From Niallia circulans (lineage in GTDB: Bacteria > Bacillota > Bacilli > Bacillales > Cytobacillaceae), in NCBI RefSeq assembly GCF_003726095.1, contig NZ_CP026031.1:2294001-2358000 (forward strand): 64,000 nucleotides of DNA, written 5' to 3'. The position numbers and the translations under genes were made by a program. How positions within the stretch are numbered: the stretch's first letter is position 1; every line of letters starts with the position of its first letter. This document shows positions 1-64,000 of this stretch, one piece after another. The notes beneath the pieces are model-generated. The model searched no databases and was not told the DNA's origin. It was given only the letters and a program-made list of their open reading frames with translations.

Positions 1-13
1 GTGTAATGGCCAT
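1..13 (-). CDS. trxA: Thioredoxin, first four codons only (partial)
   Basis: Only the first four codons lie in the window, reading Met-Ala-Ile-Thr on the minus strand. They are preceded by a strong AAGGAGG ribosome binding site at about 24-30. The identification rests on this N-terminus, which fits Bacillus thioredoxin, and on gene order: trxA lies directly downstream of etfA in Bacillus. The rest of the gene is outside the window. Confidence 0.6.
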
Positions 14-144
14 TTATAATTTGCCTCCTTATTTGATAAACTAACAATATCGAAAGTATACCATGGTTTCTTAGATGATACTAATAATATGTTTCAAATA
101 TCATTTTCCCCTACTATCAGCTAATACATTCACCCATAATTAGA

Positions 145-1104
145 TCATTCCCATTCTTTTAATAAAGAAGGTATTATTTCAAAAATATCTCCTACAATCC
201 CATAATCAGCTACTTCAAAAATGGGAGCATTTGGATCTTTATTAATAGCGATAATGGTTTTAGCAGATGTTACGCCAACAAGATGTTGAATAGCCCCTGA
301 TATTCCGCAGGCGATATATATATCTGGAGCCACGGTTTTTCCTGTCTGACCAAGCTGAATAGAAGCATCACATACTCCTAATTCTACTGCACCTCTGGAA
401 ACACCAACTGTTCCGCCAAGAGTGTCAGCTAATTTCTTCACTAGTGCAAATCCCTCTTCGTTTTGAATGCCTCTTCCAGCGCCAACAATAATTTTTGCAT
501 CTACTAAGCCAGCTGCCTTTTCTCTTTTTTGTTCGAGTCCAATTAAAGTAGCTACTGGCTTATCGATATTTACTTTCAAAGAACGAACATTCGGTTTTGT
601 TTTCTCTTTCTTTGGGAGAGTCATCCATTTTTTGGGCTTTATTGTCATAAGAAAAGAAGAATCTTCAACTTCTGTCCGTTCCGTTAATTTTCCAGAATAA
701 GCAGACCGAGTTATAGACAGTTTATTATCATGAAAGACAAAACTCTCTATATTTGAAAATAAGGATAGATTCCATTTCTCACTTAAATACGGGAAGATGG
801 ATCTGCCGATATCATTATGTCCACATAAAAGAATAGAGGGTTCAAGTTGTTCCCAAACAGATAAGAGGGCTTTTATATATGATTCATTCGAAAATCTAGC
901 TAACAAAGGATGTTCCACGATAATGATTTGATCGACATCCGTTTCATCCCATTCAGATGCGTTCTTTCTCATATCCTCTCCCATTAGCAAGAGAATCGTT
1001 TCTGCCTCCGTTTGTAATTCCTTTGCTGCTGAAATACATTCAAGGGTAATGGAGGCAAGTTTTCCTTCTTGATGTTCTCCCAACACAACGATTTTTCCCT
1101 TCAT
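145..1104 (-). CDS. etfA: Electron transfer flavoprotein alpha subunit
   Basis: 319 residues, close to the usual length of about 325. EtfA pairs with EtfB to carry electrons from acyl-CoA dehydrogenases toward the respiratory chain, in the cytoplasm. The C-terminal half carries the FAD-binding segment typical of EtfA, with GAGRGI, GVSRGAVE, GQTGKTVAP and IAINKDPNAPIFEVADYG. The start has a GGAGGAG site seven bases upstream. It is the third gene of a lcfA-etfB-etfA unit, 16 bases after etfB, and is followed by the start of trxA, the Bacillus order. No truncation or frameshift is seen. Confidence 0.96.
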   Translation of the reverse strand: MKGKIVVLGEHQEGKLASITLECISAAKELQTEAETILLLMGEDMRKNASEWDETDVDQIIIVEHPLLARFSNESYIKALLSVWEQLEPSILLCGHNDIGRSIFPYLSEKWNLSLFSNIESFVFHDNKLSITRSAYSGKLTERTEVEDSSFLMTIKPKKWMTLPKKEKTKPNVRSLKVNIDKPVATLIGLEQKREKAAGLVDAKIIVGAGRGIQNEEGFALVKKLADTLGGTVGVSRGAVELGVCDASIQLGQTGKTVAPDIYIACGISGAIQHLVGVTSAKTIIAINKDPNAPIFEVADYGIVGDIFEIIPSLLKEWE

Positions 1105-1120
1105 ATTAACTCCTCCATTA

Positions 1121-1867
1121 CTATGACTTTAATAATTTGGATAATGAAGCAACTTGATCTTTTATTTCCCCTTGCAACATTATTTGTTTACGATTTAATT
1201 GTGGATACGAATAGTGGTTGAGCGTTTTTTTTGCTCGACTGTCCTTTAACTGGATGATTCGAAAAGGCTTCTTTTTTGCTTTCATGATTCCAGCAAGTGA
1301 TGGCAATCTTGGAACATGTAAACTTTGTGGAATGGTAGCTAAAAAAGGAAACGGAACTCGATATGTTTCGATGTCTCCATCTGCATTTCTTATAATTCTT
1401 GCATGTTTTTCCTCTTGTTCGATTCGAATTGCTTTCACAAAGTAGGGAATATCTAATAAAGCAGCAACCCTAGGACCTACTTGACTTGTTGCTCCATCTG
1501 TAGAAAAATCTCCTGCTAATAGAACATCGTAGTCTATATTCTGCAAATATTCCTGTATCTTTTTAGCTATATGAGCTGGATGATCTTCATTAGGATTAGA
1601 TTCTATTAAAACAGCTTGATCTGCTCCCATAGCTAAAGCTGTTCTCAATTGCTTTTCTCCTTCTTTTTTACTTACCATCAGCACCGTTATACGCCCACCA
1701 TATTTTTCTTTTAATTGAAGGGCTTCTTCTAAACTTATCGCATCTGGCGGATTGATGATAAACTCTTTTTCTTCTACCAATGGTTGTTCTGCTTCAAGTA
1801 CGAGGGAAGCTTCAGGAGAAACGGTTCTCGATAATAAAACCACAATCTGCAATGCTTTATTACTCAT
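1121..1867 (-). CDS. etfB: Electron transfer flavoprotein beta subunit
   Basis: About 248 residues from the ATG at 1867; a GTG four codons upstream (1879) is also possible, and neither has a strong ribosome binding site. It shows the EtfB pattern: an N-terminal segment with EFIINPPDAISLEEALQLKE, a middle part with LRTALAMGADQAVLI and LLAGDFSTDGATSQVGPRVAALL, then VPFPFLATIPQ. It binds AMP and forms the heterodimer with EtfA. The start overlaps the end of lcfA by eight bases, so translation is probably coupled. It looks rather divergent from B. subtilis EtfB. In B. subtilis fadR and fadB separate lcfA from etfB; both are missing here. Confidence 0.92.
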   Translation of the reverse strand: MSNKALQIVVLLSRTVSPEASLVLEAEQPLVEEKEFIINPPDAISLEEALQLKEKYGGRITVLMVSKKEGEKQLRTALAMGADQAVLIESNPNEDHPAHIAKKIQEYLQNIDYDVLLAGDFSTDGATSQVGPRVAALLDIPYFVKAIRIEQEEKHARIIRNADGDIETYRVPFPFLATIPQSLHVPRLPSLAGIMKAKKKPFRIIQLKDSRAKKTLNHYSYPQLNRKQIMLQGEIKDQVASLSKLLKS

Positions 1868-3545
1868 TTTCTTCTTCACTTTCTTTCTTCAATTGTCTTC
1901 TTAATACTTTTCCTACTGCCGTTTTCGGAAGTTCTTCTCTAAATTCATAAATACGAGGTACTTTAAAAGATGCCAATTTCCTACGCATAAACTGATTCAG
2001 TTCTTCTTCTGTAACCGTCATTCCTTCGCGCAATACAATAAATGCTTTCACTGTCTCTCCCCTATAAGAATCCTTCACTCCCACAACTGATGCTTCCATA
2101 ACAGCTGGGTGCTCATACAAAACTTCTTCAATTTCACGAGGATAGATATTAAAGCCGCCTGCAATGATAATGTCCTTTTTCCGATCGACGATATAAAAAT
2201 ACCCTTTCTCATCCATATATGCGATATCACCAGTTAGTAACCAGCCATCTTTTAAAACCTTATTGGTTTCTTCTTCATTGTTCCAATATCCTTTCATTAC
2301 TTGCGGCCCCTTAATTGCAAGCTCACCAACTTCTCCCACTGGCAATATTTCACCTGACTCTAATGAAAAAATAGCTGCATCAGTCCCTGGCCAAGGAACA
2401 CCAATACTTCCTTTTACAATTTCATTGTCCCAAAGAAAATTCACGTGGGTAACAGGAGAAGTTTCCGTTAATCCATAGCCCTCTACTATTTTCCCGCCTG
2501 TCTTCTCCTCAAATTTCTCAATAACCTCAACTGGTAATGGAGCAGAACCACTAATCGCTCCTTTAATCGAGGAAAGATCGTATTGGCTTATGTCTGGATG
2601 ATTCATTAAACCAATGTAGATAGTAGGTGCTCCTGGAAAGACAGTTGGCTTTTGTTTATGGATTGTTTTTAACAAACCACTCGCATCAAATTTCGGAACA
2701 AGAATCATTTTATATACTTCCATTACTGATAATACAAGAACTGTCATAAGCCCATACACATGGAATAATGGCATGACGGCAAGCATTTTTTCTTTTCCCT
2801 TTTCCATCTTATATAGCCATTGTCTGCACATAGAAGTATTGGCTACTAAATTTTGATGGGTGAGAATAACTCCCTTTGGAAAACCTGTCGTTCCGCCAGT
2901 GTATTGTAGAATCGCTATATCTTCTTCAAAATTTATCGGTACTTCCTTTAGTACTGATTCTTTGGACTTTAATGTTTGGATAAATAGATGAGTAGAGTTT
3001 GATGATGAAATTGTTGGAGGTTTTCCTTGCTCTTTCGCTTGAATGAATGGATAGACAATATTTTTGGGAAATGGGAGATAATCTTTAATAGATGTAACAA
3101 TAATTTGTTCAAGATCTGTTTGCTTCATTACTCTTTCCACTCTATTGTAGAGCATATCTAATGTTATAATTACTTTCGCCCCTGAATCTTTCATAATAAA
3201 TTCTATTTCTCGCTCTTGATAAAGCGGATTTACTGGTACAGCGATAGCTCCCGCCTGCAAGATTGCATAGAAACTAATAACTGTTTGTGGAATATTCGGC
3301 AGCATTACTGCAACCCTGTCCCCTTTTTTTACACCTAAGTGCTGTAAATAAGCTGCAAATTGCAATGTTTTCTTATAAAGTGTTTTAAACGTCATTTCTT
3401 TTCCCATAAAATGAATAGCTTTATGTTTTGGATACTCATTTGCCGCGTATTTTAATAATTGTGGGAGAGTATCTGCACGATAATAAACATTTTTGGCAAT
3501 TTGTTCAGGATAAAGTTTTAACCATCTTTTCTCTGTTTCCAACAC
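1860..3545 (-). CDS. lcfA: Long-chain-fatty-acid--CoA ligase
   Basis: 561 residues, the usual length for bacterial FadD/LcfA. It activates fatty acids to acyl-CoA with ATP, the first step of beta-oxidation. The AMP-binding signature YTGGTTGFPKGVILTH, the motif EGYGLTETSP and the C-terminal DGWLLTGDIAYMDEKGYF and DRKKDIIIAGGFNIYPREIE are all intact. The frame opens with GTG TTG; a GGAGG site lies upstream and its spacing suits the TTG at codon 2 somewhat better than the GTG. A TATAAT box lies upstream. It leads an operon with etfB and etfA, which would take the electrons released by acyl-CoA oxidation. No FadR-type repressor gene is adjacent. Confidence 0.95.
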   Translation of the reverse strand: MLETEKRWLKLYPEQIAKNVYYRADTLPQLLKYAANEYPKHKAIHFMGKEMTFKTLYKKTLQFAAYLQHLGVKKGDRVAVMLPNIPQTVISFYAILQAGAIAVPVNPLYQEREIEFIMKDSGAKVIITLDMLYNRVERVMKQTDLEQIIVTSIKDYLPFPKNIVYPFIQAKEQGKPPTISSSNSTHLFIQTLKSKESVLKEVPINFEEDIAILQYTGGTTGFPKGVILTHQNLVANTSMCRQWLYKMEKGKEKMLAVMPLFHVYGLMTVLVLSVMEVYKMILVPKFDASGLLKTIHKQKPTVFPGAPTIYIGLMNHPDISQYDLSSIKGAISGSAPLPVEVIEKFEEKTGGKIVEGYGLTETSPVTHVNFLWDNEIVKGSIGVPWPGTDAAIFSLESGEILPVGEVGELAIKGPQVMKGYWNNEEETNKVLKDGWLLTGDIAYMDEKGYFYIVDRKKDIIIAGGFNIYPREIEEVLYEHPAVMEASVVGVKDSYRGETVKAFIVLREGMTVTEEELNQFMRRKLASFKVPRIYEFREELPKTAVGKVLRRQLKKESEEENE

Positions 3546-3677
3546 AATTCCTCCATTTAATTCTATTGTTGTACTAGCTTATTATATGGAGGAACATATT
3601 CATTGGATTATGTATAAGCCTACTTTCCCTTTAATTGACACAATTCCGCATAAAAACAGCCTTTTTAATAGTAACTA

Positions 3678-3720
3678 AAAAAGCCAAACAATCATGCGAA
3701 TGTGATTTGTTTGGCTTTTT
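3678..3720 (-). terminator. Intrinsic terminator downstream of yshE
   Basis: An inverted repeat with arms AAAAGCCAAACA and TGTTTGGCTTTT has A/T runs on both sides, and the stem extends with ATCA/TGAT. It lies between the end of yshE and the start of lcfA, so it ends yshE transcription on the minus strand and separates the two units. Confidence 0.85.
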
Positions 3721-3766
3721 GGCTTTGAATATTTACGTCCAACCTTCCTTTAAAATACTATATTTA

Positions 3767-4174
3767 TTAAGAGATACCTGCACCAATTACAAAAGATAAA
3801 CCAACAGAAATAATCATAGAAATAAAGCCGACTGCTCGATTATCATTTTTTATTTCATCGTCAATATTAAATTTAGGGGTTAAAAATTCAAAGATGAAAT
3901 AACCAATTAACAATAGGACAAAACCATATACACCCCAGATAATCATTTTCAGTAAAGAATCATTTTGCATAATTGAATGGCTGAAAATATTCGCTATTCC
4001 AAAGATTTTTCCGCCTGTCGCCATCGCAACTGCTAGATTCCCATTTTTTATTTCATCCCAATTATTATATTTTGTTACAAGTTCAAATATAGCTAAAAAT
4101 ACAACAAGGCTTAGAATAACAACACTATAATCGCCGGCCGTTTTTACATATTCATTTTCCCAAAATTGTGCCAT
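3767..4174 (-). CDS. yshE: DUF350 family membrane protein YshE
   Basis: 135 residues, strongly hydrophobic with about four transmembrane segments (roughly 16-34, 48-66, 74-96 and 112-133), and the DUF350 layout of two similar halves. It lies between lcfA and mutS2 as B. subtilis yshE does. The function of DUF350 proteins is not established. A GAGGAG site precedes the ATG. It ends with a clear terminator. About 37 bases separate it from mutS2, so it may be cotranscribed with it. Confidence 0.9.
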   Translation of the reverse strand: MAQFWENEYVKTAGDYSVVILSLVVFLAIFELVTKYNNWDEIKNGNLAVAMATGGKIFGIANIFSHSIMQNDSLLKMIIWGVYGFVLLLIGYFIFEFLTPKFNIDDEIKNDNRAVGFISMIISVGLSFVIGAGIS

Positions 4175-4211
4175 AAGGTTTCTCCTCTACCATTATTCTC
4201 CAAAAGAATAT

Positions 4212-6563
4212 TTATTTAAATTCGACAACCGTTACGCCGCTGCCGCCTTCTCCTGCTTCGCCAAAACGAATCCTTTTTACTGCGCGATGATTTTTCAAAT
4301 ACTCTTGAACACCTGAACGGAGGGCTCCTGTTCCTTTCCCATGAATAATGGAGACTCGCGGATAGCCAGCAAGCAAGCTATCATCTATATACTTTTCTAC
4401 TCGAGCAAGAGCATTTTCAAATCTTTCGCCACGTAGGTCTAACTCCAAGCTAACGTGATAGTCTTTTCCTTTTATCGTAGTTAGTGGTTTTGTTTCTACT
4501 ACCTTAGGCGCTTTGATGAATTCAAGATCTTTTTCTTTGACCTTCATTTTCATAATACCAATTTGGACTTGCCATTCTTTGTCGGAAACTTTTTCTAGTA
4601 ATTGGCCTTTTTGATTAAAGGTTAGAACCTTCACTTCATCGCCAGGCTGATAAACATGGTTCGTCTTCGATGCAGCTGGTTGTTTTTGTCTTTCTATTTG
4701 TGGTGTTGCATCATCTAAACGTTTTCTTGCATCAATTAGTTCATGTTCTTTTACTTCTGCTCGTTTTTCGAGCTGCATTTTTCGTAAATCGCCAATAACC
4801 GCTTCGGCTTCTTTTTTAGCATTTTCGATAATTTCTTTCGCTTCTCTTTTTGCTTTTTCTTGCAGTGTTTCTTTCTTCTCGTAATATTCCATTACTTGTT
4901 TCTGTAAATCACGATGAAGCATTTCCGCTTGTTTTAATAGATCTTTCGCTTCTTCATGCTCTCTTTCTGCTTGCTTACGACTATTCTCCAGAGAGGCAAT
5001 CATATTCTCGATTTTATTACTATCCTCGCTTACATGTGACCGAGCTGTATTAATCACATCTTCCTTTAAACCCAAGCGCTTACTAATTTCAAAGGCATTA
5101 CTTCTTCCCGGGACTCCAATGAGTAATCGATAGGTTGGACTTAATGTTTCAATATCAAATTCCACACTTGCATTTACAACGCCTTCGCGATTATATCCAT
5201 AAGCCTTTAACTCCGGATAATGAGTAGTTGCAATAACTCTTGCCCCGCGTTTATTTACTTCATCGAGAATTGAAATAGCTAGAGCTGCTCCTTCTTGAGG
5301 ATCTGTACCAGCTCCTAATTCATCAAATAAAACAAGACTTTTATGATCCACTTTTTCAAGAATACTAACAATATTAACCATATGGGAAGAGAACGTACTT
5401 AAAGACTGTTCAATAGACTGTTCATCCCCTATATCTGCGTATACAGATTTAAAAACGCCCATTTCTGAACCGTCTAATACTGGTATTTGCAGGCCTGCCT
5501 GTGCCATTAAAGTACATAGACCTACTGTTTTTAAAGTTACTGTTTTACCGCCCGTATTTGGTCCGGTAATAACAATAGATGTATAGGAATCCCCAAGAAT
5601 AATATCATTCGCTACCACAACCTCTGGCGGTATAAGTGGATGCTTCGCCTTATGAAGAACAATCTTTCCTTCATTATTAATTTTTGGTTTGGATGCTTTT
5701 AAGCGGTGAGCATATTTTGCTTTTGCAAACATAAAATCAATTTCTGCTAATACAGTGACAATATGCAATAGCTCTTCTTCATATTGTGCTACAAGTGCAG
5801 TTAATTGCGTTAAGATACGATCAATTTCTTGTTGTTCTTTGACCCGAATAGCTTGAAGTTCATTATTTAGTGTCACTACAGACTGTGGTTCAATAAACAG
5901 GGTTTGCCCAGAGGCACTTTGGTCATGAACAATCCCCCCATAATTGCCTCGATATTCTTGCTTAACCGGGATAACATACCGATCATTTCTAATTGTAATA
6001 ATACTGTCAGACAGCATTTTTTGGGCACTTGAGGAACGAATCATACTTTCTAGTTTCTCTCGTACTTTTGATTCATTTCTACGCAGCTGATTTCTTAACG
6101 TTCTAAGAGCATCACTTGCACTATCCATCACTGCACCTTGTTCATCAATAGCCATCTTAATTTCTTCTTCTACTTCAGCAAGCACCATGATACTGTCTGT
6201 TAAAGTAAACAGTATCGGAATAGGCTCTTCTTCATGAAATTCTTCAATAAATCGTTTCATTTGTCTACTAGCATGAACAGTACTTGCAATCTGATTTAAT
6301 TCAGATGGGCTAAGCATACCGCCAATAGAAGATCTTTTCACATGGGCGCGGATATCATAGATTCCATCAAGAGGGATGGATCCACGCATGCGATATACCT
6401 TAGCAGCTTCATCTGTTTCCTCTTGCCATCTTACAACTTCATTATAATCAGTAGATGGAACTAATTCCTCCACTTTATATCTTCCCAATGAAGAAGATGC
6501 ATGTTCGATTAATTGATCTTTAATTTTATCAAATTCTAACGTTTTAAATACTCTTTCCTGCAT
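4212..6563 (-). CDS. mutS2: Endonuclease MutS2
   Basis: 783 residues, the full family length. MutS2 is a MutS-like ATPase with a C-terminal Smr nuclease domain; in Bacillus it is linked to rescue of collided ribosomes and to suppression of recombination. The Walker A motif GPNTGGKT is at residues 334-341, the region DELGAGTDP is Walker B, and a long coiled-coil stretch follows at about 510-640. The Smr domain at about 705-783 has [12 protein letters not shown] and [19 protein letters not shown] lies upstream of the ATG. The neighbours polX and yshE match the B. subtilis order. Confidence 0.96.
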
Positions 6564-6768
6564 GGAGTAATCTCCTTTGCTATCCCCATTTCGGGTTTAA
6601 TCATATTTTTTAATGGTTCTTCTGACTTTTTGAGCGTTCTTTTCCGTTGAGCTATCTTTCAACAGAGAGATTGCTTTTCATTTCAACACTTGGACTGAGG
6701 CGAAAACAGCTTTTCCTTGCAGAGTTTCAGCCATTGTTTTCCAAGCTAACTACTTACCTATATACTGA

Positions 6769-8481
6769 TCATCCTTTATATAAGAAGGCTAATAATTCTT
6801 CTTTGGACATTGCATTCAATACAGTAGATTTTTTTATCCAGCCCTTTTTCGCGGTGGATACTCCGATAGCCATATTATTAAGCTCATGCTTATAATGAGC
6901 ATCTGTATTAATTACAATCTTTACGCCCGCATCCTGGGCCATTTTGACATGTGCTGCATTTAAATCTAAGCGGTTAGGATTACTATTCAATTCCAAGATA
7001 GTATTCGTTTCTTTCGCTAACTGAATAAGCATTTCCATGTCAATATCATAACCATCTCTTTTGCCAATTTTCCTACCAGTCGGGTGTGCAATGATATTAA
7101 CATACTTGTTTTCCATGGCAGCTTTTAATCTATTCATTATCTTATCTTTCGATTGTGAAAAGGCAGAATGGATGGAGGCAATTACAATATCTAATTCTTT
7201 CAATAATTCATCATCATAATCTAGTGTGCCGTCTGGTAATATATCCATCTCAGCACCAGCTAAAATAGTTATATCCTCATATTTTGCATTTAACCTTTTA
7301 ATTTCTTTGATTTGCTTTCTCACTCTATCTGGTGTTAATCCATTGGCAACCTTTAAATATTGAGAATGGTCTGTAATAGCCATGTATTGATAGCCTAATT
7401 TTCGATTTGCTTCTATCATTTCTTCTAATGAATGTGCACCATCACTCGCAGTAGTATGCATATGCAAATCTCCTTTAATATCTTCCAAGGAAATAAGCTC
7501 ACTATCATCTGAATAATTTTCTACTTCTTTCCCATCTTCTCTTATTTCAGGAGGAATAAAGGGCAGTTCGAAATAATGATAAAACGCTTCTTCTGTCTTA
7601 AAGGTTTTTATTTCGCCTGTTTCATTATTTTCCACACCATACTCGCTTATTTTTTCTCCGCGTTCTTTAGCTAGCTGTCTCATTCGCACATTATGTTCTT
7701 TTGAACCTGTGAAATGATGTAAGGTTGTTGCAAATTCCTCTGGTTTCACTAACCGAAAGTCAATAGAAACGTCATAATCCAGCCCCAGAATTACACTAAC
7801 TTTTGTCAATCCTGCTCCAATTACTTCTTTTATGGACGGAAGCTGAATCAACTGCTCTTTCACCTGATTAGGATCTTTTGTGGCAATAATAAAATCCAAA
7901 TCTTTAATCGTCTCCCTAACTCTTCTTAAACTCCCGGCTCTAGAGTATTGCACAACACCTGCCATCTTAGCTAGGTGTTCCTCAATGGAAACTGCTATCG
8001 GAATCATAAATGCAATCGGCAGTCGCTCTGGGCGAGAACCGGCATTTTGAAGGGCTTCCATAATTTTTTCTTCCGTCTTTTTGCCAAAACCTTTTAATGC
8101 TTGCACTTCTCCTTTTAAACATGCATTTTTTAAATCCTCTGCATTTTCAACAGATAGCTCTTTATATAATTTTGCAATTTTTTTCCCACCGAGACCTGGC
8201 AGCTGCAGCAATGGTATTAACCCTTTTGGAACTTCGTCTTTTAACTCTTGTAAAACAGACGACTTACCTTCTTTTAGATATTCTTCTATAACAGCTGCTG
8301 TTCCCTTTCCTATTCCCGGCAGTTCCGTAAGATCGGTTATTTCGGTTAAGTTTAATTCACTTGTTTCAATCGTATTGGCAGCTTTTCGAAAGGCAGATAT
8401 TTTAAATGGATTTTCTCCTTTCAACTCCATATATATCGCGATTTGCTCTAATAATCGAATAATATCTTTATTTGTAATCAT
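6769..8481 (-). CDS. polX: DNA polymerase/3'-5' exonuclease PolX
   Basis: 570 residues, the same length as B. subtilis PolX. The N-terminal 320 or so residues form the family X polymerase part, with helix-hairpin-helix elements (LPGIGKGTA, LPGLGGKKIA, LKGFGKKTEEKI) and the catalytic region GSLRRVRETIKDLDFIIA with paired aspartates. The C-terminal PHP domain begins near residue 335 (GDLHMHTTASDGA) and carries metal-binding histidines and acidic residues through to INTDAHY; it supplies 3'-5' exonuclease activity. The role is gap filling in base excision repair. An AAAGG stretch sits directly before the ATG. Confidence 0.95.
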   Translation of the reverse strand: MITNKDIIRLLEQIAIYMELKGENPFKISAFRKAANTIETSELNLTEITDLTELPGIGKGTAAVIEEYLKEGKSSVLQELKDEVPKGLIPLLQLPGLGGKKIAKLYKELSVENAEDLKNACLKGEVQALKGFGKKTEEKIMEALQNAGSRPERLPIAFMIPIAVSIEEHLAKMAGVVQYSRAGSLRRVRETIKDLDFIIATKDPNQVKEQLIQLPSIKEVIGAGLTKVSVILGLDYDVSIDFRLVKPEEFATTLHHFTGSKEHNVRMRQLAKERGEKISEYGVENNETGEIKTFKTEEAFYHYFELPFIPPEIREDGKEVENYSDDSELISLEDIKGDLHMHTTASDGAHSLEEMIEANRKLGYQYMAITDHSQYLKVANGLTPDRVRKQIKEIKRLNAKYEDITILAGAEMDILPDGTLDYDDELLKELDIVIASIHSAFSQSKDKIMNRLKAAMENKYVNIIAHPTGRKIGKRDGYDIDMEMLIQLAKETNTILELNSNPNRLDLNAAHVKMAQDAGVKIVINTDAHYKHELNNMAIGVSTAKKGWIKKSTVLNAMSKEELLAFLYKG

Positions 8482-8583
8482 CCTTTATCACCCACATATG
8501 TAAAATAACTCATCTTCTCATCCTACCTATCATACCATGAACTGTATAAATTCAATAATCATGCAGCACCTGTTTAACTAAAC

Positions 8584-8622
8584 AAAAAAACTCTCTAGCT
8601 ACATATAAAGCTAGAAGAGTTT
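8584..8622 (-). terminator. Intrinsic terminator after cvpA
   Basis: Arms reading AACTCTTCTAGCTT and AGCTAGAGAGTT on the minus strand are followed by seven Ts. It lies a few bases downstream of the cvpA stop codon and closes the zapA-cvpA unit, leaving polX to its own promoter or to readthrough. Confidence 0.85.
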
Positions 8623-8629
8623 CCTCTTT

Positions 8630-9178
8630 CTATGAAGCCATATAATCAAACCATAAATCTTTTATTTTCTCTGAAAAATATGGAGTGTTTTCTATCATCC
8701 ATGCGGCAACCGAGGATTCATTTAATTGAGATTGAATAAAATCAACCGGAATTAAAATAGAAATAAATAATAGAAGGAATAATAGCAAATACGTTTCGAC
8801 AAATCCTAGGACCGCACCAGCCCATGTATTTAACTGTTTTAAAATAGGAATACTAGCAACAAAATCTATCATACTTCCAATAATTTGCCAAATAATTTTC
8901 ACTACAAAAAATATCACCACAAAGGAGAACCCTCTGTAAAAGACATCTTCCATATTTGCCGTTTGAATAAAAGATTGCAGCAAACTATTTTCCCCTATAT
9001 TTGGATATGGAATCCATAGTGTTAATTTTTGCGATAATGGGATGTAATATTTATTAGCAACAATAAACGCAACAATAAATCCTGTTAAGTGTATAATTTG
9101 CATAATAAATCCTCTTTTTAGTCCTCTAAGAAGACCAAAAAGCAGCAATATAACCAAAATAATATCTAACATGAACAA
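8630..9178 (-). CDS. yshB: CvpA family membrane protein YshB
   Basis: 182 residues with the CvpA pattern: an N-terminal hydrophobic segment with LLFGLLRGLKRGFI, a second segment at 30-45, and two more at about 80-100 and 115-140 with TWAGAVLGFVETYLLL. CvpA proteins are inner membrane proteins; the family is named from colicin V production, but the Bacillus role is not known. The first codon appears to be TTG at 9178, which has AAAGGA at good spacing; an ATG two codons later is the alternative. It follows zapA with almost no gap, as in B. subtilis. Confidence 0.88.
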   Translation of the reverse strand: MFMLDIILVILLLFGLLRGLKRGFIMQIIHLTGFIVAFIVANKYYIPLSQKLTLWIPYPNIGENSLLQSFIQTANMEDVFYRGFSFVVIFFVVKIIWQIIGSMIDFVASIPILKQLNTWAGAVLGFVETYLLLFLLLFISILIPVDFIQSQLNESSVAAWMIENTPYFSEKIKDLWFDYMAS

Positions 9179-9180
9179 TG

Positions 9181-9450
9181 TCAGTCCTTTTCTCTTCTTT
9201 TTAATTCTTCCTCTAATTCTTTCACTCGATCTTCTAGCTTTACATAGTCGTTTACTATATTTACTGCGGTAAGTACAGCAAGTTTATTGGTATCAAGTGA
9301 GGGATTCAAAACATGAATTTCACGCATTTTTTCATCAACTATGGAGGCAACCAGTCTAACATGGTTAGAAGGTTCTTTCCCTATTATTGTATATTGTGTT
9401 CCATATATATCAACATTTGTACGATTTTTAGGGGTATTTGACACGCCCAT
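9181..9450 (-). CDS. zapA: Cell division protein ZapA
   Basis: 89 residues, the size of Bacillus ZapA. It bundles and stabilises FtsZ filaments at the division site. The N-terminal strand region with VDIYGTQYTIIG is typical, and the C-terminal half (LAVLTAVNIVNDYVKLEDRVKELEEELKRRE) is a coiled coil used for dimerisation. It is cotranscribed with cvpA, whose start lies within 3 bases of the zapA stop. In B. subtilis the gene next to zapA is rnhC; here it is replaced by an insertion scar and a sugar locus. Confidence 0.92.
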   Translation of the reverse strand: MGVSNTPKNRTNVDIYGTQYTIIGKEPSNHVRLVASIVDEKMREIHVLNPSLDTNKLAVLTAVNIVNDYVKLEDRVKELEEELKRREKD

Positions 9451-9585
9451 GCCTCCAATCTAAAGAATCCTAGTTTCTATCATATCATGAACTATTCTTG
9501 GTAGGGAAGTCATTCGAATAGATTCTATCTTAAGACTTTTGATATAGAGAAATAATTATGATTAAAAAAACAGACTGGGACAAAA

Positions 9586-9830
9586 CTAGCTTCACATAGT
9601 GAGTAGGGGGCTGTCCAAAAAGTAATGAAAGCTGATTTTTGGAACAAAAAAAATCATCCTTTTGAGTAAAATGAAGTTACCAACAACATTAAAAGAAAGG
9701 ATGATTTTTATGTACAATCAAATGATTACTACTGAAAAATTAACACGTAAATGACATTCCTTCCAGCTATAGAAGTGAATGAGAAAAAACACTAAAAGGC
9801 AACCTCCCCCTATTCTTTCTTATCCAGATA
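9586..9830 (+). mobile_element. Degraded insertion sequence end, IS1182-like (scar)
   Basis: The stretch contains GGGGGCTGTCCAAAAAGT at about 9606, which looks like an IS terminal repeat, then AAAGGATGATTTTT and a short open frame at 9710-9754 that opens with MYNQMITTEKLT and stops after 14 codons. Transposases of this type begin with a similar leader, so I infer the 5' end of an IS whose body was deleted. The interval 9451-9851 holds nothing else I can name. There is no functional transposase and no matching right end in this interval. Confidence 0.4.
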
Positions 9831-9851
9831 CAGGTTTTAAAGAGGATGTAC

Positions 9852-10778
9852 TTATTTCCCTTTAGATACACCACTTAATGGACTAGATCTTCTTTGTAAG
9901 AAATGGTATAGAGCTCCAATTAAGTTCGAGTCATTTCCAAATTGGCATGGCTGAACTTGAATGTTTAAACACTCTTCTGTTGGCTTCATAATTTTTAGCT
10001 TTTCGTTAATCTGTTCAATAAGCCCTTCGCGTTTACTGATTGCTCCGCCGATTAGAATTTTCTCCGGATCAATAATGTATTGTAAATTATAAATTCCTAC
10101 AGCTAAGCGCTTAATGAATTTTTCTATTTCTTCCTGTACTTCCCAGTCGCCTTCATCAGACATGTTAAATACAATTTGACCGTCCAAAGTTATTGGATCC
10201 AAGTTTTTCCGTTTCGCAACTTGCTTAATTAAACCTCCAGTTGCTGCAAGAGAACTCCATGATTCCCCTAGCGGCTGATTCAGATAATCCTCTAAAATCA
10301 TGTAACCAAATTCGGCTCCGAAAAGATGGCTACCATGACGAATTTTCTTATCTAGAAAAATAGAACCACCAATACCACTCCCAATTACAATACAAATATA
10401 ATCATCGACATTTTTTGCAGCACCCATCCATCCCTCCGCTAACCCTGCACAATTAGCATCATTTTCAAGCTCAACAAGCAATTTTGTCCGTTCTTGGATG
10501 ACATCCCTTATATTCGGCCCATGAATATATGGCAGAGCTGAGGTTCCTTTTATAAATCCTGTTTCTACATCTACTGCTCCTGGCATACTTAAGGCGATAC
10601 CGATTATCTCATTCTTTTCTTGAAAATTCTTCACTACTGTTTCGATTGTATCCACGAAAGAATCGATTCCATCTTTTGGAGTAGGAACAGAAGACTTTTC
10701 TACAAAGTTTCCCAATTCATTCATAAGCGAAAATTTTATTGCAGAGCCACCTACATCAAATACTGCATAATAATTCAC
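9852..10778 (-). CDS. ROK family sugar kinase
   Basis: About 308 residues from a GTG start at 10778. That start is chosen because AGGAGG lies seven bases upstream of it; the longer frame from an ATG at 10796 would place the site inside the gene. The N-terminal phosphate loop FDVGGSAIKFSL and the motifs ELENDANCAGLAEGWMG and IVIGSGIGGSIF define the ROK kinase fold. The zinc-binding cysteine cluster found in glucokinases and ROK repressors is absent, as in beta-glucoside kinase-type members. It is the last gene of the minus-strand sugar operon and probably phosphorylates the sugar brought in by the adjacent ABC importer. The substrate is unknown. Confidence 0.85.
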   Translation of the reverse strand: MNYYAVFDVGGSAIKFSLMNELGNFVEKSSVPTPKDGIDSFVDTIETVVKNFQEKNEIIGIALSMPGAVDVETGFIKGTSALPYIHGPNIRDVIQERTKLLVELENDANCAGLAEGWMGAAKNVDDYICIVIGSGIGGSIFLDKKIRHGSHLFGAEFGYMILEDYLNQPLGESWSSLAATGGLIKQVAKRKNLDPITLDGQIVFNMSDEGDWEVQEEIEKFIKRLAVGIYNLQYIIDPEKILIGGAISKREGLIEQINEKLKIMKPTEECLNIQVQPCQFGNDSNLIGALYHFLQRRSSPLSGVSKGK

Positions 10779-10847
10779 CAAAAAACCTCCTGACATCCAT
10801 ACAAGTCTTATTATTTATGTAAGAAAGCTCCTAAATCAGCCCAGAGC

Positions 10848-11864
10848 TCACCTGTAGGCTTTGTTCGTCCCACACGTTTCCCTTACAATAATTTTAGAGT
10901 CTGTATACACTGGCTTTAATTTTGATTTTCCTTCTATCAAGTCATTTAGCATAAAAGCAGATAATTTACCGATTTTCTCCTTATCCTGTTTGACCGTGGT
11001 CAATTTAGGATCACTATAGCGGGAAGCAGCAATATCATCACATCCTACAATTCGGATGTTTCTAGGTGTATGAAGTCCAGCTTCCTTAATAGCTCTTAGT
11101 GCACCTAAAGCCATTAAGTCGGATGCAGCAAAAATAGCTTCTGGATAATCCTTCAACTCTAGTATTCTCTTCATTGCGATATAACCACTCTCTTCATGGT
11201 AATCTCCATATTGAATCCACTCTTCCCTGATTTCAAGACCAAACTGATTCATCGCATCCTTGAATCCCTTTAACCTTAAATTAGAAATGACGGATTCACT
11301 CATCCCGCCAATATAGCCAATTTTTCTAAGAGAATTCAAATAAAAATGCTCTACTACTTTCCTTGATAAATTTACATTGTCCGTCATGACGTAGCTCGCT
11401 TTTGGACCTACTAATTCAATATCAATTCCAATACAAGGAAAACCGCTCTCAGCAAGTTCAAAAGTAGCGTCCTCTACTTCTTCACCTGCAATTATCAAGC
11501 AGCCATCCAAATTAAAGTGCTTGCATCTTGCTAAATAACTTCCTTGAAATTGTTCATTAGAAAACATTAAGATATCGTATCCAAGTAATCCAATATTTTT
11601 CTTAAAAGTCGAAATAACTTCATTAAAATATGGATGGGTCATGTCTACATTGATTTTACCTGCATAGACAAGACCAATGAGATTTGATTTTTTCGTTGCC
11701 AGTGACCGAGCCGAAAAATTTGGTGCGTAGCCCTTTTCATTAATAACTGTCATGACTTTTTTTCTAGTCATCTCACTTATTTCGCCATAATTATTTAATA
11801 CTTTCGAAACGGTTGATGGTGATACCCCTGCCAATTGTGCAATGTCCTTTATCGTTAAACTCAT
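10848..11864 (-). CDS. LacI family transcriptional regulator
   Basis: About 338 residues from the ATG at 11864, which has a GAAGGG site upstream and puts the helix-turn-helix at the N-terminus as in all LacI members (LTIKDIAQLAGVSPSTVSKVLNNYG). The C-terminal part is a periplasmic-binding-protein-like sensor domain, ending with CDDIAASRYSDPKLTTV. It lies between the permease genes and the ROK kinase in the same direction, so it likely controls this operon. Two LacI-type palindromes upstream of the binding-protein gene (15411-15424 and 15589-15602) are the expected targets. A longer frame to 11942 is open but lacks a good ribosome binding site. Confidence 0.9.
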   Translation of the reverse strand: MSLTIKDIAQLAGVSPSTVSKVLNNYGEISEMTRKKVMTVINEKGYAPNFSARSLATKKSNLIGLVYAGKINVDMTHPYFNEVISTFKKNIGLLGYDILMFSNEQFQGSYLARCKHFNLDGCLIIAGEEVEDATFELAESGFPCIGIDIELVGPKASYVMTDNVNLSRKVVEHFYLNSLRKIGYIGGMSESVISNLRLKGFKDAMNQFGLEIREEWIQYGDYHEESGYIAMKRILELKDYPEAIFAASDLMALGALRAIKEAGLHTPRNIRIVGCDDIAASRYSDPKLTTVKQDKEKIGKLSAFMLNDLIEGKSKLKPVYTDSKIIVRETCGTNKAYR

Positions 11865-11957
11865 CGTTTTTTCCCTTCTATTTCCGTCTAAATTCATTCC
11901 TAATATTAGATTAATAAAAGTTAGAGAATGAAACAATAGCATGGCAGGAAATAGTCT

Positions 11958-12806
11958 TTATTTCACAGACCCTTCCGTAATACTTGATATAAATAATCGG
12001 TTAAATAATAAGAAAATGACTAATAATGGAACAGTTGCCCAGAACACACCAGATAAAATCATACCGAAATCAATATTATGAGTATTGCCCAACTGTGCTA
12101 ATGCAACCTGGATGGTATACATTTCTGGATCTCTTAAAACCGTAAACTGCCATAAGAACTCTCCCCAAACAGCAGTAAATACAATAATTCCAAGAGTAGC
12201 AAACGCTGGTAAGATAATCGGTAATACAATTCCCCAATAGATACGGAAATTCGAGCACCCATCTAATTTCGCTGCTTCTATTAATTCATCAGGAACTCCC
12301 TCGGATATATATTGGCGCATTAGAAATATCCCTAAAGGATTTAAAAAGGATACAATCATAACTCCTTGTAAGGTATCTAGAAGTCCTATTTTAGAAATTA
12401 AGAAGTATTGTGGGATTAACCCTAATTGCGGTGGAATAATCATGGTTACCAAAATAGCAATGAAAAAAATGTTTCTTCCTGGGAATCTAAATTTGGCAAA
12501 GGCAAAGCCTGCTAATGAACTAATGAGTAGTACTATGATCGTTACAACAAAACAGAGTATAAATGAATTCCACATCCCACCAAAAAAATCAATTTGACTT
12601 AATACCTTTTTAAAGTTTTCAACCAGCATATTTCCTGGTGTTAAAGTTGGTGGGATGGAATTGTAGGCAGCACTCGGCCTTGTTGCCATGACAAACATCC
12701 AGTAAAATGGAAACAACGAAACGATAGCAGCAATAAATAAAAATAAGTAAACGGATAATCTGCCTATGGAAAACTTTCTCCGGTTTCTTTTGTCATGCTT
12801 CCTCAT
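11958..12806 (-). CDS. Sugar ABC transporter permease, MalG type
   Basis: 282 residues with about six membrane segments. The EAA loop that docks on the ATPase reads ELIEAAKLDGCSNFRIYWGIVLP (near residue 175-200). The start overlaps the stop of the preceding permease by 4 bases (ATGA), so the two are translationally coupled. It belongs to the CUT1 family that imports oligosaccharides or glycosides. No ATP-binding subunit is encoded here, which is common because Bacillus CUT1 importers share an MsmX-type ATPase encoded elsewhere. Confidence 0.92.
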   Translation of the reverse strand: MRKHDKRNRRKFSIGRLSVYLFLFIAAIVSLFPFYWMFVMATRPSAAYNSIPPTLTPGNMLVENFKKVLSQIDFFGGMWNSFILCFVVTIIVLLISSLAGFAFAKFRFPGRNIFFIAILVTMIIPPQLGLIPQYFLISKIGLLDTLQGVMIVSFLNPLGIFLMRQYISEGVPDELIEAAKLDGCSNFRIYWGIVLPIILPAFATLGIIVFTAVWGEFLWQFTVLRDPEMYTIQVALAQLGNTHNIDFGMILSGVFWATVPLLVIFLLFNRLFISSITEGSVK

Positions 12807-13786
12807 TGATCCACACCTCTCTTTTTCTTTCTAAATCCTTGCGTTAAACTTAAGTTTATGACAGCAAATAATGATATAATGACCAATAGAATGATTGCAG
12901 TTGCGGATGCGGTTCCAAATGACTGCAATTTAAATGCATCTCTATACAGGTACATAACAATTGTCATCGCTTCATCCCTTGTGAAAGCACCAGTTCCTAA
13001 AAACACAGTTGGTTCAGAGAATAACTGCATGGCACCAACTGTTGAAGTGAATACCGTTAAAATAATAAATGGTTTCATCATTGGGATAGTAATGTAAAAA
13101 AGCTGATGAAATTTATTGGCACCATCAATGGTAGCTGCCTCGTATAAATCATTTGGTATACCTTGAATTCCAGCTAGATAGATAATCGTGTTATATCCTA
13201 CCCATCGCCAGAACACCATAATGGATATCGCAATTTTCGTCCCCCATTCAGAGGCTGCCCATTGGATAGGGTCAAGTCCAAAGAAATGAGTTAATACATA
13301 ATTGGCTAAAGAAGATTCATGATTACTGAATAACACACTAAAGATAAGGGCTACAGCAACCATGGAAGTTAAATAGGGCATAAAAATTGTTACACGAAAG
13401 AAGCTTTTAAATTTAAGAAAAGCCATATTCAACAAATAAGCTAAAATAAGACCGACGACTAACTGTGGAGCTGTTCCCATAATTCCTATAATTATCGTAT
13501 TATAAACCGATTTCCAAAATAGAGGATCCGTGAGTACAGTCTCAAAATTAGCCAGTCCGTTAAATGTCATCGGGCTTAAGCCATTCCATTTTTGGAAGGC
13601 TAGGTAAATACTAAAAAGCATAGGATATAAGCCGATAACGGCAAAAATTATGAAGAAAGGCGCTATATATAAATATCCTGACAGCATATCCTTTTTTTGC
13701 TCCGACCTAAATTTTTTCTGTTTTTTATGAATAGGTTGCTTCTTACTGACAGTGTTCACAGTTTCCTTATTACTGCTAGGATTCAT
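12803..13786 (-). CDS. Sugar ABC transporter permease, MalF type
   Basis: 327 residues from the ATG at 13786, which follows an AGGTGGGG site; upstream Met codons in the same frame have none. A charged N-terminal tail of about 45 residues (rich in Lys and Gln) precedes six membrane segments. The EAA loop reads DLYEAATIDGANKFHQLFYITIP. It pairs with the MalG-type permease directly downstream. The closest functional class is CUT1 carbohydrate import, as MalF/AraP/MsmF. The transported sugar cannot be read from the sequence. Confidence 0.92.
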   Translation of the reverse strand: MNPSSNKETVNTVSKKQPIHKKQKKFRSEQKKDMLSGYLYIAPFFIIFAVIGLYPMLFSIYLAFQKWNGLSPMTFNGLANFETVLTDPLFWKSVYNTIIIGIMGTAPQLVVGLILAYLLNMAFLKFKSFFRVTIFMPYLTSMVAVALIFSVLFSNHESSLANYVLTHFFGLDPIQWAASEWGTKIAISIMVFWRWVGYNTIIYLAGIQGIPNDLYEAATIDGANKFHQLFYITIPMMKPFIILTVFTSTVGAMQLFSEPTVFLGTGAFTRDEAMTIVMYLYRDAFKLQSFGTASATAIILLVIISLFAVINLSLTQGFRKKKRGVDQ

Positions 13787-13898
13787 TTCCCCACCTCTTT
13801 TCATATTCGAGGGAGCATGGTACATATAAACGTCCAAACTTCCCTATCTATCCATCATTATTCATTTTCCTCACAAAAACCAATATATGAAGTATCGC

Positions 13899-13947
13899 CG
13901 GCTTACCACAAACCTTTTTCTCGCTAAAGGCTCATATATGTAAGCCG
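13899..13947 (-). promoter_or_regulatory. Intergenic hairpin between binding-protein and permease genes
   Basis: Inverted repeat with arms CGGCTTAC and GTAAGCCG around a 33-base loop in the 230-base gap between the binding protein and the first permease. There is no T run, so it is not a strong terminator. Such hairpins commonly protect the upstream mRNA segment and give the binding protein higher expression than the permeases; that role is inferred from position. Confidence 0.45.
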
Positions 13948-14017
13948 ACCGACTTTTCAAATTATTTAAAGGTTAGTAGATTTTAGTAACTTTGTTTTTT
14001 ATAGAACAAATGCTAGA

Positions 14018-15313
14018 TTAACGGCTTAATAAATCTTCTGCGCGCTTCACGGCAGCTTTCCATTCTTTTTCTGGGTCTGCTCCTTTATTTTGGACATTCT
14101 TAAGCGCATTCAATACTTCGCTATGGATTGAAGCATATTTTTCACCTTTATATCCTATGCCACTAATGTCCTTTGCAGCTTCTGCAAATACTGGAGCTGT
14201 TGCTTGGCCACCAAAGAATTCATCTGCATTCGTTTTAAATTCTTCCATATCATATACAGATTGAGCAGATGGGAATAATCCATGGCTTTGGAATGATTTC
14301 AATTGATTTTCTGGTGATACAAGCCATTCAATAAAATCATAAGCTTCTTGGGAATGTTTTGTTTCAGATGGTACGGCAATGTATGAACCACCCCAGTTTG
14401 CAGCAAACTCAGTTGGTAATGTAGCAACTCTCCATTTCCCAACAGCATCAGGAGCATTTCCTTCCATCCATCCTTTTAACCATCCTGCTCCTAACTCTGC
14501 CGCAAATTCGCCTTTGTTAACAGCATTTGCCCACTCTGGAGTCCACATATCATATTTACCTATAATTCCAAGTTCATTTAAGCGAATAGCATAGTCATAT
14601 GCTTTTTTCACTTCACTGTCTGCTCCTAAATTTAATTTATTATCAGGAGTCAAATAAGCTGTTTTTGCAGAATCTAGATAAGCTCTATATGCCATTTCAA
14701 TACTATCAACAAATGGCAATTTTGTTTTCTCTTTAACTTGTAATCCAGCTTTTTCAAATGCTTCAGGTGAATTAATCAGATTGGCTACTTCCTGTGGATC
14801 AGTTGGAAGTCCTGCTTTTTCAAATACATCAGTTCGGTAGTACAATCCTTTAGGTCCAATATCTGTAGGAAGACCAAATAAGAAATCTCCGTCCTGGTTT
14901 TCTCCACTCTTCCATTTCCACTCTAAGTACTGGTCTTTCACATCTTTCGCACCAAGATCATATAGATTTTCAAAACGATCTTGAGCTACTTTAAAACGGT
15001 CAAATTGGTCAATCTCTAACATCGTAATATCAGGTGCACCGCTACCCGCAGATAATGCTGTAAAAAGCGCATCATGATGATCAGCTGTTTCAGATGCCTT
15101 TACTTTAATTTTAATATTTGGGTTTTCTTTCTCGTATTCTTTTGCTAAATCCTCATAACCAGTCGAACCAAATGTCCAAAAATCCAACGTGATTTTTTCA
15201 TCTTTACCACTTGTTTTACTTGATGTATCATTCCCACTACAAGCTGCTAAAGACAGTGCAAGCAATGACGATAAACCTATGGCAGCAAACTTTTTCATTC
15301 TTTTCAAAATCAT
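14018..15313 (-). CDS. Sugar ABC transporter substrate-binding lipoprotein
   Basis: 431 residues. A signal peptide with the lipobox LAAC (Cys near residue 25) marks it as a membrane-anchored lipoprotein, and the mature part (LDFWTFGSTGYEDLAKEYEKENPNIKIKV) is the family 1 extracellular solute-binding fold. It captures the sugar and delivers it to the two permeases encoded downstream. A GGGGGG site lies upstream; by spacing a TTG three codons into the frame could be the true start. It is the first gene of the operon and sits behind two LacI-type palindromes and a cre-like box. Confidence 0.93.
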   Translation of the reverse strand: MILKRMKKFAAIGLSSLLALSLAACSGNDTSSKTSGKDEKITLDFWTFGSTGYEDLAKEYEKENPNIKIKVKASETADHHDALFTALSAGSGAPDITMLEIDQFDRFKVAQDRFENLYDLGAKDVKDQYLEWKWKSGENQDGDFLFGLPTDIGPKGLYYRTDVFEKAGLPTDPQEVANLINSPEAFEKAGLQVKEKTKLPFVDSIEMAYRAYLDSAKTAYLTPDNKLNLGADSEVKKAYDYAIRLNELGIIGKYDMWTPEWANAVNKGEFAAELGAGWLKGWMEGNAPDAVGKWRVATLPTEFAANWGGSYIAVPSETKHSQEAYDFIEWLVSPENQLKSFQSHGLFPSAQSVYDMEEFKTNADEFFGGQATAPVFAEAAKDISGIGYKGEKYASIHSEVLNALKNVQNKGADPEKEWKAAVKRAEDLLSR

Positions 15314-15410
15314 AACCCCCCAAAATTATTTAATATTTTAATAGTCTTTCTTAAATATGAGATTTCTATAAAGAAATGAACACCCCCAAAAATGATAGAT
15401 TTCAATTTAA

Positions 15411-15424
15411 CGAAATCGGTTTCG
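15411..15424. promoter_or_regulatory. LacI-family operator, proximal
   Basis: CGAAATCGGTTTCG is a 14-base near-perfect palindrome of the kind bound by LacI-family repressors, about 100 bases upstream of the binding-protein start. A related palindrome lies 178 bases further upstream. The LacI regulator encoded in this operon is the likely ligand; this is an inference from sequence form and position. Confidence 0.6.
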
Positions 15425-15435
15425 AAAGCACTTAC

Positions 15436-15449
15436 AGAAATCGCTTACA
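15436..15449 (-). promoter_or_regulatory. cre-like catabolite box for the sugar operon
   Basis: On the minus strand the sequence TGTAAGCGATTTCT matches 13 of 14 positions of the cre consensus TGWAANCGNTNWCA. It lies about 130 bases upstream of the binding-protein start, so CcpA would repress the operon when preferred sugars are present. Confidence 0.6.
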
Positions 15450-15536
15450 AAACATATAATAATATCATTACTTCAAAAAATCAATATAAAAATAACCAAT
15501 TTATTGAATTTTTTTAAAAAATCATATAATTTTAAT

Positions 15537-15577
15537 TTATTTATTCACTATTATCGCCATAAATAGTGAATAAATAA
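15537..15577. repeat. Perfect 16-bp inverted repeat upstream of the sugar operon
   Basis: Arms TTATTTATTCACTATT and AATAGTGAATAAATAA are perfectly complementary with a 9-base loop (ATCGCCATA). There is no T run after it on either strand. It lies between the pheT terminator and the operon promoter region. It may be a protein-binding site or a cruciform-prone spacer; I cannot assign a function. Confidence 0.6.
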
Positions 15578-15588
15578 GAATTGCCATT

Positions 15589-15602
15589 CGAAACCGTTTT
15601 CG
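15589..15602. promoter_or_regulatory. LacI-family operator, distal
   Basis: CGAAACCGTTTTCG is a palindrome of the same type as the site at 15411-15424. Two similar sites 178 bases apart would allow repression by looping. The pairing with the neighbouring LacI regulator is inferred. Confidence 0.55.
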
Positions 15603-15686
15603 TAATTATATGCTTCTCTCCCGATTCGCCCCATGGAAAGAAAAAATGAATTCAGGCTGTTGTGTTCACCACATACCAGCTTCAAT

Positions 15687-15722
15687 AAAAAAATCCCAGA
15701 ATTGAACTCTGGGATTTTTTTT
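15687..15722 (-). terminator. Intrinsic terminator of pheST
   Basis: Arms AAATCCCAGA and TCTGGGATTT with long A and T runs on both sides, directly after the pheT stop codon. It can work on both strands. Confidence 0.9.
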
Positions 15723-15729
15723 ATCCGAC

Positions 15730-18144
15730 TCAGCCTCTTAGCGAAGCACCAGCTTTTTCTTCTACTGCAGCAAGTACTTTGTCATGGGTCTTGCTAATCA
15801 TTTCATCTGTTAATGTTTGTTCTGGATCAAAATATGTTAAAGAGAATGCAATCGATTTTTTGCCTGCTTCCATTTTTTCGCCCTCATATAAATCAAACAC
15901 TTGGACATCTTTCAATAACTTTCCGCCAGCTTCAATAATAACTTCTTGAAGCGTACCAGCTAACACGTCTTTCTCAACAACAAGCGCTATATCTCTTGTT
16001 ACATACGGGAAACGAGGGATGGACGTATAATGTAATGCTTCTACTTCTACAGCAAATAACTTACTTAAGTCTAGTTCGAAACAATATGTTTCTTTTAAAT
16101 CTAAATCATTTTGCATTTGCGGATGCACTTGACCGACAAATCCAATGATCTCCCCATTAAGAACGATTTCAGCCGTTCTTTCTGGATGCATACCATCCAA
16201 ATTCGCTCTAGCAAATGTAATTTGCTCCATAACACCTAACTTTTGGAATAATCCTTCCAATACACCTTTTACAACAAAGAAATCAACAGTTTTCTTTTCT
16301 CCTTGCCATGGGTGCATACTCCAAATGCCTGTAACTGCACCAGCTAGATGTTCTTTTTCCTCAGGAAGCTCCTGCTCTCCATTCGCTAAGAACACAACCC
16401 CTGTTTCATAAACAGCTATGTTTTCATTTTGTCTTGCTGCATTATATTTAAGCACCTCTAGCAGCTGTGGCACGATGCTTTGACGTAATAATGCACGTTC
16501 TTCACTCATTGGCATTGCAAGGTTGATTGGGTTTCTTTTCTCTAAAGCAAAGCTATGCACTTTCGCTTCATTTGTTAATGAATAGGTAATTGCTTGATAT
16601 AACCCAGCCGATTCTAAATATCTTCGTGCCATACGACGTTTTTTCTGATAAGCAGTTAAAGAACCTGGTGTAGCAGCACCTATCGGCAATGTTTTCGGCA
16701 AGTTATCATAGCCATAAAGACGAGCAACTTCTTCGATTAAATCTGCCTCGATAACAATATCATTTCTTCTTGTTGGCACAGTTACGATGAATGTATCACC
16801 TTCCATTTGTGTCGCAAATTGAAGACTATTAAAAATAGCCGTTACTGCATTCGTCTCTAATGTCGTTCCTAATGTTTGATTGATTTTTTCGAGCGTAATC
16901 GAAACTACTTTTGGCTCGGCAGTTAGTGTATCAACTGCGACTTCCCCTTCAAGCACTTCTCCGCCAGCATATAATTGTAATAATTGACAAGCTCTATCTG
17001 CAGCTTCACGTACTCGATTTGGATCAATTCCTTTTTCATATCTTGCGCTCGCTTCACTTCTTAAACCAATTACTTTAGAGGATCTGCGAATTACTTTACT
17101 GTCAAAATAAGCCGATTCTAATAAAACAGTAGTAGTGCCAGCTTGAACTTCAGAATTCGCACCACCCATTACACCAGCAACAGCTATTCCTTCTTTTCCA
17201 TTCGTAATAAGTAGATTATCTTCTGATAATGTTCTGTCTGTTTCATCAAGTGTTGTAATCTTTTCACCACTTTGTGCTCTTCTTACGAGAATTTCTTTTG
17301 AGCCAATTTTATCATAATCAAAAGCATGCAGCGGTTGACCATATTCTAGTAAAATAAAGTTCGTAATGTCGACCACATTGTTATGTGGGCGAATTCCTGC
17401 AGCCATTAATTTTCCTTGCATCCATAATGGAGATGGAGCGATTTTAATATTCTTAATCACTCTTGCTGTATATAATGGTACATCTGCATTCTCTTCTACT
17501 GAAACTTTAATATAATCAGATGCTTTTTCGTTAATAGTTGGATATTCTGTATTAGGTAGTTTTACTTCTTTTTCTAAAATGGCAGCTACTTCATACGCTA
17601 CACCAAGCATGCTTAAGCAATCAGCACGGTTTGGAGTTAACCCCAGTTCTAGTACAGCATCATTTCGTTGTAAATATTCTAATGCGTTTTTTCCGACCTC
17701 TACATCACTTGGAAAAACAAAAATTCCTTGCGCATAGTCTTTTGCGACAATTTTTCCTTCGATACCAAGCTCTTGCAGGGAACAAATCATCCCGTTTGAT
17801 TCTTCCCCCCGTAGCTTCGCTTTTTTAATTTTGAAGTTACCTGGAAGAACTGCACCAACCTTTGCTACAGCTACTTTTTGGCCTTTATCTACATTGGGAG
17901 CGCCACAGATAATTTGGATTGGGTCTCCCTCGCCAACATCGACTAAACATTTATTTAATTTGTCTGCATTCGGATGTTGTTCACGCTCGACAACATAACC
18001 GATTACTACATTTTTAATTCCTTCATCAAGAACCTCGACGCCTTCTACCTCGATACCACTCTTTGTAATTTTTTCTGCTAGTTCATCAGGACTTATGCCA
18101 TTTAAATCTACATATTCATTTAACCAATTATAGGATACTAACAT
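15730..18144 (-). CDS. pheT: Phenylalanine--tRNA ligase beta subunit
   Basis: 804 residues, full length for Bacillus PheT. Together with PheS it forms the alpha2-beta2 enzyme that charges tRNA-Phe. Domains in order: N-terminal tRNA-binding (EMAP-like) domain at about 40-150 with [17 protein letters not shown]3/B4 editing domain at about 210-390 with [15 protein letters not shown]5 domain at about 405-475, catalytic-like core, and the C-terminal anticodon-binding FDX-ACB domain (about 710-804) with [16 protein letters not shown]. It follows pheS by 16 bases and shares its T-box leader. Confidence 0.97.
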
Positions 18145-18160
18145 TTTTTCTCCTCCACCC

Positions 18161-19201
18161 TTAATATTCCGGTACTGAAAATTGTTTTAAGAAACGTACA
18201 TCATTTGTATAGAAATGACGAATATCATCAATTCCATATTTCAACATCGCAATTCGCTCTGGACCCATTCCAAAGGCAAACCCAGAATATTTCTTAGAGT
18301 CAAAACCGGACATTTCCAATACATTTGGATGAACCATTCCAGCTCCTAGAATTTCAATCCAGCCTGTTTTTTTACAGACACTGCAGCCTGCACCTTTACA
18401 AATAAAACAAGAAATATCCACTTCAACAGAAGGCTCTGTGAATGGGAAAAAGCTTGGGCGTAAACGGATTTCTCTATCTTCCCCAAACATTTTCTTCGCA
18501 AAAACTTCAAGCGTACCAATTAAATCACTCATACGAATGTTTTCATCAACCACAAGTCCTTCAATCTGCATAAATTGATGGGAGTGTGTCGCGTCATCAT
18601 TATCACGACGATATACTTTACCCGGACAAATAATCTTCACTGGACCTTTCCCTTTATGTTTCTCTAATGTTCTTGCTTGCATTGGTGATGTTTGCGTTCG
18701 AAGCAATGTTTCTTCTGTAATATAAAATGAATCTTGCATATCTCTTGCTGGGTGATCCTTAGGCAGATTCAATGCTTCGAAATTATAGTAATCATTTTCC
18801 ACTTCGGGGCCTTCTTCAACGGTATAGCCCATTCCAATAAATAAATCTTCAATTTCTTCTACGACTCTTGTTAGAGGATGATGATTACCTGTAGAAACAG
18901 GACGACCAGGTAGAGTTATATCAATTGTTTCAGAAGCAATTTTTTCTTGGACGAGCGCTTCTTCTAACGCCTTTTGTTTAGCCTCAATGCGGCTTGTAAT
19001 TTCGTCACGAATAACGTTTACTAACGCCCCCATCTTTGGTCTTTCTTCAGCAGATAGTTTGCCCATTCCTTTTAATACTTCTGTAATTGGGCCTTTTTTC
19101 CCTAAGTATGCGATACGAATTTCATTTAGTTCTTTCATATCAATACTGCTTTCAATGCGTGTTAGTGCTTCAGCTTGCAATTCTTTTAATTTATCTTCCA
19201 T
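18161..19201 (-). CDS. pheS: Phenylalanine--tRNA ligase alpha subunit
   Basis: 346 residues. An N-terminal coiled-coil arm for tRNA binding (about 1-90) precedes the class II catalytic core, with motif 2 at [24 protein letters not shown] and motif 3 at [23 protein letters not shown] four-cysteine segment [17 protein letters not shown] is also present. The gene is the first of the pheST operon and is preceded by a T-box leader whose candidate specifier codon is UUC (Phe). Confidence 0.97.
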
Positions 19202-19244
19202 TACATTTCCTCCTTATATATGGTTTGTTCTCGCATGAAAATTG

Positions 19245-19530
19245 GCATAAAAAAAACCCCATCCCCAAAAAGGGACGAGGTTATTGTCGCGGTACCACCC
19301 TAATTAACTTGTATGTATAAAAAAAACAAGTTCACTTCATTTGGATAACGGTAGTCTATACCGGTACATCTTTACATCTTTCTAAACAAGAAAAATGGTC
19401 CCGATGCCGACTCAGGAGGTGAACTTCATTCATGTTTTTAATAAAAATGCTTACAGTCTGCGGCATTTTCTCCCTTAATTAAAAATCATCAATTACTTTT
19501 CTCCATCAATGTCTTTTCATGTAATTTGAT
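19245..19530 (-). promoter_or_regulatory. T-box leader of pheST (Phe)
   Basis: On the minus strand the conserved T-box sequence GGGTGGTACCGCG is at 19288-19300. A G/C-rich terminator hairpin with a run of Ts follows at 19249-19280, and a structured region lies upstream to about 19530. The segment AAGTTCACC holds a UUC codon at 19421-19423 that would serve as specifier for uncharged tRNA-Phe. The leader reads through when tRNA-Phe is uncharged. It accounts for most of the gap between pheS and ysgA. Confidence 0.9.
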
Positions 19531-19597
19531 TTTAATTATAATATATATCTAATTAGTTTTCAAATGCCTTTTTTGCCTTTGCCAGCCTACCAACACA

Positions 19598-20344
19598 TTA
19601 TTTAAAATAATACATTAAAATACCAGCTGCGACTGCAACATTTAAAGATTCACTTTTCCCGTAAATTGGTATATATAGGTTGGTATCAGTCTTACTTAAT
19701 ACTTCTTTCCTTACACCATTACCTTCATTCCCAACAATTAAACAAAATGTGGCTGTTTTTTCTACCTCCCGATAATCCCTTCCATTTTCAAGGGCAGTGC
19801 CATAAATGGGAATATTTCTTTCTTTTAATTCATCCATAAACGATGCTAAATTTGCTTTTATAATTGGCAAGTGAAAATGGCTTCCTTGGCCTGATCGAAC
19901 TACCTTTGGATTGTATATATCTACCGTTCCTTCTCCGATAATAACCGCATCGATTCCTGCTGCATCAGCTGTTCGGATAATCGTTCCCAAATTCCCCGGA
20001 TCTTGAACTTGATCAATCGCAATAAAAGTTTGCGCTGTAGGGAGAATTTCTGGATGGCTTTGCTGCTTACATAAGGCCAGAATGCCTTGGGGTGTTTCTG
20101 TATCTGAAAGCTCCTTAATAATCTCTTTTGTAACGATCGTTATCGGAGTATCTCCATAATCCCAAGCAGGTACATCGATATCCTCTGAAACGATTAAATC
20201 AATAATAGAATCTGCTTTGAATGCTTCTTCCACAAGGTGAAAGCCTTCCACCAAAAACGTTCCCGTTTTATCTCTTTCCTTTTTTGTTAATCGTTTTTTC
20301 CATTCTTTAATTTGTGGATTTTTAACCGAAAGTATGTGTTTCAC
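19598..20344 (-). CDS. ysgA: TrmH/SpoU family RNA 2'-O-methyltransferase YsgA
   Basis: 248 residues. An N-terminal substrate-binding domain (SVKNPQIKEWKKRLTKKERDKTGTFLVEG) is followed by the knotted SPOUT methyltransferase core with DQVQDPGNLGTIIRTADAAGID, IVGNEGNGV and IPIYGKSESLNVAVAAGILMY. These are motifs 1 to 3 of the SpoU family, which methylates rRNA or tRNA with S-adenosylmethionine. It lies between pheS and sspI as B. subtilis ysgA does. The exact RNA target is not shown by the sequence. Confidence 0.93.
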   Translation of the reverse strand: MKHILSVKNPQIKEWKKRLTKKERDKTGTFLVEGFHLVEEAFKADSIIDLIVSEDIDVPAWDYGDTPITIVTKEIIKELSDTETPQGILALCKQQSHPEILPTAQTFIAIDQVQDPGNLGTIIRTADAAGIDAVIIGEGTVDIYNPKVVRSGQGSHFHLPIIKANLASFMDELKERNIPIYGTALENGRDYREVEKTATFCLIVGNEGNGVRKEVLSKTDTNLYIPIYGKSESLNVAVAAGILMYYFK

Positions 20345-20527
20345 TTGCTATTCTCCTTCACAATCACCAATTGATCTCTATTGCCTCTATTATAGCGTAA
20401 ATAAAATACATAATAAACGCCATTAGTGAAATGATAAAAATAGATATGTTTTACAAAAACTCTATACCATATCATTCAATAAGTGATTGGATGTGGATAG
20501 GTAACAATGGGAAAGAAGGTGCTTATT

Positions 20528-20734
20528 ATGAATTTAAATTTACGAAATGCAATAATCCATAATGTTTCTGGCAATTCTCAAGATGAATTAAAAGATACAA
20601 TCGTGGATGCTATCCAAAACGGAGAAGAAAAAATGCTGCCTGGTTTAGGCGTTTTATTCGAAGTAATTTGGAAAAATTCTTCTGAAGAAGATAAAGTAGA
20701 AATGCTGCAGACATTAGAAAATGGACTAAAGTAA
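20528..20734 (+). CDS. sspI: Small acid-soluble spore protein I
   Basis: 68 residues from the ATG at 20528, chosen because an AAGGTG site lies just upstream and because B. subtilis SspI begins with the same Met-x-Leu-Asn-Leu-Arg pattern; the frame can be extended 7 codons upstream without better support. The core [20 protein letters not shown] is highly typical of SspI. It is a minor spore core protein, expected to be made in the forespore, but I could not identify a convincing sigma-G promoter. It is convergent with xylB. Confidence 0.95.
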
Positions 20735-20751
20735 AACAACTATTCCAACCA

Positions 20752-20815
20752 TAAACCCGAACGATTAGAGGGAAATGCCAATATAATTGGATTTTCTCAT
20801 AATTATTCGGGTTTT
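20752..20815 (+). terminator. Terminator of sspI
   Basis: Arms AAACCCGAA and TTCGGGTTT, with a further weak inner stem between CGATTA and TAATTA, are followed by TTTAT. It lies about 18 bases after the sspI stop. Confidence 0.7.
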
Positions 20816-20869
20816 TATTCAGTCTGCTCCATTTTCTCCTAGTAATTTTAGTTTGCTTAAAAACTAAAT

Positions 20870-20978
20870 AATCTTTAAAAACGGAGTAAAATGGAGCGGA
20901 GGACACCTGACTCCTGCGGGATGCAAAACCTAAGACTCCACAGGCTTTTGGAGTGTCCCCAAAAATTAGACACATTAT
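20870..20978 (+). repeat. Decayed Bacillus-type dispersed repeat
   Basis: The segment contains GGAGCGGAGG, GACTCCTGCGGGATG and GACTCCACAGG, the G-rich words of a small intergenic repeat scattered in many Bacillaceae genomes. A second diverged copy lies at 34740-34830 on the other strand. The end of the segment, GTGTCCCCAAAAATTAGACAC, is an imperfect palindrome like an IS end. It lies between sspI and xylB in a gap of about 290 bases that holds no gene. Confidence 0.5.
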
Positions 20979-21023
20979 TTTAACCTTTGTTCTGAGCTCG
21001 ATATACTATTGGACTCCGACCAT

Positions 21024-22535
21024 TTAGTTTTGTTTTAATTCATTTAACGCTTGTAATTTATGTGAAGTTTCTTTCGTCTCCGCATAAACTTCTTTATAAA
21101 TATTATATACTTGTTCGTATTTTTTCACATTTTCTGGAATAGGGTGAAATTCTTCTTTATATTGAACAAACTTTTCCACACACTCATTCATCGTTGCAAA
21201 CCACCCTAACCCAACTGCAGCAACCATCGCCGCACCTAAACCTGGCCCTTGTTCCACTGTTAAATTAACAACTGGCGTATTAAAAATATCTGCTTGAATT
21301 TGTAGCCACTTGCTGTTTTTTGCTCCTCCGCCTACGGAAACAATGCGTGTAAACTGCTTATTCGCATTTTCCTCCATCAAAATCTTACTATCATTCAATG
21401 AAAAAGTAATACCTTCTACAACAGCGCGTGCAAAGTTATCTATTGTATGTCTAGCGTCCATTCCAATAAAACTGCCTCTTATTTGACTATCTGTATAGGG
21501 TGTTCTTTCTCCCATTATATAAGGAGTAAACACTAATCCATCTGAACCGATTGGAATATTTTCAATATTTGAAAGTAACTCATCATAACTTTTCTCTGAA
21601 GCAAACGTATTTTTAAACCAATTTAAACTATATCCTGCAGATAATGTTACCCCCATGGAATAAAAACTATCCTTTATTGCATGATTGAAATAATGAACTT
21701 TCCCTGCATAATCTTCTTTCCCATCTTGTTCATAGGAAAGAAATACGCCTGATGTTCCGATACTAGCTAATCCCATACCTTCTTTAACAATTCCTGCACC
21801 AACTGCTGCACAGGCATTATCTGCTCCTCCAGAAAATACAGCAATATCATTTGTAAAACCATACTTTTTTGCAAGTTCTGCTTTCATTACGCCTATTTTG
21901 TCAGAGGACTCAACAAGCTTAGGAAAAATACCTAATGGAAGATCAAATAATTCAGCAATTGATTCACTCCAAACCTTCTTTTCCACATTCAGCATTAATG
22001 TTCCAGCAGCATCTGAATACTCCATTTGCTTATTACCAGTTAAATAGAATCCTAAAAAATCTTTAGGCAATAAAAAGTGCTTTGCCTGTTCCCATATAGT
22101 CGGTTCATTTTCTTTTACCCAAAGCAGCTTAGGCAAGGTAAACCCTTCTAGTGCTTTGTTCTTCGTGATGCTAATAACTTCTTGTCCTGCCCTATCCATT
22201 ATTTCCTGACATTGCTTACTTGTTCTTACATCATTCCATAAGATAGCATTCCTGAGGGCTCTTCCATTTGCATCTAATAAAACTAAGCTATGCATCTGTC
22301 CAGAAAAACTAATTCCTTCCGTTTTGGATGCTGCTTCTGGAAATGCCTCAATAATTTCTTTTAGTACAATATCTAATGCTTCTATCCACACATTTGGATT
22401 CTGTTCACTGTACTTCGGCTGTGGAGTTAAAAGCTCGTACTCGGAGCTCTTTGTGATAAGAACCTTGCCTTCTTTATCCACTAACAATCCCTTTAAGGAA
22501 CTTGTTCCTAAATCAATCCCTATTACATATGACAT
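21024..22535 (-). CDS. xylB: Xylulokinase
   Basis: 503 residues, the usual XylB length. It phosphorylates D-xylulose with ATP to xylulose 5-phosphate, which enters the pentose phosphate pathway. The FGGY fold begins with YVIGIDLGTSSLKGLLVD, then SFSGQMHSLVLLD and ILWNDVRT; the second half has GGADNACAAVGAG and the FGGY signature region VSVGGGAKNSKWLQIQADIF. AAGGGAG lies upstream of the ATG. It is downstream of xylA in the same direction; a 131-base foldback repeat lies between them. Confidence 0.96.
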   Translation of the reverse strand: MSYVIGIDLGTSSLKGLLVDKEGKVLITKSSEYELLTPQPKYSEQNPNVWIEALDIVLKEIIEAFPEAASKTEGISFSGQMHSLVLLDANGRALRNAILWNDVRTSKQCQEIMDRAGQEVISITKNKALEGFTLPKLLWVKENEPTIWEQAKHFLLPKDFLGFYLTGNKQMEYSDAAGTLMLNVEKKVWSESIAELFDLPLGIFPKLVESSDKIGVMKAELAKKYGFTNDIAVFSGGADNACAAVGAGIVKEGMGLASIGTSGVFLSYEQDGKEDYAGKVHYFNHAIKDSFYSMGVTLSAGYSLNWFKNTFASEKSYDELLSNIENIPIGSDGLVFTPYIMGERTPYTDSQIRGSFIGMDARHTIDNFARAVVEGITFSLNDSKILMEENANKQFTRIVSVGGGAKNSKWLQIQADIFNTPVVNLTVEQGPGLGAAMVAAVGLGWFATMNECVEKFVQYKEEFHPIPENVKKYEQVYNIYKEVYAETKETSHKLQALNELKQN

Positions 22536-22557
22536 TTATAAACGCTCCCTTCTGAAG

Positions 22558-22688
22558 ACCAATGTAAAGGGATGTCTCATTCAGAGAGATTTCGACCTCC
22601 ACAAGTATTTCTAGTAGATTTTTTCAATTAGCTACTACTAATAAACTTGTGATGCCAACTCCTTCTATTGAGACACCCCTTTATTGGT
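22558..22688. repeat. 131-bp foldback (MITE-like) element between xylA and xylB
   Basis: The ends are an imperfect inverted repeat: the left begins ACCAATGTAAAGGGATGTC and the right, read on the minus strand, ACCAATAAAGGGGTGTC. Nested inside are CACAAGTATTTCTAGTAG at 22600-22617 and its near complement at 22632-22651. The whole element can fold into one long interrupted hairpin. No open frame is inside. It may be a small non-autonomous transposable element or an mRNA processing hairpin of the xylAB transcript. Confidence 0.55.
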
Positions 22689-22715
22689 GTTATATTACTT
22701 ATTTTTCTATTTGTA

Positions 22716-24023
22716 TTATACTAAATAATCATTCAAACGAGATTTTAAGAATTCCAGATGATTTGGCTCATTTTCAATTTGATCATGTTGTAATGCATAT
22801 TCAGTTAATGTTTTCAGATTTTCTTTTCCTTCTACAATAGATTTACCAATTCCAGTTGTATAGCTCTTATATCTACGTTCAATTTCTTTATCGAAGAAAC
22901 CATCTTCTTTTAGTTTTGCAGCTGATTTAAGTCCACGTGCAAAAGTATCCATACCAGCAATATGTGCAAGCACTAAATCTTCCATAGAGAATGAAGAACG
23001 GCGAACTTTCGCATCAAAGTTAATACCACCTGGAGCAATTCCTCCATTTTCAAGCACCTGATACATTGCTAGAGTTGTATCATAGATATTAGTTGGGAAC
23101 TCATCTGTATCCCATCCAAGCATTATATCTCCTTGGTTCGCATCTAGGGATCCAAGTGCATTATAACTTCTCGCAACAGCCATTTCATGTTCAAAAGTAT
23201 GTCCTGCTAATGTAGCATGGTTTGCTTCTAGATTTAGTTTAAAGTATTTATCAAGATCGTATTTTTGTAAGAATGCCATTGCCGTAGCAGCGTCAAAATC
23301 GTATTGGTGTTTGGATGGCTCCATTGGTTTTGGTTCAATTAAAAATTGAACTTCATGGTTTAATTCTTTGGCATAATCAACTGCCATATGGAAGAAACGA
23401 GCCATGTTATCTTGTTCTAATTGTAAATCTGTGTTTAATAAAGACTCATAACCTTCACGTCCACCCCAGAATACATAGTTCTTGCCGCCAAGCTTTTTGC
23501 TGATTTCTAAGCCTTTTTTCACCTGTGCAGCAGCATATGCAAAAACTTCTGCATTGGATGAAGAAGCAGCACCATGTACAAAGCGAGGGTTTGTAAACAT
23601 ATTAGCTGTATTCCATAGTAATTTAATCCCTGTTTGATCCATCTTTTCTTTAATTAAATCTGTGATTACATCTAAATTATCGAAGAACTCTTGAAGCGTA
23701 TCACCCTCTGGAGCAATATCCACATCATGAAAACAGAAGTATTCAAAACCCATTTTTTCCATTAATTCAAATCCAGCTTCTACACGATTTTTTGCTGTTT
23801 CCATTGGCGTTTCACCAAACCAGTTACGATTATTTATAGCAGCACCAAATGGATCAGAACCATCCTGCGTTAATGTATGCCACCATGCCATACTGAAACG
23901 CAAATGTTCTTTCATCGTTTTTCCTAATACAACTTCTTCTGGATTATAGTGACGATATGCATAAATATTCTCCGTCTTTGGTCCTTCATATTTTACTTTT
24001 TTAATCATTGGAAAAAATTCCAT
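22716..24023 (-). CDS. xylA: Xylose isomerase
   Basis: 435 residues, close to the 440 of B. subtilis XylA. It converts D-xylose to D-xylulose and uses divalent metal ions. The conserved parts are visible: [16 protein letters not shown] with the catalytic His, [16 protein letters not shown], the metal ligand segment [34 protein letters not shown] and [16 protein letters not shown] lies seven bases upstream of the ATG. It is first in the xylAB unit and divergent from xylR, with an operator and cre box in the shared promoter region. Confidence 0.97.
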
Positions 24024-24122
24024 TCTAATTCCCTCCTATTTGTTATAAAAATCAAGATCATTTAAACTTACTTTTTCTTTTCTCATCCATTTTCTACAAA
24101 TCTATTAATTTACTTTCTATTT

Positions 24123-24141
24123 GTTAGTTCAATATACTAAC
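24123..24141. promoter_or_regulatory. Candidate XylR operator
   Basis: The palindrome GTTAGT-N7-ACTAAC is centred about 110 bases upstream of xylA in the xylA-xylR intergenic region. Bacillus xyl operators are TTAGTTTG...CAAACTAA type palindromes, so the half-sites TTAGT/ACTAA fit a XylR target. Binding is inferred. Confidence 0.6.
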
Positions 24142-24171
24142 TGAATTTATCATAAATCTAACTTTGCTTTT

Positions 24172-24186
24172 TGTCAAGCGCTTACA
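24172..24186 (-). promoter_or_regulatory. cre-like box upstream of xylA
   Basis: TGTAAGCGCTTGACA on the minus strand has the palindromic AAGCGCTT core of CcpA-binding cre sites, differing from the consensus near one end by one extra base. It lies just upstream of the operator and would mediate glucose repression of xylAB. Confidence 0.55.
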
Positions 24187-24296
24187 ATATTATTTTTGTT
24201 ATTTTATTAATAAATTTGATAGAAGAATTATAATTAGTATGGTAACCTAACAATACATACATCGTTACTAGGTGATAAACTGTTTGGAGGAAAATA

Positions 24297-25457
24297 ATGG
24301 TTACAGACAAATATGTAATTAGAGAACAAAATGCTTCTCTTGTTATGGAGCAAATTGTTCAGCATGCCCCTATCTCGCGGGCAACCCTTTCGGCTAATAT
24401 TGGGTTAAATAAAGCAACTGTTTCTGATATAACAAAGAAGTTACTTGAAGAGAAATTAATAGAAGAAATCGGCATTGGCGAAAGTAGTCATTCTGGGGGA
24501 AGAAAGCCAATTCTTTTACAACTAAATAAGAAAGCTGGTCTTTCGATTGCCATAGAGCTTGGCTATGACTTTATTTCTACAATGGTTACTTATTTAGATG
24601 GAGAAGTGGTTTTTTATAATAAAGAAAGGGGTACGTTTATTAAGAAAGAAAATGTTCTTACCCATATTTCTGATATTATTGAAAAATATGCGAAAATAAG
24701 TAATCTGACAACCTATGGTATTGTTGGGATTGGGATTGCTATACATGGTATTGTAAATAAAAATAACATTTTATTTACTCCCTATTATGATTTAGACAAA
24801 ATAGAACTTTATGAAAAGTTAACGAAACTGTATCAGTATCCTATCCATATTGAAAATGAAGCTAATTTAACTGCCATTGGAGAGTCTACTTTTTCAACAG
24901 AATTTAATAACTTAATTAGTTTAAGTATCCATAGTGGTATTGGTGCTGGAATTATTATTGATGGGCAATTGTTTACAGGTTTAGACGGAAGAGCTGGTGA
25001 AGTTGGTCATTCAATTCTTTATCCTGATGGCAGAACTTGCCCATGTGGAAATAAAGGCTGCTTAGAGCAATATTGTTCCGATAAGGTGCTTCTAGAGCAG
25101 TTTAAAGAGTTAAAACAATTATCCAATGTTACACCAGATTTATTAGCTGAGCATTATTATGATAATGATTCAGCTATACAAGAACTCATTCAGCAACATT
25201 GTTATAATCTTTCAAAAGGGTTAAACAATATAATGACTTTTTTTGCTCCAAAGATTATATATATGAATAGTTCTGTTATTCGAAGAATCCCTGATATACT
25301 TTCAATCATTCATAATAACCTAGAAAGTTCCTTTAATAAAGATATCGCCATTGAAAATTCACGTCTGGGTTCTAAGGCATCTTTATTCGGCGCTACCGCT
25401 CTAAACATTCGTAATTTCTTAAATATTTCCCATTTAAAAATTATCAATGTAGAGTAA
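24297..25457 (+). CDS. xylR: Xylose repressor XylR (ROK family)
   Basis: 386 residues. An N-terminal winged helix-turn-helix (ISRATLSANIGLNKATVSDITKKLLEE, about 25-55) is followed by a ROK sensor domain with SIAIELGYDFISTMVTYL, IENEANLTAIGE and the zinc site GHSILYPDGRTCPCGNKGCLEQYC. GGAGG lies upstream of the ATG. It is divergent from xylA, and the operator and cre box lie between them, so it is the expected xylose-responsive repressor. The paralogue at 59431-60606 has the same architecture but different neighbours. Confidence 0.92.
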   Translation: MVTDKYVIREQNASLVMEQIVQHAPISRATLSANIGLNKATVSDITKKLLEEKLIEEIGIGESSHSGGRKPILLQLNKKAGLSIAIELGYDFISTMVTYLDGEVVFYNKERGTFIKKENVLTHISDIIEKYAKISNLTTYGIVGIGIAIHGIVNKNNILFTPYYDLDKIELYEKLTKLYQYPIHIENEANLTAIGESTFSTEFNNLISLSIHSGIGAGIIIDGQLFTGLDGRAGEVGHSILYPDGRTCPCGNKGCLEQYCSDKVLLEQFKELKQLSNVTPDLLAEHYYDNDSAIQELIQQHCYNLSKGLNNIMTFFAPKIIYMNSSVIRRIPDILSIIHNNLESSFNKDIAIENSRLGSKASLFGATALNIRNFLNISHLKIINVE

Positions 25458-25727
25458 CACGACTTTTTTTGCTTACGTTAAAGGGTGATACAATCTTTTC
25501 ATACAAGTGGAGTAGATTGTATCATTTCTTTTTATTTCTACCTCTCACCTTCCCAAAATACCATTATTTTTTTATCGTTTTTTGAAACTTTTTTCACAGT
25601 TATTTCGTTAATATCATGATGGATATAAGGATGCTATAATCGTTTTATATAATGTTTGGCTATCATTACAAGAAATAGAGCGAATATGCTATACTTGCTA
25701 TACAAAATATGAAAAAGGTGAAAAATT

Positions 25728-26840
25728 TTGACAAAAAAGAAGTTTCATTATTGGTTATTACAAGTTCTTATCATTGTTGCGATTGTTTATTTATGCACAA
25801 AAATTTCATTTTTATTTAAACCAGTTGCAGTGTTATTTTCTACTCTTTTTGTTCCCATTATCATTACTGGTTTCTTATACTTTTTACTTAATCCAATCGT
25901 TAAGTTTTTGCAAAAAAATAAAATTCCAAAGACACTTTCCATTATTATTCTTTATGTTGGTGTTATCGGCATTTTGATTTTGGTTATTGGCAGTATCGTT
26001 CCTATGATCAGCAAAGAATTTAGTGAGTTATTTAAAAATATACCTAAATATGCTGATGAAGCAGTGCAATATTTCCAATACTTAAATGATACAAAACAGT
26101 ACAAATGGATTATGAATCAAGAATATGTAAAAATTGAAGATATAACAGAAAACTTAAAGGCTTATGCTCAAACAATTCCAAGCAATATAACAAATGGAAT
26201 CGGTAAAATCATCAGCACTATGACTAATATAACCATTACGATTGTCACTGTTCCATTTTTACTTTTCTATTGTTTAAAAGATGGCAGCAAATTTCCAGAG
26301 GCTCTCTCTAAATTTTTCCCTGCATCTTATCGTAAAGAAGGATTACATATTATCAAAGATACAAGCGAAACAATTGCTGCCTACATACAAGGACAAGTTA
26401 TTGTAGCTCTATTTGTAGGAACCTTGGCTTTAATTGGTTATTTAATAATTGGTCTTGATTATGCGCTTGTAATGGCTTTACTTGTGGCTGTAACAAACAT
26501 GATCCCATATGTTGGACCATTAATCGGTGGTGCTCCTGCTGTTATTATCGCTATTTTCACATCACCAACACAAGCCTTACTAGTTATTATCGTCATTACC
26601 ATTGCTCAACAAATTGAAGGAAATATTCTATCTCCTTTAATTCTTGGAAAAAGATTGGATACACATCCAGCAACCATTATTATTCTGCTATTAGTAGCAG
26701 GAAATTTAGCAGGTATTTTAGGAATGATTCTTGCAGTACCAACTTACGCTGCTGTTAAAACGATTGTAATCAATATTAACCGCCTGCTCAAAGCAAGGAA
26801 GGCAGCGATATTGAATACTAAGATACCTCCACTAGAATAA
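25728..26840 (+). CDS. AI-2E family transporter (YtvI/PerM type membrane protein)
   Basis: 370 residues with about eight membrane segments and the AI-2E/PerM layout: two N-terminal pairs of helices, a soluble stretch at about 90-150, and a C-terminal block with TNMIPYVGPLIGGAPAVI and RLDTHPATIIILLLVAGNLAGILGMILAVP. The start is TTG with AAAGGTG upstream. Members export small molecules or ions, but the substrate of this one is unknown. It follows xylR after about 270 bases and has its own promoter region; a paralogue, ytvI, lies at 52024. Confidence 0.85.
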   Translation: MTKKKFHYWLLQVLIIVAIVYLCTKISFLFKPVAVLFSTLFVPIIITGFLYFLLNPIVKFLQKNKIPKTLSIIILYVGVIGILILVIGSIVPMISKEFSELFKNIPKYADEAVQYFQYLNDTKQYKWIMNQEYVKIEDITENLKAYAQTIPSNITNGIGKIISTMTNITITIVTVPFLLFYCLKDGSKFPEALSKFFPASYRKEGLHIIKDTSETIAAYIQGQVIVALFVGTLALIGYLIIGLDYALVMALLVAVTNMIPYVGPLIGGAPAVIIAIFTSPTQALLVIIVITIAQQIEGNILSPLILGKRLDTHPATIIILLLVAGNLAGILGMILAVPTYAAVKTIVININRLLKARKAAILNTKIPPLE

Positions 26841-26892
26841 ATATCATATAGCTATTAGGGATAAGATATAGGACTTGTCGATAAAGCTTCTT

Positions 26893-26931
26893 AAAAAAGG
26901 GAATTTGATTAAAAATCAAATTCCCTTTTAA
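26893..26931. terminator. Bidirectional terminator between the AI-2E gene and ysdC
   Basis: Arms AAAAGGGAATTTGATT and AATCAAATTCCCTTTT around a loop of a few As. It serves the converging AI-2E family gene and ysdC. Confidence 0.9.
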
Positions 26932-28017
26932 TTATGCAAATGTTAATGAATTTACTGTTTCACGATCTAATTTTTTTATTACTTCGACGATTAACTTAAC
27001 AGCATTTTCATAATCATCACGATGCAGCATTGCAGCATGTGAATGAATATAGCGAGTTGCAATCGTGATAGATAAAGCCGGCACTCCATTATGTGTTAAA
27101 TGAATGGAGCCTGAGTCTGTACCACCTGCTGGCACACTGTCAAATTGATAAGGAATCTTCAACTCATCAGCAGTATCTGTTACCAGATCACGTAAACCTT
27201 TATGAGACACCATGGAAGCATCATATAAAATAATTTGTGGACCTTTGCCCATTTTACTTAATGCTTCTTTTTCTGTTACTCCTGGTGTATCCCCAGCTAT
27301 ACCAACATCTACTCCAAAACCAATGTCCGGCTCAATAAAGTTTGCAGCTGTTTTTGCTCCACGAAGACCGACCTCTTCTTGAACAGTACCAACACCATAG
27401 ACAATATTAGGATGGTTGCTGTCTTTTAAATTCTTTAATACATCTATCGCAATAGCACAGCCAATACGATTATCCCATGCTTTTGCAAGCAGCATTTTTT
27501 CATTATTCATGACCGTAAACTCGAAATATGGAACGACCATATCGCCTGGTTTCACGCCCCACTCCATCGCTTCCTCTTTAGAAGATGCGCCAATATCAAT
27601 AAAGATATCTTTTAGGTCGATTGGTTTCTTTCTTGCTTCTGGACTTAATACATGAGGTGGTTTGGATCCTGTAATACCAGTGATCTCTCCTTTGCTTGTT
27701 ACAATTGTTACTCGTTGAGCTAACATTACTTGTGACCACCAACCGCCTACTGTTTGAAAATAGAGAAAACCTTTATCATCAATACGGGTTATCATAAAAC
27801 CAACTTCATCAAGATGACCTGCAACCATTATTTTCGGTCCATTTGCTTGGCCAACTTTCTTAGCAATTAAGCTTCCTAAATTATCTGTTGTTACCTCGTC
27901 TGCATATTCTGCTATGTACTTTTTCATGATCTCTCTTGGTTCTTTTTCATTTCCTGGAATACCTTTTGCATCAGTAAGATCCTTAAGCATTGTTAATGTT
28001 TCATCTAATTTCGCCAT
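26932..28017 (-). CDS. ysdC: M42 family metallopeptidase YsdC
   Basis: 361 residues, the same length as B. subtilis YsdC. It belongs to the M42 aminopeptidases, which form large tetrahedral particles and trim peptides in the cytoplasm; older annotation as endoglucanase is doubtful. Metal ligands are visible in [36 protein letters not shown] (catalytic Glu pair) and [10 protein letters not shown], with the final His in [16 protein letters not shown]. It is followed by ysdB on the opposite strand, as in B. subtilis. Confidence 0.94.
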
Positions 28018-28223
28018 TATTTCGACTCCCTTAATATAATATATTCTTCATTATTATACTAGAAAATAATTATAGTACAAAATATAAAATACTACTTATA
28101 GCTTTATTGAAAAGAGATTTCTCCTTCGTCATATGGGTACAGAATAGAATCCTTGCTTATATTATGTATCAATTCTTTGTTTCTATTTATTTTTATTTCT
28201 TTTTTAAAATATTTTTCTAAAAA

Positions 28224-28249
28224 TGAAACCTTTTATGTTCTCTTTCGTA
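28224..28249 (+). promoter_or_regulatory. Sigma-W type promoter of ysdB
   Basis: TGAAAC at 28224-28229 and CGTA at 28246-28249 are separated by exactly 16 bases, an exact match to the sigma-W consensus (TGAAAC-N16-CGTA). It lies about 45 bases upstream of ysdB, which is a sigma-W regulon member in B. subtilis. Confidence 0.85.
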
Positions 28250-28294
28250 TTCTATTAGTTAATCCTGAAAATTTAAGTTACTGGAGGCTCTTTT

Positions 28295-28648
28295 ATGAAA
28301 TGGCTTTTGTTATTCGTTCTTCTCGCATTTCTTATTTATGGGTTGTTTCGACTCACTTCTTTCTTAACGAATCCGCAGCGAAGATTAACATTCGCGCAAA
28401 AGCGTGGAACATTTTATTTGTTTGATAATAAAGACAATATAAGAATGAATCTCTTACTAACATATAAAGGTCATTTGCTTGAGGGGGAAAAATACGCTGC
28501 TGCTGAAGAAGTGGATCACATTTTACTCTTTCCTACAAATCCTTATAATACAAAGTTGTCCACTCAAGACAAAGCCTATATAGAGCAGTCGCTTTTGTCT
28601 ATCTATCCAAAGGCAAGAATCGAATGGACACGGTTTAAAAAATCGTAA
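28295..28648 (+). CDS. ysdB: Sigma-W regulon membrane protein YsdB
   Basis: 117 residues. One N-terminal membrane anchor (KWLLLFVLLAFLIYGLF) is followed by a soluble part with NPQRRLTFAQKRGTFYLFD, which matches the YsdB family. GGAGG lies upstream of the ATG. It sits between ysdC and ysdA as in B. subtilis and has a textbook sigma-W promoter. The function is unknown; the regulon suggests a cell envelope stress role. Confidence 0.88.
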   Translation: MKWLLLFVLLAFLIYGLFRLTSFLTNPQRRLTFAQKRGTFYLFDNKDNIRMNLLLTYKGHLLEGEKYAAAEEVDHILLFPTNPYNTKLSTQDKAYIEQSLLSIYPKARIEWTRFKKS

Positions 28649-28680
28649 ATACCGGAAGCTCAGACATACGTAATCAACCA

Positions 28681-28746
28681 AATAAACCCTCGAACAATGA
28701 TACTTCCTTACTAAGAAAGCTTCGTATTATTGTTTGGGGGTTTATT
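28681..28746. terminator. Terminator between ysdB and the VTT-domain gene
   Basis: Long interrupted stem with arms AATAAACCCTCGAACAATGAT and its near complement, ending in GGGGGTTTATT. It can end transcription of the converging genes from both sides. Confidence 0.75.
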
Positions 28747-28779
28747 CATTTTAAGAAAGAAGATCTTCATTCTCTCTTT

Positions 28780-29355
28780 TTATTCATGAGCCTCTTTAAA
28801 AAATTCTCTCCATTTTATTATCGTAATTTTTTCTCGTAAGATATAAACAAGAATTGCCAAAGCAAACATAATGATAACAACCATCGTCAACGAGAATTGG
28901 CTTATGAATTGGCCAAAAATAGTATAGAAAAATGCTAAAGGAATATTGCTTATAAAAGAAGTTTTACTATATTCCTTTAAACTTTTTCTTTTTTCCAACA
29001 AGCAGAAATTTAATAAATGATAATGAAACACTGGGATCAATCTTAAAATGGAGATTTGTCCGAGTGTTAAATTACGATATTCACCAAACCATCTTTTTTT
29101 AAGATGAGATAGTTTGTTATGTGTTTTTGGCAAGCGGTGAATGACTGCATAGAATAAGAGACAATTAATGGTTAAGCCGATAATAGAATAGATGGTGCCA
29201 AGCGTCACTCCAAATAAAATTCCTCCCGCAATACAGACTAGAATAGGAGGAATAAACAAAAATTGCCGAAGTGTATGGAATAAAATAAAAATAATCGGTG
29301 CTAATATGCCACTAACTTCTACCATAACAAAGAGGACTGATAACTGCTCTTCCAT
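28780..29355 (-). CDS. TVP38/TMEM64 (VTT domain) family membrane protein
   Basis: 191 residues with about five membrane segments. The core has FIPPILVCIAGGILFGVTLGTIYSIIG and LRLIPVFHYHLLNFCLL, which fit the SNARE-associated/VTT domain found in DedA-like and TVP38 proteins; these have been linked to lipid or membrane homeostasis. B. subtilis has a VTT protein, YtxB, in the thrS-dnaI region, but this gene sits between ysdB and ysdA instead. Function is not known. The neighbours suggest an insertion or a moved copy. Confidence 0.75.
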   Translation of the reverse strand: MEEQLSVLFVMVEVSGILAPIIFILFHTLRQFLFIPPILVCIAGGILFGVTLGTIYSIIGLTINCLLFYAVIHRLPKTHNKLSHLKKRWFGEYRNLTLGQISILRLIPVFHYHLLNFCLLEKRKSLKEYSKTSFISNIPLAFFYTIFGQFISQFSLTMVVIIMFALAILVYILREKITIIKWREFFKEAHE

Positions 29356-29423
29356 CTTATCACCTTCTGCTCTATAGAATCATGTTGTTATTACAGTGTA
29401 TAAGAAAAAAGACGAGAATATGC

Positions 29424-29690
29424 CTAAACATTTAGTATGTAAAGTACAATCCCAGCATCTAGTAATGTCAAGAGAGGTAAACCATATTTGAAAGAAGCAT
29501 GCTTTGTTTTATGACGAAACTTTTGCATTCCAATAAATAAACCAAACGCCCCAAATAGAATAGCCGTAATCCATAATGTCCTTTCACTTATCCGATACTG
29601 ATGCTTAATAGCCCTTTTTTTATCTATTCCCATTAAAAAGTATGCGAATATATTCACTACTGCCAAATAGATTAATACATATGTAATCAC
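29424..29690 (-). CDS. ysdA: DUF1294 family membrane protein YsdA
   Basis: 88 residues, the size of B. subtilis YsdA. Two or three membrane segments frame the motif YFLMGIDKKRAIKHQYRISE and ITAILFGAFGLFIGMQKFRHKTKHASFKYGLP, typical of DUF1294. The start codon is GTG with a GGGGAAG site upstream. It follows rplT on the same strand, the B. subtilis order. No function is established. Confidence 0.9.
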   Translation of the reverse strand: MITYVLIYLAVVNIFAYFLMGIDKKRAIKHQYRISERTLWITAILFGAFGLFIGMQKFRHKTKHASFKYGLPLLTLLDAGIVLYILNV

Positions 29691-29721
29691 ATGCTCTTCC
29701 CCTTTCGCAAAAAAGTATAGA

Positions 29722-29750
29722 AAAAAAGAAGGTATAAGCTACCTTCTTTT
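29722..29750 (-). terminator. Terminator of the infC-rpmI-rplT operon
   Basis: Arms AAAGAAGGTA and TACCTTCTTT with a 5-base loop and T runs, placed just after rplT. It works on both strands. Confidence 0.9.
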
Positions 29751-29756
29751 AAAAAC

Positions 29757-30113
29757 TTATTTTAAGTTTTGTTTTGCAACTGTTGCTAATTCAGCAAATG
29801 CTTTTTCATCGCTTACAGCAAGTTCAGCAAGCATTTTGCGGTTTACTTCGATACCAGCTAATTTTAATCCGTGCATTAAACGGCTATAAGAAAGACCATT
29901 AATACGAGCAGCTGCGTTGATACGAGTAATCCATAATTTACGGAAATCACGTTTCTTTTGACGACGATCTCTGTATGCATACATTAATGATTTCATTACT
30001 TGTTGGTTTGCAACTTTATATAATGTATGTTTTGAACCATAATAACCTTTAGCTAATTTAAGAACTTTTTTACGACGTTTGCGTGTAACTGTACCGCCTT
30101 TAACACGTGGCAT
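29757..30113 (-). CDS. rplT: 50S ribosomal protein L20
   Basis: 118 residues, near the usual 119. It begins [32 protein letters not shown] and contains [23 protein letters not shown], diagnostic for L20. It is an early assembly protein of the large subunit and, in Bacillus, the repressor of its own operon through the leader upstream of infC. It is third in infC-rpmI-rplT, 26 bases after rpmI. Confidence 0.98.
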
Positions 30114-30139
30114 ATTATTTCCCTCCTATATTGAAAAAA

Positions 30140-30340
30140 TTACTTAATGTTGTCTAATAAATGACGAATGCGTTTGAAATCGCCTTTGGATACTAATCCA
30201 GCTTTGCGAAGTTTACGTTTTTGCTTAGTAGATTTGTTAGCAAATAAGTGACTAGTATAAGCTTTTGAGCGTTTTAATTTACCAGAGCCTGTCTTTTTGA
30301 AACGTTTAGCAGCTCCGCGGTGAGTTTTCATTTTTGGCAT
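30140..30340 (-). CDS. rpmI: 50S ribosomal protein L35
   Basis: 66 residues, the exact family length, beginning [24 protein letters not shown]. It is a very basic large-subunit protein. A GAGGAGG-type ribosome binding site precedes the ATG. It lies between infC and rplT in the standard operon order. Confidence 0.98.
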
Positions 30341-30355
30341 TTGGTATTCCTCCTC

Positions 30356-30871
30356 TTACTTGTCGTTTTTAGGCGCTAAAGTCATGAACATGCTTCGACC
30401 GTCCATTTTTGGATGTGATTCCACAGTGGCAACTTCTGCACAAGCTTCTGCAAAACGAACAAGTACACGTTGACCGATTTCCTTATGTGTAATAGCACGT
30501 CCCTTAAAACGGATGGATGCTTTTACCTTATCGCCTTTTTCTAGGAACTTAATAGCATTACGAAGCTTTGTATTAAAGTCATGCTCATCTATAGTTGGAC
30601 TAAGGCGAACCTCTTTAATATTAATGATTTTTTGATTTTTACGTGCTTCTTTTTCTTTCTTTTGCTGTTCAAACTTGTATTTACCGTAGTCCATGATACG
30701 AGCTACCGGCGGCTTTGCGTTTGGAGCAACAAGAACCACATCAAGATTAACACGTGTTGCAATTTCAAGAGCTTCAAATTTCGTTTTAATCCCAAGCTGT
30801 TCTCCATTTTGGTCAATAAGACGAACTTCTCTAGCACGAATGCCTTCATTTAAAATCATATCTTTGCTAAT
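30356..30871 (-). CDS. infC: Translation initiation factor IF-3 (ATT start)
   Basis: About 171 residues if read from an ATT codon at 30871. That start is chosen because GGAGGTG lies seven bases upstream and the N-terminus then reads (M)[15 protein letters not shown], matching Bacillus IF-3; the first ATG, at 30859, is too far from the site. IF-3 checks start codon pairing on the 30S subunit, and a non-ATG start makes the gene self-limiting. The N-domain ([20 protein letters not shown]), the linker and the C-domain ([18 protein letters not shown] through [15 protein letters not shown]) are intact. It leads the infC-rpmI-rplT operon. Confidence 0.96.
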
Positions 30872-30879
30872 AGTTAAAC

Positions 30880-31145
30880 ACCTCCAAGGTTAATGACGAA
30901 TACAACGTTCGAGTCAAGAATATTCTATCCTAGGTCACCTTCTCTAGTTTAGATACTAATTGACACTTGACTCCCAAGTTGACATCGTAGGCTTTGTAAT
31001 CTTTATCATCCAAATAAAAAAGTGTGGATGATGAATTCACCCACACTTACGAAACAAAAGTAATACCTAAAATGTTTTACGTAATACCTGTTAACTACTT
31101 GGAATCTGTGTCAATCAGGTGAGAAGCGGGTGCTTCTTCTTTTCC
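30880..31145 (-). promoter_or_regulatory. L20-type autoregulatory leader of infC-rpmI-rplT
   Basis: A long untranslated region precedes infC. It holds a strong intrinsic terminator at 31014-31048 (arms AAGTGTGG and CCACACTT followed by six Ts) and further paired segments upstream. This is the layout of the L20 leader known in Bacillus, where L20 binding promotes termination. The assignment rests on position and the attenuator; I could not check the full fold. The rest of the gap to thrS (31146-31335) shows nothing I can name. Confidence 0.7.
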
Positions 31146-31335
31146 TCAAACTCGTATTCAATTTACCTTAGTAACTATATCACAATTGATATCTATAAGT
31201 CAACGAAAGAAATATCACAACGAGAAAAATTTTATCAAAATAATGGATTCAATGCAATACTTTTTATGCATAATTTCAGAAAAGCTCGGAATATAGGTTG
31301 AAAATTAGAAAATCCCGTTTGGAATTACAACTCTT

Positions 31336-33273
31336 TTAATTTGATAATTTCACTTCTTGTGTTAACTTTTCTAAGAAATCTACATAAGAAACTGTTTCTG
31401 ATTTTTGTTCTCCGTATTTGCGGACATTTACGGCTTTGTCTTCCACTTCATTGTCTCCTACTACTAGCATGTAGGGAATTTTTTTCATTTGTGCTTCACG
31501 AATTTTATAGCCGATTTTCTCGTCGCGCTCATCTAACTCTACGCGGAAACCGTGTCTTTGTAAGTTTTCTTGTACTTCTTTTGCATATTCAAAATGAACA
31601 GAAGGTGATACTGGAATAACTTGTACTTGTACTGGTGATAACCATGTAGGGAATGCTCCTTTGTATTCTTCAATCAAGAATGCAATAAAACGCTCCATTG
31701 TTGACACTACACCTCTGTGGATAACTACTGGACGATGCTGCTTTCCATCTTCTCCAACATATGTTAAGTCAAAGCGTTCAGGTAATAAGAAGTCCAATTG
31801 GACAGTAGAAAGTGTTTCATCCTTTCCTAAGGCTGTCTTCACTTGCACATCTAATTTCGGACCGTAGAAAGCTGCTTCTCCTTCTGCTTCAAAGTAATCT
31901 AAACCTAGGTCGTCCATTGCTTCTTTCAGCATGCTTTGTGCTTTATTCCACATCGCATCATCATCAAAGTATTTCTCTGTATCTGCAGGATCACGATAAG
32001 ATAAACGGAACGAGTAATCTGTAATATTAAAGTCTTTATATACTTCTAACACTAAGTTTACCACACGCTTGAATTCATCTTTAATTTGGTCTGGTCTTAC
32101 AAAAATATGTGCATCATTTAGAGTCATCCCGCGAACACGCTGTAATCCTGATAAAGCACCAGACATTTCGTAACGATGCATTGTGCCAAGTTCTGCGATA
32201 CGGATTGGTAATTCACGATAGCTGTGAATATCATTTTTGTAAACAACCATATGGTGCGGACAGTTCATCGGACGAAGAACTAGCTGCTCATTATCCATTT
32301 CCATCACAGGGAACATATCTTCTTGATAATGATCCCAGTGTCCAGATGTTTTATACAAATCGACACTTCCCATGATTGGTGTATATACATGGTTATAGCC
32401 CAATCGCTCTTCTTTATCTACAATATAACGCTCTACAATGCGTCTGATTGTTGCGCCTTTTGGCAGCCATAGCGGCAAGCCTTGTCCCACTTTTTGAGAA
32501 GTCATAAATAAATCTAATTCTTTTCCGATTTTGCGATGATCTCTTTCTTTTGCCTCTTCTAAAAAGCGTAAGTGCTCTTCTAACTCATTCTTCTTAAAAA
32601 ATGCTGTTCCATAAATACGTTGAAGCATTTTATTATCGCTGTTCCCTCTCCAGTATGCACCTGCAATGTTCAGCAATTTAAACTCTTTTAGTTTTCCAGT
32701 AGATGGTACATGAACACCGCGACAAAGATCAATAAATTCTCCTTGTTGGTATAATGTTACTGTCTCGTCTTCAGGAATTGCTTCAATTAATTCTAGTTTA
32801 TATTCATCATCCATTTCTTTAAAAAGCTCAATCGCTTCTGCGCGACTTACTTCTTTACGGATAATTTCCAGGTTTTCGTTAATAATTTTTTTCATTTCTT
32901 TTTCAATTGCTGGTAAGTCTTCTGGTGTTAACGATTGGTCTAAATCAATATCATAGTAAAATCCATTTTCGATAACTGGCCCTACACCGAGCTTGACTTT
33001 TCCATAAATTCGTTTAATAGCTTGTGCCATTAAGTGTGCTGAGCTATGGCGCAAGATTTCTAAAGCATCTGGGCTATCCGGTGTAATGATTTCAAAAGAA
33101 GCATCCTCTAGTATAGGTCTTTTCAAATCATATAAAGAGCCATTAATCTTCCCTGCTAGTGCTTTTTTTCTTAAGCCTGGGCTAATGGAACCTGCAATAT
33201 CTTCTGTTGTAGTCCCTTCTGGAAACTCCTTTACCGCTCCGTCTGGAAATGTAATCTTAATTAATTCTGACAT
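31336..33273 (-). CDS. thrS: Threonine--tRNA ligase
   Basis: 645 residues, the usual length. Domains in order: TGS domain (about 1-63), N2 editing domain (about 65-240) with [15 protein letters not shown] and GVHVPSTG, class II core (about 265-535) with motif 2 at [16 protein letters not shown] and REL, and the C-terminal anticodon-binding domain (about 540-645) with [15 protein letters not shown]. It charges tRNA-Thr. A T-box leader lies upstream. It is the ordinary housekeeping enzyme; B. subtilis also has a second copy, thrZ, elsewhere. Confidence 0.97.
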
Positions 33274-33329
33274 GAAACTTCCTCCTTTATTTTTGCCATT
33301 AAGCTTTCCTTGTACGATAAGAACCGATT

Positions 33330-33600
33330 AAAACGCAAAAAAACCCGTCCCTATACGAAGGGACGAGTTTTATAGTAAAAACACGTGGTTCCACCCTAAT
33401 TCCCAAACAATGAAAATGTCTGGCTTTAGTTTAAACAGATAACGGCTGCTGAGACCGCCAGTCATTACTGAGGATAATCCCGTTCCTGACTGAAGTTTAA
33501 AGGTGGTAAGCAATCTTATCGTGTTAGGAAGTTCCCAGCATCCTTCCCTCTCTTAAAACCGTACAAGAAAACTATTGTCCTTATCATTACAGGTATAAGT
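33330..33600 (-). promoter_or_regulatory. T-box leader of thrS
   Basis: On the minus strand the T-box sequence GGGTGGAACCACG is at 33384-33396. It is followed by a terminator at 33337-33370 with arms ACTCGTCCC and GGGACGGGT and a run of Ts. Structured sequence extends upstream to about 33600. I could not assign the threonine specifier codon with confidence. The leader fills most of the gap between thrS and ytxC. Confidence 0.9.
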
Positions 33601-33667
33601 TATAGTTAATTTATGTACGTTATTATATGCTTTTCTAGACATAAAATCAAGGGAATTAAAGGGAAAC

Positions 33668-34513
33668 TTACTTCATTTCTGTCTGTGTGCTTATTCTTAG
33701 AAAAAATTGTTCCTTTTCTAAAAGTTGTACTCGTTCTTCAAAAATATTTACAATAGTTCGCACAATAGGTAACTCTCTATCCTCTGTATACAAAAAGATA
33801 GTTTTCGGTGCGAGGGCAAGCAATGGTCCTAGAGAATAGGGATCGATATAATGGGTAGAAGAAACAACATTTTTTTGATCATACAGCATCATTAGCTCTT
33901 GCTGGGGAATTTCCCGGTATTCTGTATCAAAAAATTGTATTTCTAGATCGATTAACACATGGATATGATTCACTTTTGCAGCCTTTTTGGAAAGGGAATT
34001 TCGCAAAGTATGAATAAACACCTGATATTCTTGTTCCATTTTGTACTCATCAATCGATAATTCTATGTATTTTATCAACTTTCCAATAAAAGACTTTAAT
34101 CGAAAGGTCACAAAGGAATCAAAGGAAAATTCTTTATGTTGTTCTATTATGAAGTTATTCATACACTCTGTCAGACAACTTTTTATGTTTATCTCTTTTG
34201 TTAAAGTGGTAAGTCCTTCCCGCTCTTCCTCCACTAAACTATGAAGTATTTCTAATATACTTCGCTGTTCTAGTTCATCCATATAGAAATAACGATTTTT
34301 TAATATTTCTCTTGCCCAATCATCTGTTTTTATATGCAAGATAAAAGCAGTTAAGCATTTCTTTATCTCCTTACTGCTTCCATCTGTTTTAACAATAATA
34401 CACTTATTGTCGTCGTCCATTCTGTCAAACGACTCCGCATATTTTACTTGTTTCTTCAGTATGCGCAAAAACCTCAAAGCATCTTTTTGATCATGAAATT
34501 GAATTTCAATCAA
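33668..34513 (-). CDS. ytxC: Sporulation protein YtxC
   Basis: 281 residues, the same length as B. subtilis YtxC, which is listed as a sporulation protein of unknown biochemistry. The protein is largely helical and soluble, with no membrane segment. Segments such as FDSFVTFRLKSFIGKLIKYIELSIDEYKMEQEYQ fit the family. The start is TTG. It lies between thrS and dnaI, as in B. subtilis, and ends near the thrS T-box region. Confidence 0.88.
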   Translation of the reverse strand: MIEIQFHDQKDALRFLRILKKQVKYAESFDRMDDDNKCIIVKTDGSSKEIKKCLTAFILHIKTDDWAREILKNRYFYMDELEQRSILEILHSLVEEEREGLTTLTKEINIKSCLTECMNNFIIEQHKEFSFDSFVTFRLKSFIGKLIKYIELSIDEYKMEQEYQVFIHTLRNSLSKKAAKVNHIHVLIDLEIQFFDTEYREIPQQELMMLYDQKNVVSSTHYIDPYSLGPLLALAPKTIFLYTEDRELPIVRTIVNIFEERVQLLEKEQFFLRISTQTEMK

Positions 34514-34630
34514 CCGTATCCCCCCTTTTATAAAGAAGTCCTCGATTTCATATATATGGGGGAGAGGTAGAAATTAGACTATAAAATATGTATGCAGATG
34601 AATGGACGTTTATAAAAAATAGTTAAAAAA

Positions 34631-34662
34631 CAAAAAAGACAGACTATCCACTTAGTCTGTCT
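34631..34662 (-). terminator. Terminator after the small membrane gene
   Basis: Arms AGACAGACTA and TAGTCTGTCT; on the minus strand the hairpin is followed by TTTTTTG. A near copy of the hairpin, with arms AGACAGATTA and TAGTCTATCT, lies at about 34869-34895, nearer the gene it would terminate. Confidence 0.75.
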
Positions 34663-34739
34663 CACACTGTAGTCAAACACCCATATTTTGGAAATAGAGG
34701 TTTGGCTACAGTATATTTATCAATTCCTTCGAATAGGGA

Positions 34740-34830
34740 TGTTACTTTCCATTTCAGGGGTTCGCTTTCCGTGAGGTTCGTACTAATCCCACAGGAGTCT
34801 CACCCCCTCCACTCCAAGCAATGTGTGAAA
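34740..34830 (-). repeat. Second copy of the Bacillus-type dispersed repeat
   Basis: Read on the minus strand it has GGAGTGGAGGGGGTGAGAC, ACTCCTGTGGGATTAG and CGGAAAGCGAACCCCTG, the word order of the small intergenic repeat common in Bacillaceae. It is diverged from the copy at 20870. It lies between two near-identical terminator hairpins in a gap of about 400 bases that has no gene; another hairpin (arms CTGTAGTCAAAC and GTTTGGCTACAG) is at about 34667-34711. Confidence 0.5.
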
Positions 34831-34917
34831 ATGCAATTATACTTCTCCCATATCCTTTTATCGACAAACAGAGACAGATTATCGACTTAGTCTATCTTCA
34901 TCATTAATAAAATTCCA

Positions 34918-35226
34918 TCACAAAAACAATAGGATAGCTCCTAATACGAGAGCATACAAAATAATATATCCACTATACAATTTTTGAAACGAAATGGATC
35001 GTTTTTCGCATCGAGTTCTTATATATGCAAGTAATCTTCTATTCTTTGTTATATACGTATAGGTTAAACCAAATACCAATAACGCTAGGATTATTTTATA
35101 GATTCCCGGACTATAAAAAGACAGAAAAAAGGGAATTAATAATAACAATATCGTCATCGATACAAAGAAAAGAAACTGGTTATACCGCTTTATTACTAAT
35201 TTTTCTGCATTTGAAATTTCCGTCAA
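34918..35226 (-). CDS. Small membrane protein at the ytxB position, function unknown
   Basis: 102 residues with three or four predicted membrane segments (about 17-35, 40-57 and 80-102) and a basic middle part (TKNRRLLAYIRTRCEKRS). The start is TTG with AAGGAG nine bases upstream. It lies directly downstream of dnaI, where B. subtilis has ytxB, but it is half the length and does not look like the VTT-domain YtxB. I do not recognise the family. It may be cotranscribed with dnaB-dnaI. Confidence 0.6.
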   Translation of the reverse strand: MTEISNAEKLVIKRYNQFLFFVSMTILLLLIPFFLSFYSPGIYKIILALLVFGLTYTYITKNRRLLAYIRTRCEKRSISFQKLYSGYIILYALVLGAILLFL

Positions 35227-35268
35227 CGCACACTTCTCCTTACTAAAAATTGAAACTTTTTAACTCTA

Positions 35269-36198
35269 TTATGTTCGCTTATTTTTTCCTTTCACGCGAA
35301 TAGGTGTAGATAAGTAACGAATTCTCTCCATTACTCTCATCGCTTTCATCTTTTCCTCTTCTCCTCTTTGCGAATAAGTAAGATGATGCTCTAAGCCACT
35401 AAAGTCAAAATTAGACGTAAATAACGTAGGTAAATTCTCTAACATTCTGAACTGCAAAATCGGTCCAAGCACCTCATCTCGAATCCAACTAGACATTGTT
35501 TCTGCTCCGATATCGTCCAGCATTAAAATAGGCTCACGTTTTATACTTTCGATTTTATCATTTAATGTGCTATCAGCAATGGAGCTCTTCATTTCTCTAA
35601 ATAATTCAGGAACATATACAATCATAGACGAAATTTGCTTTTGAGAAAGTTTATTAGCAATGGCTCCTAAAATATATGATTTGCCAACCCCAAATTCTCC
35701 ATAAAAATAGATTCCTTTATGTCTTTCACCAGGTTTATAATCCTCTACAAATCGGATAGCAGCTTCCACTGCCTCCATTCTCTCTCCGTCAAGATCAATG
35801 GTATTGAAGGAAGCTTCCAGAATATCCTTTGGTACATATAAGCTTTTAATCAACTTCTCTTTTTTCTTCTGATTATCTTCCGTCAACTTACGGGGACAAC
35901 GGTCATACTGAATCTCAATATTCCCTCTGACTATTACTAGACTAGGATGGTATCCCTGCATCATATTTACACATCCTTGAAGACTAGGGCATTTATTGCA
36001 AGCTTTGCTTTGATTGGCATATTCATATAGCTTTATCATGCCAACATCAACTGCATTGGAAGTAAGCTCGTCCTCATGCTCTCGTAGAAAGGCCCTTACA
36101 TCAGGATGTGCAAGCACTTCCTGTTTCATAGCACGGTATCGTTCCTGAAAATTATTACCCGCACCAAATTTCTTTAAGGTATCGTTAATTCTTTCCAC
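35269..36198 (-). CDS. dnaI: Primosomal protein DnaI (helicase loader)
   Basis: 309 residues, against 311 in B. subtilis. The N-terminal part has a zinc-binding cysteine cluster (SKACNKCPSLQGC) used to contact the DnaC helicase; the AAA+ ATPase part has Walker A GEFGVGKSY near residue 170 and Walker B PILMLDDIGAE. It loads the replicative helicase together with DnaB and DnaD. It follows dnaB by about 20 bases, the standard operon. Confidence 0.96.
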   Translation of the reverse strand: MERINDTLKKFGAGNNFQERYRAMKQEVLAHPDVRAFLREHEDELTSNAVDVGMIKLYEYANQSKACNKCPSLQGCVNMMQGYHPSLVIVRGNIEIQYDRCPRKLTEDNQKKKEKLIKSLYVPKDILEASFNTIDLDGERMEAVEAAIRFVEDYKPGERHKGIYFYGEFGVGKSYILGAIANKLSQKQISSMIVYVPELFREMKSSIADSTLNDKIESIKREPILMLDDIGAETMSSWIRDEVLGPILQFRMLENLPTLFTSNFDFSGLEHHLTYSQRGEEEKMKAMRVMERIRYLSTPIRVKGKNKRT

Positions 36199-36219
36199 CG
36201 TTTACTCCACCACCTGATA

Positions 36220-37635
36220 TTATAATTTTTTTATGCGCTCTTCCAGTTCACGCTTTTTTTGTTCCAAATCTTGATCGTTTGCTTCCTTGGAAGAAGTATT
36301 TTCTTCCGTTTTTTTCGTTCCTTCGTTATCCTGATTTTGCCCAAACCATTCGGGGATTTTTTCTGTCCGGATAGCTTTTCGAGTTGACTTCGACTGTGGA
36401 TTTTTTTTACCTTGAGCCCATTCCATATATTGCTTGTGCTCTTTTTTCGCTAGATCCATTGCCTCTTTTACTGTACGGATATTCTTTCTAACCCATTGGC
36501 CAGCAATCTTCTCTATATATCCCTTTGTCAATTTCATATCTGTTTTAAGCATAACATATTGAATCAGCACATTTATTACACCCGGGAGCAGCTTCTGCGA
36601 GAACATAATTTCTTCAATTATTTGCAAATCTGTTTTGGAAGGTTCTGCACCTCCTGAAACATCCTTCAACACTTGGCGCGGTGAAGCATGATCTAAATAA
36701 TAGATTAATTCTTCCTCTTGTGATTTTGGAGCATCGGTTGATGAATAATCCTTTTGCGGCTGTTTCCGATCAACTAACATCGGCAGTAAATCATTATGTT
36801 GAAATTGATACCAATCACGAGCAGCTATACGCAGCTCTTCAATATCAATCTCATCCTGTTGATTAATCGCACTAATAACAATATTCTTCATTTGAATTGG
36901 ATCAATTCCATAAATAAAGGCAAGATTTTGGATCGCTTCCTTCACCTTTTTCGTAAATGCCTTTTTCGATAATAAAGAATCGTGAATTCCCGCATATAAC
37001 AATTCAAAGTCAAAGTCGCTCTTAGTAATTTGTATTCCCGGTTGTTCTTCTCTCCCCACATAGGTCTGATCAGTAGTCTCTTCTTCCTCTAATTCATGTA
37101 TTGCTCGAACAGCACCACTATGATCAGACATAAATACCTCTTGGAATGCTTTCGTTATTGGCTGGAAACTAGGATCTGCGATTTTTTCATCAGAAAAGAA
37201 CTTCTTCAATCTGCTATACTGTGCTTTTCCAATTTTTCTATATAAATAAACATTTAGCATTCCATCAAGAAAATACTGAGCGGGTGATAAAGGCGGCTGT
37301 AGTTCATATATAAACGACCGATTGCCATCTTCTTTCTTTAAATATGTTTTTAAAAGACCAATTCCTTCTAACTTTAGTCTTGCTTCATATATATCATTTA
37401 AACCACAACTCATAAAATTCATTAAGCTATGATGTGTATTTGTCAGAGACCACAAGCGATTCTCTTCCACTTCTGCCCATAAGGTCATGTATAAAGCTAA
37501 ACACTTTGTCCCAATTAATGGCTGATATAAGAAGGTGATTGTCTTTCGATCATAATCACTCAACAGTCCATTCACCGCTACTCGATATCTATCGACAGGA
37601 AGCAGGTCTTGCCAATGCTGAGACATACTCATCAT
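36220..37635 (-). CDS. dnaB: Replication initiation and membrane attachment protein DnaB
   Basis: 471 residues, one less than in B. subtilis. This is the Gram-positive helicase co-loader, not the helicase. The N-terminal winged helix region (YRVAVNGLLSDYDRKTITFLYQPLIG) and the DnaB/DnaD C-terminal domain (YLDHASPRQVLKDVSGG ... WVRKNIRTVKEAMDLAKKE) are visible; the tail is a charged, probably disordered segment rich in Glu and Lys. It is followed by dnaI. Confidence 0.95.
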   Translation of the reverse strand: MMSMSQHWQDLLPVDRYRVAVNGLLSDYDRKTITFLYQPLIGTKCLALYMTLWAEVEENRLWSLTNTHHSLMNFMSCGLNDIYEARLKLEGIGLLKTYLKKEDGNRSFIYELQPPLSPAQYFLDGMLNVYLYRKIGKAQYSRLKKFFSDEKIADPSFQPITKAFQEVFMSDHSGAVRAIHELEEEETTDQTYVGREEQPGIQITKSDFDFELLYAGIHDSLLSKKAFTKKVKEAIQNLAFIYGIDPIQMKNIVISAINQQDEIDIEELRIAARDWYQFQHNDLLPMLVDRKQPQKDYSSTDAPKSQEEELIYYLDHASPRQVLKDVSGGAEPSKTDLQIIEEIMFSQKLLPGVINVLIQYVMLKTDMKLTKGYIEKIAGQWVRKNIRTVKEAMDLAKKEHKQYMEWAQGKKNPQSKSTRKAIRTEKIPEWFGQNQDNEGTKKTEENTSSKEANDQDLEQKKRELEERIKKL

Positions 37636-37681
37636 CCTTCCTTTCTATTTCAATCCTTCCCGCCATAGAGGGAGGAAAGGC

Positions 37682-37710
37682 AAAAAAGAGCCAAAGAAAT
37701 CTTTAGCTCC
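37682..37710 (-). terminator. Terminator of nrdR
   Basis: On the minus strand GAGCTAAAG and CTTTGGCTC pair and are followed by TTTTTTG. It lies between nrdR and dnaB. Confidence 0.75.
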
Positions 37711-37736
37711 CTTAGTAATCTTTTCCATGTAACTTT

Positions 37737-38195
37737 TTAATAATCTTTTTTGATTAATTCTTTCAATTCATCAATAAACACATTAATATCTTTAAATTGG
37801 CGATATACAGATGCAAAACGTACATACGCTACTTCATCGATCTTCGCCAATCGATCCATTACCATCTCACCGATTGCCTCACTTTTTATTTCGGAAGCAG
37901 CATTACTGCGAAGTTCTTTCTCTACTTCTGCTGTTATTTCCTCTAATTGTTTTAAAGCTACCGGTCTCTTCTCACAAGCTCTTATTAAGCCACGCAATAT
38001 TTTATCCCTGCTAAATTCTTCACGCGTCCCTTCCTTCTTCACTACAATCAAAGGAATTTCTTCTACCTTTTCAAAAGTAGTAAATCGATTCCCACAAGCC
38101 TCACATTCTCTTCTTCTTCGAATCGATTTATACTCATCAACTGGTCGTGAATCAAGAACGCGGGTGTTATTATGTTGACAGGTAGGACATCTCAT
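37737..38195 (-). CDS. nrdR: Transcriptional repressor NrdR
   Basis: 152 residues from the ATG at 38195, the family length; the frame extends eight codons upstream, but those have no match in NrdR. It represses ribonucleotide reductase genes in response to ATP/dATP. The N-terminal zinc ribbon [18 protein letters not shown] and [10 protein letters not shown] has the four cysteines, and the ATP-cone domain (about 48-138) has [21 protein letters not shown]. It lies upstream of dnaB, as in B. subtilis. Confidence 0.96.
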
Positions 38196-38307
38196 TTCTA
38201 TTATCAGCTCCGAATTCATTGTTCCATGTATATACTTATCTTCATATTATATAAAATTGCAAGCTTGTACAAGTAATTATCTAAATTTCTCTATCAAAAG
38301 ATGAAAT

Positions 38308-38913
38308 TCAGCGAGGGGAAACATTCCATTTTTTTAAAATTCTGTTTGCTTGTTGGATTGACTCTTCCATCGATCCATTATTATTAATTACTTCATCAGC
38401 AAGAGCAAGTTTCTCCTGTAACGGCATTTGAGCGTTTATTCTTTTGAGCGCTTGCTCATAACTTAAATCATTTCTTTTCATTAATCGCGTAATTTGAGTA
38501 TCCTGATCCACATATACTAAGATTGTTCGATCAACTGTGTGATTTAGTTTATTTTCAAAGAGCAAGGGAATATCTAAGATCACTACTTTTTCGCCCGATT
38601 CCACTGCTTTTTTCTGCTTCTCATCCATCCTTCTTCTAACATCAGGATGCACAATGCTATTAAGCACACGGCGTTCCTCTTCATTTGAAAAAATAATTTC
38701 TCCCAGCTTTTGACGATTTAGCGTTCCATCTGAATGTAAAACTCCCTTGCCAAAATGAGACGCTATCTTTAGATATGCTGGTTCTCCTTTTTCTACAGCA
38801 AGTCTTGATTCAATGTCCGCATCGATAATCGGAATATTTAGTGATTGATAATAGGAGGAGATTGTTGATTTTCCACTCGCAATTCCTCCCGTTAATCCAA
38901 CTATTAACGTCAT
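38308..38913 (-). CDS. coaE: Dephospho-CoA kinase
   Basis: 201 residues. P-loop GLTGGIASGKST at the N-terminus, then IIDADIESRLAVEKG and VVILDIPLLFENKLN, the usual CoaE motifs. It catalyses the last step of coenzyme A synthesis. In B. subtilis gapB and speD lie between nrdR and coaE; here they are absent and only about 110 bases separate the two genes. Confidence 0.96.
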   Translation of the reverse strand: MTLIVGLTGGIASGKSTISSYYQSLNIPIIDADIESRLAVEKGEPAYLKIASHFGKGVLHSDGTLNRQKLGEIIFSNEEERRVLNSIVHPDVRRRMDEKQKKAVESGEKVVILDIPLLFENKLNHTVDRTILVYVDQDTQITRLMKRNDLSYEQALKRINAQMPLQEKLALADEVINNNGSMEESIQQANRILKKWNVSPR

Positions 38914-38957
38914 AAAAATACCTACCTTATTGATTTTTAGTATGTAACAAAATCGAT

Positions 38958-38990
38958 AAAAAAGCCTTCTCTTTTTATTAATAGAGAAGA
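38958..38990 (-). terminator. Terminator of ytaF
   Basis: On the minus strand CTTCTCT and AGAGAAG pair and are followed by GCTTTTTT. It lies between ytaF and coaE. Confidence 0.7.
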
Positions 38991-39064
38991 TAGATGAATT
39001 CTAAAGGCGATTCACCAAGGAGGTTCACCGCCTAAAAGAAACAACCTATTTCATAAATAAATAA

Positions 39065-39700
39065 TTAAAGTTTAAAGATCCCAATAATGATTAGGATAAT
39101 CCCAGGAATAAAGGAGAATTTATCCATATAACTTTTCTCTGAAAGAAATCTCCCTAGATAAATCCCTAATGAAACAAAGGAAGTACTCATAAAAATCACA
39201 GCAAGTGTTAAAAATAATGGAGGAAACCCTAGCATAGAGGCACCAATTCCAGCTCCAAATGCATCCAAAGACAAGGCGAAACCTAACACAACTGCTTCTA
39301 GCCCTGTAATTGTTCCTGATTTATCAAAATCGGCTGTTAATGGCTTCTTTAAAATATTGATGACAATCCCTAAAGATTTTATTTCAAAATTAATAATATT
39401 CTTTTCTTCTGTTAGTATTTCCTTTTCCTTGCTCGGCTTAAAATATTGGTAAAGAATCCAACCACCTAATAGGATTAAAATAATCCCACCTATACTCTCT
39501 GCAAACGAAGGGGAGAATATCCTTGAGATAACATGACCAACTAACATCGCTATCAGAAGTGTTAAACCGGAACAACAGGCGATAATCAGGATAGAATTTA
39601 AGGGCATTTTCATTTTTCGAAGTCCGTACGTAAAACCAACACTAAAGCTATCGATGCTAACAGCGATTGCTAACAATAAAAGAGAAAACACCTGGACCAT
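39065..39700 (-). CDS. ytaF: Sporulation membrane protein YtaF (MntP-like)
   Basis: 211 residues from the ATG at 39700, chosen because AAGGAG lies eight bases upstream and because the N-terminus then matches B. subtilis YtaF, which is also 211 residues. Six membrane segments are arranged as two repeats, each with a conserved acidic motif: AVSIDSFSVGFTYGLRK and ALSLDAFGAGIGASMLG. These resemble the MntP manganese exporter family. In Bacillus it is annotated as a sporulation protein. It lies between mutM and coaE in the expected order. Confidence 0.92.
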   Translation of the reverse strand: MVQVFSLLLLAIAVSIDSFSVGFTYGLRKMKMPLNSILIIACCSGLTLLIAMLVGHVISRIFSPSFAESIGGIILILLGGWILYQYFKPSKEKEILTEEKNIINFEIKSLGIVINILKKPLTADFDKSGTITGLEAVVLGFALSLDAFGAGIGASMLGFPPLFLTLAVIFMSTSFVSLGIYLGRFLSEKSYMDKFSFIPGIILIIIGIFKL

Positions 39701-39778
39701 AAAGATAAGCTCCTTCCAAATCAATAGTAATATACTATATGGAAAGAGCCCATCCAATGTTAATTCAGGTTTATTGTT

Positions 39779-40606
39779 TTATTTTTTTTGGCAATTAGGA
39801 CAAAAAACGGTTCCTCTTCCCCCGACTATAATTCTTTCTAAAGTATGGCCACATACTTTGCACTCTTGGCCCTTACGACCATATACATATAGTTCAAGCT
39901 GAAACATTCCAATTTGTCCTTGGGTGTTTACATAAGAGCGAATCGTGCTACCACCTTTTTCGACCGCTTCAGATAAAGTAGCGATGATTTCTTTATATAA
40001 TTTTTCTATTTCTTTCACATCTAGGGAATTTGCTGTTCTCTCCGGATGAATGCCACTTCGAAATAAAGATTCATCTACATATATATTTCCTAACCCAACC
40101 ACAATCTTTTGATCCAACAATGCTGTTTTGATACTGCGATTTGTTTTCGATAAACGCTCTGAAAAATTCGCTATCGTAAAGTCAGCAGCAAAAGGTTCAG
40201 GTCCTAATTGCGAAAGAGGCATGGCGTTTGATTCTTCCCCTTTTTTAAATAAATGCATGGTACCGAATTTCCGGACATCTTTATACCGTAGCTCTGAACC
40301 ATCTTCAAAAAAGAAAATAACATGGGTATGCTTATCAACTGGCTCTTGTGCTTGAAATACTCCATATTTGCCTTCCATTCGCAAATGGGAGACGATGGTA
40401 AAATCATTTGTTTCAATTAATATAAATTTCCCACGTCTTTTAACATCTAAAATGGTTTGACCAACCAATGCATCCGAAAATTCTTCCACATTTTCTGGTT
40501 TTTTAATCATTTTTGCCCATGATACAACCACTTCTTTTATTACTTTATTTTGCGTCAGCTGTTTCAGCGTTTTTCGTACCGTTTCAACTTCTGGTAATTC
40601 TGGCAT
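39779..40606 (-). CDS. mutM: Formamidopyrimidine-DNA glycosylase
   Basis: 275 residues from the ATG at 40606. That start gives the required N-terminus Met-Pro-Glu-Leu-Pro-Glu, in which Pro2 is the catalytic nucleophile, and has AAGGAGG at good spacing; an ATG two codons upstream sits too close to that site. It excises oxidised purines such as 8-oxoguanine. The helix-two-turn-helix region with VGLGNIYVDESLFRSGIHP and the C-terminal zinc finger CKVCGHTLERIIVGGRGTVFCPNC are intact. It is directly downstream of polA. Confidence 0.97.
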   Translation of the reverse strand: MPELPEVETVRKTLKQLTQNKVIKEVVVSWAKMIKKPENVEEFSDALVGQTILDVKRRGKFILIETNDFTIVSHLRMEGKYGVFQAQEPVDKHTHVIFFFEDGSELRYKDVRKFGTMHLFKKGEESNAMPLSQLGPEPFAADFTIANFSERLSKTNRSIKTALLDQKIVVGLGNIYVDESLFRSGIHPERTANSLDVKEIEKLYKEIIATLSEAVEKGGSTIRSYVNTQGQIGMFQLELYVYGRKGQECKVCGHTLERIIVGGRGTVFCPNCQKK

Positions 40607-40727
40607 TTCCATCCCCTCCTTTCATGTAAAAAATTTCTATTATAAGATTCGTGAAAATTTGTTCCTTTAAACTATCGCCTAATTATTTCTATAGAAAAAA
40701 GAATAATCTTTTAGAGAACAGTCTTTA

Positions 40728-43366
40728 TTATTTTGCATCATACCAAGTTGGACCGTAAGAATAGTCCACTTTTAAAGGCACGCTTAATTCAACTGCATGT
40801 TCCATTACATCTGGCACAATTTCTTTCAGCTTTTCTATTTCGTCTTTAGGAGCTTCAAAAATCAATTCATCGTGAACCTGCAGCAACAATTTTGCTTTCA
40901 ACCCTTCTACTTCCAAGCGCTTTGCCATATCAATCATCGCTTTTTTGATGATATCAGCTGCACTTCCTTGGATTGGTGTATTCATCGCCGTTCTCTCTGC
41001 AAAACCGCGAAGATTAAAGTTTCTGCTTGTGATATCAGCTAAATATCTTCTTCTCTGAAGCAAAGTGGAGACATAGCCTTTTTGCTTTGCATCTGCCACA
41101 ATTTCTTCCATATAATTTCTTACTCCTGGATAACTTTCTAAGTAACGTTCAATGAATTTCGCCGCTTCTTTTCTTGTAATATGCAGACTTTGAGAAAGTC
41201 CATAATCACTAATTCCATATACAATACCAAAGTTAACTGCTTTAGCATGTCTTCGCATATTAGAGGTTACTTCGTCAGCTTCTACATGGAAAACAGACAT
41301 AGCTGTTTCTGTATGAATATCATGATCTTCTCTAAATGCTTCGATTAATTTCTCATCATTAGCGATATGAGCAAGTACCCGTAACTCTATTTGACTATAA
41401 TCAGCAGCAAAAATTACCCAATCCTCTTCTGTCGGCACAAACGCTTGTCTTATTTTTCTTCCTTCTTCTAAACGAATCGGGATATTTTGCAAATTAGGAT
41501 CAATCGAACTTAAGCGACCTGTTTGTGTTAGTACCTGGTTAAATCTTGTATGAATTCTTCCATTATGGACCACTTTTTGTAAGCCTTCTATATAGGTTGA
41601 TTGCAATTTCCCCAGTTGCCTATATTCTAATATTTCTCTAATTACTTCATGTGAACTAGCAAGTTGCTCTAATACATCAGCAGATGTGGAATAGCCTGTC
41701 TTCGTTTTCTTTACAACTGGCAATCCAAGTTTTTCAAATAAAATCACACCAAGTTGTTTTGGAGAATTGATATTAAAGGTTTCACCAGCCAGCTCATAAA
41801 TTCGCCCTTCAATTTCTTTCAATCTTTCGGAAAGCTCTTGCCCCATTGCTTTTAGGCGAGATACATCCACCTTAACCCCCGTTGATTCCATATCAGCAAG
41901 TACCAAGCTTAAAGGCATTTCTAAATCGTAAAATAAGGCTTCTTGATCGTTCTTTTTCAATTCATCTTCCATTGTCTCTTGGATAGCCTTCAATGCGAAT
42001 GCCTTTCTCACGAGATGGTCTGCTAATATTTCTTGTTCGGGAACCTTTCTTTTTGCTCCTTTTCCATAAAATACTTCATCTGATTGTAAATTAGTAAAAT
42101 CATATTTTTTAGCAACAGAGGCAACATCCTCAATCGTTGCAGAAGGATCCGCTAAATATGCTGCGATAAGAATATCAAATGTAATTCCTTTTAAATGAAT
42201 TCCTTGATGACGTAACGATACTTCCGATCTTTTAGCATCATAAACAATCTTTTCTTTCTTCTCATCTTCTGCCCAATTTTTAAAAGCAGACGACTTTAAA
42301 GCATGATCAATTGGAAGAAAGTATGCGCCATTATCATTTAAAAGAGAAATCCCTAGAATAGGTGCATAATGATAATTATCTTCTAATACTTCAACATACA
42401 TAATATTCCTATCAGAAAAAATATCGTCTGTGATATTTTCAACGGTTTTAAACTCGATATCTTCTAAAACAAGTTCTTCTTTTTCTGGTGCATCTCCTAA
42501 TTTTTCGAGAAGAGAATTAAAGCCAAGCTCTTTGAAAATCTCCTTTAATTTCTCTATTTGCATCCCAGGAAATTCTGTATCTTCTAATGTTATGGTTAAA
42601 GGAGCTTCTCTGAAAATAGTAGCAAGTTCTTTACTCATTAATGCTTGGTCCTTAAATTCTTCTAACTTTTCCTTCAGCTTTTTACCACTTACTTTGTCAA
42701 TAGATTGGACTAAATTTTCTAAGGAATCAAATTCCTTCAGCAATTTGATAGCTGTTTTTTCTCCAACACCGGGGACACCTGGAATATTATCTGAGCTATC
42801 ACCCATTAGACCTTTCATATCAATAATTCGGTCAGGCGTCAGGCCATATTTTGCTTGGATATGGTCTGGCGTATAGGACTCCATGTCTGTAATTCCTTTT
42901 CTAGTGATATAGACAGTTGTCTTATCCGAACTTAATTGGGTTAAATCTTTATCACCAGAAATTACAACTACTTCAAAACCATCTTTTTCTCCTTGAAGAG
43001 AAAGTGTTCCGATAATATCATCAGCTTCATAGTTTTCTAATTCGTAATGATGGATACCATAGGATTTCAACAACTCTCTAATATACGGGAATTGCTCCGA
43101 CAATTCTGGTGGCGTTTTTTGGCGCCCCCCTTATATTCACTAAACGTTTTATGGCGAAAAGTTGTTTTCCCTGCATCAAAGGCAACAAGAGCATGTGTTG
43201 GCTTTTCTTCTTCAATAATTTTCATAAGCATCATCGTGAAACCATAAACAGCATTTGTGTGCACACCTTTATCATTGTTTAATAGAGGCAAAGCAAAAAA
43301 CGCTCGATACGCAATACTATTACCGTCAATTAAGATTAATTTCTTTTTCAAGAAATCCTCCTCCAT
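40728..43366 (-). pseudogene. polA: DNA polymerase I, split by a one-base frameshift
   Basis: The two frames join to a protein of about 879 residues, the length of Bacillus Pol I. The first (43366-43067) holds the start of the 5'-3' exonuclease domain (LILIDGNSIAYRAFFALP ... FDAGKTTFRH); the second (from 43103) carries on with EQFPYIRELL and has the rest of that domain, the inactive 3'-5' exonuclease-like domain and the polymerase domain (AADYSQIELRVLAHI, RRHAKAVNFGIVYGIS, QVHDELIFE). The break is in a run of six Cs at 43125-43130; seven would restore the reading through EYKGGRQKTPPEL. All else is intact, so a sequencing error or a very recent mutation is likely. Confidence 0.93.
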
Positions 43367-43806
43367 CCTTTTAATATGGTATATTTTCTCGTATATAAAC
43401 GGGGATTATTACACGACTTAATATTATTTATTTTACATGACATATTCATAAATGTAAAAAAGCAGAGATTGTGATAAAAGAGGTCTTACCAGACACGTGC
43501 TTATTTCACCCTACAAGGAAATAAGCGTGCAGTACACATCTTTTAGCAACAAACTCCGCTATTTTTACAGCATCAAAAAACAATTTAGGTATATCGACAC
43601 TGGCATGGATAAGAGGATCACAATTCTACCAACAATCATTTACGATTCCTTTCCTACCATACCCACTATTAAAAGGGGAAGCCAAAAGCGGGGTAGCTTT
43701 TAGCTTAAGTCCTTAACCAAATGGATAAGGGGGACTTCAAAAATAATTGTACCAACAAAGTGTAAACCCACCATAAACCAAATGTAAAAACAATGTAAAG
43801 GAAGTA
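43367..43806. other. Intergenic region upstream of polA
   Basis: About 440 bases with no gene I can support. A GC-richer spot near 43670-43720 has repeated AAAAG(C)GGG words. The polA promoter should be in the first 100 bases, on the minus strand. Confidence 0.4.
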
Positions 43807-44320
43807 GAAAAGCGGAGGAGACTGTTCATCGGTGTACAAACTGGAGACTATCGACTGAGATAAAGGATACACGACGAACGATAGAGAGTCGATGTTGACT
43901 TATCGTAGGGAGATCGTCGGAAGTTTGCTAACCGATAGACTCCGCAGCTAGACAATGAAAAGCGGAAGGCACCGTTTAGCGCCTTGTAAACTGGAGCGAT
44001 TCTCTCAAGATAAAGGATACACGACGAACGATAGAGAGTCGATGTTGACTTATCGTAGGGAGATCGTCGGAAGTTTGCTAACCGATAGGCTCCGCAGCTA
44101 GACAATGAAAAGCGGAGGAGACTGTTCATCGGTGTACAAACTGGAGACTATCGACTAAGATAAAGGATACACGACGAACGATAGAGAGTCGATGTTGACT
44201 TATCGTAAGGAGATCGTCGGAAGTTTGCTAACCGATAGGCTCCGCAGCTAGACAATGAAAAGCGGAGGAGACTGTTCATCGGTGTACAAACTGGAGACTA
44301 TCGACTGAGATAAAGGATAA
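43807..44320. repeat. 150-bp tandem repeat array, about 3.4 copies
   Basis: Units start at 43807, 43957, 44107 and 44257, each opening with GAAAAGCGGA, so the period is exactly 150 bases; the last is cut after about 64 bases. Units 1, 3 and 4 are almost identical, and unit 2 differs in its first 55 bases. Each full unit contains ACGATA...TATCGT and other inverted pairs, so an RNA copy would be strongly folded. Open frames through the array are by-products of the repeat. The function is unknown. Confidence 0.9.
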
Positions 44321-44340
44321 TCTTCTTTCTTAAAATAAAT

Positions 44341-44402
44341 TAAAAACCCCAAAACATTATACGAATTTTCCAGCATTTTACGTATAGTTGTTTGGGGTTA
44401 TG
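44341..44402 (-). terminator. Terminator of phoPR
   Basis: Arms AACCCCAAAACA and TGTTTGGGGTT, with an inner pair TATACG/CGTATA; on the minus strand it ends in GGGGTTTTTAATT. It lies just after phoR. Confidence 0.85.
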
Positions 44403-44435
44403 TTTAGTTAAAACACTTAAGCTACAGCCTTTTTC

Positions 44436-46190
44436 CTAAAATGGAAATTCCTTATGCAAAATAACAGTGAAAGTCGTTCCTTCTCCCATCTCACTCTCTA
44501 CTTGAATTGTTCCTCTATGAAGCTCTACTAAATGCTTCACGATTGCCAGTCCTAATCCAGTGCCTCCAGAATTTCTACTTCGCGCTTTATCCACTCGATA
44601 AAAGCGTTCAAATATTCTAGGAATTTCTTCTTGCTCTATTCCAATTCCAGTATCCTGAATTCTTATTTCGATTTTCTTTTTCTTCTCCACGACGTAGACA
44701 GTAATTTCTCCATCATTCGGAGTATAGATAACCGCATTCGTTATAAGATTTAAAAAAACTTGCGTTAATCGACTTCTATCACCCTCAATTTGAACAATTT
44801 CATTCGCTTGAGGAAACAGTAACTTAATATTTTTCGCTTCCGCTCTACCTTCCAACATTTTTGTCGCTTTATTGAGAATTTCCATCAGATTAAATTCCTC
44901 TTTATTAAGGGCAAAATGGTGCTGTTCCAATTTTGAAAGATCCAGAAGGTCTTGAATTAACGTCTGTAATCGGTGACTCTCTTTTAAAATGATTCGTAAA
45001 AATTCCTCTAACGTCTCCTTATCTTCCATCGCTCCATCAAGAAGTGTTTCCGAGAAGCCTTTAATAGAAGTAATAGGAGTTTTTAATTCATGAGAGACAT
45101 TGGCTACAAAGTCTTTACGAATTTGCTCAAGCTTTTTCAATTCTGTTATATCATTAAAAACGAGTAAAATCCCCATCCATCTGTCATTCGTCCCAATAAT
45201 AGGTACTCCATACACTTGAAAGCTTTTTTTCTCATTTTTAATCTCTAGGGTCATATCTCGGATTACTTTATGTTCAGTCATAAATATTTCTTCCGCTAAA
45301 TCAGTCACTTGTCTATATGGAATGACTTTGTAGTATTGTTTATAGAGATAATCAGCAGAACGGACAAAGAACATATCCTTATAGGATTTATTGATTAAAT
45401 TAATATATCCTCGGCTATCTATTAATAATAATCCGCTACCAATACTCTCAATCAATGTTCCTAGACGATCTTCTTGAATTTCTTGTGCTTTTACCATCTC
45501 TTGCATATCTTTAGCTACTTTATTTAGCGAAGAACTAAGTACTCCTGTTTCATCTACTCGATCTTCATAGGTTCTCGCATGGTAATTCCCATTCGCTAAA
45601 TCGACAGCAACCTTGGTAGCTGACTCAATAGGTCTCGTATAACGATAAATTAATTTATAGCCAATTAAATAAATCACTAAAAGCGACAAGAAAAAAGAAG
45701 CAAAAATAATCCAATTAATATGCTGATAAGCCTTTTCTATTTCTTCTATTTTTGCACCAATTAATAGATATCCTAATCTCCCCTCTTCACCAGTTAACTG
45801 TTGTTGATAAAAGTGAAAGTTAGGATTTCCATTAATAGATACCGCTTTTGCTTTTTCATTTGAAAGCAGCCTTTGCATTCGATTTTCATATTCTGTATCT
45901 GTCTGCAGCTCTCCTTCGTTAAAGAGAATCTCTCCAGTTTCATCTATAACAGTAATTTGTATATCTAATGCTTCACTATATTCTTTTAATAGACTATTAT
46001 TAATGTCTAACCCATCGCCATTTTTCATTATTTGCTTTGCGATTAAAGTACCTTCGCGTTTCAATCGACTGTCAAAAGAGTCCATAAACGTCTTTTTATT
46101 ATATGATTCAATAAATATTGCTACGAACAAAAACACAATAAATATAGTAAATAAAACACTCGCCATTAATCGAGATTTAAAGCTCTTCAT
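44436..46190 (-). CDS. phoR: Phosphate-sensing histidine kinase PhoR
   Basis: 584 residues, close to 579 in B. subtilis. Order: membrane segment at about 8-28, extracytoplasmic sensor to about 158, second membrane segment at 159-181, HAMP domain to about 235, PAS domain at about 240-350, HisKA with the phosphorylated His367 in FVANVSHELKTPITSIKGF, and an ATPase domain with RIQDTGIGIEQEE and SGGTGLGLAIVKHL. It phosphorylates PhoP when phosphate is scarce. It begins directly at the end of phoP. The flanking polA and mdh genes support the name over other class I kinases. Confidence 0.94.
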   Translation of the reverse strand: MKSFKSRLMASVLFTIFIVFLFVAIFIESYNKKTFMDSFDSRLKREGTLIAKQIMKNGDGLDINNSLLKEYSEALDIQITVIDETGEILFNEGELQTDTEYENRMQRLLSNEKAKAVSINGNPNFHFYQQQLTGEEGRLGYLLIGAKIEEIEKAYQHINWIIFASFFLSLLVIYLIGYKLIYRYTRPIESATKVAVDLANGNYHARTYEDRVDETGVLSSSLNKVAKDMQEMVKAQEIQEDRLGTLIESIGSGLLLIDSRGYINLINKSYKDMFFVRSADYLYKQYYKVIPYRQVTDLAEEIFMTEHKVIRDMTLEIKNEKKSFQVYGVPIIGTNDRWMGILLVFNDITELKKLEQIRKDFVANVSHELKTPITSIKGFSETLLDGAMEDKETLEEFLRIILKESHRLQTLIQDLLDLSKLEQHHFALNKEEFNLMEILNKATKMLEGRAEAKNIKLLFPQANEIVQIEGDRSRLTQVFLNLITNAVIYTPNDGEITVYVVEKKKKIEIRIQDTGIGIEQEEIPRIFERFYRVDKARSRNSGGTGLGLAIVKHLVELHRGTIQVESEMGEGTTFTVILHKEFPF

Positions 46191-46907
46191 TTACTTTGGT
46201 TCCTCTAACTTATAACCCAATCCACGAATCGTTTTAATATATATTGGTTTTTTCGTATTTTCTTCAATTTTTTCACGTAAGTGGCTAATATGTACATCTA
46301 CAATTCTTGTATCTCCGACGAAGTCATAATTCCAAACAGCGCTTAATAGTTGATCCCTTGTAAGAACTCTTCCCTTATTTTTAACAAGATATAATAATAA
46401 CTCAAATTCTTTCGGAGTTAACTCTAATAGTTCCCCTTTGAAATATGCTTCATAATAATTAGGAAGCACTCTTAATTCACCTATTTTAATACCATCGTCC
46501 TCTTCTTCATCTACTTCATCCGAGGCTGCTGGCACTTGCATTTGAATTCGTCTTAATACAGCTTTAATTCGAGCAATGACTTCCCGGGGGCTAAAAGGTT
46601 TAGTCATATAATCATCTGCACCTAGTTCAAGCCCTAAAACTTTGTCAAATTCATCGTCTTTAGCTGTTAACATTAAAATAGGAGTTAACACTTTCTGTTG
46701 GCGTAATTCTTTACAAACATCCATCCCATCTTTTTTTGGCAGCATTAAATCTAGTAAGATGACATCCGGATTAGCAGTTAATGCTAGATTCAATCCTTCT
46801 TCTCCATCCATGGCAGTTAATACATCATAACCTGCCTGTTGTAAATTATACTTAAGTAGAGTTACGATAGATTGTTCATCATCTACAACTAAAACCTTTT
46901 TCTTCAT
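46191..46907 (-). CDS. phoP: Phosphate response regulator PhoP
   Basis: 238 residues. Receiver domain with the phosphate-accepting Asp53 in VILLDLMLPKKDG and the conserved Lys in LMLTAKDDE; the C-terminal OmpR/PhoB winged helix ends with RIVDVHISHLREKIEENTKKPIYIKTIRGLGYKLE. It controls phosphate starvation genes. phoR follows with no gap. A region of about 215 bases upstream separates it from mdh. Confidence 0.95.
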   Translation of the reverse strand: MKKKVLVVDDEQSIVTLLKYNLQQAGYDVLTAMDGEEGLNLALTANPDVILLDLMLPKKDGMDVCKELRQQKVLTPILMLTAKDDEFDKVLGLELGADDYMTKPFSPREVIARIKAVLRRIQMQVPAASDEVDEEEDDGIKIGELRVLPNYYEAYFKGELLELTPKEFELLLYLVKNKGRVLTRDQLLSAVWNYDFVGDTRIVDVHISHLREKIEENTKKPIYIKTIRGLGYKLEEPK

Positions 46908-47077
46908 ATACAGCCTCCAAATATGTTAATTCCCCTAAAGTCCCCTTATACCTATTTACATTATAATATATTGTCCAATAAAAATGGAAAAAACATTTAT
47001 ATCCTGTTTACAAATAGGAAATAATTCTTATAAATTATTATAGGTGTCTCTGGTTAAGTTTATTGATTAAATGAAAT

Positions 47078-47119
47078 AAAAAAATCGGCTAGCTCTTTTT
47101 TATCGAGCTGCCGACTTTT
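47078..47119 (-). terminator. Terminator of mdh
   Basis: AAAATCGGC(T)AGCTC pairs with GAGCTGCCGACTTTT. It lies a few bases after the mdh stop. Confidence 0.85.
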
Positions 47120-47123
47120 ATAC

Positions 47124-48058
47124 TTAATTTAATACTGTCAATACACTTCGAACGGAGTGAACAGATTTATCTAAGGCTGCCTTTTCTTCCTCAGTTAGTT
47201 CCAGTTCAATAATTTGTTCGATTCCGTTTCCGCCAAGAATTGTAGGTACACCTAGATAAAGATCGTTATAGCCATATTCTCCTTCTAAATAAGCGATAGT
47301 AGGAAGGATACGTCTTTGACTTTTAATTATAGCTTCACACATATCTACCACAGAAGCTGCTGGAGCATAATAAGCACTTCCGTTTCCAAGTAAATTTACA
47401 ATTTCCGCTCCACCAATTCTTGTTCTTTCAATAATCTCATCCAAGCGATGTTTTGGAATTAGTGCTTCTAATGGAATACCACCTGCATAGGAATAACGTA
47501 TAAGTGGAACCATATCATCACCATGTCCGCCTAATACAAATCCTGTAATGTCCTTAACGGAAAGATTTAACTCCATTGCCACAAAGCTGCGAAAGCGTGC
47601 TGTATCTAAAACCCCGACTGCCCAATTACTCTATTCTTAGGAAAGCCTGATTCTTTATAAACAGTATATGTCATGGCATCAACAGGGTTCGTAAGCACGA
47701 TAATGACACAATTAGGTGAATATTGCACAATTTCCTTTGTTACCGATTTCATAATAGCTTGATTTGTTTGTACAAGGTCATCTCTACTCATACCTGGCTT
47801 TCTTGCCATACCAGCAGTTATTACGACAATATCAGAATCAGCTGTATCTTTATAGTCGGAAGTTCCCGTTATATTTGCATCAAACCCTTGTACAGGACTT
47901 GCTTCAAACATATCTAATGCTTTTCCCTTTGTAGAGTTTTCATTTCGCGGAACATCTAATAATACGATATCACCAAGTTCTTTTTGAGCAAGCAAAAAAG
48001 CAGTTGTAGCCCCAGTAAAACCTCCACCAATGATGGAAATCTTCTTACGTTTAACCAT
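47124..48058 (-). pseudogene. mdh: Malate dehydrogenase, split by a one-base frameshift
   Basis: Two adjacent frames form one Mdh of about 312 residues. The first (48058-47606) has the NAD-binding start [20 protein letters not shown] and [29 protein letters not shown], then stops. The second resumes with [17 protein letters not shown] and has the active-site segment [18 protein letters not shown]. The break is in a run of four Cs at 47612-47615; five would restore [10 protein letters not shown]. The enzyme is central to the TCA cycle and the rest of the coding region is intact, so a sequence error is more likely than real loss. It lies downstream of icd and citZ, as in B. subtilis. Confidence 0.93.
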
Positions 48059-48201
48059 ATTATTTCCCCCTTATTAGACCGAGAATGAATGAAGCCCACC
48101 AATAAGCAGTTACAAAGCAGAGTCCCCTTTTACTCTATTTAGTAAATACTTTTCCCAGCTTATCCCATTCTAATCCAATACCGTAAATCTTCTATTTTGG
48201 A

Positions 48202-48236
48202 CAAAAAGGAAGAAGAGATGAGACGATCTCTTCTTC
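48202..48236 (-). terminator. Terminator of icd
   Basis: Arms GAAGAAGAGAT and ATCTCTTCTTC; on the minus strand it is followed by CTTTTTG. It lies about 26 bases after the icd stop. Confidence 0.85.
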
Positions 48237-48242
48237 AATTTG

Positions 48243-48288
48243 TTATTAATTCATGTTCTTAATTAATTCATGTTCTTAATTAATTCAT
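48243..48288. repeat. 17-bp tandem duplication at the 3' end of icd
   Basis: On the plus strand the 17-base unit ATGTTCTTAATTAATTC occurs twice in a row, with a partial third copy. The first copy encodes the last residues of Icd (ELIKNMN) and the rest lies after the stop codon. Confidence 0.85.
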
Positions 48289-49531
48289 CACCGAACTCGG
48301 AACATTTCACTTCTGTAGCACCATCCATTAGACGAGCAAAGTCATATGTAACAACTTTGGAAGCAATTGTTTTTTCCACGGATTGAATCACTAATTGTGC
48401 AGCTTCAGTCCAGCCTAAATGTTCAAGCAATAGAACACCTGAAAGAATAACAGAAGATGGGTTTACTTTATCTAAACCAGCATATTTAGGAGCCGTTCCG
48501 TGTGTAGCTTCAAAAATAGCATGGCCAGTTTCGTAATTTATGTTTGCTCCAGGAGCAATACCGATTCCACCCACTTGTGCTGCTAAAGCATCAGAAATAT
48601 AATCTCCGTTTAGATTCATTGTCGCAACTACATCAAATTCTTTTGGACGAGTAAGAATTTGTTGTAAGAAAATATCAGCAATAGAATCTTTAATAATGAT
48701 TTTACCTTCTGCTTCCGCTTGAGATTGAGCTTTATTTGCTGCATCAGAACCTTGTTCTTCTTTAATGCGATCATACTGGGCCCATGTAAATACTTTATCT
48801 CCAAATTCTTGTTCTGCTAATTCATAACCCCAGTTCTTAAATGCGCCTTCTGTATATTTCATAATGTTTCCTTTATGTACTAGAGTTACCGATTTACGAC
48901 CTTCTTTAATCGCATAATTAATCGCAGCTCTTACTAAACGACTTGTTCCTTCTTCTGATATCGGCTTAATTCCAATTCCAGATGTTTCAGGGAATCTAAT
49001 TTTATTAACTCCCATCTCTTGTTGTAAAAAGTTAATTAATTTTGAAGCAGCCTCTGAACCCTTCTCATATTCAATTCCTGCATAAATATCTTCAGTATTT
49101 TCACGGAAGATAACCATATCTGTATCTTGAGGTCTTTTAACAGGAGAAGGAACTCCTTCAAACCATCTCACTGGACGTAAACAAACAAAAAGATCCAATT
49201 CTTGGCGCAGGGCAACGTTTAAAGAACGAATACCACCGCCAACTGGTGTAGTTAATGGCCCTTTTATAGCAATTAAATACTCTCTAATTACATCCAATGT
49301 TTCAGAAGGTAACCATTCTCCAGTTTCATTAAATGCTTTTTCACCAGCTAGTACTTCTTTCCAAACAATTTTCTTTTCCCCATTGTATGCTTTTTCAACA
49401 GCTGCATCTAACACTCTTGATGATGCTGCCCATATATCTGGTCCAATTCCATCTCCCTCAATATAAGGAACAATCGGATTTGCTGGTACATTTAATACTC
49501 CATCTACTACTGTAATTTTTTCTCCTTGCAT
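48263..49531 (-). CDS. icd: Isocitrate dehydrogenase (NADP)
   Basis: 422 residues, the length of Bacillus Icd (423). It oxidises isocitrate to 2-oxoglutarate. Substrate-binding segments are clear: the loop [24 protein letters not shown] with the regulatory serine, then [22 protein letters not shown], and the NADP part [21 protein letters not shown]. It is between citZ and mdh in the expected order. A terminator and a short 17-bp tandem duplication follow the stop codon. Confidence 0.97.
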
Positions 49532-49745
49532 GTTTCTATCCCTCCGTAAAAAATAGTTTCCTTTTCCAATGTAATAACATTCATTGGAAAAAGAATGAAA
49601 TAAATTTATTATAACAAGCTTTTATAAGCTAATTATATTTACTATTCTGACGAATAAAAAAAAGGAAAACGCCAATACGCAAAGTAAATTAACCCATCAT
49701 TAAGTATATATTATTCTATTACTCTATGGGAAATTATATCCTTTT

Positions 49746-50861
49746 TTATCGCTCTTGAACTGGAATATATTCCAAGCGCTCTGGCCCAATATAATCTGCT
49801 CTAGGTCGAATCAGGCGATTATTATCATACTGCTCCAGAATGTGAGCCAGCCAGCCAGAAACTCTGCTCACCGCAAAAATCGGGGTGAATAAGTCATGGT
49901 CAATACCTAAACTATGATAAACAGAAGCTGAAAAGAAATCTACGTTTGGCACTAAATTTTTCTCTTCTTTTAACAATGTCTCAATCTTTACACTCATATC
50001 ATATAATTCAGGTTCACCCGTCAATTGTGTTAATTTTCTTGCCATTTCCTTTAGATGTTTGGCACGAGGATCTCCCTTTCGATAAACTCGATGGCCAAAT
50101 CCCATTATTTTTTCTTTGTTTGCCATCTTTTCTCGAATATATGGCTCGACATTATCAATGCTTCCGATTTCTTTCAGCATTTTCATTACTGCTTCGTTTG
50201 CGCCGCCATGCAAAGGTCCTTTTAACGCCCCGATAGCTGAAGTAATACCAGAATATACATCAGACAAAGTAGCTACACACACTCTTGCAGTAAATGTAGA
50301 CGCATTTAATTCATGATCAGCATGAAGCACAAGTGCTTTATTAAAGGCTTCAATAGCAATCGCTTCTGGTTCTTTTCCGTTAAGCATATAAAGGAAATTA
50401 GCAGCAAATCCTAAATCTTTTCTTGGAGAAATTGGATCTAGCCCTTTTCTTAATCTTGAAAAAGCTGTTACGATAGTTGGAATTTTTGCTTGAAGTCTTA
50501 CAGCTTTTAAATAGTTTGCTTCAGTATCCATAGCATCTGCTTGTTCATCATATGCTCCTAGCAAAGACACAGTTGAACGAAGTACTGCCATTGGATGCAC
50601 TTTATTTAATGGCATGAGCTTCATTTGTTCAATCAAAGAGACAGGTAATTCAGCATTATCTGCCAATTCTTGTTTTAGCATTGCCAGTTCCGTATCAGTT
50701 GGCAACTTTTGATGCCATAATAAAAATACTACTTCTTCAAAACTGGAATGCTCTGCTAACACATCAATATCATAACCCACATAAGCAAGTGAATCATCTA
50801 TAATGGAACTAATAGAAGATGTTGTAGCAATAATCCCCTCAAGCCCTTTTGTAACAGCCAT
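49746..50861 (-). CDS. citZ: Citrate synthase
   Basis: 371 residues, the length of B. subtilis CitZ (372). It condenses acetyl-CoA and oxaloacetate. The active-site segments LHADHELNASTFTARV, GALKGPLHGGANEAV, IMGFGHRVYRKGDPRA and FFSASVYHSLGI are intact. It starts the citZ-icd-mdh block. A cre-like palindrome lies about 255 bases upstream, consistent with catabolite repression of citZ in Bacillus. Confidence 0.97.
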   Translation of the reverse strand: MAVTKGLEGIIATTSSISSIIDDSLAYVGYDIDVLAEHSSFEEVVFLLWHQKLPTDTELAMLKQELADNAELPVSLIEQMKLMPLNKVHPMAVLRSTVSLLGAYDEQADAMDTEANYLKAVRLQAKIPTIVTAFSRLRKGLDPISPRKDLGFAANFLYMLNGKEPEAIAIEAFNKALVLHADHELNASTFTARVCVATLSDVYSGITSAIGALKGPLHGGANEAVMKMLKEIGSIDNVEPYIREKMANKEKIMGFGHRVYRKGDPRAKHLKEMARKLTQLTGEPELYDMSVKIETLLKEEKNLVPNVDFFSASVYHSLGIDHDLFTPIFAVSRVSGWLAHILEQYDNNRLIRPRADYIGPERLEYIPVQER

Positions 50862-51112
50862 ACATATCTCTCCTTTACACCTTTTCTTTTAGTTAGTACA
50901 ACCCATTCAAACTCCCAGTATTGTCCCTGTCGTAGTTACCAATATTGTGAAAATCTGTAAAACAAAACGATGGAATTCACCTTAAATAAATGTTTACTAT
51001 TTTGTTAGATTAACTGAATATGTACCAAAAAATCAATTAATAATATAATCCGGATTTATTTTATAAAAAGATGGGGGAGTTTTTTCAAAAAAAATTAAAG
51101 TGAGCATCATCC

Positions 51113-51138
51113 ATTTGAAAATGCTTACATTTTCAAAT
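51113..51138. promoter_or_regulatory. Palindrome with cre-like box upstream of citZ
   Basis: ATTTGAAAATG and CATTTTCAAAT are perfect 11-base arms around CTTA. The minus-strand reading TGTAAGCATTTTCA (51116-51129) matches 13 of 14 positions of the CcpA cre consensus. No T run follows, so it is not a terminator. The rest of the 508-base gap between citZ and ytwI is AT-rich and shows no gene. Confidence 0.6.
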
Positions 51139-51369
51139 AAAAAAATAAACTATTTGGTACGTTATAGATGAGATAAAATGTAACTACACATTCATTATAA
51201 ACAAAAAACTTCAAAATGTCTCATATTTTATACTTAAAAACTGTAGATATAGTAAAAAAATTTTTTTCTGATTCTCCTTTACACTATATTTCTTTCCTTT
51301 AAAAATTATACCATAAATTCCTTTATCCTGTCTTATATCTTAAACGGTAAATTAGAGCAAGAGAGCGGA

Positions 51370-51837
51370 TTAGGTTATCCACTCTACTACTTTAATGGCT
51401 GCATACGCTATTCCAGCGCCAATTAATGGGCCTACTGCCACCCCATTGAAAACCGATACAGACAAAATGGTTCCTAGAACAAGTGCTGTTGTAATTTCTG
51501 GAGAATCGGCTAATAAACTAACTCCTCCTTTTGCGAGCAGAGCAACCATAATTCCAGAAATCAAAGCTATCCATGCATACGGTGATTTAAAGGTAGCGGT
51601 AAGATCTTTAAAACCAATATCTCCAGTGGCTATCGGAACAAGAACAGCTATCGTAATAATCGTTACGCCCCAATTAATACCTTTAGATTGAATCAATGAA
51701 AATAACTTACTATCTACCCCAATTAATTTCAATACTAATAAGAAAACAACTGCGATAATCAAGGAATTGTTCTTAGCTATAAGAGCAATTGCTAACAGCA
51801 AATATAGAAATAAATATGGCTGGCTAAATAAAAACAT
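51370..51837 (-). CDS. ytwI: DUF441 family membrane protein YtwI
   Basis: 155 residues, about the length of B. subtilis YtwI, with four or five membrane segments. The family pattern includes NSLIIAVVFLLVLKLIGVD, VLVPIATGDIGFKDL, SPYAWIALISGIMVALLAKGGV and GPLIGAGIAYAAIKV. Function is unknown. It lies between citZ and ytvI, as in B. subtilis. Confidence 0.92.
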   Translation of the reverse strand: MFLFSQPYLFLYLLLAIALIAKNNSLIIAVVFLLVLKLIGVDSKLFSLIQSKGINWGVTIITIAVLVPIATGDIGFKDLTATFKSPYAWIALISGIMVALLAKGGVSLLADSPEITTALVLGTILSVSVFNGVAVGPLIGAGIAYAAIKVVEWIT

Positions 51838-52023
51838 AACTAACTCTCCTTTTCGAAAGCCATTGACTAAAAAATTCTCTCTTCTATATTTAAATTAATA
51901 AGCAGGAATTTCGATTAAAAAAGCATAAGTATAGAAAATATAAATAAAAAAGGAATATATATAATCTATATCTAGTTCCTAATCACTAATGGTCCATTTT
52001 CTATTATACTAAAAACGGGAGGA

Positions 52024-53154
52024 TTGACATTGAATTTAACTTATCTTAACCGAACCATTCGGTTTATCATAGTGATAGCAGCTACTATCCTATTATTTGT
52101 TAGCTTTTTTTATTTATCCAAAGTAACTTATCCTTTTATTATTGGATTTCTGATTGCTTTTTTAATGAATCCACTCGTTAATTTTTTACAATTTAAATGC
52201 AAATTACCAAGGGCTTTTGCTGTTGTTTTAAGTATTTTACTCATTTTATCCATTTTTGCTGGTTTGGTTTCTTTACTAATTGCTGAAATTGTAGCAGGAG
52301 CTGCCTATCTTGGAGAAGTCGTTCCCAAACATATAGACATCATTATTCGATACATAGAAGATTTGTTTGCAGCGCAAATTATTCCATTATATAATAAAAT
52401 TTCTCAAACGTTCAATAATCTCGGTACAGGTCAACAAGATACCATTATGACAAATATAGATAAAGTGGGCGAACAAGTTGGAACGGTAATGGGAGATTTT
52501 TTACAATCTTTCTTTCTTAATATCCCTATTTTCCTGTCCTGGTTTCCAAATGCAGCAAGCGTCCTCATTTTTTCTCTCTTAGCCACTTTTTTTATCAGCA
52601 AGGACTGGGCGCGATTATCATTAAAATTTGGGAAGTTCTTTCCTTCCAAGTGGTTAAATAGCGGTAAAACAGTATTCTTTGAATTAAAAAAGGCTTTGTT
52701 TGGATTTTTAAAAGCCCAATTAACGCTTGTTTCTATTACGACTGTCATTATTTTAATTGGCTTGTTAATTCTTCGAGTGGATTATGCTATTACTATCGCA
52801 CTGTTAACTGGAATTGTAGATATTATCCCCTATCTTGGTACAGGGTTAATCTTTGTTCCATGGATTATTTACGAAATTATTACAGGGCAGATTGTACTGG
52901 CGATTGGCTTGTCCGTGCTATATATCATCGTTTTAGTTCAAAGACAAATCATGGAGCCAAAAATCCTTTCATCCAATATCGGACTTGATCCTTTAGCTAC
53001 TTTAATTGCTTTGTTTGTTGGGTTTAAGCTTTTTGGTTTCATCGGTCTCATCATTGGTCCAGTTTCACTCGTTATCGTTACTTCCTTACATCGAGCTAAG
53101 GTTTTTCATGATATATGGAGGTTTATTAAAGGAGATAGTGAAATACCCAAATAA
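52024..53154 (+). CDS. ytvI: Sporulation integral membrane protein YtvI (AI-2E family)
   Basis: 376 residues with about eight membrane segments and the AI-2E/PerM core (VDIIPYLGTGLIFVPWIIYEIITG and SSNIGLDPLATLIALFVGFKLFGFIGLIIGPVS). The frame opens TTG ACA TTG; the second TTG, at 52030, has better spacing from GGGAGG. B. subtilis YtvI is a sporulation membrane protein in the same position. It is the last gene of the conserved order; fxsA and pyk, which come next in B. subtilis, do not follow here. Confidence 0.9.
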   Translation: MTLNLTYLNRTIRFIIVIAATILLFVSFFYLSKVTYPFIIGFLIAFLMNPLVNFLQFKCKLPRAFAVVLSILLILSIFAGLVSLLIAEIVAGAAYLGEVVPKHIDIIIRYIEDLFAAQIIPLYNKISQTFNNLGTGQQDTIMTNIDKVGEQVGTVMGDFLQSFFLNIPIFLSWFPNAASVLIFSLLATFFISKDWARLSLKFGKFFPSKWLNSGKTVFFELKKALFGFLKAQLTLVSITTVIILIGLLILRVDYAITIALLTGIVDIIPYLGTGLIFVPWIIYEIITGQIVLAIGLSVLYIIVLVQRQIMEPKILSSNIGLDPLATLIALFVGFKLFGFIGLIIGPVSLVIVTSLHRAKVFHDIWRFIKGDSEIPK

Positions 53155-53205
53155 AAGTTACATAAAAAAAAGCTGGAACATTAGCATTCCAACCAAAATA
53201 TATAC

Positions 53206-53260
53206 CCGAACAATTATACAGAGAAGCTAATCCAAGTTTCGTATAATTGTTCGGTTTTTT
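53206..53260 (+). terminator. Terminator of ytvI
   Basis: Arms CCGAACAATTATAC and GTATAATTGTTCGG, 14 bases, followed by six Ts. It is strong on the plus strand. Confidence 0.95.
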
Positions 53261-53370
53261 ATTCATTAAAAAAGAAGGTTTGTAGTAAGCAGCCGCAGAC
53301 TGAATATTCTTCACTTCCATAGGACTACATCTAAACCGCTTTGTTTTTCCCCAACTTTTGTAAACTTAGT

Positions 53371-53871
53371 ATGTTATTCATTTAAAAAAGCATTTTTTGT
53401 AACAATTGTTTTCAGTATTATGGCTACTTTTAACATCTATTCAAAAGCAGAAGAAGGAGAAACACAGATTTTAGAGCCAAAAACATCTGAAGATAAAATT
53501 TTCCAAGAAGTAAAATATACGGTTGAAGGAGAAGATAAACATATATATGGTAATAAGAAGGTTAGTGAAGATGCAGAAGCATACAAAATAATCCTAAATA
53601 AAGATGAAGGTACTTATGAAGTGGAGAAAAAGGAGGTAACAGAAAGTAAATCACCTGTCTTTTCAACATTAGCCACTACTAAAGCAGATTTAAAAGTTGT
53701 AGGTAAAGCAGCTTTCCATAATTATGATTTCTTAGATAACGATAAATTACGAATGTACGACATGTTGTAAAAATAGTAGCTAAAAATAATGGAACATATG
53801 ATTATTTTGTAGATTGGGTAAGAAGTGGAGAAAGTTGGATACTTCTTGATTTATATGTAGAAGTTAATTAA
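53371..53871 (+). pseudogene. Secreted protein gene with two frameshifts, unknown function
   Basis: The open frame at 53420-53770 extends upstream as a signal peptide (KKAFFVTIVFSIMATFNIYSKA), but its natural ATG at 53371 is out of frame by one base. Near 53757 the frame breaks again: the following frame reads RHVVKIVAKNNGTYDYFVD and ends at 53871. Read together it is a secreted protein of about 165 residues. I do not recognise the family. It has a clear terminator right after it, so it was a complete gene. It lies just beyond the conserved segment, in an accessory region. Confidence 0.65.
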
Positions 53872-53888
53872 ATAAATGTTATTCAATG

Positions 53889-53924
53889 AAAAAAGCTGAC
53901 AGTTAATGAGTCAGCCTTTTTTTA
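53889..53924 (+). terminator. Terminator after the secreted-protein pseudogene
   Basis: Arms AAAAGCTGAC and GTCAGCCTTTT followed by a T run. The 395 bases from here to the next gene are very AT-rich. Confidence 0.85.
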
Positions 53925-54319
53925 TTAAATAATATAAAAGAACACTTAAAGGAATTAAAGGTAGAAACACTAAGTTTCTGAATATGTTTTCTGCTCCGAA
54001 AAAATAATATGAGATTGGTAAAATAGATAATATACTTAATGTTAATAATTTTAATGATTTTTTAACATACCAAAAATAATATTAATTCTATTTTGTACAC
54101 TTAATTAATAATTCCGCGAACTGTTTTGGTTATCTAACATTGTTTTTACTAAATTATCTTTAAATATTGGGAAACTATTAAATGTTCATTTCAACTTCTT
54201 TTAGTTATTGAAATTTTGAAAAAATAATATTTTTCGACATTTTTAAACTTTTTTTTTAATTCTTAAATTGTATAATATTGTCATAAATAAAATATTTTCA
54301 ATATTACGGAGGAACAGAA

Positions 54320-55555
54320 TTGTCTAATATATTTAAAGTAAAAAATTTCAATTTTTACTTTCTAGGGAATTTATTCTCTGGTATAGGAGATGCAATATTC
54401 ACAATAACTTTATCTTGGTACATTGTAGATGTCCATCAATCTGGTTACATAATGGGAACAGTATTACTATTAATGGGAATTGCAAGATTTGTCTTTGGTC
54501 TTATAGGTGGCGCCATAGTAGATAACATGGGTCCTAGAAGAGTTATGATTTCATCTGATTTATTAAGAGGTATAATTATTGCTGTCTTTTATTCATTCTT
54601 TATCTTTTCTACCATACCATTATGGCTAATTATCATAATTTCTATCACTTTTGGGATAGTTGATGCGTTTTATTGGCCAGCAGCAGATGCCATTAAGCCA
54701 AGACTAGTAGCTAAAGAATTATACTCAAAAGCAAACAGCAGTTATTATACTATGGTAAGAATTTTAAACATTGTTGGTCCAGCAATTGGTGGATTTTTAC
54801 TTGGCTTATATTCTTATAGTTTAATATACCTGCTCATTTTCATATCTTTTATACTATCTGCAATCTCAATCAATTTTATCGATTTAAAAGAGGAAAGAAT
54901 AAAATATATAAATAAAGGTGGGAAAATAGTAAGAAAATTTATTGATGATGTAGTGGAAGGCTTACTCTTTGTCAAAAATGAAAAAATTCTAATCATACTC
55001 ATTAGTACAATGACATTAGCAAATATAGGGGCTAACGGAATTATGGCCGTATTACCTTTTCAAGTAAAGGTATTAGAATTCGGAGCAAATGGTCTTGGAA
55101 TGTTACAAATGTCTTTAGCTTTAGGATCAGCTATAGCTGGTGGAATATTTACATTCAAATCAATTAAGACACCATCTTTGAATTATGTTCTCATCGGCTT
55201 CCTTGGTCAAGGTGTTTTCTTTGGAATAATTACTTGGTTTAATTCTTTTACTTATATTCTAGTATCCTTATTTATTGTTGGTATTTTTACTGCTCTTGTA
55301 GGAGTATTTATTCCTACTATACTTCAAACTATTGTTCCACAACAACTTATGGGACGAGTTAGTAGTGTATTGATGACTTTTTCAATGGCGTCAACACCTA
55401 TTTCCCACTTTATTTTCGGTTTCTTAACTGATCTTTACAGTCCTTCTATAATGTTTCTTATTGCTGGATTAATAGAAACCGCTGTTGCACTTATTGCCTT
55501 ATTTTATGTAAAGAAATTGAAATTAAAACAAGTATTAGAAAGGAAAGCTATTTAA
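54320..55555 (+). CDS. MFS transporter of the RiPP-like cluster (probable peptide exporter)
   Basis: 411 residues with 10-12 membrane segments, major facilitator superfamily of the drug/macrolide efflux type; the loop motif GGAIVDNMGPRRVMISSDLLRG after the second helix is the signature MFS motif A. The start is TTG with GGAGG seven bases upstream. A TATAAT box is at 54271-54276, without a good -35 element. Its stop codon is one base from the flavoprotein start, so the two are cotranscribed. In this setting it likely exports the modified peptide or gives self-protection. No ABC exporter or protease accompanies it. Confidence 0.8.
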   Translation: MSNIFKVKNFNFYFLGNLFSGIGDAIFTITLSWYIVDVHQSGYIMGTVLLLMGIARFVFGLIGGAIVDNMGPRRVMISSDLLRGIIIAVFYSFFIFSTIPLWLIIIISITFGIVDAFYWPAADAIKPRLVAKELYSKANSSYYTMVRILNIVGPAIGGFLLGLYSYSLIYLLIFISFILSAISINFIDLKEERIKYINKGGKIVRKFIDDVVEGLLFVKNEKILIILISTMTLANIGANGIMAVLPFQVKVLEFGANGLGMLQMSLALGSAIAGGIFTFKSIKTPSLNYVLIGFLGQGVFFGIITWFNSFTYILVSLFIVGIFTALVGVFIPTILQTIVPQQLMGRVSSVLMTFSMASTPISHFIFGFLTDLYSPSIMFLIAGLIETAVALIALFYVKKLKLKQVLERKAI

Positions 55556-55556
55556 A

Positions 55557-56129
55557 ATGAACTTATTAATTGGAGTTACAGGGTCTTCTGGTTTAATTGA
55601 GTTACCTCTTTACATTAGAATTTTCAAAGAAAAGTTAAATGCAGACATTAAAATAGTAGCTTCACCAAATGTTAAGAACTTCATATCCTTAGAATTTTTA
55701 AATGCATTAGTAGAAAACCAACTATATAGTGATTTTTATCAAAGTAAGAATGGAATTAATGTTCCCCATTCTGACTTGAATGATTGGGCTAATGCTTTCA
55801 TTATACTACCATGCACAGCTAATACACTTGCCAAAGCAGCTAATGGTACTACAGATGACTTATTATCAATGCTTATTCTTTGTAGTCAGGTACCTGTTAT
55901 ATTCTTCCCTAATATGAATCCCAACATGTGGAGTAAACCTGTTGTCCAGCGTAATGCTAAGTTGCTTATCAATGATGGTCACAAAGTAGCTATACCTAAT
56001 GGAAACGGATGGATAACAGCAACTGGAGAATCAGTTGAAAATGGACACATGCCTCCCCCTTACGCTGCAGCAGAATATATCAGAAAAATTTATAACATAA
56101 ACAATACTGAAACTTCAGTTAACAATTAG
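55557..56129 (+). CDS. HFCD flavoprotein, EpiD/LanD-like peptidyl-cysteine decarboxylase
   Basis: 190 residues. It belongs to the homo-oligomeric flavin-containing Cys decarboxylases. Catalytic His71 is in VPHSDLNDWA, the PASANT-type motif reads PCTANT (85-90) and is followed by LAKAANGTTDDLL, and the substrate-recognition motif PNMNPNMW (118-125) matches PxMNxxMW. Members such as EpiD and CypD oxidatively decarboxylate the C-terminal Cys of a precursor peptide to an aminoenethiol. The next gene encodes a small peptide that ends in Cys, so substrate and enzyme fit. Other members (CoaC/Dfp) are much longer or lie with CoA genes, so they are unlikely here. Confidence 0.88.
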   Translation: MNLLIGVTGSSGLIELPLYIRIFKEKLNADIKIVASPNVKNFISLEFLNALVENQLYSDFYQSKNGINVPHSDLNDWANAFIILPCTANTLAKAANGTTDDLLSMLILCSQVPVIFFPNMNPNMWSKPVVQRNAKLLINDGHKVAIPNGNGWITATGESVENGHMPPPYAAAEYIRKIYNINNTETSVNN

Positions 56130-56166
56130 TTTAATACAATCCTTTACTTGAAAGGGGGTGAAAGAT

Positions 56167-56286
56167 ATGGAAGAATTAGGAATTTTGGATTTGTCAATAG
56201 GTTTTGACTGCCTAGATACAACCAATGAAGATATGGATCTTCTTATTCGTGGTGCAGTAGCAAATACTAATTGCAACAGTTGCTGA
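56167..56286 (+). CDS. RiPP precursor peptide ending in CxxC
   Basis: 39 residues, not noticed without reading the gap. It begins MEELGILDLSIGFDCLDTT, continues with an acidic stretch (NEDMDLLIRGAVA) and ends NTNCNSC, with cysteines at 15, 36 and 39. An AAAGGGGGTG site six bases upstream makes translation credible. It lies between the decarboxylase and the radical SAM gene. The C-terminal Cys is the expected EpiD-type substrate, and CxxC at the end matches the layout of cypemycin. No Gly-Gly leader cleavage site is obvious; leader and core border cannot be fixed. Confidence 0.8.
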   Translation: MEELGILDLSIGFDCLDTTNEDMDLLIRGAVANTNCNSC

Positions 56287-56340
56287 TTTAGTATATAACT
56301 ACTTTACTAACTTGGGATTTTTTTATCTAATGTATCACTT

Positions 56341-56367
56341 AAAAGGAGGAATATTTTTCCTCCTTTT
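56341..56367 (+). promoter_or_regulatory. Hairpin attenuator between precursor and radical SAM gene
   Basis: Arms AAAAGGAGGAA and TTCCTCCTTTT around a short T-rich loop, with ATCTTT after it. Such partial terminators after precursor genes give more precursor than enzyme mRNA. That role is inferred. Confidence 0.65.
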
Positions 56368-56390
56368 ATCTTTAGAAAGGCGGGATTTTC

Positions 56391-57767
56391 TTGGAACCAT
56401 TTGTTAAGATACCAAAGGAAAATAAATTAATTGAAACTAAAGAATGGAAAAGATCTAGGTATACAATACAAGCGTCTGATGAGTTAGACGGCAGTTTATA
56501 CCTTTCTAATACATATACGGGGTCATTTATCAGCGTTCCAGAGCAACATGTATCTAATGTTAAAAAAATACTTAGTCAAGGTTATAATGGAGACTTAGAA
56601 GGTCTGCCTAAATTACTTGCTGAGCGTGGATTTATCGTCAAAGAGGATACAAATGAACTATTTAGAGCCCGTATGTTACACGAAATTGTCGGCAGAAGAG
56701 ATGACACATTACAATTAATCTTTCTTGTAACTGAGCAGTGTAACTTTAGATGTACATATTGCTATGAAAAGTTTGAAAAAGGTAAGATGACTCAGGAAGT
56801 TCGTAATGGTATTAAAGAGTATGTTAGAAGCAAAGCAAGATACTTAAAATATTTAAACATTCACTGGTTCGGAGGAGAACCATTAATAGCTATGGATGTT
56901 ATTGAAGATTTATCTGAAGCATTTAAACAAATATGTGAGGAGTATGACATCACATATACAGCAAGTGTTACAACAAATGGTTTCAATTTAACACCAAAAA
57001 ACGTAGAAAAATTAATAAATTACAATGTATCATACTTTCAAGTCACTGTTGACGGTAATCCCGAATATCACAATTGTACTCGACACTTAAAAGGAGGACA
57101 ACCTACCTTTGACAAGATTTGGAGTAATTTGAAAGCAATGAAAGCAATGGAAGCTAAATTCCTATGTAGAATTAGGGTGAATTTCCTTAAGGAAAACTTG
57201 GAAGGAGTACCTGATTTTATTGATGAAATTGTGAAAGAGTTTGATTGTGATGAGAGATATGCTGTTAACTTTTTCCCTGTTGGTCAATGGGGGGGAGAAA
57301 ATGACGAAGACTTAAATGTTCTTTCGGAAAAAGATGCAACAAATGCTGCACTAAGTTTATGTGACCTAGCTGTAGAAAAAGGTTTAAATAATGTAATGGA
57401 TAGTATACTTAAACCCGGCGGAAACGTCTGCTATGCTGCAAAGCATAATTCTTTTGTGATTGGTTCAGATGGAATTGTTTATAAATGCACAGTTGCATTA
57501 TACAACGAAAAAAATCATGTAGGTAGAATTCACCCAGATGGAAAAATGACACTTGATATGGACAAATACGCACTTTGGATAATGAATGATGAAGGTGAAG
57601 ACCCGGGTTGTCAAAAATGTTTCTTTAGACCATCTTGTCAAGGTGCTGCATGTCCACTAGTTAGAATTGAGACAGGAAAGGCTCCATGTCCACCAGAAAA
57701 AAAACAAATTAAAAGAGTTTTAAAAATTGTCGGAAGGGAAAAAAAACGATCATATGTTAATACTTGA
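56391..57767 (+). CDS. Radical SAM/SPASM peptide-modifying enzyme
   Basis: 458 residues. An N-terminal domain of about 100 residues (YLSNTYTGSFISVPEQHV) may bind the leader peptide. The radical SAM cluster is CNFRCTYC with cysteines 117, 121 and 124, followed by GGEP at 161-164. The C-terminal SPASM part has cysteines in GGNVCYAAKHNSF, VYKCTV, GCQKCFFRPSCQGAACP and APCPP, enough for two auxiliary iron-sulfur clusters. Related enzymes form thioethers or C-C crosslinks in small peptides. The start is TTG with an AAAGGCGGG site. It is the last gene of the cluster and is followed by a terminator. Which residue is modified is unknown. Confidence 0.88.
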   Translation: MEPFVKIPKENKLIETKEWKRSRYTIQASDELDGSLYLSNTYTGSFISVPEQHVSNVKKILSQGYNGDLEGLPKLLAERGFIVKEDTNELFRARMLHEIVGRRDDTLQLIFLVTEQCNFRCTYCYEKFEKGKMTQEVRNGIKEYVRSKARYLKYLNIHWFGGEPLIAMDVIEDLSEAFKQICEEYDITYTASVTTNGFNLTPKNVEKLINYNVSYFQVTVDGNPEYHNCTRHLKGGQPTFDKIWSNLKAMKAMEAKFLCRIRVNFLKENLEGVPDFIDEIVKEFDCDERYAVNFFPVGQWGGENDEDLNVLSEKDATNAALSLCDLAVEKGLNNVMDSILKPGGNVCYAAKHNSFVIGSDGIVYKCTVALYNEKNHVGRIHPDGKMTLDMDKYALWIMNDEGEDPGCQKCFFRPSCQGAACPLVRIETGKAPCPPEKKQIKRVLKIVGREKKRSYVNT

Positions 57768-57775
57768 TAGAGGAT

Positions 57776-57809
57776 TAAAAAACCCAACTCTTATTGAGCG
57801 GGGTTTTTG
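57776..57809 (+). terminator. Terminator of the RiPP-like cluster
   Basis: Arms AAAAACCCAACTC and GAGCGGGGTTTTT around TTATT, close after the radical SAM stop codon. It marks the 3' end of the operon. Confidence 0.85.
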
Positions 57810-58565
57810 TATATAGAAATTTATATTGTTTACGACACTTAAGCAAAATTATTACCTTCCACAAGTTTTGACCTTCCGTTAAAGTAAGTTAGGTTATCAA
57901 ATGCATAACTTATCCAACCTACTAACAATCTGTGTCTACTTTTAGTCTAGCATCAGGATTTTATTGCAGTTGTAGAATTTGATAATTAGGTGAGGTGTTG
58001 AAATAAAATGAATGACAAAAGAAAAAGACAGTTATTTATTCTATTTCTGGTAATCGTTATATTAACTAACTTATTATATAATGTATTTCCTAATTCTTGG
58101 AGATAATAAGTAGTGGTTTTCATTTTATACTTACTTACTCTAATACTATTCTTTGCTGAGAATTTATATAGATTCCTTTCAAACAAGAATATTACTCCCC
58201 TTCTATATTTAACATTAAATAGATTATATACAATTCTTAATATTAATTAAAATCATAAATGTTAATTTTATGTAAAATACATTAATGTAAAAATTCTTTA
58301 GCAATTTCTTATATATCTTTATATTTAATATAAACTTCAATTACTTTAAGTGTTTTAATAAAAAATAATAGTCTATAATTTTAATATAAACATTAATAAT
58401 ATATATTATTAAAACAAAACCAATATTAATAGACAAATAACAATGATTTTTCTACTATCATAGAGGTATACATTAAATAAAATATAAATAAAATCGATTT
58501 AATCACAAGTTATCCACCCCCATATATTTCCTTTTATCAACAAACAAATTAAAAGAAGTGACAAC
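57810..58565. other. AT-rich accessory spacer
   Basis: Apart from the 32-codon frame at 58008 I see no gene. There is a diffuse inverted repeat at about 57886-57928 (GTTAGGTT/AACCTACTAAC) and very AT-rich sequence at 58190-58490. Confidence 0.4.
58008..58106 (+). CDS. Possible 32-residue membrane peptide
   Basis: A 32-codon frame that begins MNDKRKRQLFILFLVIVILT and has one hydrophobic helix after a basic N-terminus, typical of small single-pass membrane proteins. A GGTGAGGTG stretch lies about 12 bases upstream of the ATG, a little far. No known family. It is downstream of the RiPP-like cluster terminator and could be unrelated, or a small immunity-type protein. Compositional bias of AT-rich DNA could produce such a frame by chance. 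Confidence 0.35.
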   Translation: MNDKRKRQLFILFLVIVILTNLLYNVFPNSWR

Positions 58566-59012
58566 ATGGTAGAAAAAAAGATTTTATCTCTTTCTGAAAG
58601 AAATTCGTTAACCTTTGTAGAAACAGATTCTTCGATTGTATCTTTTTCGAAAAAACTAATAGATCCATCTCTTATAACTGAATTATCGATGAGTTACTCG
58701 TTTTGGAGGATGTGTCTGCCAATGAAGGGATAAAAATGATTTATATATATTACTACATCCAAAAAAGGATATGGATAAACGGAAAAATAGAATGGAAAAT
58801 ACGATTGAGGAATATAGCAGAGATTTATTAATCGTGTACAAACAATTATTAGAAAATGTATCCAGTTTGGGTTGGACATATCTTCACTGCAAAAACTATT
58901 TCAATTATTTAAAGTACTTCATCAAATATATATCCAAAAGTTTCAAGATTGGCTATCGATAATGCCGTTAGAGGAGGAGCATAACGTTAAATCGGAAAAT
59001 AACCATTCTTAA
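58566..59012 (+). pseudogene. Multiply frameshifted gene remnant, unknown family
   Basis: Three successive frames give protein-like text: MVEKKILSLSERNSLTFVET from 58566, then DELLVLEDVSANEGIKMIYI in another frame, then MENTIEEYSRDLLIVYKQLL from about 58792 and LFKVLHQIYIQKFQDWL to a stop at 59012. A terminator follows. The last part faintly resembles the start of site-specific recombinases, but I cannot name the family. The gene is clearly broken in at least two places, which suggests decay of an acquired element. Confidence 0.5.
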
Positions 59013-59034
59013 AGGATTATTTTCGTTTTTATAT
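58994..59034 (+). terminator. Terminator of the decayed gene
   Basis: Arms GAAAATAA and TTATTTTC with inner pairs, followed by GTTTTTAT. It overlaps the last codons of the remnant. Confidence 0.7.
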
Positions 59035-59058
59035 AAAATGAAATATATATAGATTCCG

Positions 59059-59136
59059 TTACATAGCCCATGTACCGAAACTGACTTCACTGGTTTTTAG
59101 ACCGGTACCCCCTAAATTTCTGTAATTCATTTCCAT
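59059..59136 (-). pseudogene. Aldo/keto reductase, N-terminal fragment of 25 codons
   Basis: From the ATG at 59136, or the next at 59130, the frame reads MNYRNLGGTGLKTSEVSFGT and WAM, then stops. This is the typical first strand and loop of aldo/keto reductases, and GGAGG lies upstream of the ATG. The rest of the gene (normally about 300 codons) is gone, and a decayed gene on the other strand begins beyond it, so this is a deletion scar. The remaining 59137-59430 holds no gene I can see apart from the promoter region of the ROK repressor. Confidence 0.7.
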
Positions 59137-59430
59137 TAGCACCTCCGCCAGCTATGATATTTTTGATTGAATGGCCACCATAAAAAAGAAGCAAGAATTT
59201 TCTCAAGTAAATTATCCTTTTTCCTCTATATAGATAACCCTATTCTATAGGAATTATATCAATTATATATAAGTTTGTATATTAAATAAACGAACTAACT
59301 TTATCAATCCACTCTGTTTGGTTAATAGATAAACTGTAGTATAATTAATCAATTGGAAGAGAAAGACCTTTCTGAAAGTAATTATATTCATATGAATTTC
59401 AGAAATAGATAAGAGGGGATTGCGAAAAGG

Positions 59431-60606
59431 ATGCATATTACTTGGAATCAGCAGTTAGTAAAAAAAGAAAATAAATCTCTTTGTTTAAATTTAATTAAGA
59501 ACAATGCGCCTATTTCTCGGGCGGATATTGCCCAGCAGACAGGATTAACAAAAGGGACTGTTTCCTCCTTAGTATCAGAGCTTATTAATGAACAATTGAT
59601 CTATGAATCAGGGCATGGTGAATCTAGTGGAGGAAGGCGACCTGTTATGCTTCTATTTAATGAGAAGGCCGGTTATTCCATTGGTATTGACTTAGGCGTT
59701 AACTATCTATTAGGAATTTTAACTGATTTGCAGGGGAATATCATATACCGTATAAATGAAAAATATGTTAATTTATCTTATGAAGATACACTACAAATAA
59801 TAAAAAAGATTATTACTTTGTTAATAGACACTGCTCCTAACTCTGTTTATGGAGTAATTGGCATAGGGATTGGGGCACCAGGGATTACAAATATGGACGG
59901 TGACATTCTCTTCGCTCCAAACTTAGATTGGAATAATGTTTCACTAAAAAGCCATCTGGAAGAAGAATTCCATCTTCCTGTATTAGTTGAAAATGAAGCA
60001 AATGCCGGGGCCTATGGAGAAAAAAAATTCGGAGTAGGTCAGACCTATCAAAATTTAATCTATGTAAGTGCTGCTATTGGAATCGGCGCTGGAATTATCA
60101 TTAATGGAGAACTGTATAAAGGAAACCTCGGATATTCTGGAGAAATCGGCCATATGATAATTCAAAAGGATGGATTAGAATGCCGCTGTGGCAATAAAGG
60201 CTGCTGGGAACTCTACGCTTCCGAACAATATTTACTCAACAAGGCTGTCGAATTAAAGCTAGGTATAAAAGGTCAGGTTTATTTGAATGATTTGATTGAG
60301 CTTGCCGACCAAGGAAATACGCAAGCTATCCATTTATTCAATGAAGTTGGCAATCATCTAGGTGCTGGAATTATTAATATTATTCATATCTTCAATCCAG
60401 AGCAAATCATAATCGGCAATCGACTTACCTTAGCTAAAAAATGGATAGAGCCACAAGTGAAAAAAATAATAGACAATTATACTTTGCCCTTTCACCAATC
60501 ACAACTTGCTATCCATTTTTCTGATATTAATTTTGCTTCCTCTGCATTAGGTGCTGCTGCTTTTTCAACCGAGAATTTTTTAAAATTTATGCTTCATCCA
60601 GAATAA
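59431..60606 (+). CDS. ROK family transcriptional repressor, XylR paralogue
   Basis: 391 residues. An N-terminal winged helix-turn-helix (ISRADIAQQTGLTKGTVSSLVSELINE) is followed by a ROK domain with SIGIDLGVNYLLGILTDL, VENEANAGAYGEKKFG and the zinc site GHMIIQKDGLECRCGNKGCWELYA. It has the same architecture as xylR at 24297 but lies beside a UxuB-like dehydrogenase and a sugar-binding protein rather than xylAB. It probably controls sugar or uronate genes; the inducer cannot be read from the sequence. Confidence 0.88.
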   Translation: MHITWNQQLVKKENKSLCLNLIKNNAPISRADIAQQTGLTKGTVSSLVSELINEQLIYESGHGESSGGRRPVMLLFNEKAGYSIGIDLGVNYLLGILTDLQGNIIYRINEKYVNLSYEDTLQIIKKIITLLIDTAPNSVYGVIGIGIGAPGITNMDGDILFAPNLDWNNVSLKSHLEEEFHLPVLVENEANAGAYGEKKFGVGQTYQNLIYVSAAIGIGAGIIINGELYKGNLGYSGEIGHMIIQKDGLECRCGNKGCWELYASEQYLLNKAVELKLGIKGQVYLNDLIELADQGNTQAIHLFNEVGNHLGAGIINIIHIFNPEQIIIGNRLTLAKKWIEPQVKKIIDNYTLPFHQSQLAIHFSDINFASSALGAAAFSTENFLKFMLHPE

Positions 60607-60712
60607 TAATTTCTCTTTAGATTTAGATAAAGTTTAAATATATTAGGTTTTTACCACTTAAAGCAAACTAAAAACGTATAAACAATTAGCATCATAACGT
60701 CTTACGCCAGTT

Positions 60713-60928
60713 CTAATCAGCGTATTCCAAACCAATCCAACCATATGTAGGGTGAAAAAGTCCATCTGCTGCTAAGGAAGCCTTTGCATTTGTAGCAATT
60801 AATCCATTTGATTGAAGGGATTTCTCTACAAATGCCGCTTCATCTATTTTGTACCTTCGATAATCTTTTGAATCTTTATCTGATAAATTATCCAAACGGA
60901 ATATAAAAAATACATTTAATCCCAACAA
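60713..60928 (-). pseudogene. C-terminal gene fragment, family not recognised
   Basis: 71 codons. The part from about residue 25 (DEAAFVEKSLQSNGLIATN and ADGLFHPTYGWIGLEYAD) reads like a real protein end, but the N-terminal side dissolves into stop codons. No ribosome binding site is seen at the first Met. I infer the 3' remnant of a sugar-metabolism gene next to the SDR gene, but this is weak. Confidence 0.35.
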
Positions 60929-61188
60929 GGTGCTGCATGGTGAAATTTTCCGGGAAATATTATTTTTGATAACATGTTCTATCTTTTTTCCTATCTAAAA
61001 AATGATAGGTTTACCAAAGTGAATATTTAACTATTTATAGGATAATAGTGAGGATTCACCTCCACCCTAATACTAACGGGACTAAATACTCTATAAATCT
61101 ACAATTCACTTAAGGATCAGTGGAAGATCTCATTTTGATTGCCCGTCACTAGCTAGAATAACTAATCCTTTCTTATCAGGGAGTATTT
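60929..61188. other. Intergenic scar between gene fragment and SDR gene
   Basis: About 260 bases with stop codons in all frames and no hairpin of note. A weak GGAGG stretch (minus strand, about 61058) leads no credible gene. Confidence 0.4.
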
Positions 61189-62034
61189 TTAAACACCTGA
61201 GTACGCCATAAATCCGCCATCAACTGGCACACTAATCCCTGTAACAAAACCACTTGTTTCTTCATTCACTAGCCATAATAATGTCCCCAATAAGTCCTCT
61301 GGTTTTCCTAATCTTTTTACTGGTGTATGGGCTAATATTTTCTTCGTCCGCTCTGTATAAGTCCCATCTGAATTTTTTAGCAGTCCTTCATTTTGTTTTG
61401 TTAAGAAAAAGCCTGGAGCAATTGCATTAACCCTAATTCCTGTTTCAGCCATATGAACAGCCAACCATTTTGTAAGATTCTCTATACCAGCTTTAGCTGC
61501 GCTGTAAGCAGGTACTTTCGTCATTGGACTTGGGGCGCTCATAGAGGATATATTTATAATGGTTCCACTTTTTCCAACCATTTGTTTTGAAAATATTTGA
61601 GTAGGAATTAAAGTACCGATTATATTCAAATTAAATACAAAGGAAAATCCCTCCATTGTTAAATCAAAAAAACTAGTAATTCCTTCTTTATCAAGATCTT
61701 CTAATCGCAGAATTTCTTCTGAAGTAATACCTTTTGGATGATTTCCTCCAGCCCCATTAATAAGAATGTCACAGTTTCCAAAAGTATCTAAGACTATTTT
61801 TTCCGCTTCCTTCACACTGTTTACATCAACAACATCACATGCTATAGCAATAGCCATGCCACCTTCGTTATTAATTTCCTCTGCTACCTTTTGCGCTTTT
61901 TCATATGTACGATTCAAAATGGCTACCTTTACTCCTTGTCTGCCTAACTCTTTCGCCATGCAGCCACAAAGTACGCCTCCACCTCCAGTAATAACTGCTA
62001 CTTTTCCGGATAAATTCTTCATTAAGGGTAACAT
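61189..62034 (-). CDS. SDR family oxidoreductase, UxuB/YjmF-like (probable D-mannonate oxidoreductase)
   Basis: About 281 residues from the ATG at 62034, which has GAGGAGG nine bases upstream; an upstream ATG at 62061 lacks that. Rossmann motif [20 protein letters not shown], the NNAG-type region [10 protein letters not shown], the catalytic Ser then Tyr-x-x-x-Lys in [22 protein letters not shown], and the end [17 protein letters not shown]. This combination, especially GAGGNHP and the long insert after it, is typical of the short-chain D-mannonate oxidoreductases of glucuronate breakdown. No uxuA or uxaC is in view; the operon continues to the right. Confidence 0.75.
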
Positions 62035-62187
62035 TTTGTCTTCCTCCTCATTTTTTCTCATAACCTCTAAACTACTTCTCTTTCCATCTATATGTGTCCT
62101 TCCAAATTAAAATTTCTTTTAAATGAAATGAAGAGATTATAAACTATTTTTTTATATAGAGTCATTTCTTAGTACTTCTCCTTTCAT

Positions 62188-62925
62188 TTATGAACCTTGC
62201 AAAGGTGGTGCATCATATTTTTCACTTATATTGTTAGAAGGAGATTTTTTCAAAAAATTACGATCTATATGTTTAAGCAGCTCTCTAGAATTAAACACCA
62301 TTATCCATGCAAGCAAACTAGCAATGAAAACAATTAAGAAATCATTAGTGATTACTGTTGCAACAGCAGTAAAAAAGAGAATCAATATATTACCTATTGT
62401 TTCTTTCCATTTTATGAATAGATAATACGCAGACAACTTTATTAAATCCCTTATTCGAAAAGTATATTTTGCATTAATTATTAACATATTTATACTAAGC
62501 ATTGTCCAAATAAGCGTAAGTGCAAGCACAACAATAAAAATGATTTGATTAACTGGTGTTATGGTTATTTGAAGGTATTGTAAGTCGATGAATAAGACAA
62601 AGAATACAGCTAAGATTATTATCCACAGAAAAAATGTGCCTTTTAAATTCGATCGATATCCATAGAAAAAGTCAGTTGTTGGTGATAGCTCTTTCGTTCT
62701 TACTAATTTCTCCATCGAATAAAGCAGTCCAGATATAGCAGGTCCAGACGGTATTAAGGCAAGAGCATAGATGAGAATATTTGAAAACGATGGTGTTAAT
62801 GTCATGAAGAAAAAAATAAAGATAAGATTTGTTACGACAAAATAGATATTCGTTAGTAAAACCCAATACACATAATTACAAAATGTATATAAAACTCCTT
62901 GCCCAAACTCTCTTTGCTGCTTCAT
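62188..62925 (-). CDS. YesL-like DUF624 membrane protein
   Basis: 245 residues from the ATG at 62925, preceded by AAGGTG. Five or six membrane segments and the DUF624 pattern (YVYWVLLTNIYFVVTNLIF, IPSGPAISGLLYSMEKLVR, TTDFFYGYRSNLKGTFFLW). B. subtilis YesL is part of the rhamnogalacturonan gene cluster. Such proteins are often encoded with LipO/YtcQ-type ABC importers, as here. The molecular function is unknown. It lies between a solute-binding protein and the SDR gene on the same strand. Confidence 0.85.
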   Translation of the reverse strand: MKQQREFGQGVLYTFCNYVYWVLLTNIYFVVTNLIFIFFFMTLTPSFSNILIYALALIPSGPAISGLLYSMEKLVRTKELSPTTDFFYGYRSNLKGTFFLWIIILAVFFVLFIDLQYLQITITPVNQIIFIVVLALTLIWTMLSINMLIINAKYTFRIRDLIKLSAYYLFIKWKETIGNILILFFTAVATVITNDFLIVFIASLLAWIMVFNSRELLKHIDRNFLKKSPSNNISEKYDAPPLQGS

Positions 62926-62958
62926 CCTTGTCACCTTCTTTCAGAATATAATAATATT

Positions 62959-62995
62959 ACCAGCAGTGTGTGTTTCTTTTTTCCCCACTGCTGGT
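62959..62995 (-). promoter_or_regulatory. Hairpin between binding-protein and YesL-like genes
   Basis: Arms ACCAGCAGTG and CACTGCTGGT are perfect 10-base complements. There is no T run after it, only AT-rich sequence, so it may be a weak terminator or an mRNA-stabilising hairpin. Confidence 0.55.
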
Positions 62996-63086
62996 TAGCC
63001 TCACATAACAGTACAGTTAGGACTAGTTTAGGTTAGTTCTTCTTACCCTTCATCAGGATGGCTAGGAATGAACTTATCCATTTTAT

Positions 63087-64000
63087 TTATTTGTTATTTT
63101 TCTTGTATTCTTGATACGTCTGATTTGCTGTATCCACATATTGCTCTAATCCTTGACTTTGTAATTCTTTTACAAAAGCATCAAACTCACTTAAATCACG
63201 TGTTCCCAAAATGAATTTTAATGTATTTTGATTCGTATAGTCTTTTAAAGGTGTACTTTGTAATGTTGCTTTTTCTCTGTCTTCAATTGAATATGGAATT
63301 AACGGATCAGTTGGAATTGGCGTTTTTACTGCTTTCATATCATTTTGGAACTTAATCTCTTCTTCACTCATCATCGAATGAAGTAAATCGGTTGTTCCTC
63401 CATAGGAAAAAACTCCACCAGAGAATCCATAGTCAACCCGTAAATCCTTTGTTCCATTTGGATTTAATCCATTGTAATTAATATCTTCCATTAATTTTCT
63501 TACTCCATCTTCCCTCGTGAATGTTGTTCCTTCTACCCCCCATTTAGTGAATTCTTGTCCTTCATCACTGTAATATAACCAGTCAATAAACTGAAGAATT
63601 GCTTCAAAGTTTTCACTTTCTTTAATTTTGGAGGTAATCATTACACCATTTTCTAATCTAGACCCTGACATTAATTGACCAGCAGGACCGCCGGGAACCG
63701 TGATTTTGGAAATAGAATATTTCCCTTTTCCTAACGTTTTATCCATATCAACTCGATGCAAGTTGATTGTTTGAGAATTTCCATTTATAATAAATGATTT
63801 TCCTGTTACAAATTTCTGTACCGCTTGATCATCGCTTTGTGTAAAGCTCTCTTCATCTAACAGCCCTTCTTCTACTAATTTATGGAAGTAAGTGAGCATT
63901 TCTTTATAGTTATTGGTTGTTGCTGCATACACAAATTCATCAGCATCTTGATCATAAGATAATCCGTTTCCAAATCCCCAACCTGCTTTCGTTCCAAAAC
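63087..64000 (-). CDS. Sugar ABC transporter binding lipoprotein, LipO/YtcQ type (partial, C-terminal part)
   Basis: The frame stays open to the window edge, so at least 303 residues are seen and the N-terminus with the signal peptide is missing. Segments FINWLYYSDEGQEFTKWGVEG-like (ILQFIDWLYYSDEGQEF) and the end LEQYVDTANQTYQEYKK are typical of LipO/YtcQ binding proteins for complex carbohydrates. It would work with LplB/LplC-type permeases that should lie further right. With the YesL-like and UxuB-like genes it points to import of an oligosaccharide that contains uronic acid; this is inference. Confidence 0.85.
   Translation of the reverse strand, partial: FGTKAGWGFGNGLSYDQDADEFVYAATTNNYKEMLTYFHKLVEEGLLDEESFTQSDDQAVQKFVTGKSFIINGNSQTINLHRVDMDKTLGKGKYSISKITVPGGPAGQLMSGSRLENGVMITSKIKESENFEAILQFIDWLYYSDEGQEFTKWGVEGTTFTREDGVRKLMEDINYNGLNPNGTKDLRVDYGFSGGVFSYGGTTDLLHSMMSEEEIKFQNDMKAVKTPIPTDPLIPYSIEDREKATLQSTPLKDYTNQNTLKFILGTRDLSEFDAFVKELQSQGLEQYVDTANQTYQEYKKNNK

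Follow-up and report, generated by a model that had tools for sequence, protein, structure and literature searches.

A putative AviCamCys-type RiPP operon of four genes in Niallia circulans

Introduction

A flavoprotein and a radical SAM enzyme can together yield S-[2-aminovinyl]-3-carbamoylcysteine (AviCamCys), as stated in a passage of PMC11162475 that cites Cheng et al. 2023 (doi 10.1002/anie.202308733). A radical thioether between an Asn and a Cys is also known from NxxcA, for which an excerpt of PMC8326336 gives a bond between Cys23 and the Cβ of Asn20. Here, we analysed a cluster in a 64,000-nucleotide stretch of the Niallia circulans chromosome (NZ_CP026031.1, positions 2,294,001 to 2,358,000; hereafter the window). 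The initial annotation had proposed an undescribed RiPP subclass and raised the question of whether such a neighbourhood has a named class. As far as the two enzymes go, it has one, AviCamCys. Because the passage in PMC11162475 credits the same pair to Cheng et al. 2023, "undescribed" is not supported and a categorically new status is ruled out. The cluster looks like an unstudied member of the kind reported in 2023, not a wholly new one.

Results

Locus layout and operon signals

The MFS, HFCD, precursor and radical SAM/SPASM genes lie head to tail on one strand at 54,320-57,767 (Table 1), and both positions and Pfam matches agree with the four genes first annotated. The annotation had also described an operon running from a TATAAT box to a terminator. 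The hexamer is present and the terminator hairpin is well supported by folding, although the consensus terminator scan does not list this hairpin. The promoter is unproven, because the promoter scan reported no plus-strand promoter at the hexamer and promoter-like sites were as frequent as in shuffled sequence (22 found against a shuffle mean of 23.2). A further hairpin between the precursor and maturase genes, absent from the annotation, was matched in stability by none of 200 shuffles. The same gap holds hairpins of differing sequence in all five relatives folded (L001, L002, L007, L012 and L016, each folded without shuffles), and the element is probably an attenuator or an mRNA-stabilising structure. 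The MFS protein is probably an exporter or an immunity protein.

Table 1 Features of the cluster (window coordinates)
Feature	Position	Strand	Description	Evidence
TATAAT hexamer	54271..54276	+	5' of operon	Read from sequence, unsupported by promoter scan
MFS transporter	54320..55555	+	411 aa, TTG start	Pfam MFS_1, PF07690, E 9e-36
Predicted HFCD-type peptidyl-cysteine decarboxylase	55557..56129	+	190 aa	PF02441, E 1.5e-29
Ribosome-binding site of precursor	56151..56160	+	AAAGGGGGTG	Sequence
Precursor peptide	56167..56286	+	39 aa, MEELGILDLSIGFDCLDTTNEDMDLLIRGAVANTNCNSC	Position and C-terminal motif conserved
C-terminal precursor motif	56263..56283	+	NTNCNSC (N-x-N-C-x-x-C), residues 33-39	Invariant columns
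Hairpin in precursor/radical SAM gap	56340..56368	+		-16.3 kcal/mol, z -3.66
Radical SAM/SPASM maturase	56391..57767	+	458 aa, TTG start	PF04055, E 3e-19
Terminator hairpin	57778..57808	+		-14.6 kcal/mol, z -4.05

A stretch of about 5.7 kb that holds the cluster (53390-59062) is absent from all four congeners compared. Its ORFs longer than 100 aa are the MFS, HFCD and radical SAM genes and one of 116 aa without a Pfam match. Since this remaining ORF belongs to no recognised family, the inserted stretch encodes, by ORFs and Pfam, no lanthipeptide enzyme (dehydratase, LanC), no linaridin enzyme and no YcaO/thioamidation enzyme. The view of a RiPP-like cluster without these enzymes is supported, and the stretch lacks the dehydratase, YcaO or linaridin enzymes that mark the AviCys lanthipeptides, thioamitides and linaridins.

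Flavoprotein

The HFCD protein keeps the catalytic His71 and the motifs PCTANT and PNMNPNMW, as annotated; in relatives, the Asn of the PxMN motif can be replaced by Ser or Gly and the Trp by Tyr or Phe. The nearest solved sequences are SpaF (7cfu), MrsD and EpiD, at about 30-34% identity. An AF2 model (pLDDT 85) gave SpaF and MrsD as the top Foldseek rows, with PPC decarboxylase just below them and above EpiD. The Cys of the ACG motif has a role in phosphopantothenoylcysteine decarboxylases; the HFCD protein has Ala at this column, where the separate CoaBC-like protein encoded in the same genome has Cys, and the CoaBC Cys occurs in none of the 13 aligned rows (family members and LanD-like proteins). 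The best NCBIfam match is CoaBC, at 104 bits and below the cut-off of 219.7. A pantothenate-pathway origin is ruled out on sequence, by the nearest relatives and the missing Cys, while fold comparison alone is indecisive. The grouping with peptide decarboxylases proposed at the outset is therefore upheld, and by its flavoprotein family, its catalytic His and the lack of the PPC-decarboxylase Cys the protein appears to be a peptidyl-cysteine decarboxylase.

Precursor peptide

The peptide ends in Cys, as first noted. Its calculated monoisotopic mass at full length is 4217.894 Da. The N-x-N-C-x-x-C end is found in all 18 distinct precursors of the window's type, with invariant columns N33, N35, C36 and C39. 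Numbered with the terminal Cys as 0 and upstream residues negative, Asn-4, Asn-6 and Cys0 are present in 18/18, whereas positions -1, -2, -5 and -7 vary. The family profile matches nine database proteins beyond the window's own. An NCxxC end occurs in 13 of 2,165 ORFs (20-90 aa, 15 loci), and each of these 13 is the putative precursor at the locus concerned. Profile matches, rarity of the end and the 18/18 motif together rule out a chance ORF, and the C-terminal motif is likely the modification site. A D-x-L motif is conserved in the leader. Asn-4 occurs in all 11 HFCD-linked cores tabulated, three other architectures included. Among 17 cores tabulated across the broader clade, Asn stands three places before the first Cys in 13, and 15 have an NxxC; part of this reflects composition and kinship, since Asn is abundant in the cores and several rows are closely related.

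Maturase

The radical SAM protein carries CNFRCTYC and the SPASM cysteines 347, 366, 407, 410, 416, 421 and 433. Its nearest fold is that of CteB, tied with anSME, at 20-21% identity; to our knowledge, anSME makes no thioethers. It scored 119.9 bits on the PapB model (cut-off 340) and was also below the CefB and TIGR04463 cut-offs. The N-terminal ~80 residues might form a leader-binding (RRE) domain; few of the 50 fold matches listed begin in this region, which is barely probed by this method: CteB and TigE do, and MqnE and DesII partly.

Distribution

The four-gene unit recurs in two gene orders, on nine Paenibacillus contigs and at the loci L015, L016 and L017 of three other genomes. An MFS homologue accompanies the HFCD and radical SAM genes downstream in 9/9 Paenibacillus loci and lies upstream at the other three, and the precursor position is conserved across the relatives. 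Related maturases adjoin an HFCD gene in three further architectures, these with candidate leader proteases. We examined 24 of 25 maturase matches, leaving out G086 (broken frame), and the maturase tree had 32 rows, with six of the nine Paenibacillus loci in and L017 and G086 out. No HFCD gene was found in the examined flanks of 18 of the 24 relatives, some of which have precursor-like ORFs also ending in Cys. The precursor was not recognised at L063, nor at 11 of the 18 loci that lack an HFCD gene nearby (L058-L060, L062, L064, L067-L069, L072, L073 and L075).

At E <= 1e-35, the HFCD protein was found in 2/398 genomes of the class, 3/397 of the order and 1/13 of the genus, the window's genome counted in each, and in 1/7 genomes of the family of G106, namely G106 itself. 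A profile search across the phylum gave 8/398: the window, G1068 and six with open frames of 402 aa, a CoaBC-like size. With tblastn, all matches to the HFCD protein in plasmids (14 records) as well as in phages (22 records) stayed below 60% identity. Priestia plasmids were among the matches below 60%, and in the one inspected the flavoprotein lies within a class I lanthipeptide cluster. A scan of viral contigs confirmed none of 33 pattern matches.

Discussion

The four genes probably serve to produce a very small peptide, to cross-link it and to export it. On balance, we favour reading the cluster as an AviCamCys-type RiPP operon that is complete in itself, with a ring between Asn-4 and Cys0 as the best candidate. 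The genes, homologies, motif conservation and distribution are observed directly, and from them we infer the chemistry, the placing of the rings, the sequence of the steps, the loss of the leader, the export and the product's role. The leader D-x-L motif would recruit the radical SAM enzyme, which would take a hydrogen from the Cβ of a core Asn and join a Cys sulphur to that carbon. The HFCD protein would oxidatively decarboxylate the C-terminal Cys (-CO2, -2H) to give the aminovinyl thioether S-[2-aminovinyl]-3-carbamoylcysteine. In the window's subfamily the ring would most likely link Asn-4 to Cys0, and a second, interlaced ring of Cys-3 with Asn-6 may form. A host protease would then cut off the leader and the MFS protein would export the product. 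The mass signature of -46 Da offered earlier is incomplete, since decarboxylation together with a single thioether would give -48.02 Da, and with two -50.04 Da. The putative Asn-Cβ/Cys thioether was deduced from the precursor motif independently of the AviCamCys precedent.

The HFCD family, the SPASM cysteines with a CteB-like fold, the recurring unit, the N-x-N-C-x-x-C end, Asn-4 in 11/11 HFCD-linked cores and the NxxcA and AviCamCys precedents argue for the AviCamCys reading. Against it stand the variable PxMN Asn, the below-cut-off CoaBC match that tops NCBIfam, the rank of a PPC decarboxylase above EpiD by fold, the tie between CteB and anSME, and the 18/24 maturase relatives without HFCD in the examined flanks, some of them with precursor-like ORFs that likewise end in Cys. 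Three places before the terminal Cys stands a Cys instead of an Asn, and therefore an NxxcA-like i,i+3 ring cannot use that terminal Cys. The radical SAM enzyme might instead make only such a ring, between the Asn-6 Cβ and the Cys-3 sulphur, while the HFCD protein separately converts the terminal Cys to an enethiol whose fate would be hydrolysis, reduction or some other capture, so that no AviCamCys arises. The N-x-N-C of all 18 precursors fits NxxC at Cys-3, and the wider-clade cores point the same way (13/17 and 15/17, partly composition and kinship). We consider this unlikely nonetheless: the free enethiol is called unstable in a passage of PMC12291118, and the AviCamCys precedent described in PMC11162475 couples both activities.

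The cypemycin ring has the spacing C-x-x-C, and the precursor end matches it. Cys-3 might thus be desulphurised to dehydroalanine and trapped by the Cys0 enethiol in an AviCys ring. With the linaridin enzyme absent from the inserted stretch and two invariant Asn left without explanation, this is improbable. That the flavoprotein is a stray PPC decarboxylase homologue in an accidental neighbourhood is hardly credible: Pfam family and fold are in common and CoaBC heads the NCBIfam matches, but the CoaBC Cys is missing from all 13 aligned family and LanD-like rows, the genome has its own CoaBC-like protein, and the HFCD gene accompanies precursor and radical SAM genes across genera.

Returning to the AviCamCys reading, we speculate that seven residues could hold two interlaced radical-made rings, Asn-6(Cβ)-S-Cys-3 and Asn-4(Cβ)-S-vinyl from Cys0. 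One radical SAM enzyme would then make both NxxC and NxxxC thioethers, one ring ending in AviCamCys. This extension is tentative and rather doubtful. No description of such a bicyclic C-terminal motif was found in the open-licence literature searched, where most subscription papers are missing.

The flavoprotein and radical SAM route is another way, besides dehydratase chemistry, to an unsaturated thioether ring at the C-terminus. The system is compact, and its short invariant motif restricts the possible ring positions. The three other architectures and the sister maturases without a nearby HFCD gene could reveal how the decarboxylase joined a thioether pathway. The aminovinyl-peptide mining rule in the methods section of PMC11162475 requires a Ser or Thr that precedes the terminal Cys by 3-7 residues; as worded there, it would miss seven of the 11 HFCD-linked cores tabulated, the window's own not among these seven.

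Of the known systems close to the cluster, the AviCamCys pathway has the same enzyme pair. A LanD-type flavoprotein, a radical SAM enzyme and a precursor are encoded together, and the precursor has a C-terminal Cys with a nearby Asn, a feature deduced from the residue's name. As in that pathway, described in PMC11162475, Asn would be the carbon partner and the C-terminal Cys the sulphur partner. In the window's precursor family, the pair of Asn and the pair of Cys that never vary in N-x-N-C-x-x-C would allow two rings. The ranthipeptides NxxcA/NxxcB and freyrasin (PapB) likewise have a radical SAM/SPASM maturase, and the NxxC motif of NxxcA (excerpt of PMC8326336) recurs at Cys-3. The window's maturase differs from freyrasin's PapB by its score below the model's cut-off. 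We know of no decarboxylase in the NxxcA/NxxcB and freyrasin pathways. EpiD, MrsD and SpaF share with the HFCD protein the flavoprotein family, the His and a substrate with C-terminal Cys, whereas the cluster differs from lanthipeptide LanD systems in a flavoprotein identity of about 30-34%, the absence of a dehydratase and LanC from the stretch, and an Asn/Cys core. Cypemycin-type linaridins (CypD) similarly combine an HFCD protein with a precursor ending in Cys, but the window's HFCD protein reaches 33 bits on the CypD model (cut-off 215) and its inserted stretch is free of linaridin enzymes.

Results

The cluster is a genuine and conserved RiPP-type cluster (see table; HFCD, EpiD/MrsD-type cysteine decarboxylase; rSAM, radical SAM/SPASM maturase). 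The initial annotation had read it as a promoter-to-terminator operon; the genes lie head to tail, the TATAAT hexamer is present and a terminator-like hairpin lies 3' of the rSAM gene (z -4.05, folding against shuffles), but a promoter at the hexamer was not supported. Another hairpin (-16.3 kcal/mol, z -3.66) lies between the peptide and rSAM genes. Because hairpins of other sequence occupy the same gap in all five relatives folded, without shuffles (L001, L002, L007, L012 and L016), its position seems to be conserved rather than its sequence, and it may raise the peptide-to-enzyme ratio.

Features of the cluster and its surroundings (window positions)
Feature	Position	Strand	Remark
MFS transporter	54320-55555	+	first of four head-to-tail genes
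Flavoprotein (HFCD)	55557-56129	+	second of four head-to-tail genes
39-aa peptide (precursor)	56167-56286	+	third of four head-to-tail genes
Gap hairpin	56340-56368
Radical SAM/SPASM protein	56391-57767	+	last of four head-to-tail genes
Variable spot	53390-59062		~5.7 kb in place of ~0.9 kb in congener locus L090
116-aa ORF region	53420-53872		apparent coding sequence continues in another frame past the stop

As proposed earlier, the flavoprotein carries HFCD motifs (His71, PCTANT and PNMNPNMW), and sequence comparison placed SpaF (7cfu), MrsD and EpiD as its closest solved relatives. In the fold ranking, SpaF and MrsD fill the first five rows and the PPC decarboxylase 1mvn comes sixth, above EpiD, so the fold alone cannot separate peptide from PPC decarboxylase function. 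The ACG-motif Cys is the catalytic residue of PPC decarboxylases, to which the C175S entries among the fold matches also point. This Cys, present in the genome's own CoaBC-like protein, aligns with Ala in the window flavoprotein, and its column holds Ala or Ser in 12 further family and LanD-like rows. The flavoprotein scored below the NCBIfam cut-offs for CoaBC (104 bits, cut-off 219.7) and CypD (33 bits, cut-off 215). A related flavoprotein on a Priestia megaterium plasmid (L018, NZ_CP041065.1) lies in a class I lanthipeptide cluster with annotated dehydratase and LanC, a usual setting for an HFCD.

The AI-2E and ROK genes are 1.4-1.6 kb apart in all four congeners fetched (L090-L093, out of 12 that yielded an AI-2E gene) versus 6.3 kb in the window, and the MFS, HFCD and rSAM proteins had no match between the two genes in any of these four. 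Since, moreover, the window's genome is the only one with the HFCD among 13 from the genus, the cluster was probably acquired. The 116-aa ORF, which had no Pfam or NCBIfam match, may mark a decayed gene.

Nine loci, every one from Paenibacillus, came from a single scan of genome contigs, and all of them combine an HFCD, a short ORF, an rSAM gene and a downstream MFS gene. The window's gene order recurs in L015 (genome G106), L016 (G763) and L017 (G620), the last two genomes belonging to one genus. When the protein database was searched by profile, 10 precursor-like proteins came up, including the window's own. Equally long contigs suggest, without proving, linkage of P0003 (HFCD), P0021 (rSAM) and P0147 (precursor), as do equal-sized contigs for each of the HFCD/rSAM pairs P0007/P0023, P0010/P0027 and P0013/P0026. 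All 18 distinct precursors of the window's type, which are mostly Paenibacillus-like, hence not independent, and cover about four lineages, end in N-x-N-C-x-x-C, with positions -1, -2, -5 and -7 (terminal Cys as 0) variable.

Among 398 genomes of the class, the rSAM enzyme had 25 matches in 21 genomes (E <= 1e-60), of which 24 were examined with flanks of up to ~8 kb per side, shorter near contig ends; the 25th, with a broken frame, was left out. An HFCD lies nearby at six of the 24 loci (the window, three places in G106 and two in G139), and none was found in the fetched flanks of the other 18. A phylum search added one HFCD-neighboured locus, in G1068. The HFCD label is clustered on the rSAM tree (4 changes versus 10.8 shuffled, 0/500 as low; 32 rows, near-copies contributing), for which a single gain with losses and multiple gains are both possible histories.

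Architectures vary. In L025 a repeat peptide of 116 aa that ends NTNNNVC is encoded 5' of genes for an MFS-like protein, two members of the TldD/PmbA family, HFCD and rSAM; its precursor-like ORF (11371-11721, minus strand) has tandem TVPTQNTNNNVC repeats, with several cores per peptide. L026 has rSAM, then a short protein (6562-6951) that matches a phosphopantetheine carrier weakly (PF00550), a peptide with the end NCNNCWC, 3' of it an S8 protease that also matches DUF1611, and HFCD; L070 shares its rSAM-peptide-HFCD order, these three genes being compared. In L036 the series is rSAM, a peptide that ends NCHNC, HFCD, a peptidase of family S9 and an MFS-like protein. Precursor-like ORFs were found at seven of the 18 HFCD-free loci, ending NCNC (L061, L065, L066, L071), NCGCG (L074), NCNICTTP (L076) or NCDCK (L077); as four of them end in Cys, a terminal Cys by itself does not predict an HFCD. 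L071 also has a Ser/Cys-rich ORF of 49 aa in three identical copies, each with the end CGSC (11037-11577), ~1.8 kb 3' of the rSAM relative with its own NNCNC ORF.

Discussion

Across 17 tabulated cores, which are Asn-rich and include several close kin, NxxC is present in 15 and Asn stands at -3 of the first Cys in 13. The same spacing underlies the Cys23-Asn20 Cbeta thioether of the ranthipeptide NxxcA (PMC8326336). From this pattern, and ahead of the AviCamCys literature, we inferred that the rSAM enzyme would make an Asn-Cbeta thioether and that the C-terminal Cys would be decarboxylated. Asn occupies -4 of the terminal Cys in all 11 tabulated HFCD-linked cores, position -3 being Cys in eight and Asn in three; once that literature was known, Asn-4 became the putative partner of the terminal Cys. 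3-Carbamoylcysteine is Asn bearing sulphur on Cbeta, a structure in line with the proposed thioether. The precursor core suggests, rather than shows, a product with two interlaced rings, Asn-6(Cbeta)-S-Cys-3 and Asn-4(Cbeta)-S-vinyl from Cys0.

The pairing of a flavoprotein with a radical SAM enzyme is not described in the accessible portions of PMC12291118, PMC9415263, PMC7794033, PMC11002830, PMC10373908, PMC12328550, PMC12093266 and PMC12871766. The earlier suggestion of an undescribed subclass is nevertheless not supported, because this enzyme logic has already been reported: AviCamCys, S-[2-aminovinyl]-3-carbamoylcysteine, is reported to be the product of a flavoprotein and a radical SAM enzyme (PMC11162475, citing Cheng et al. 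2023).
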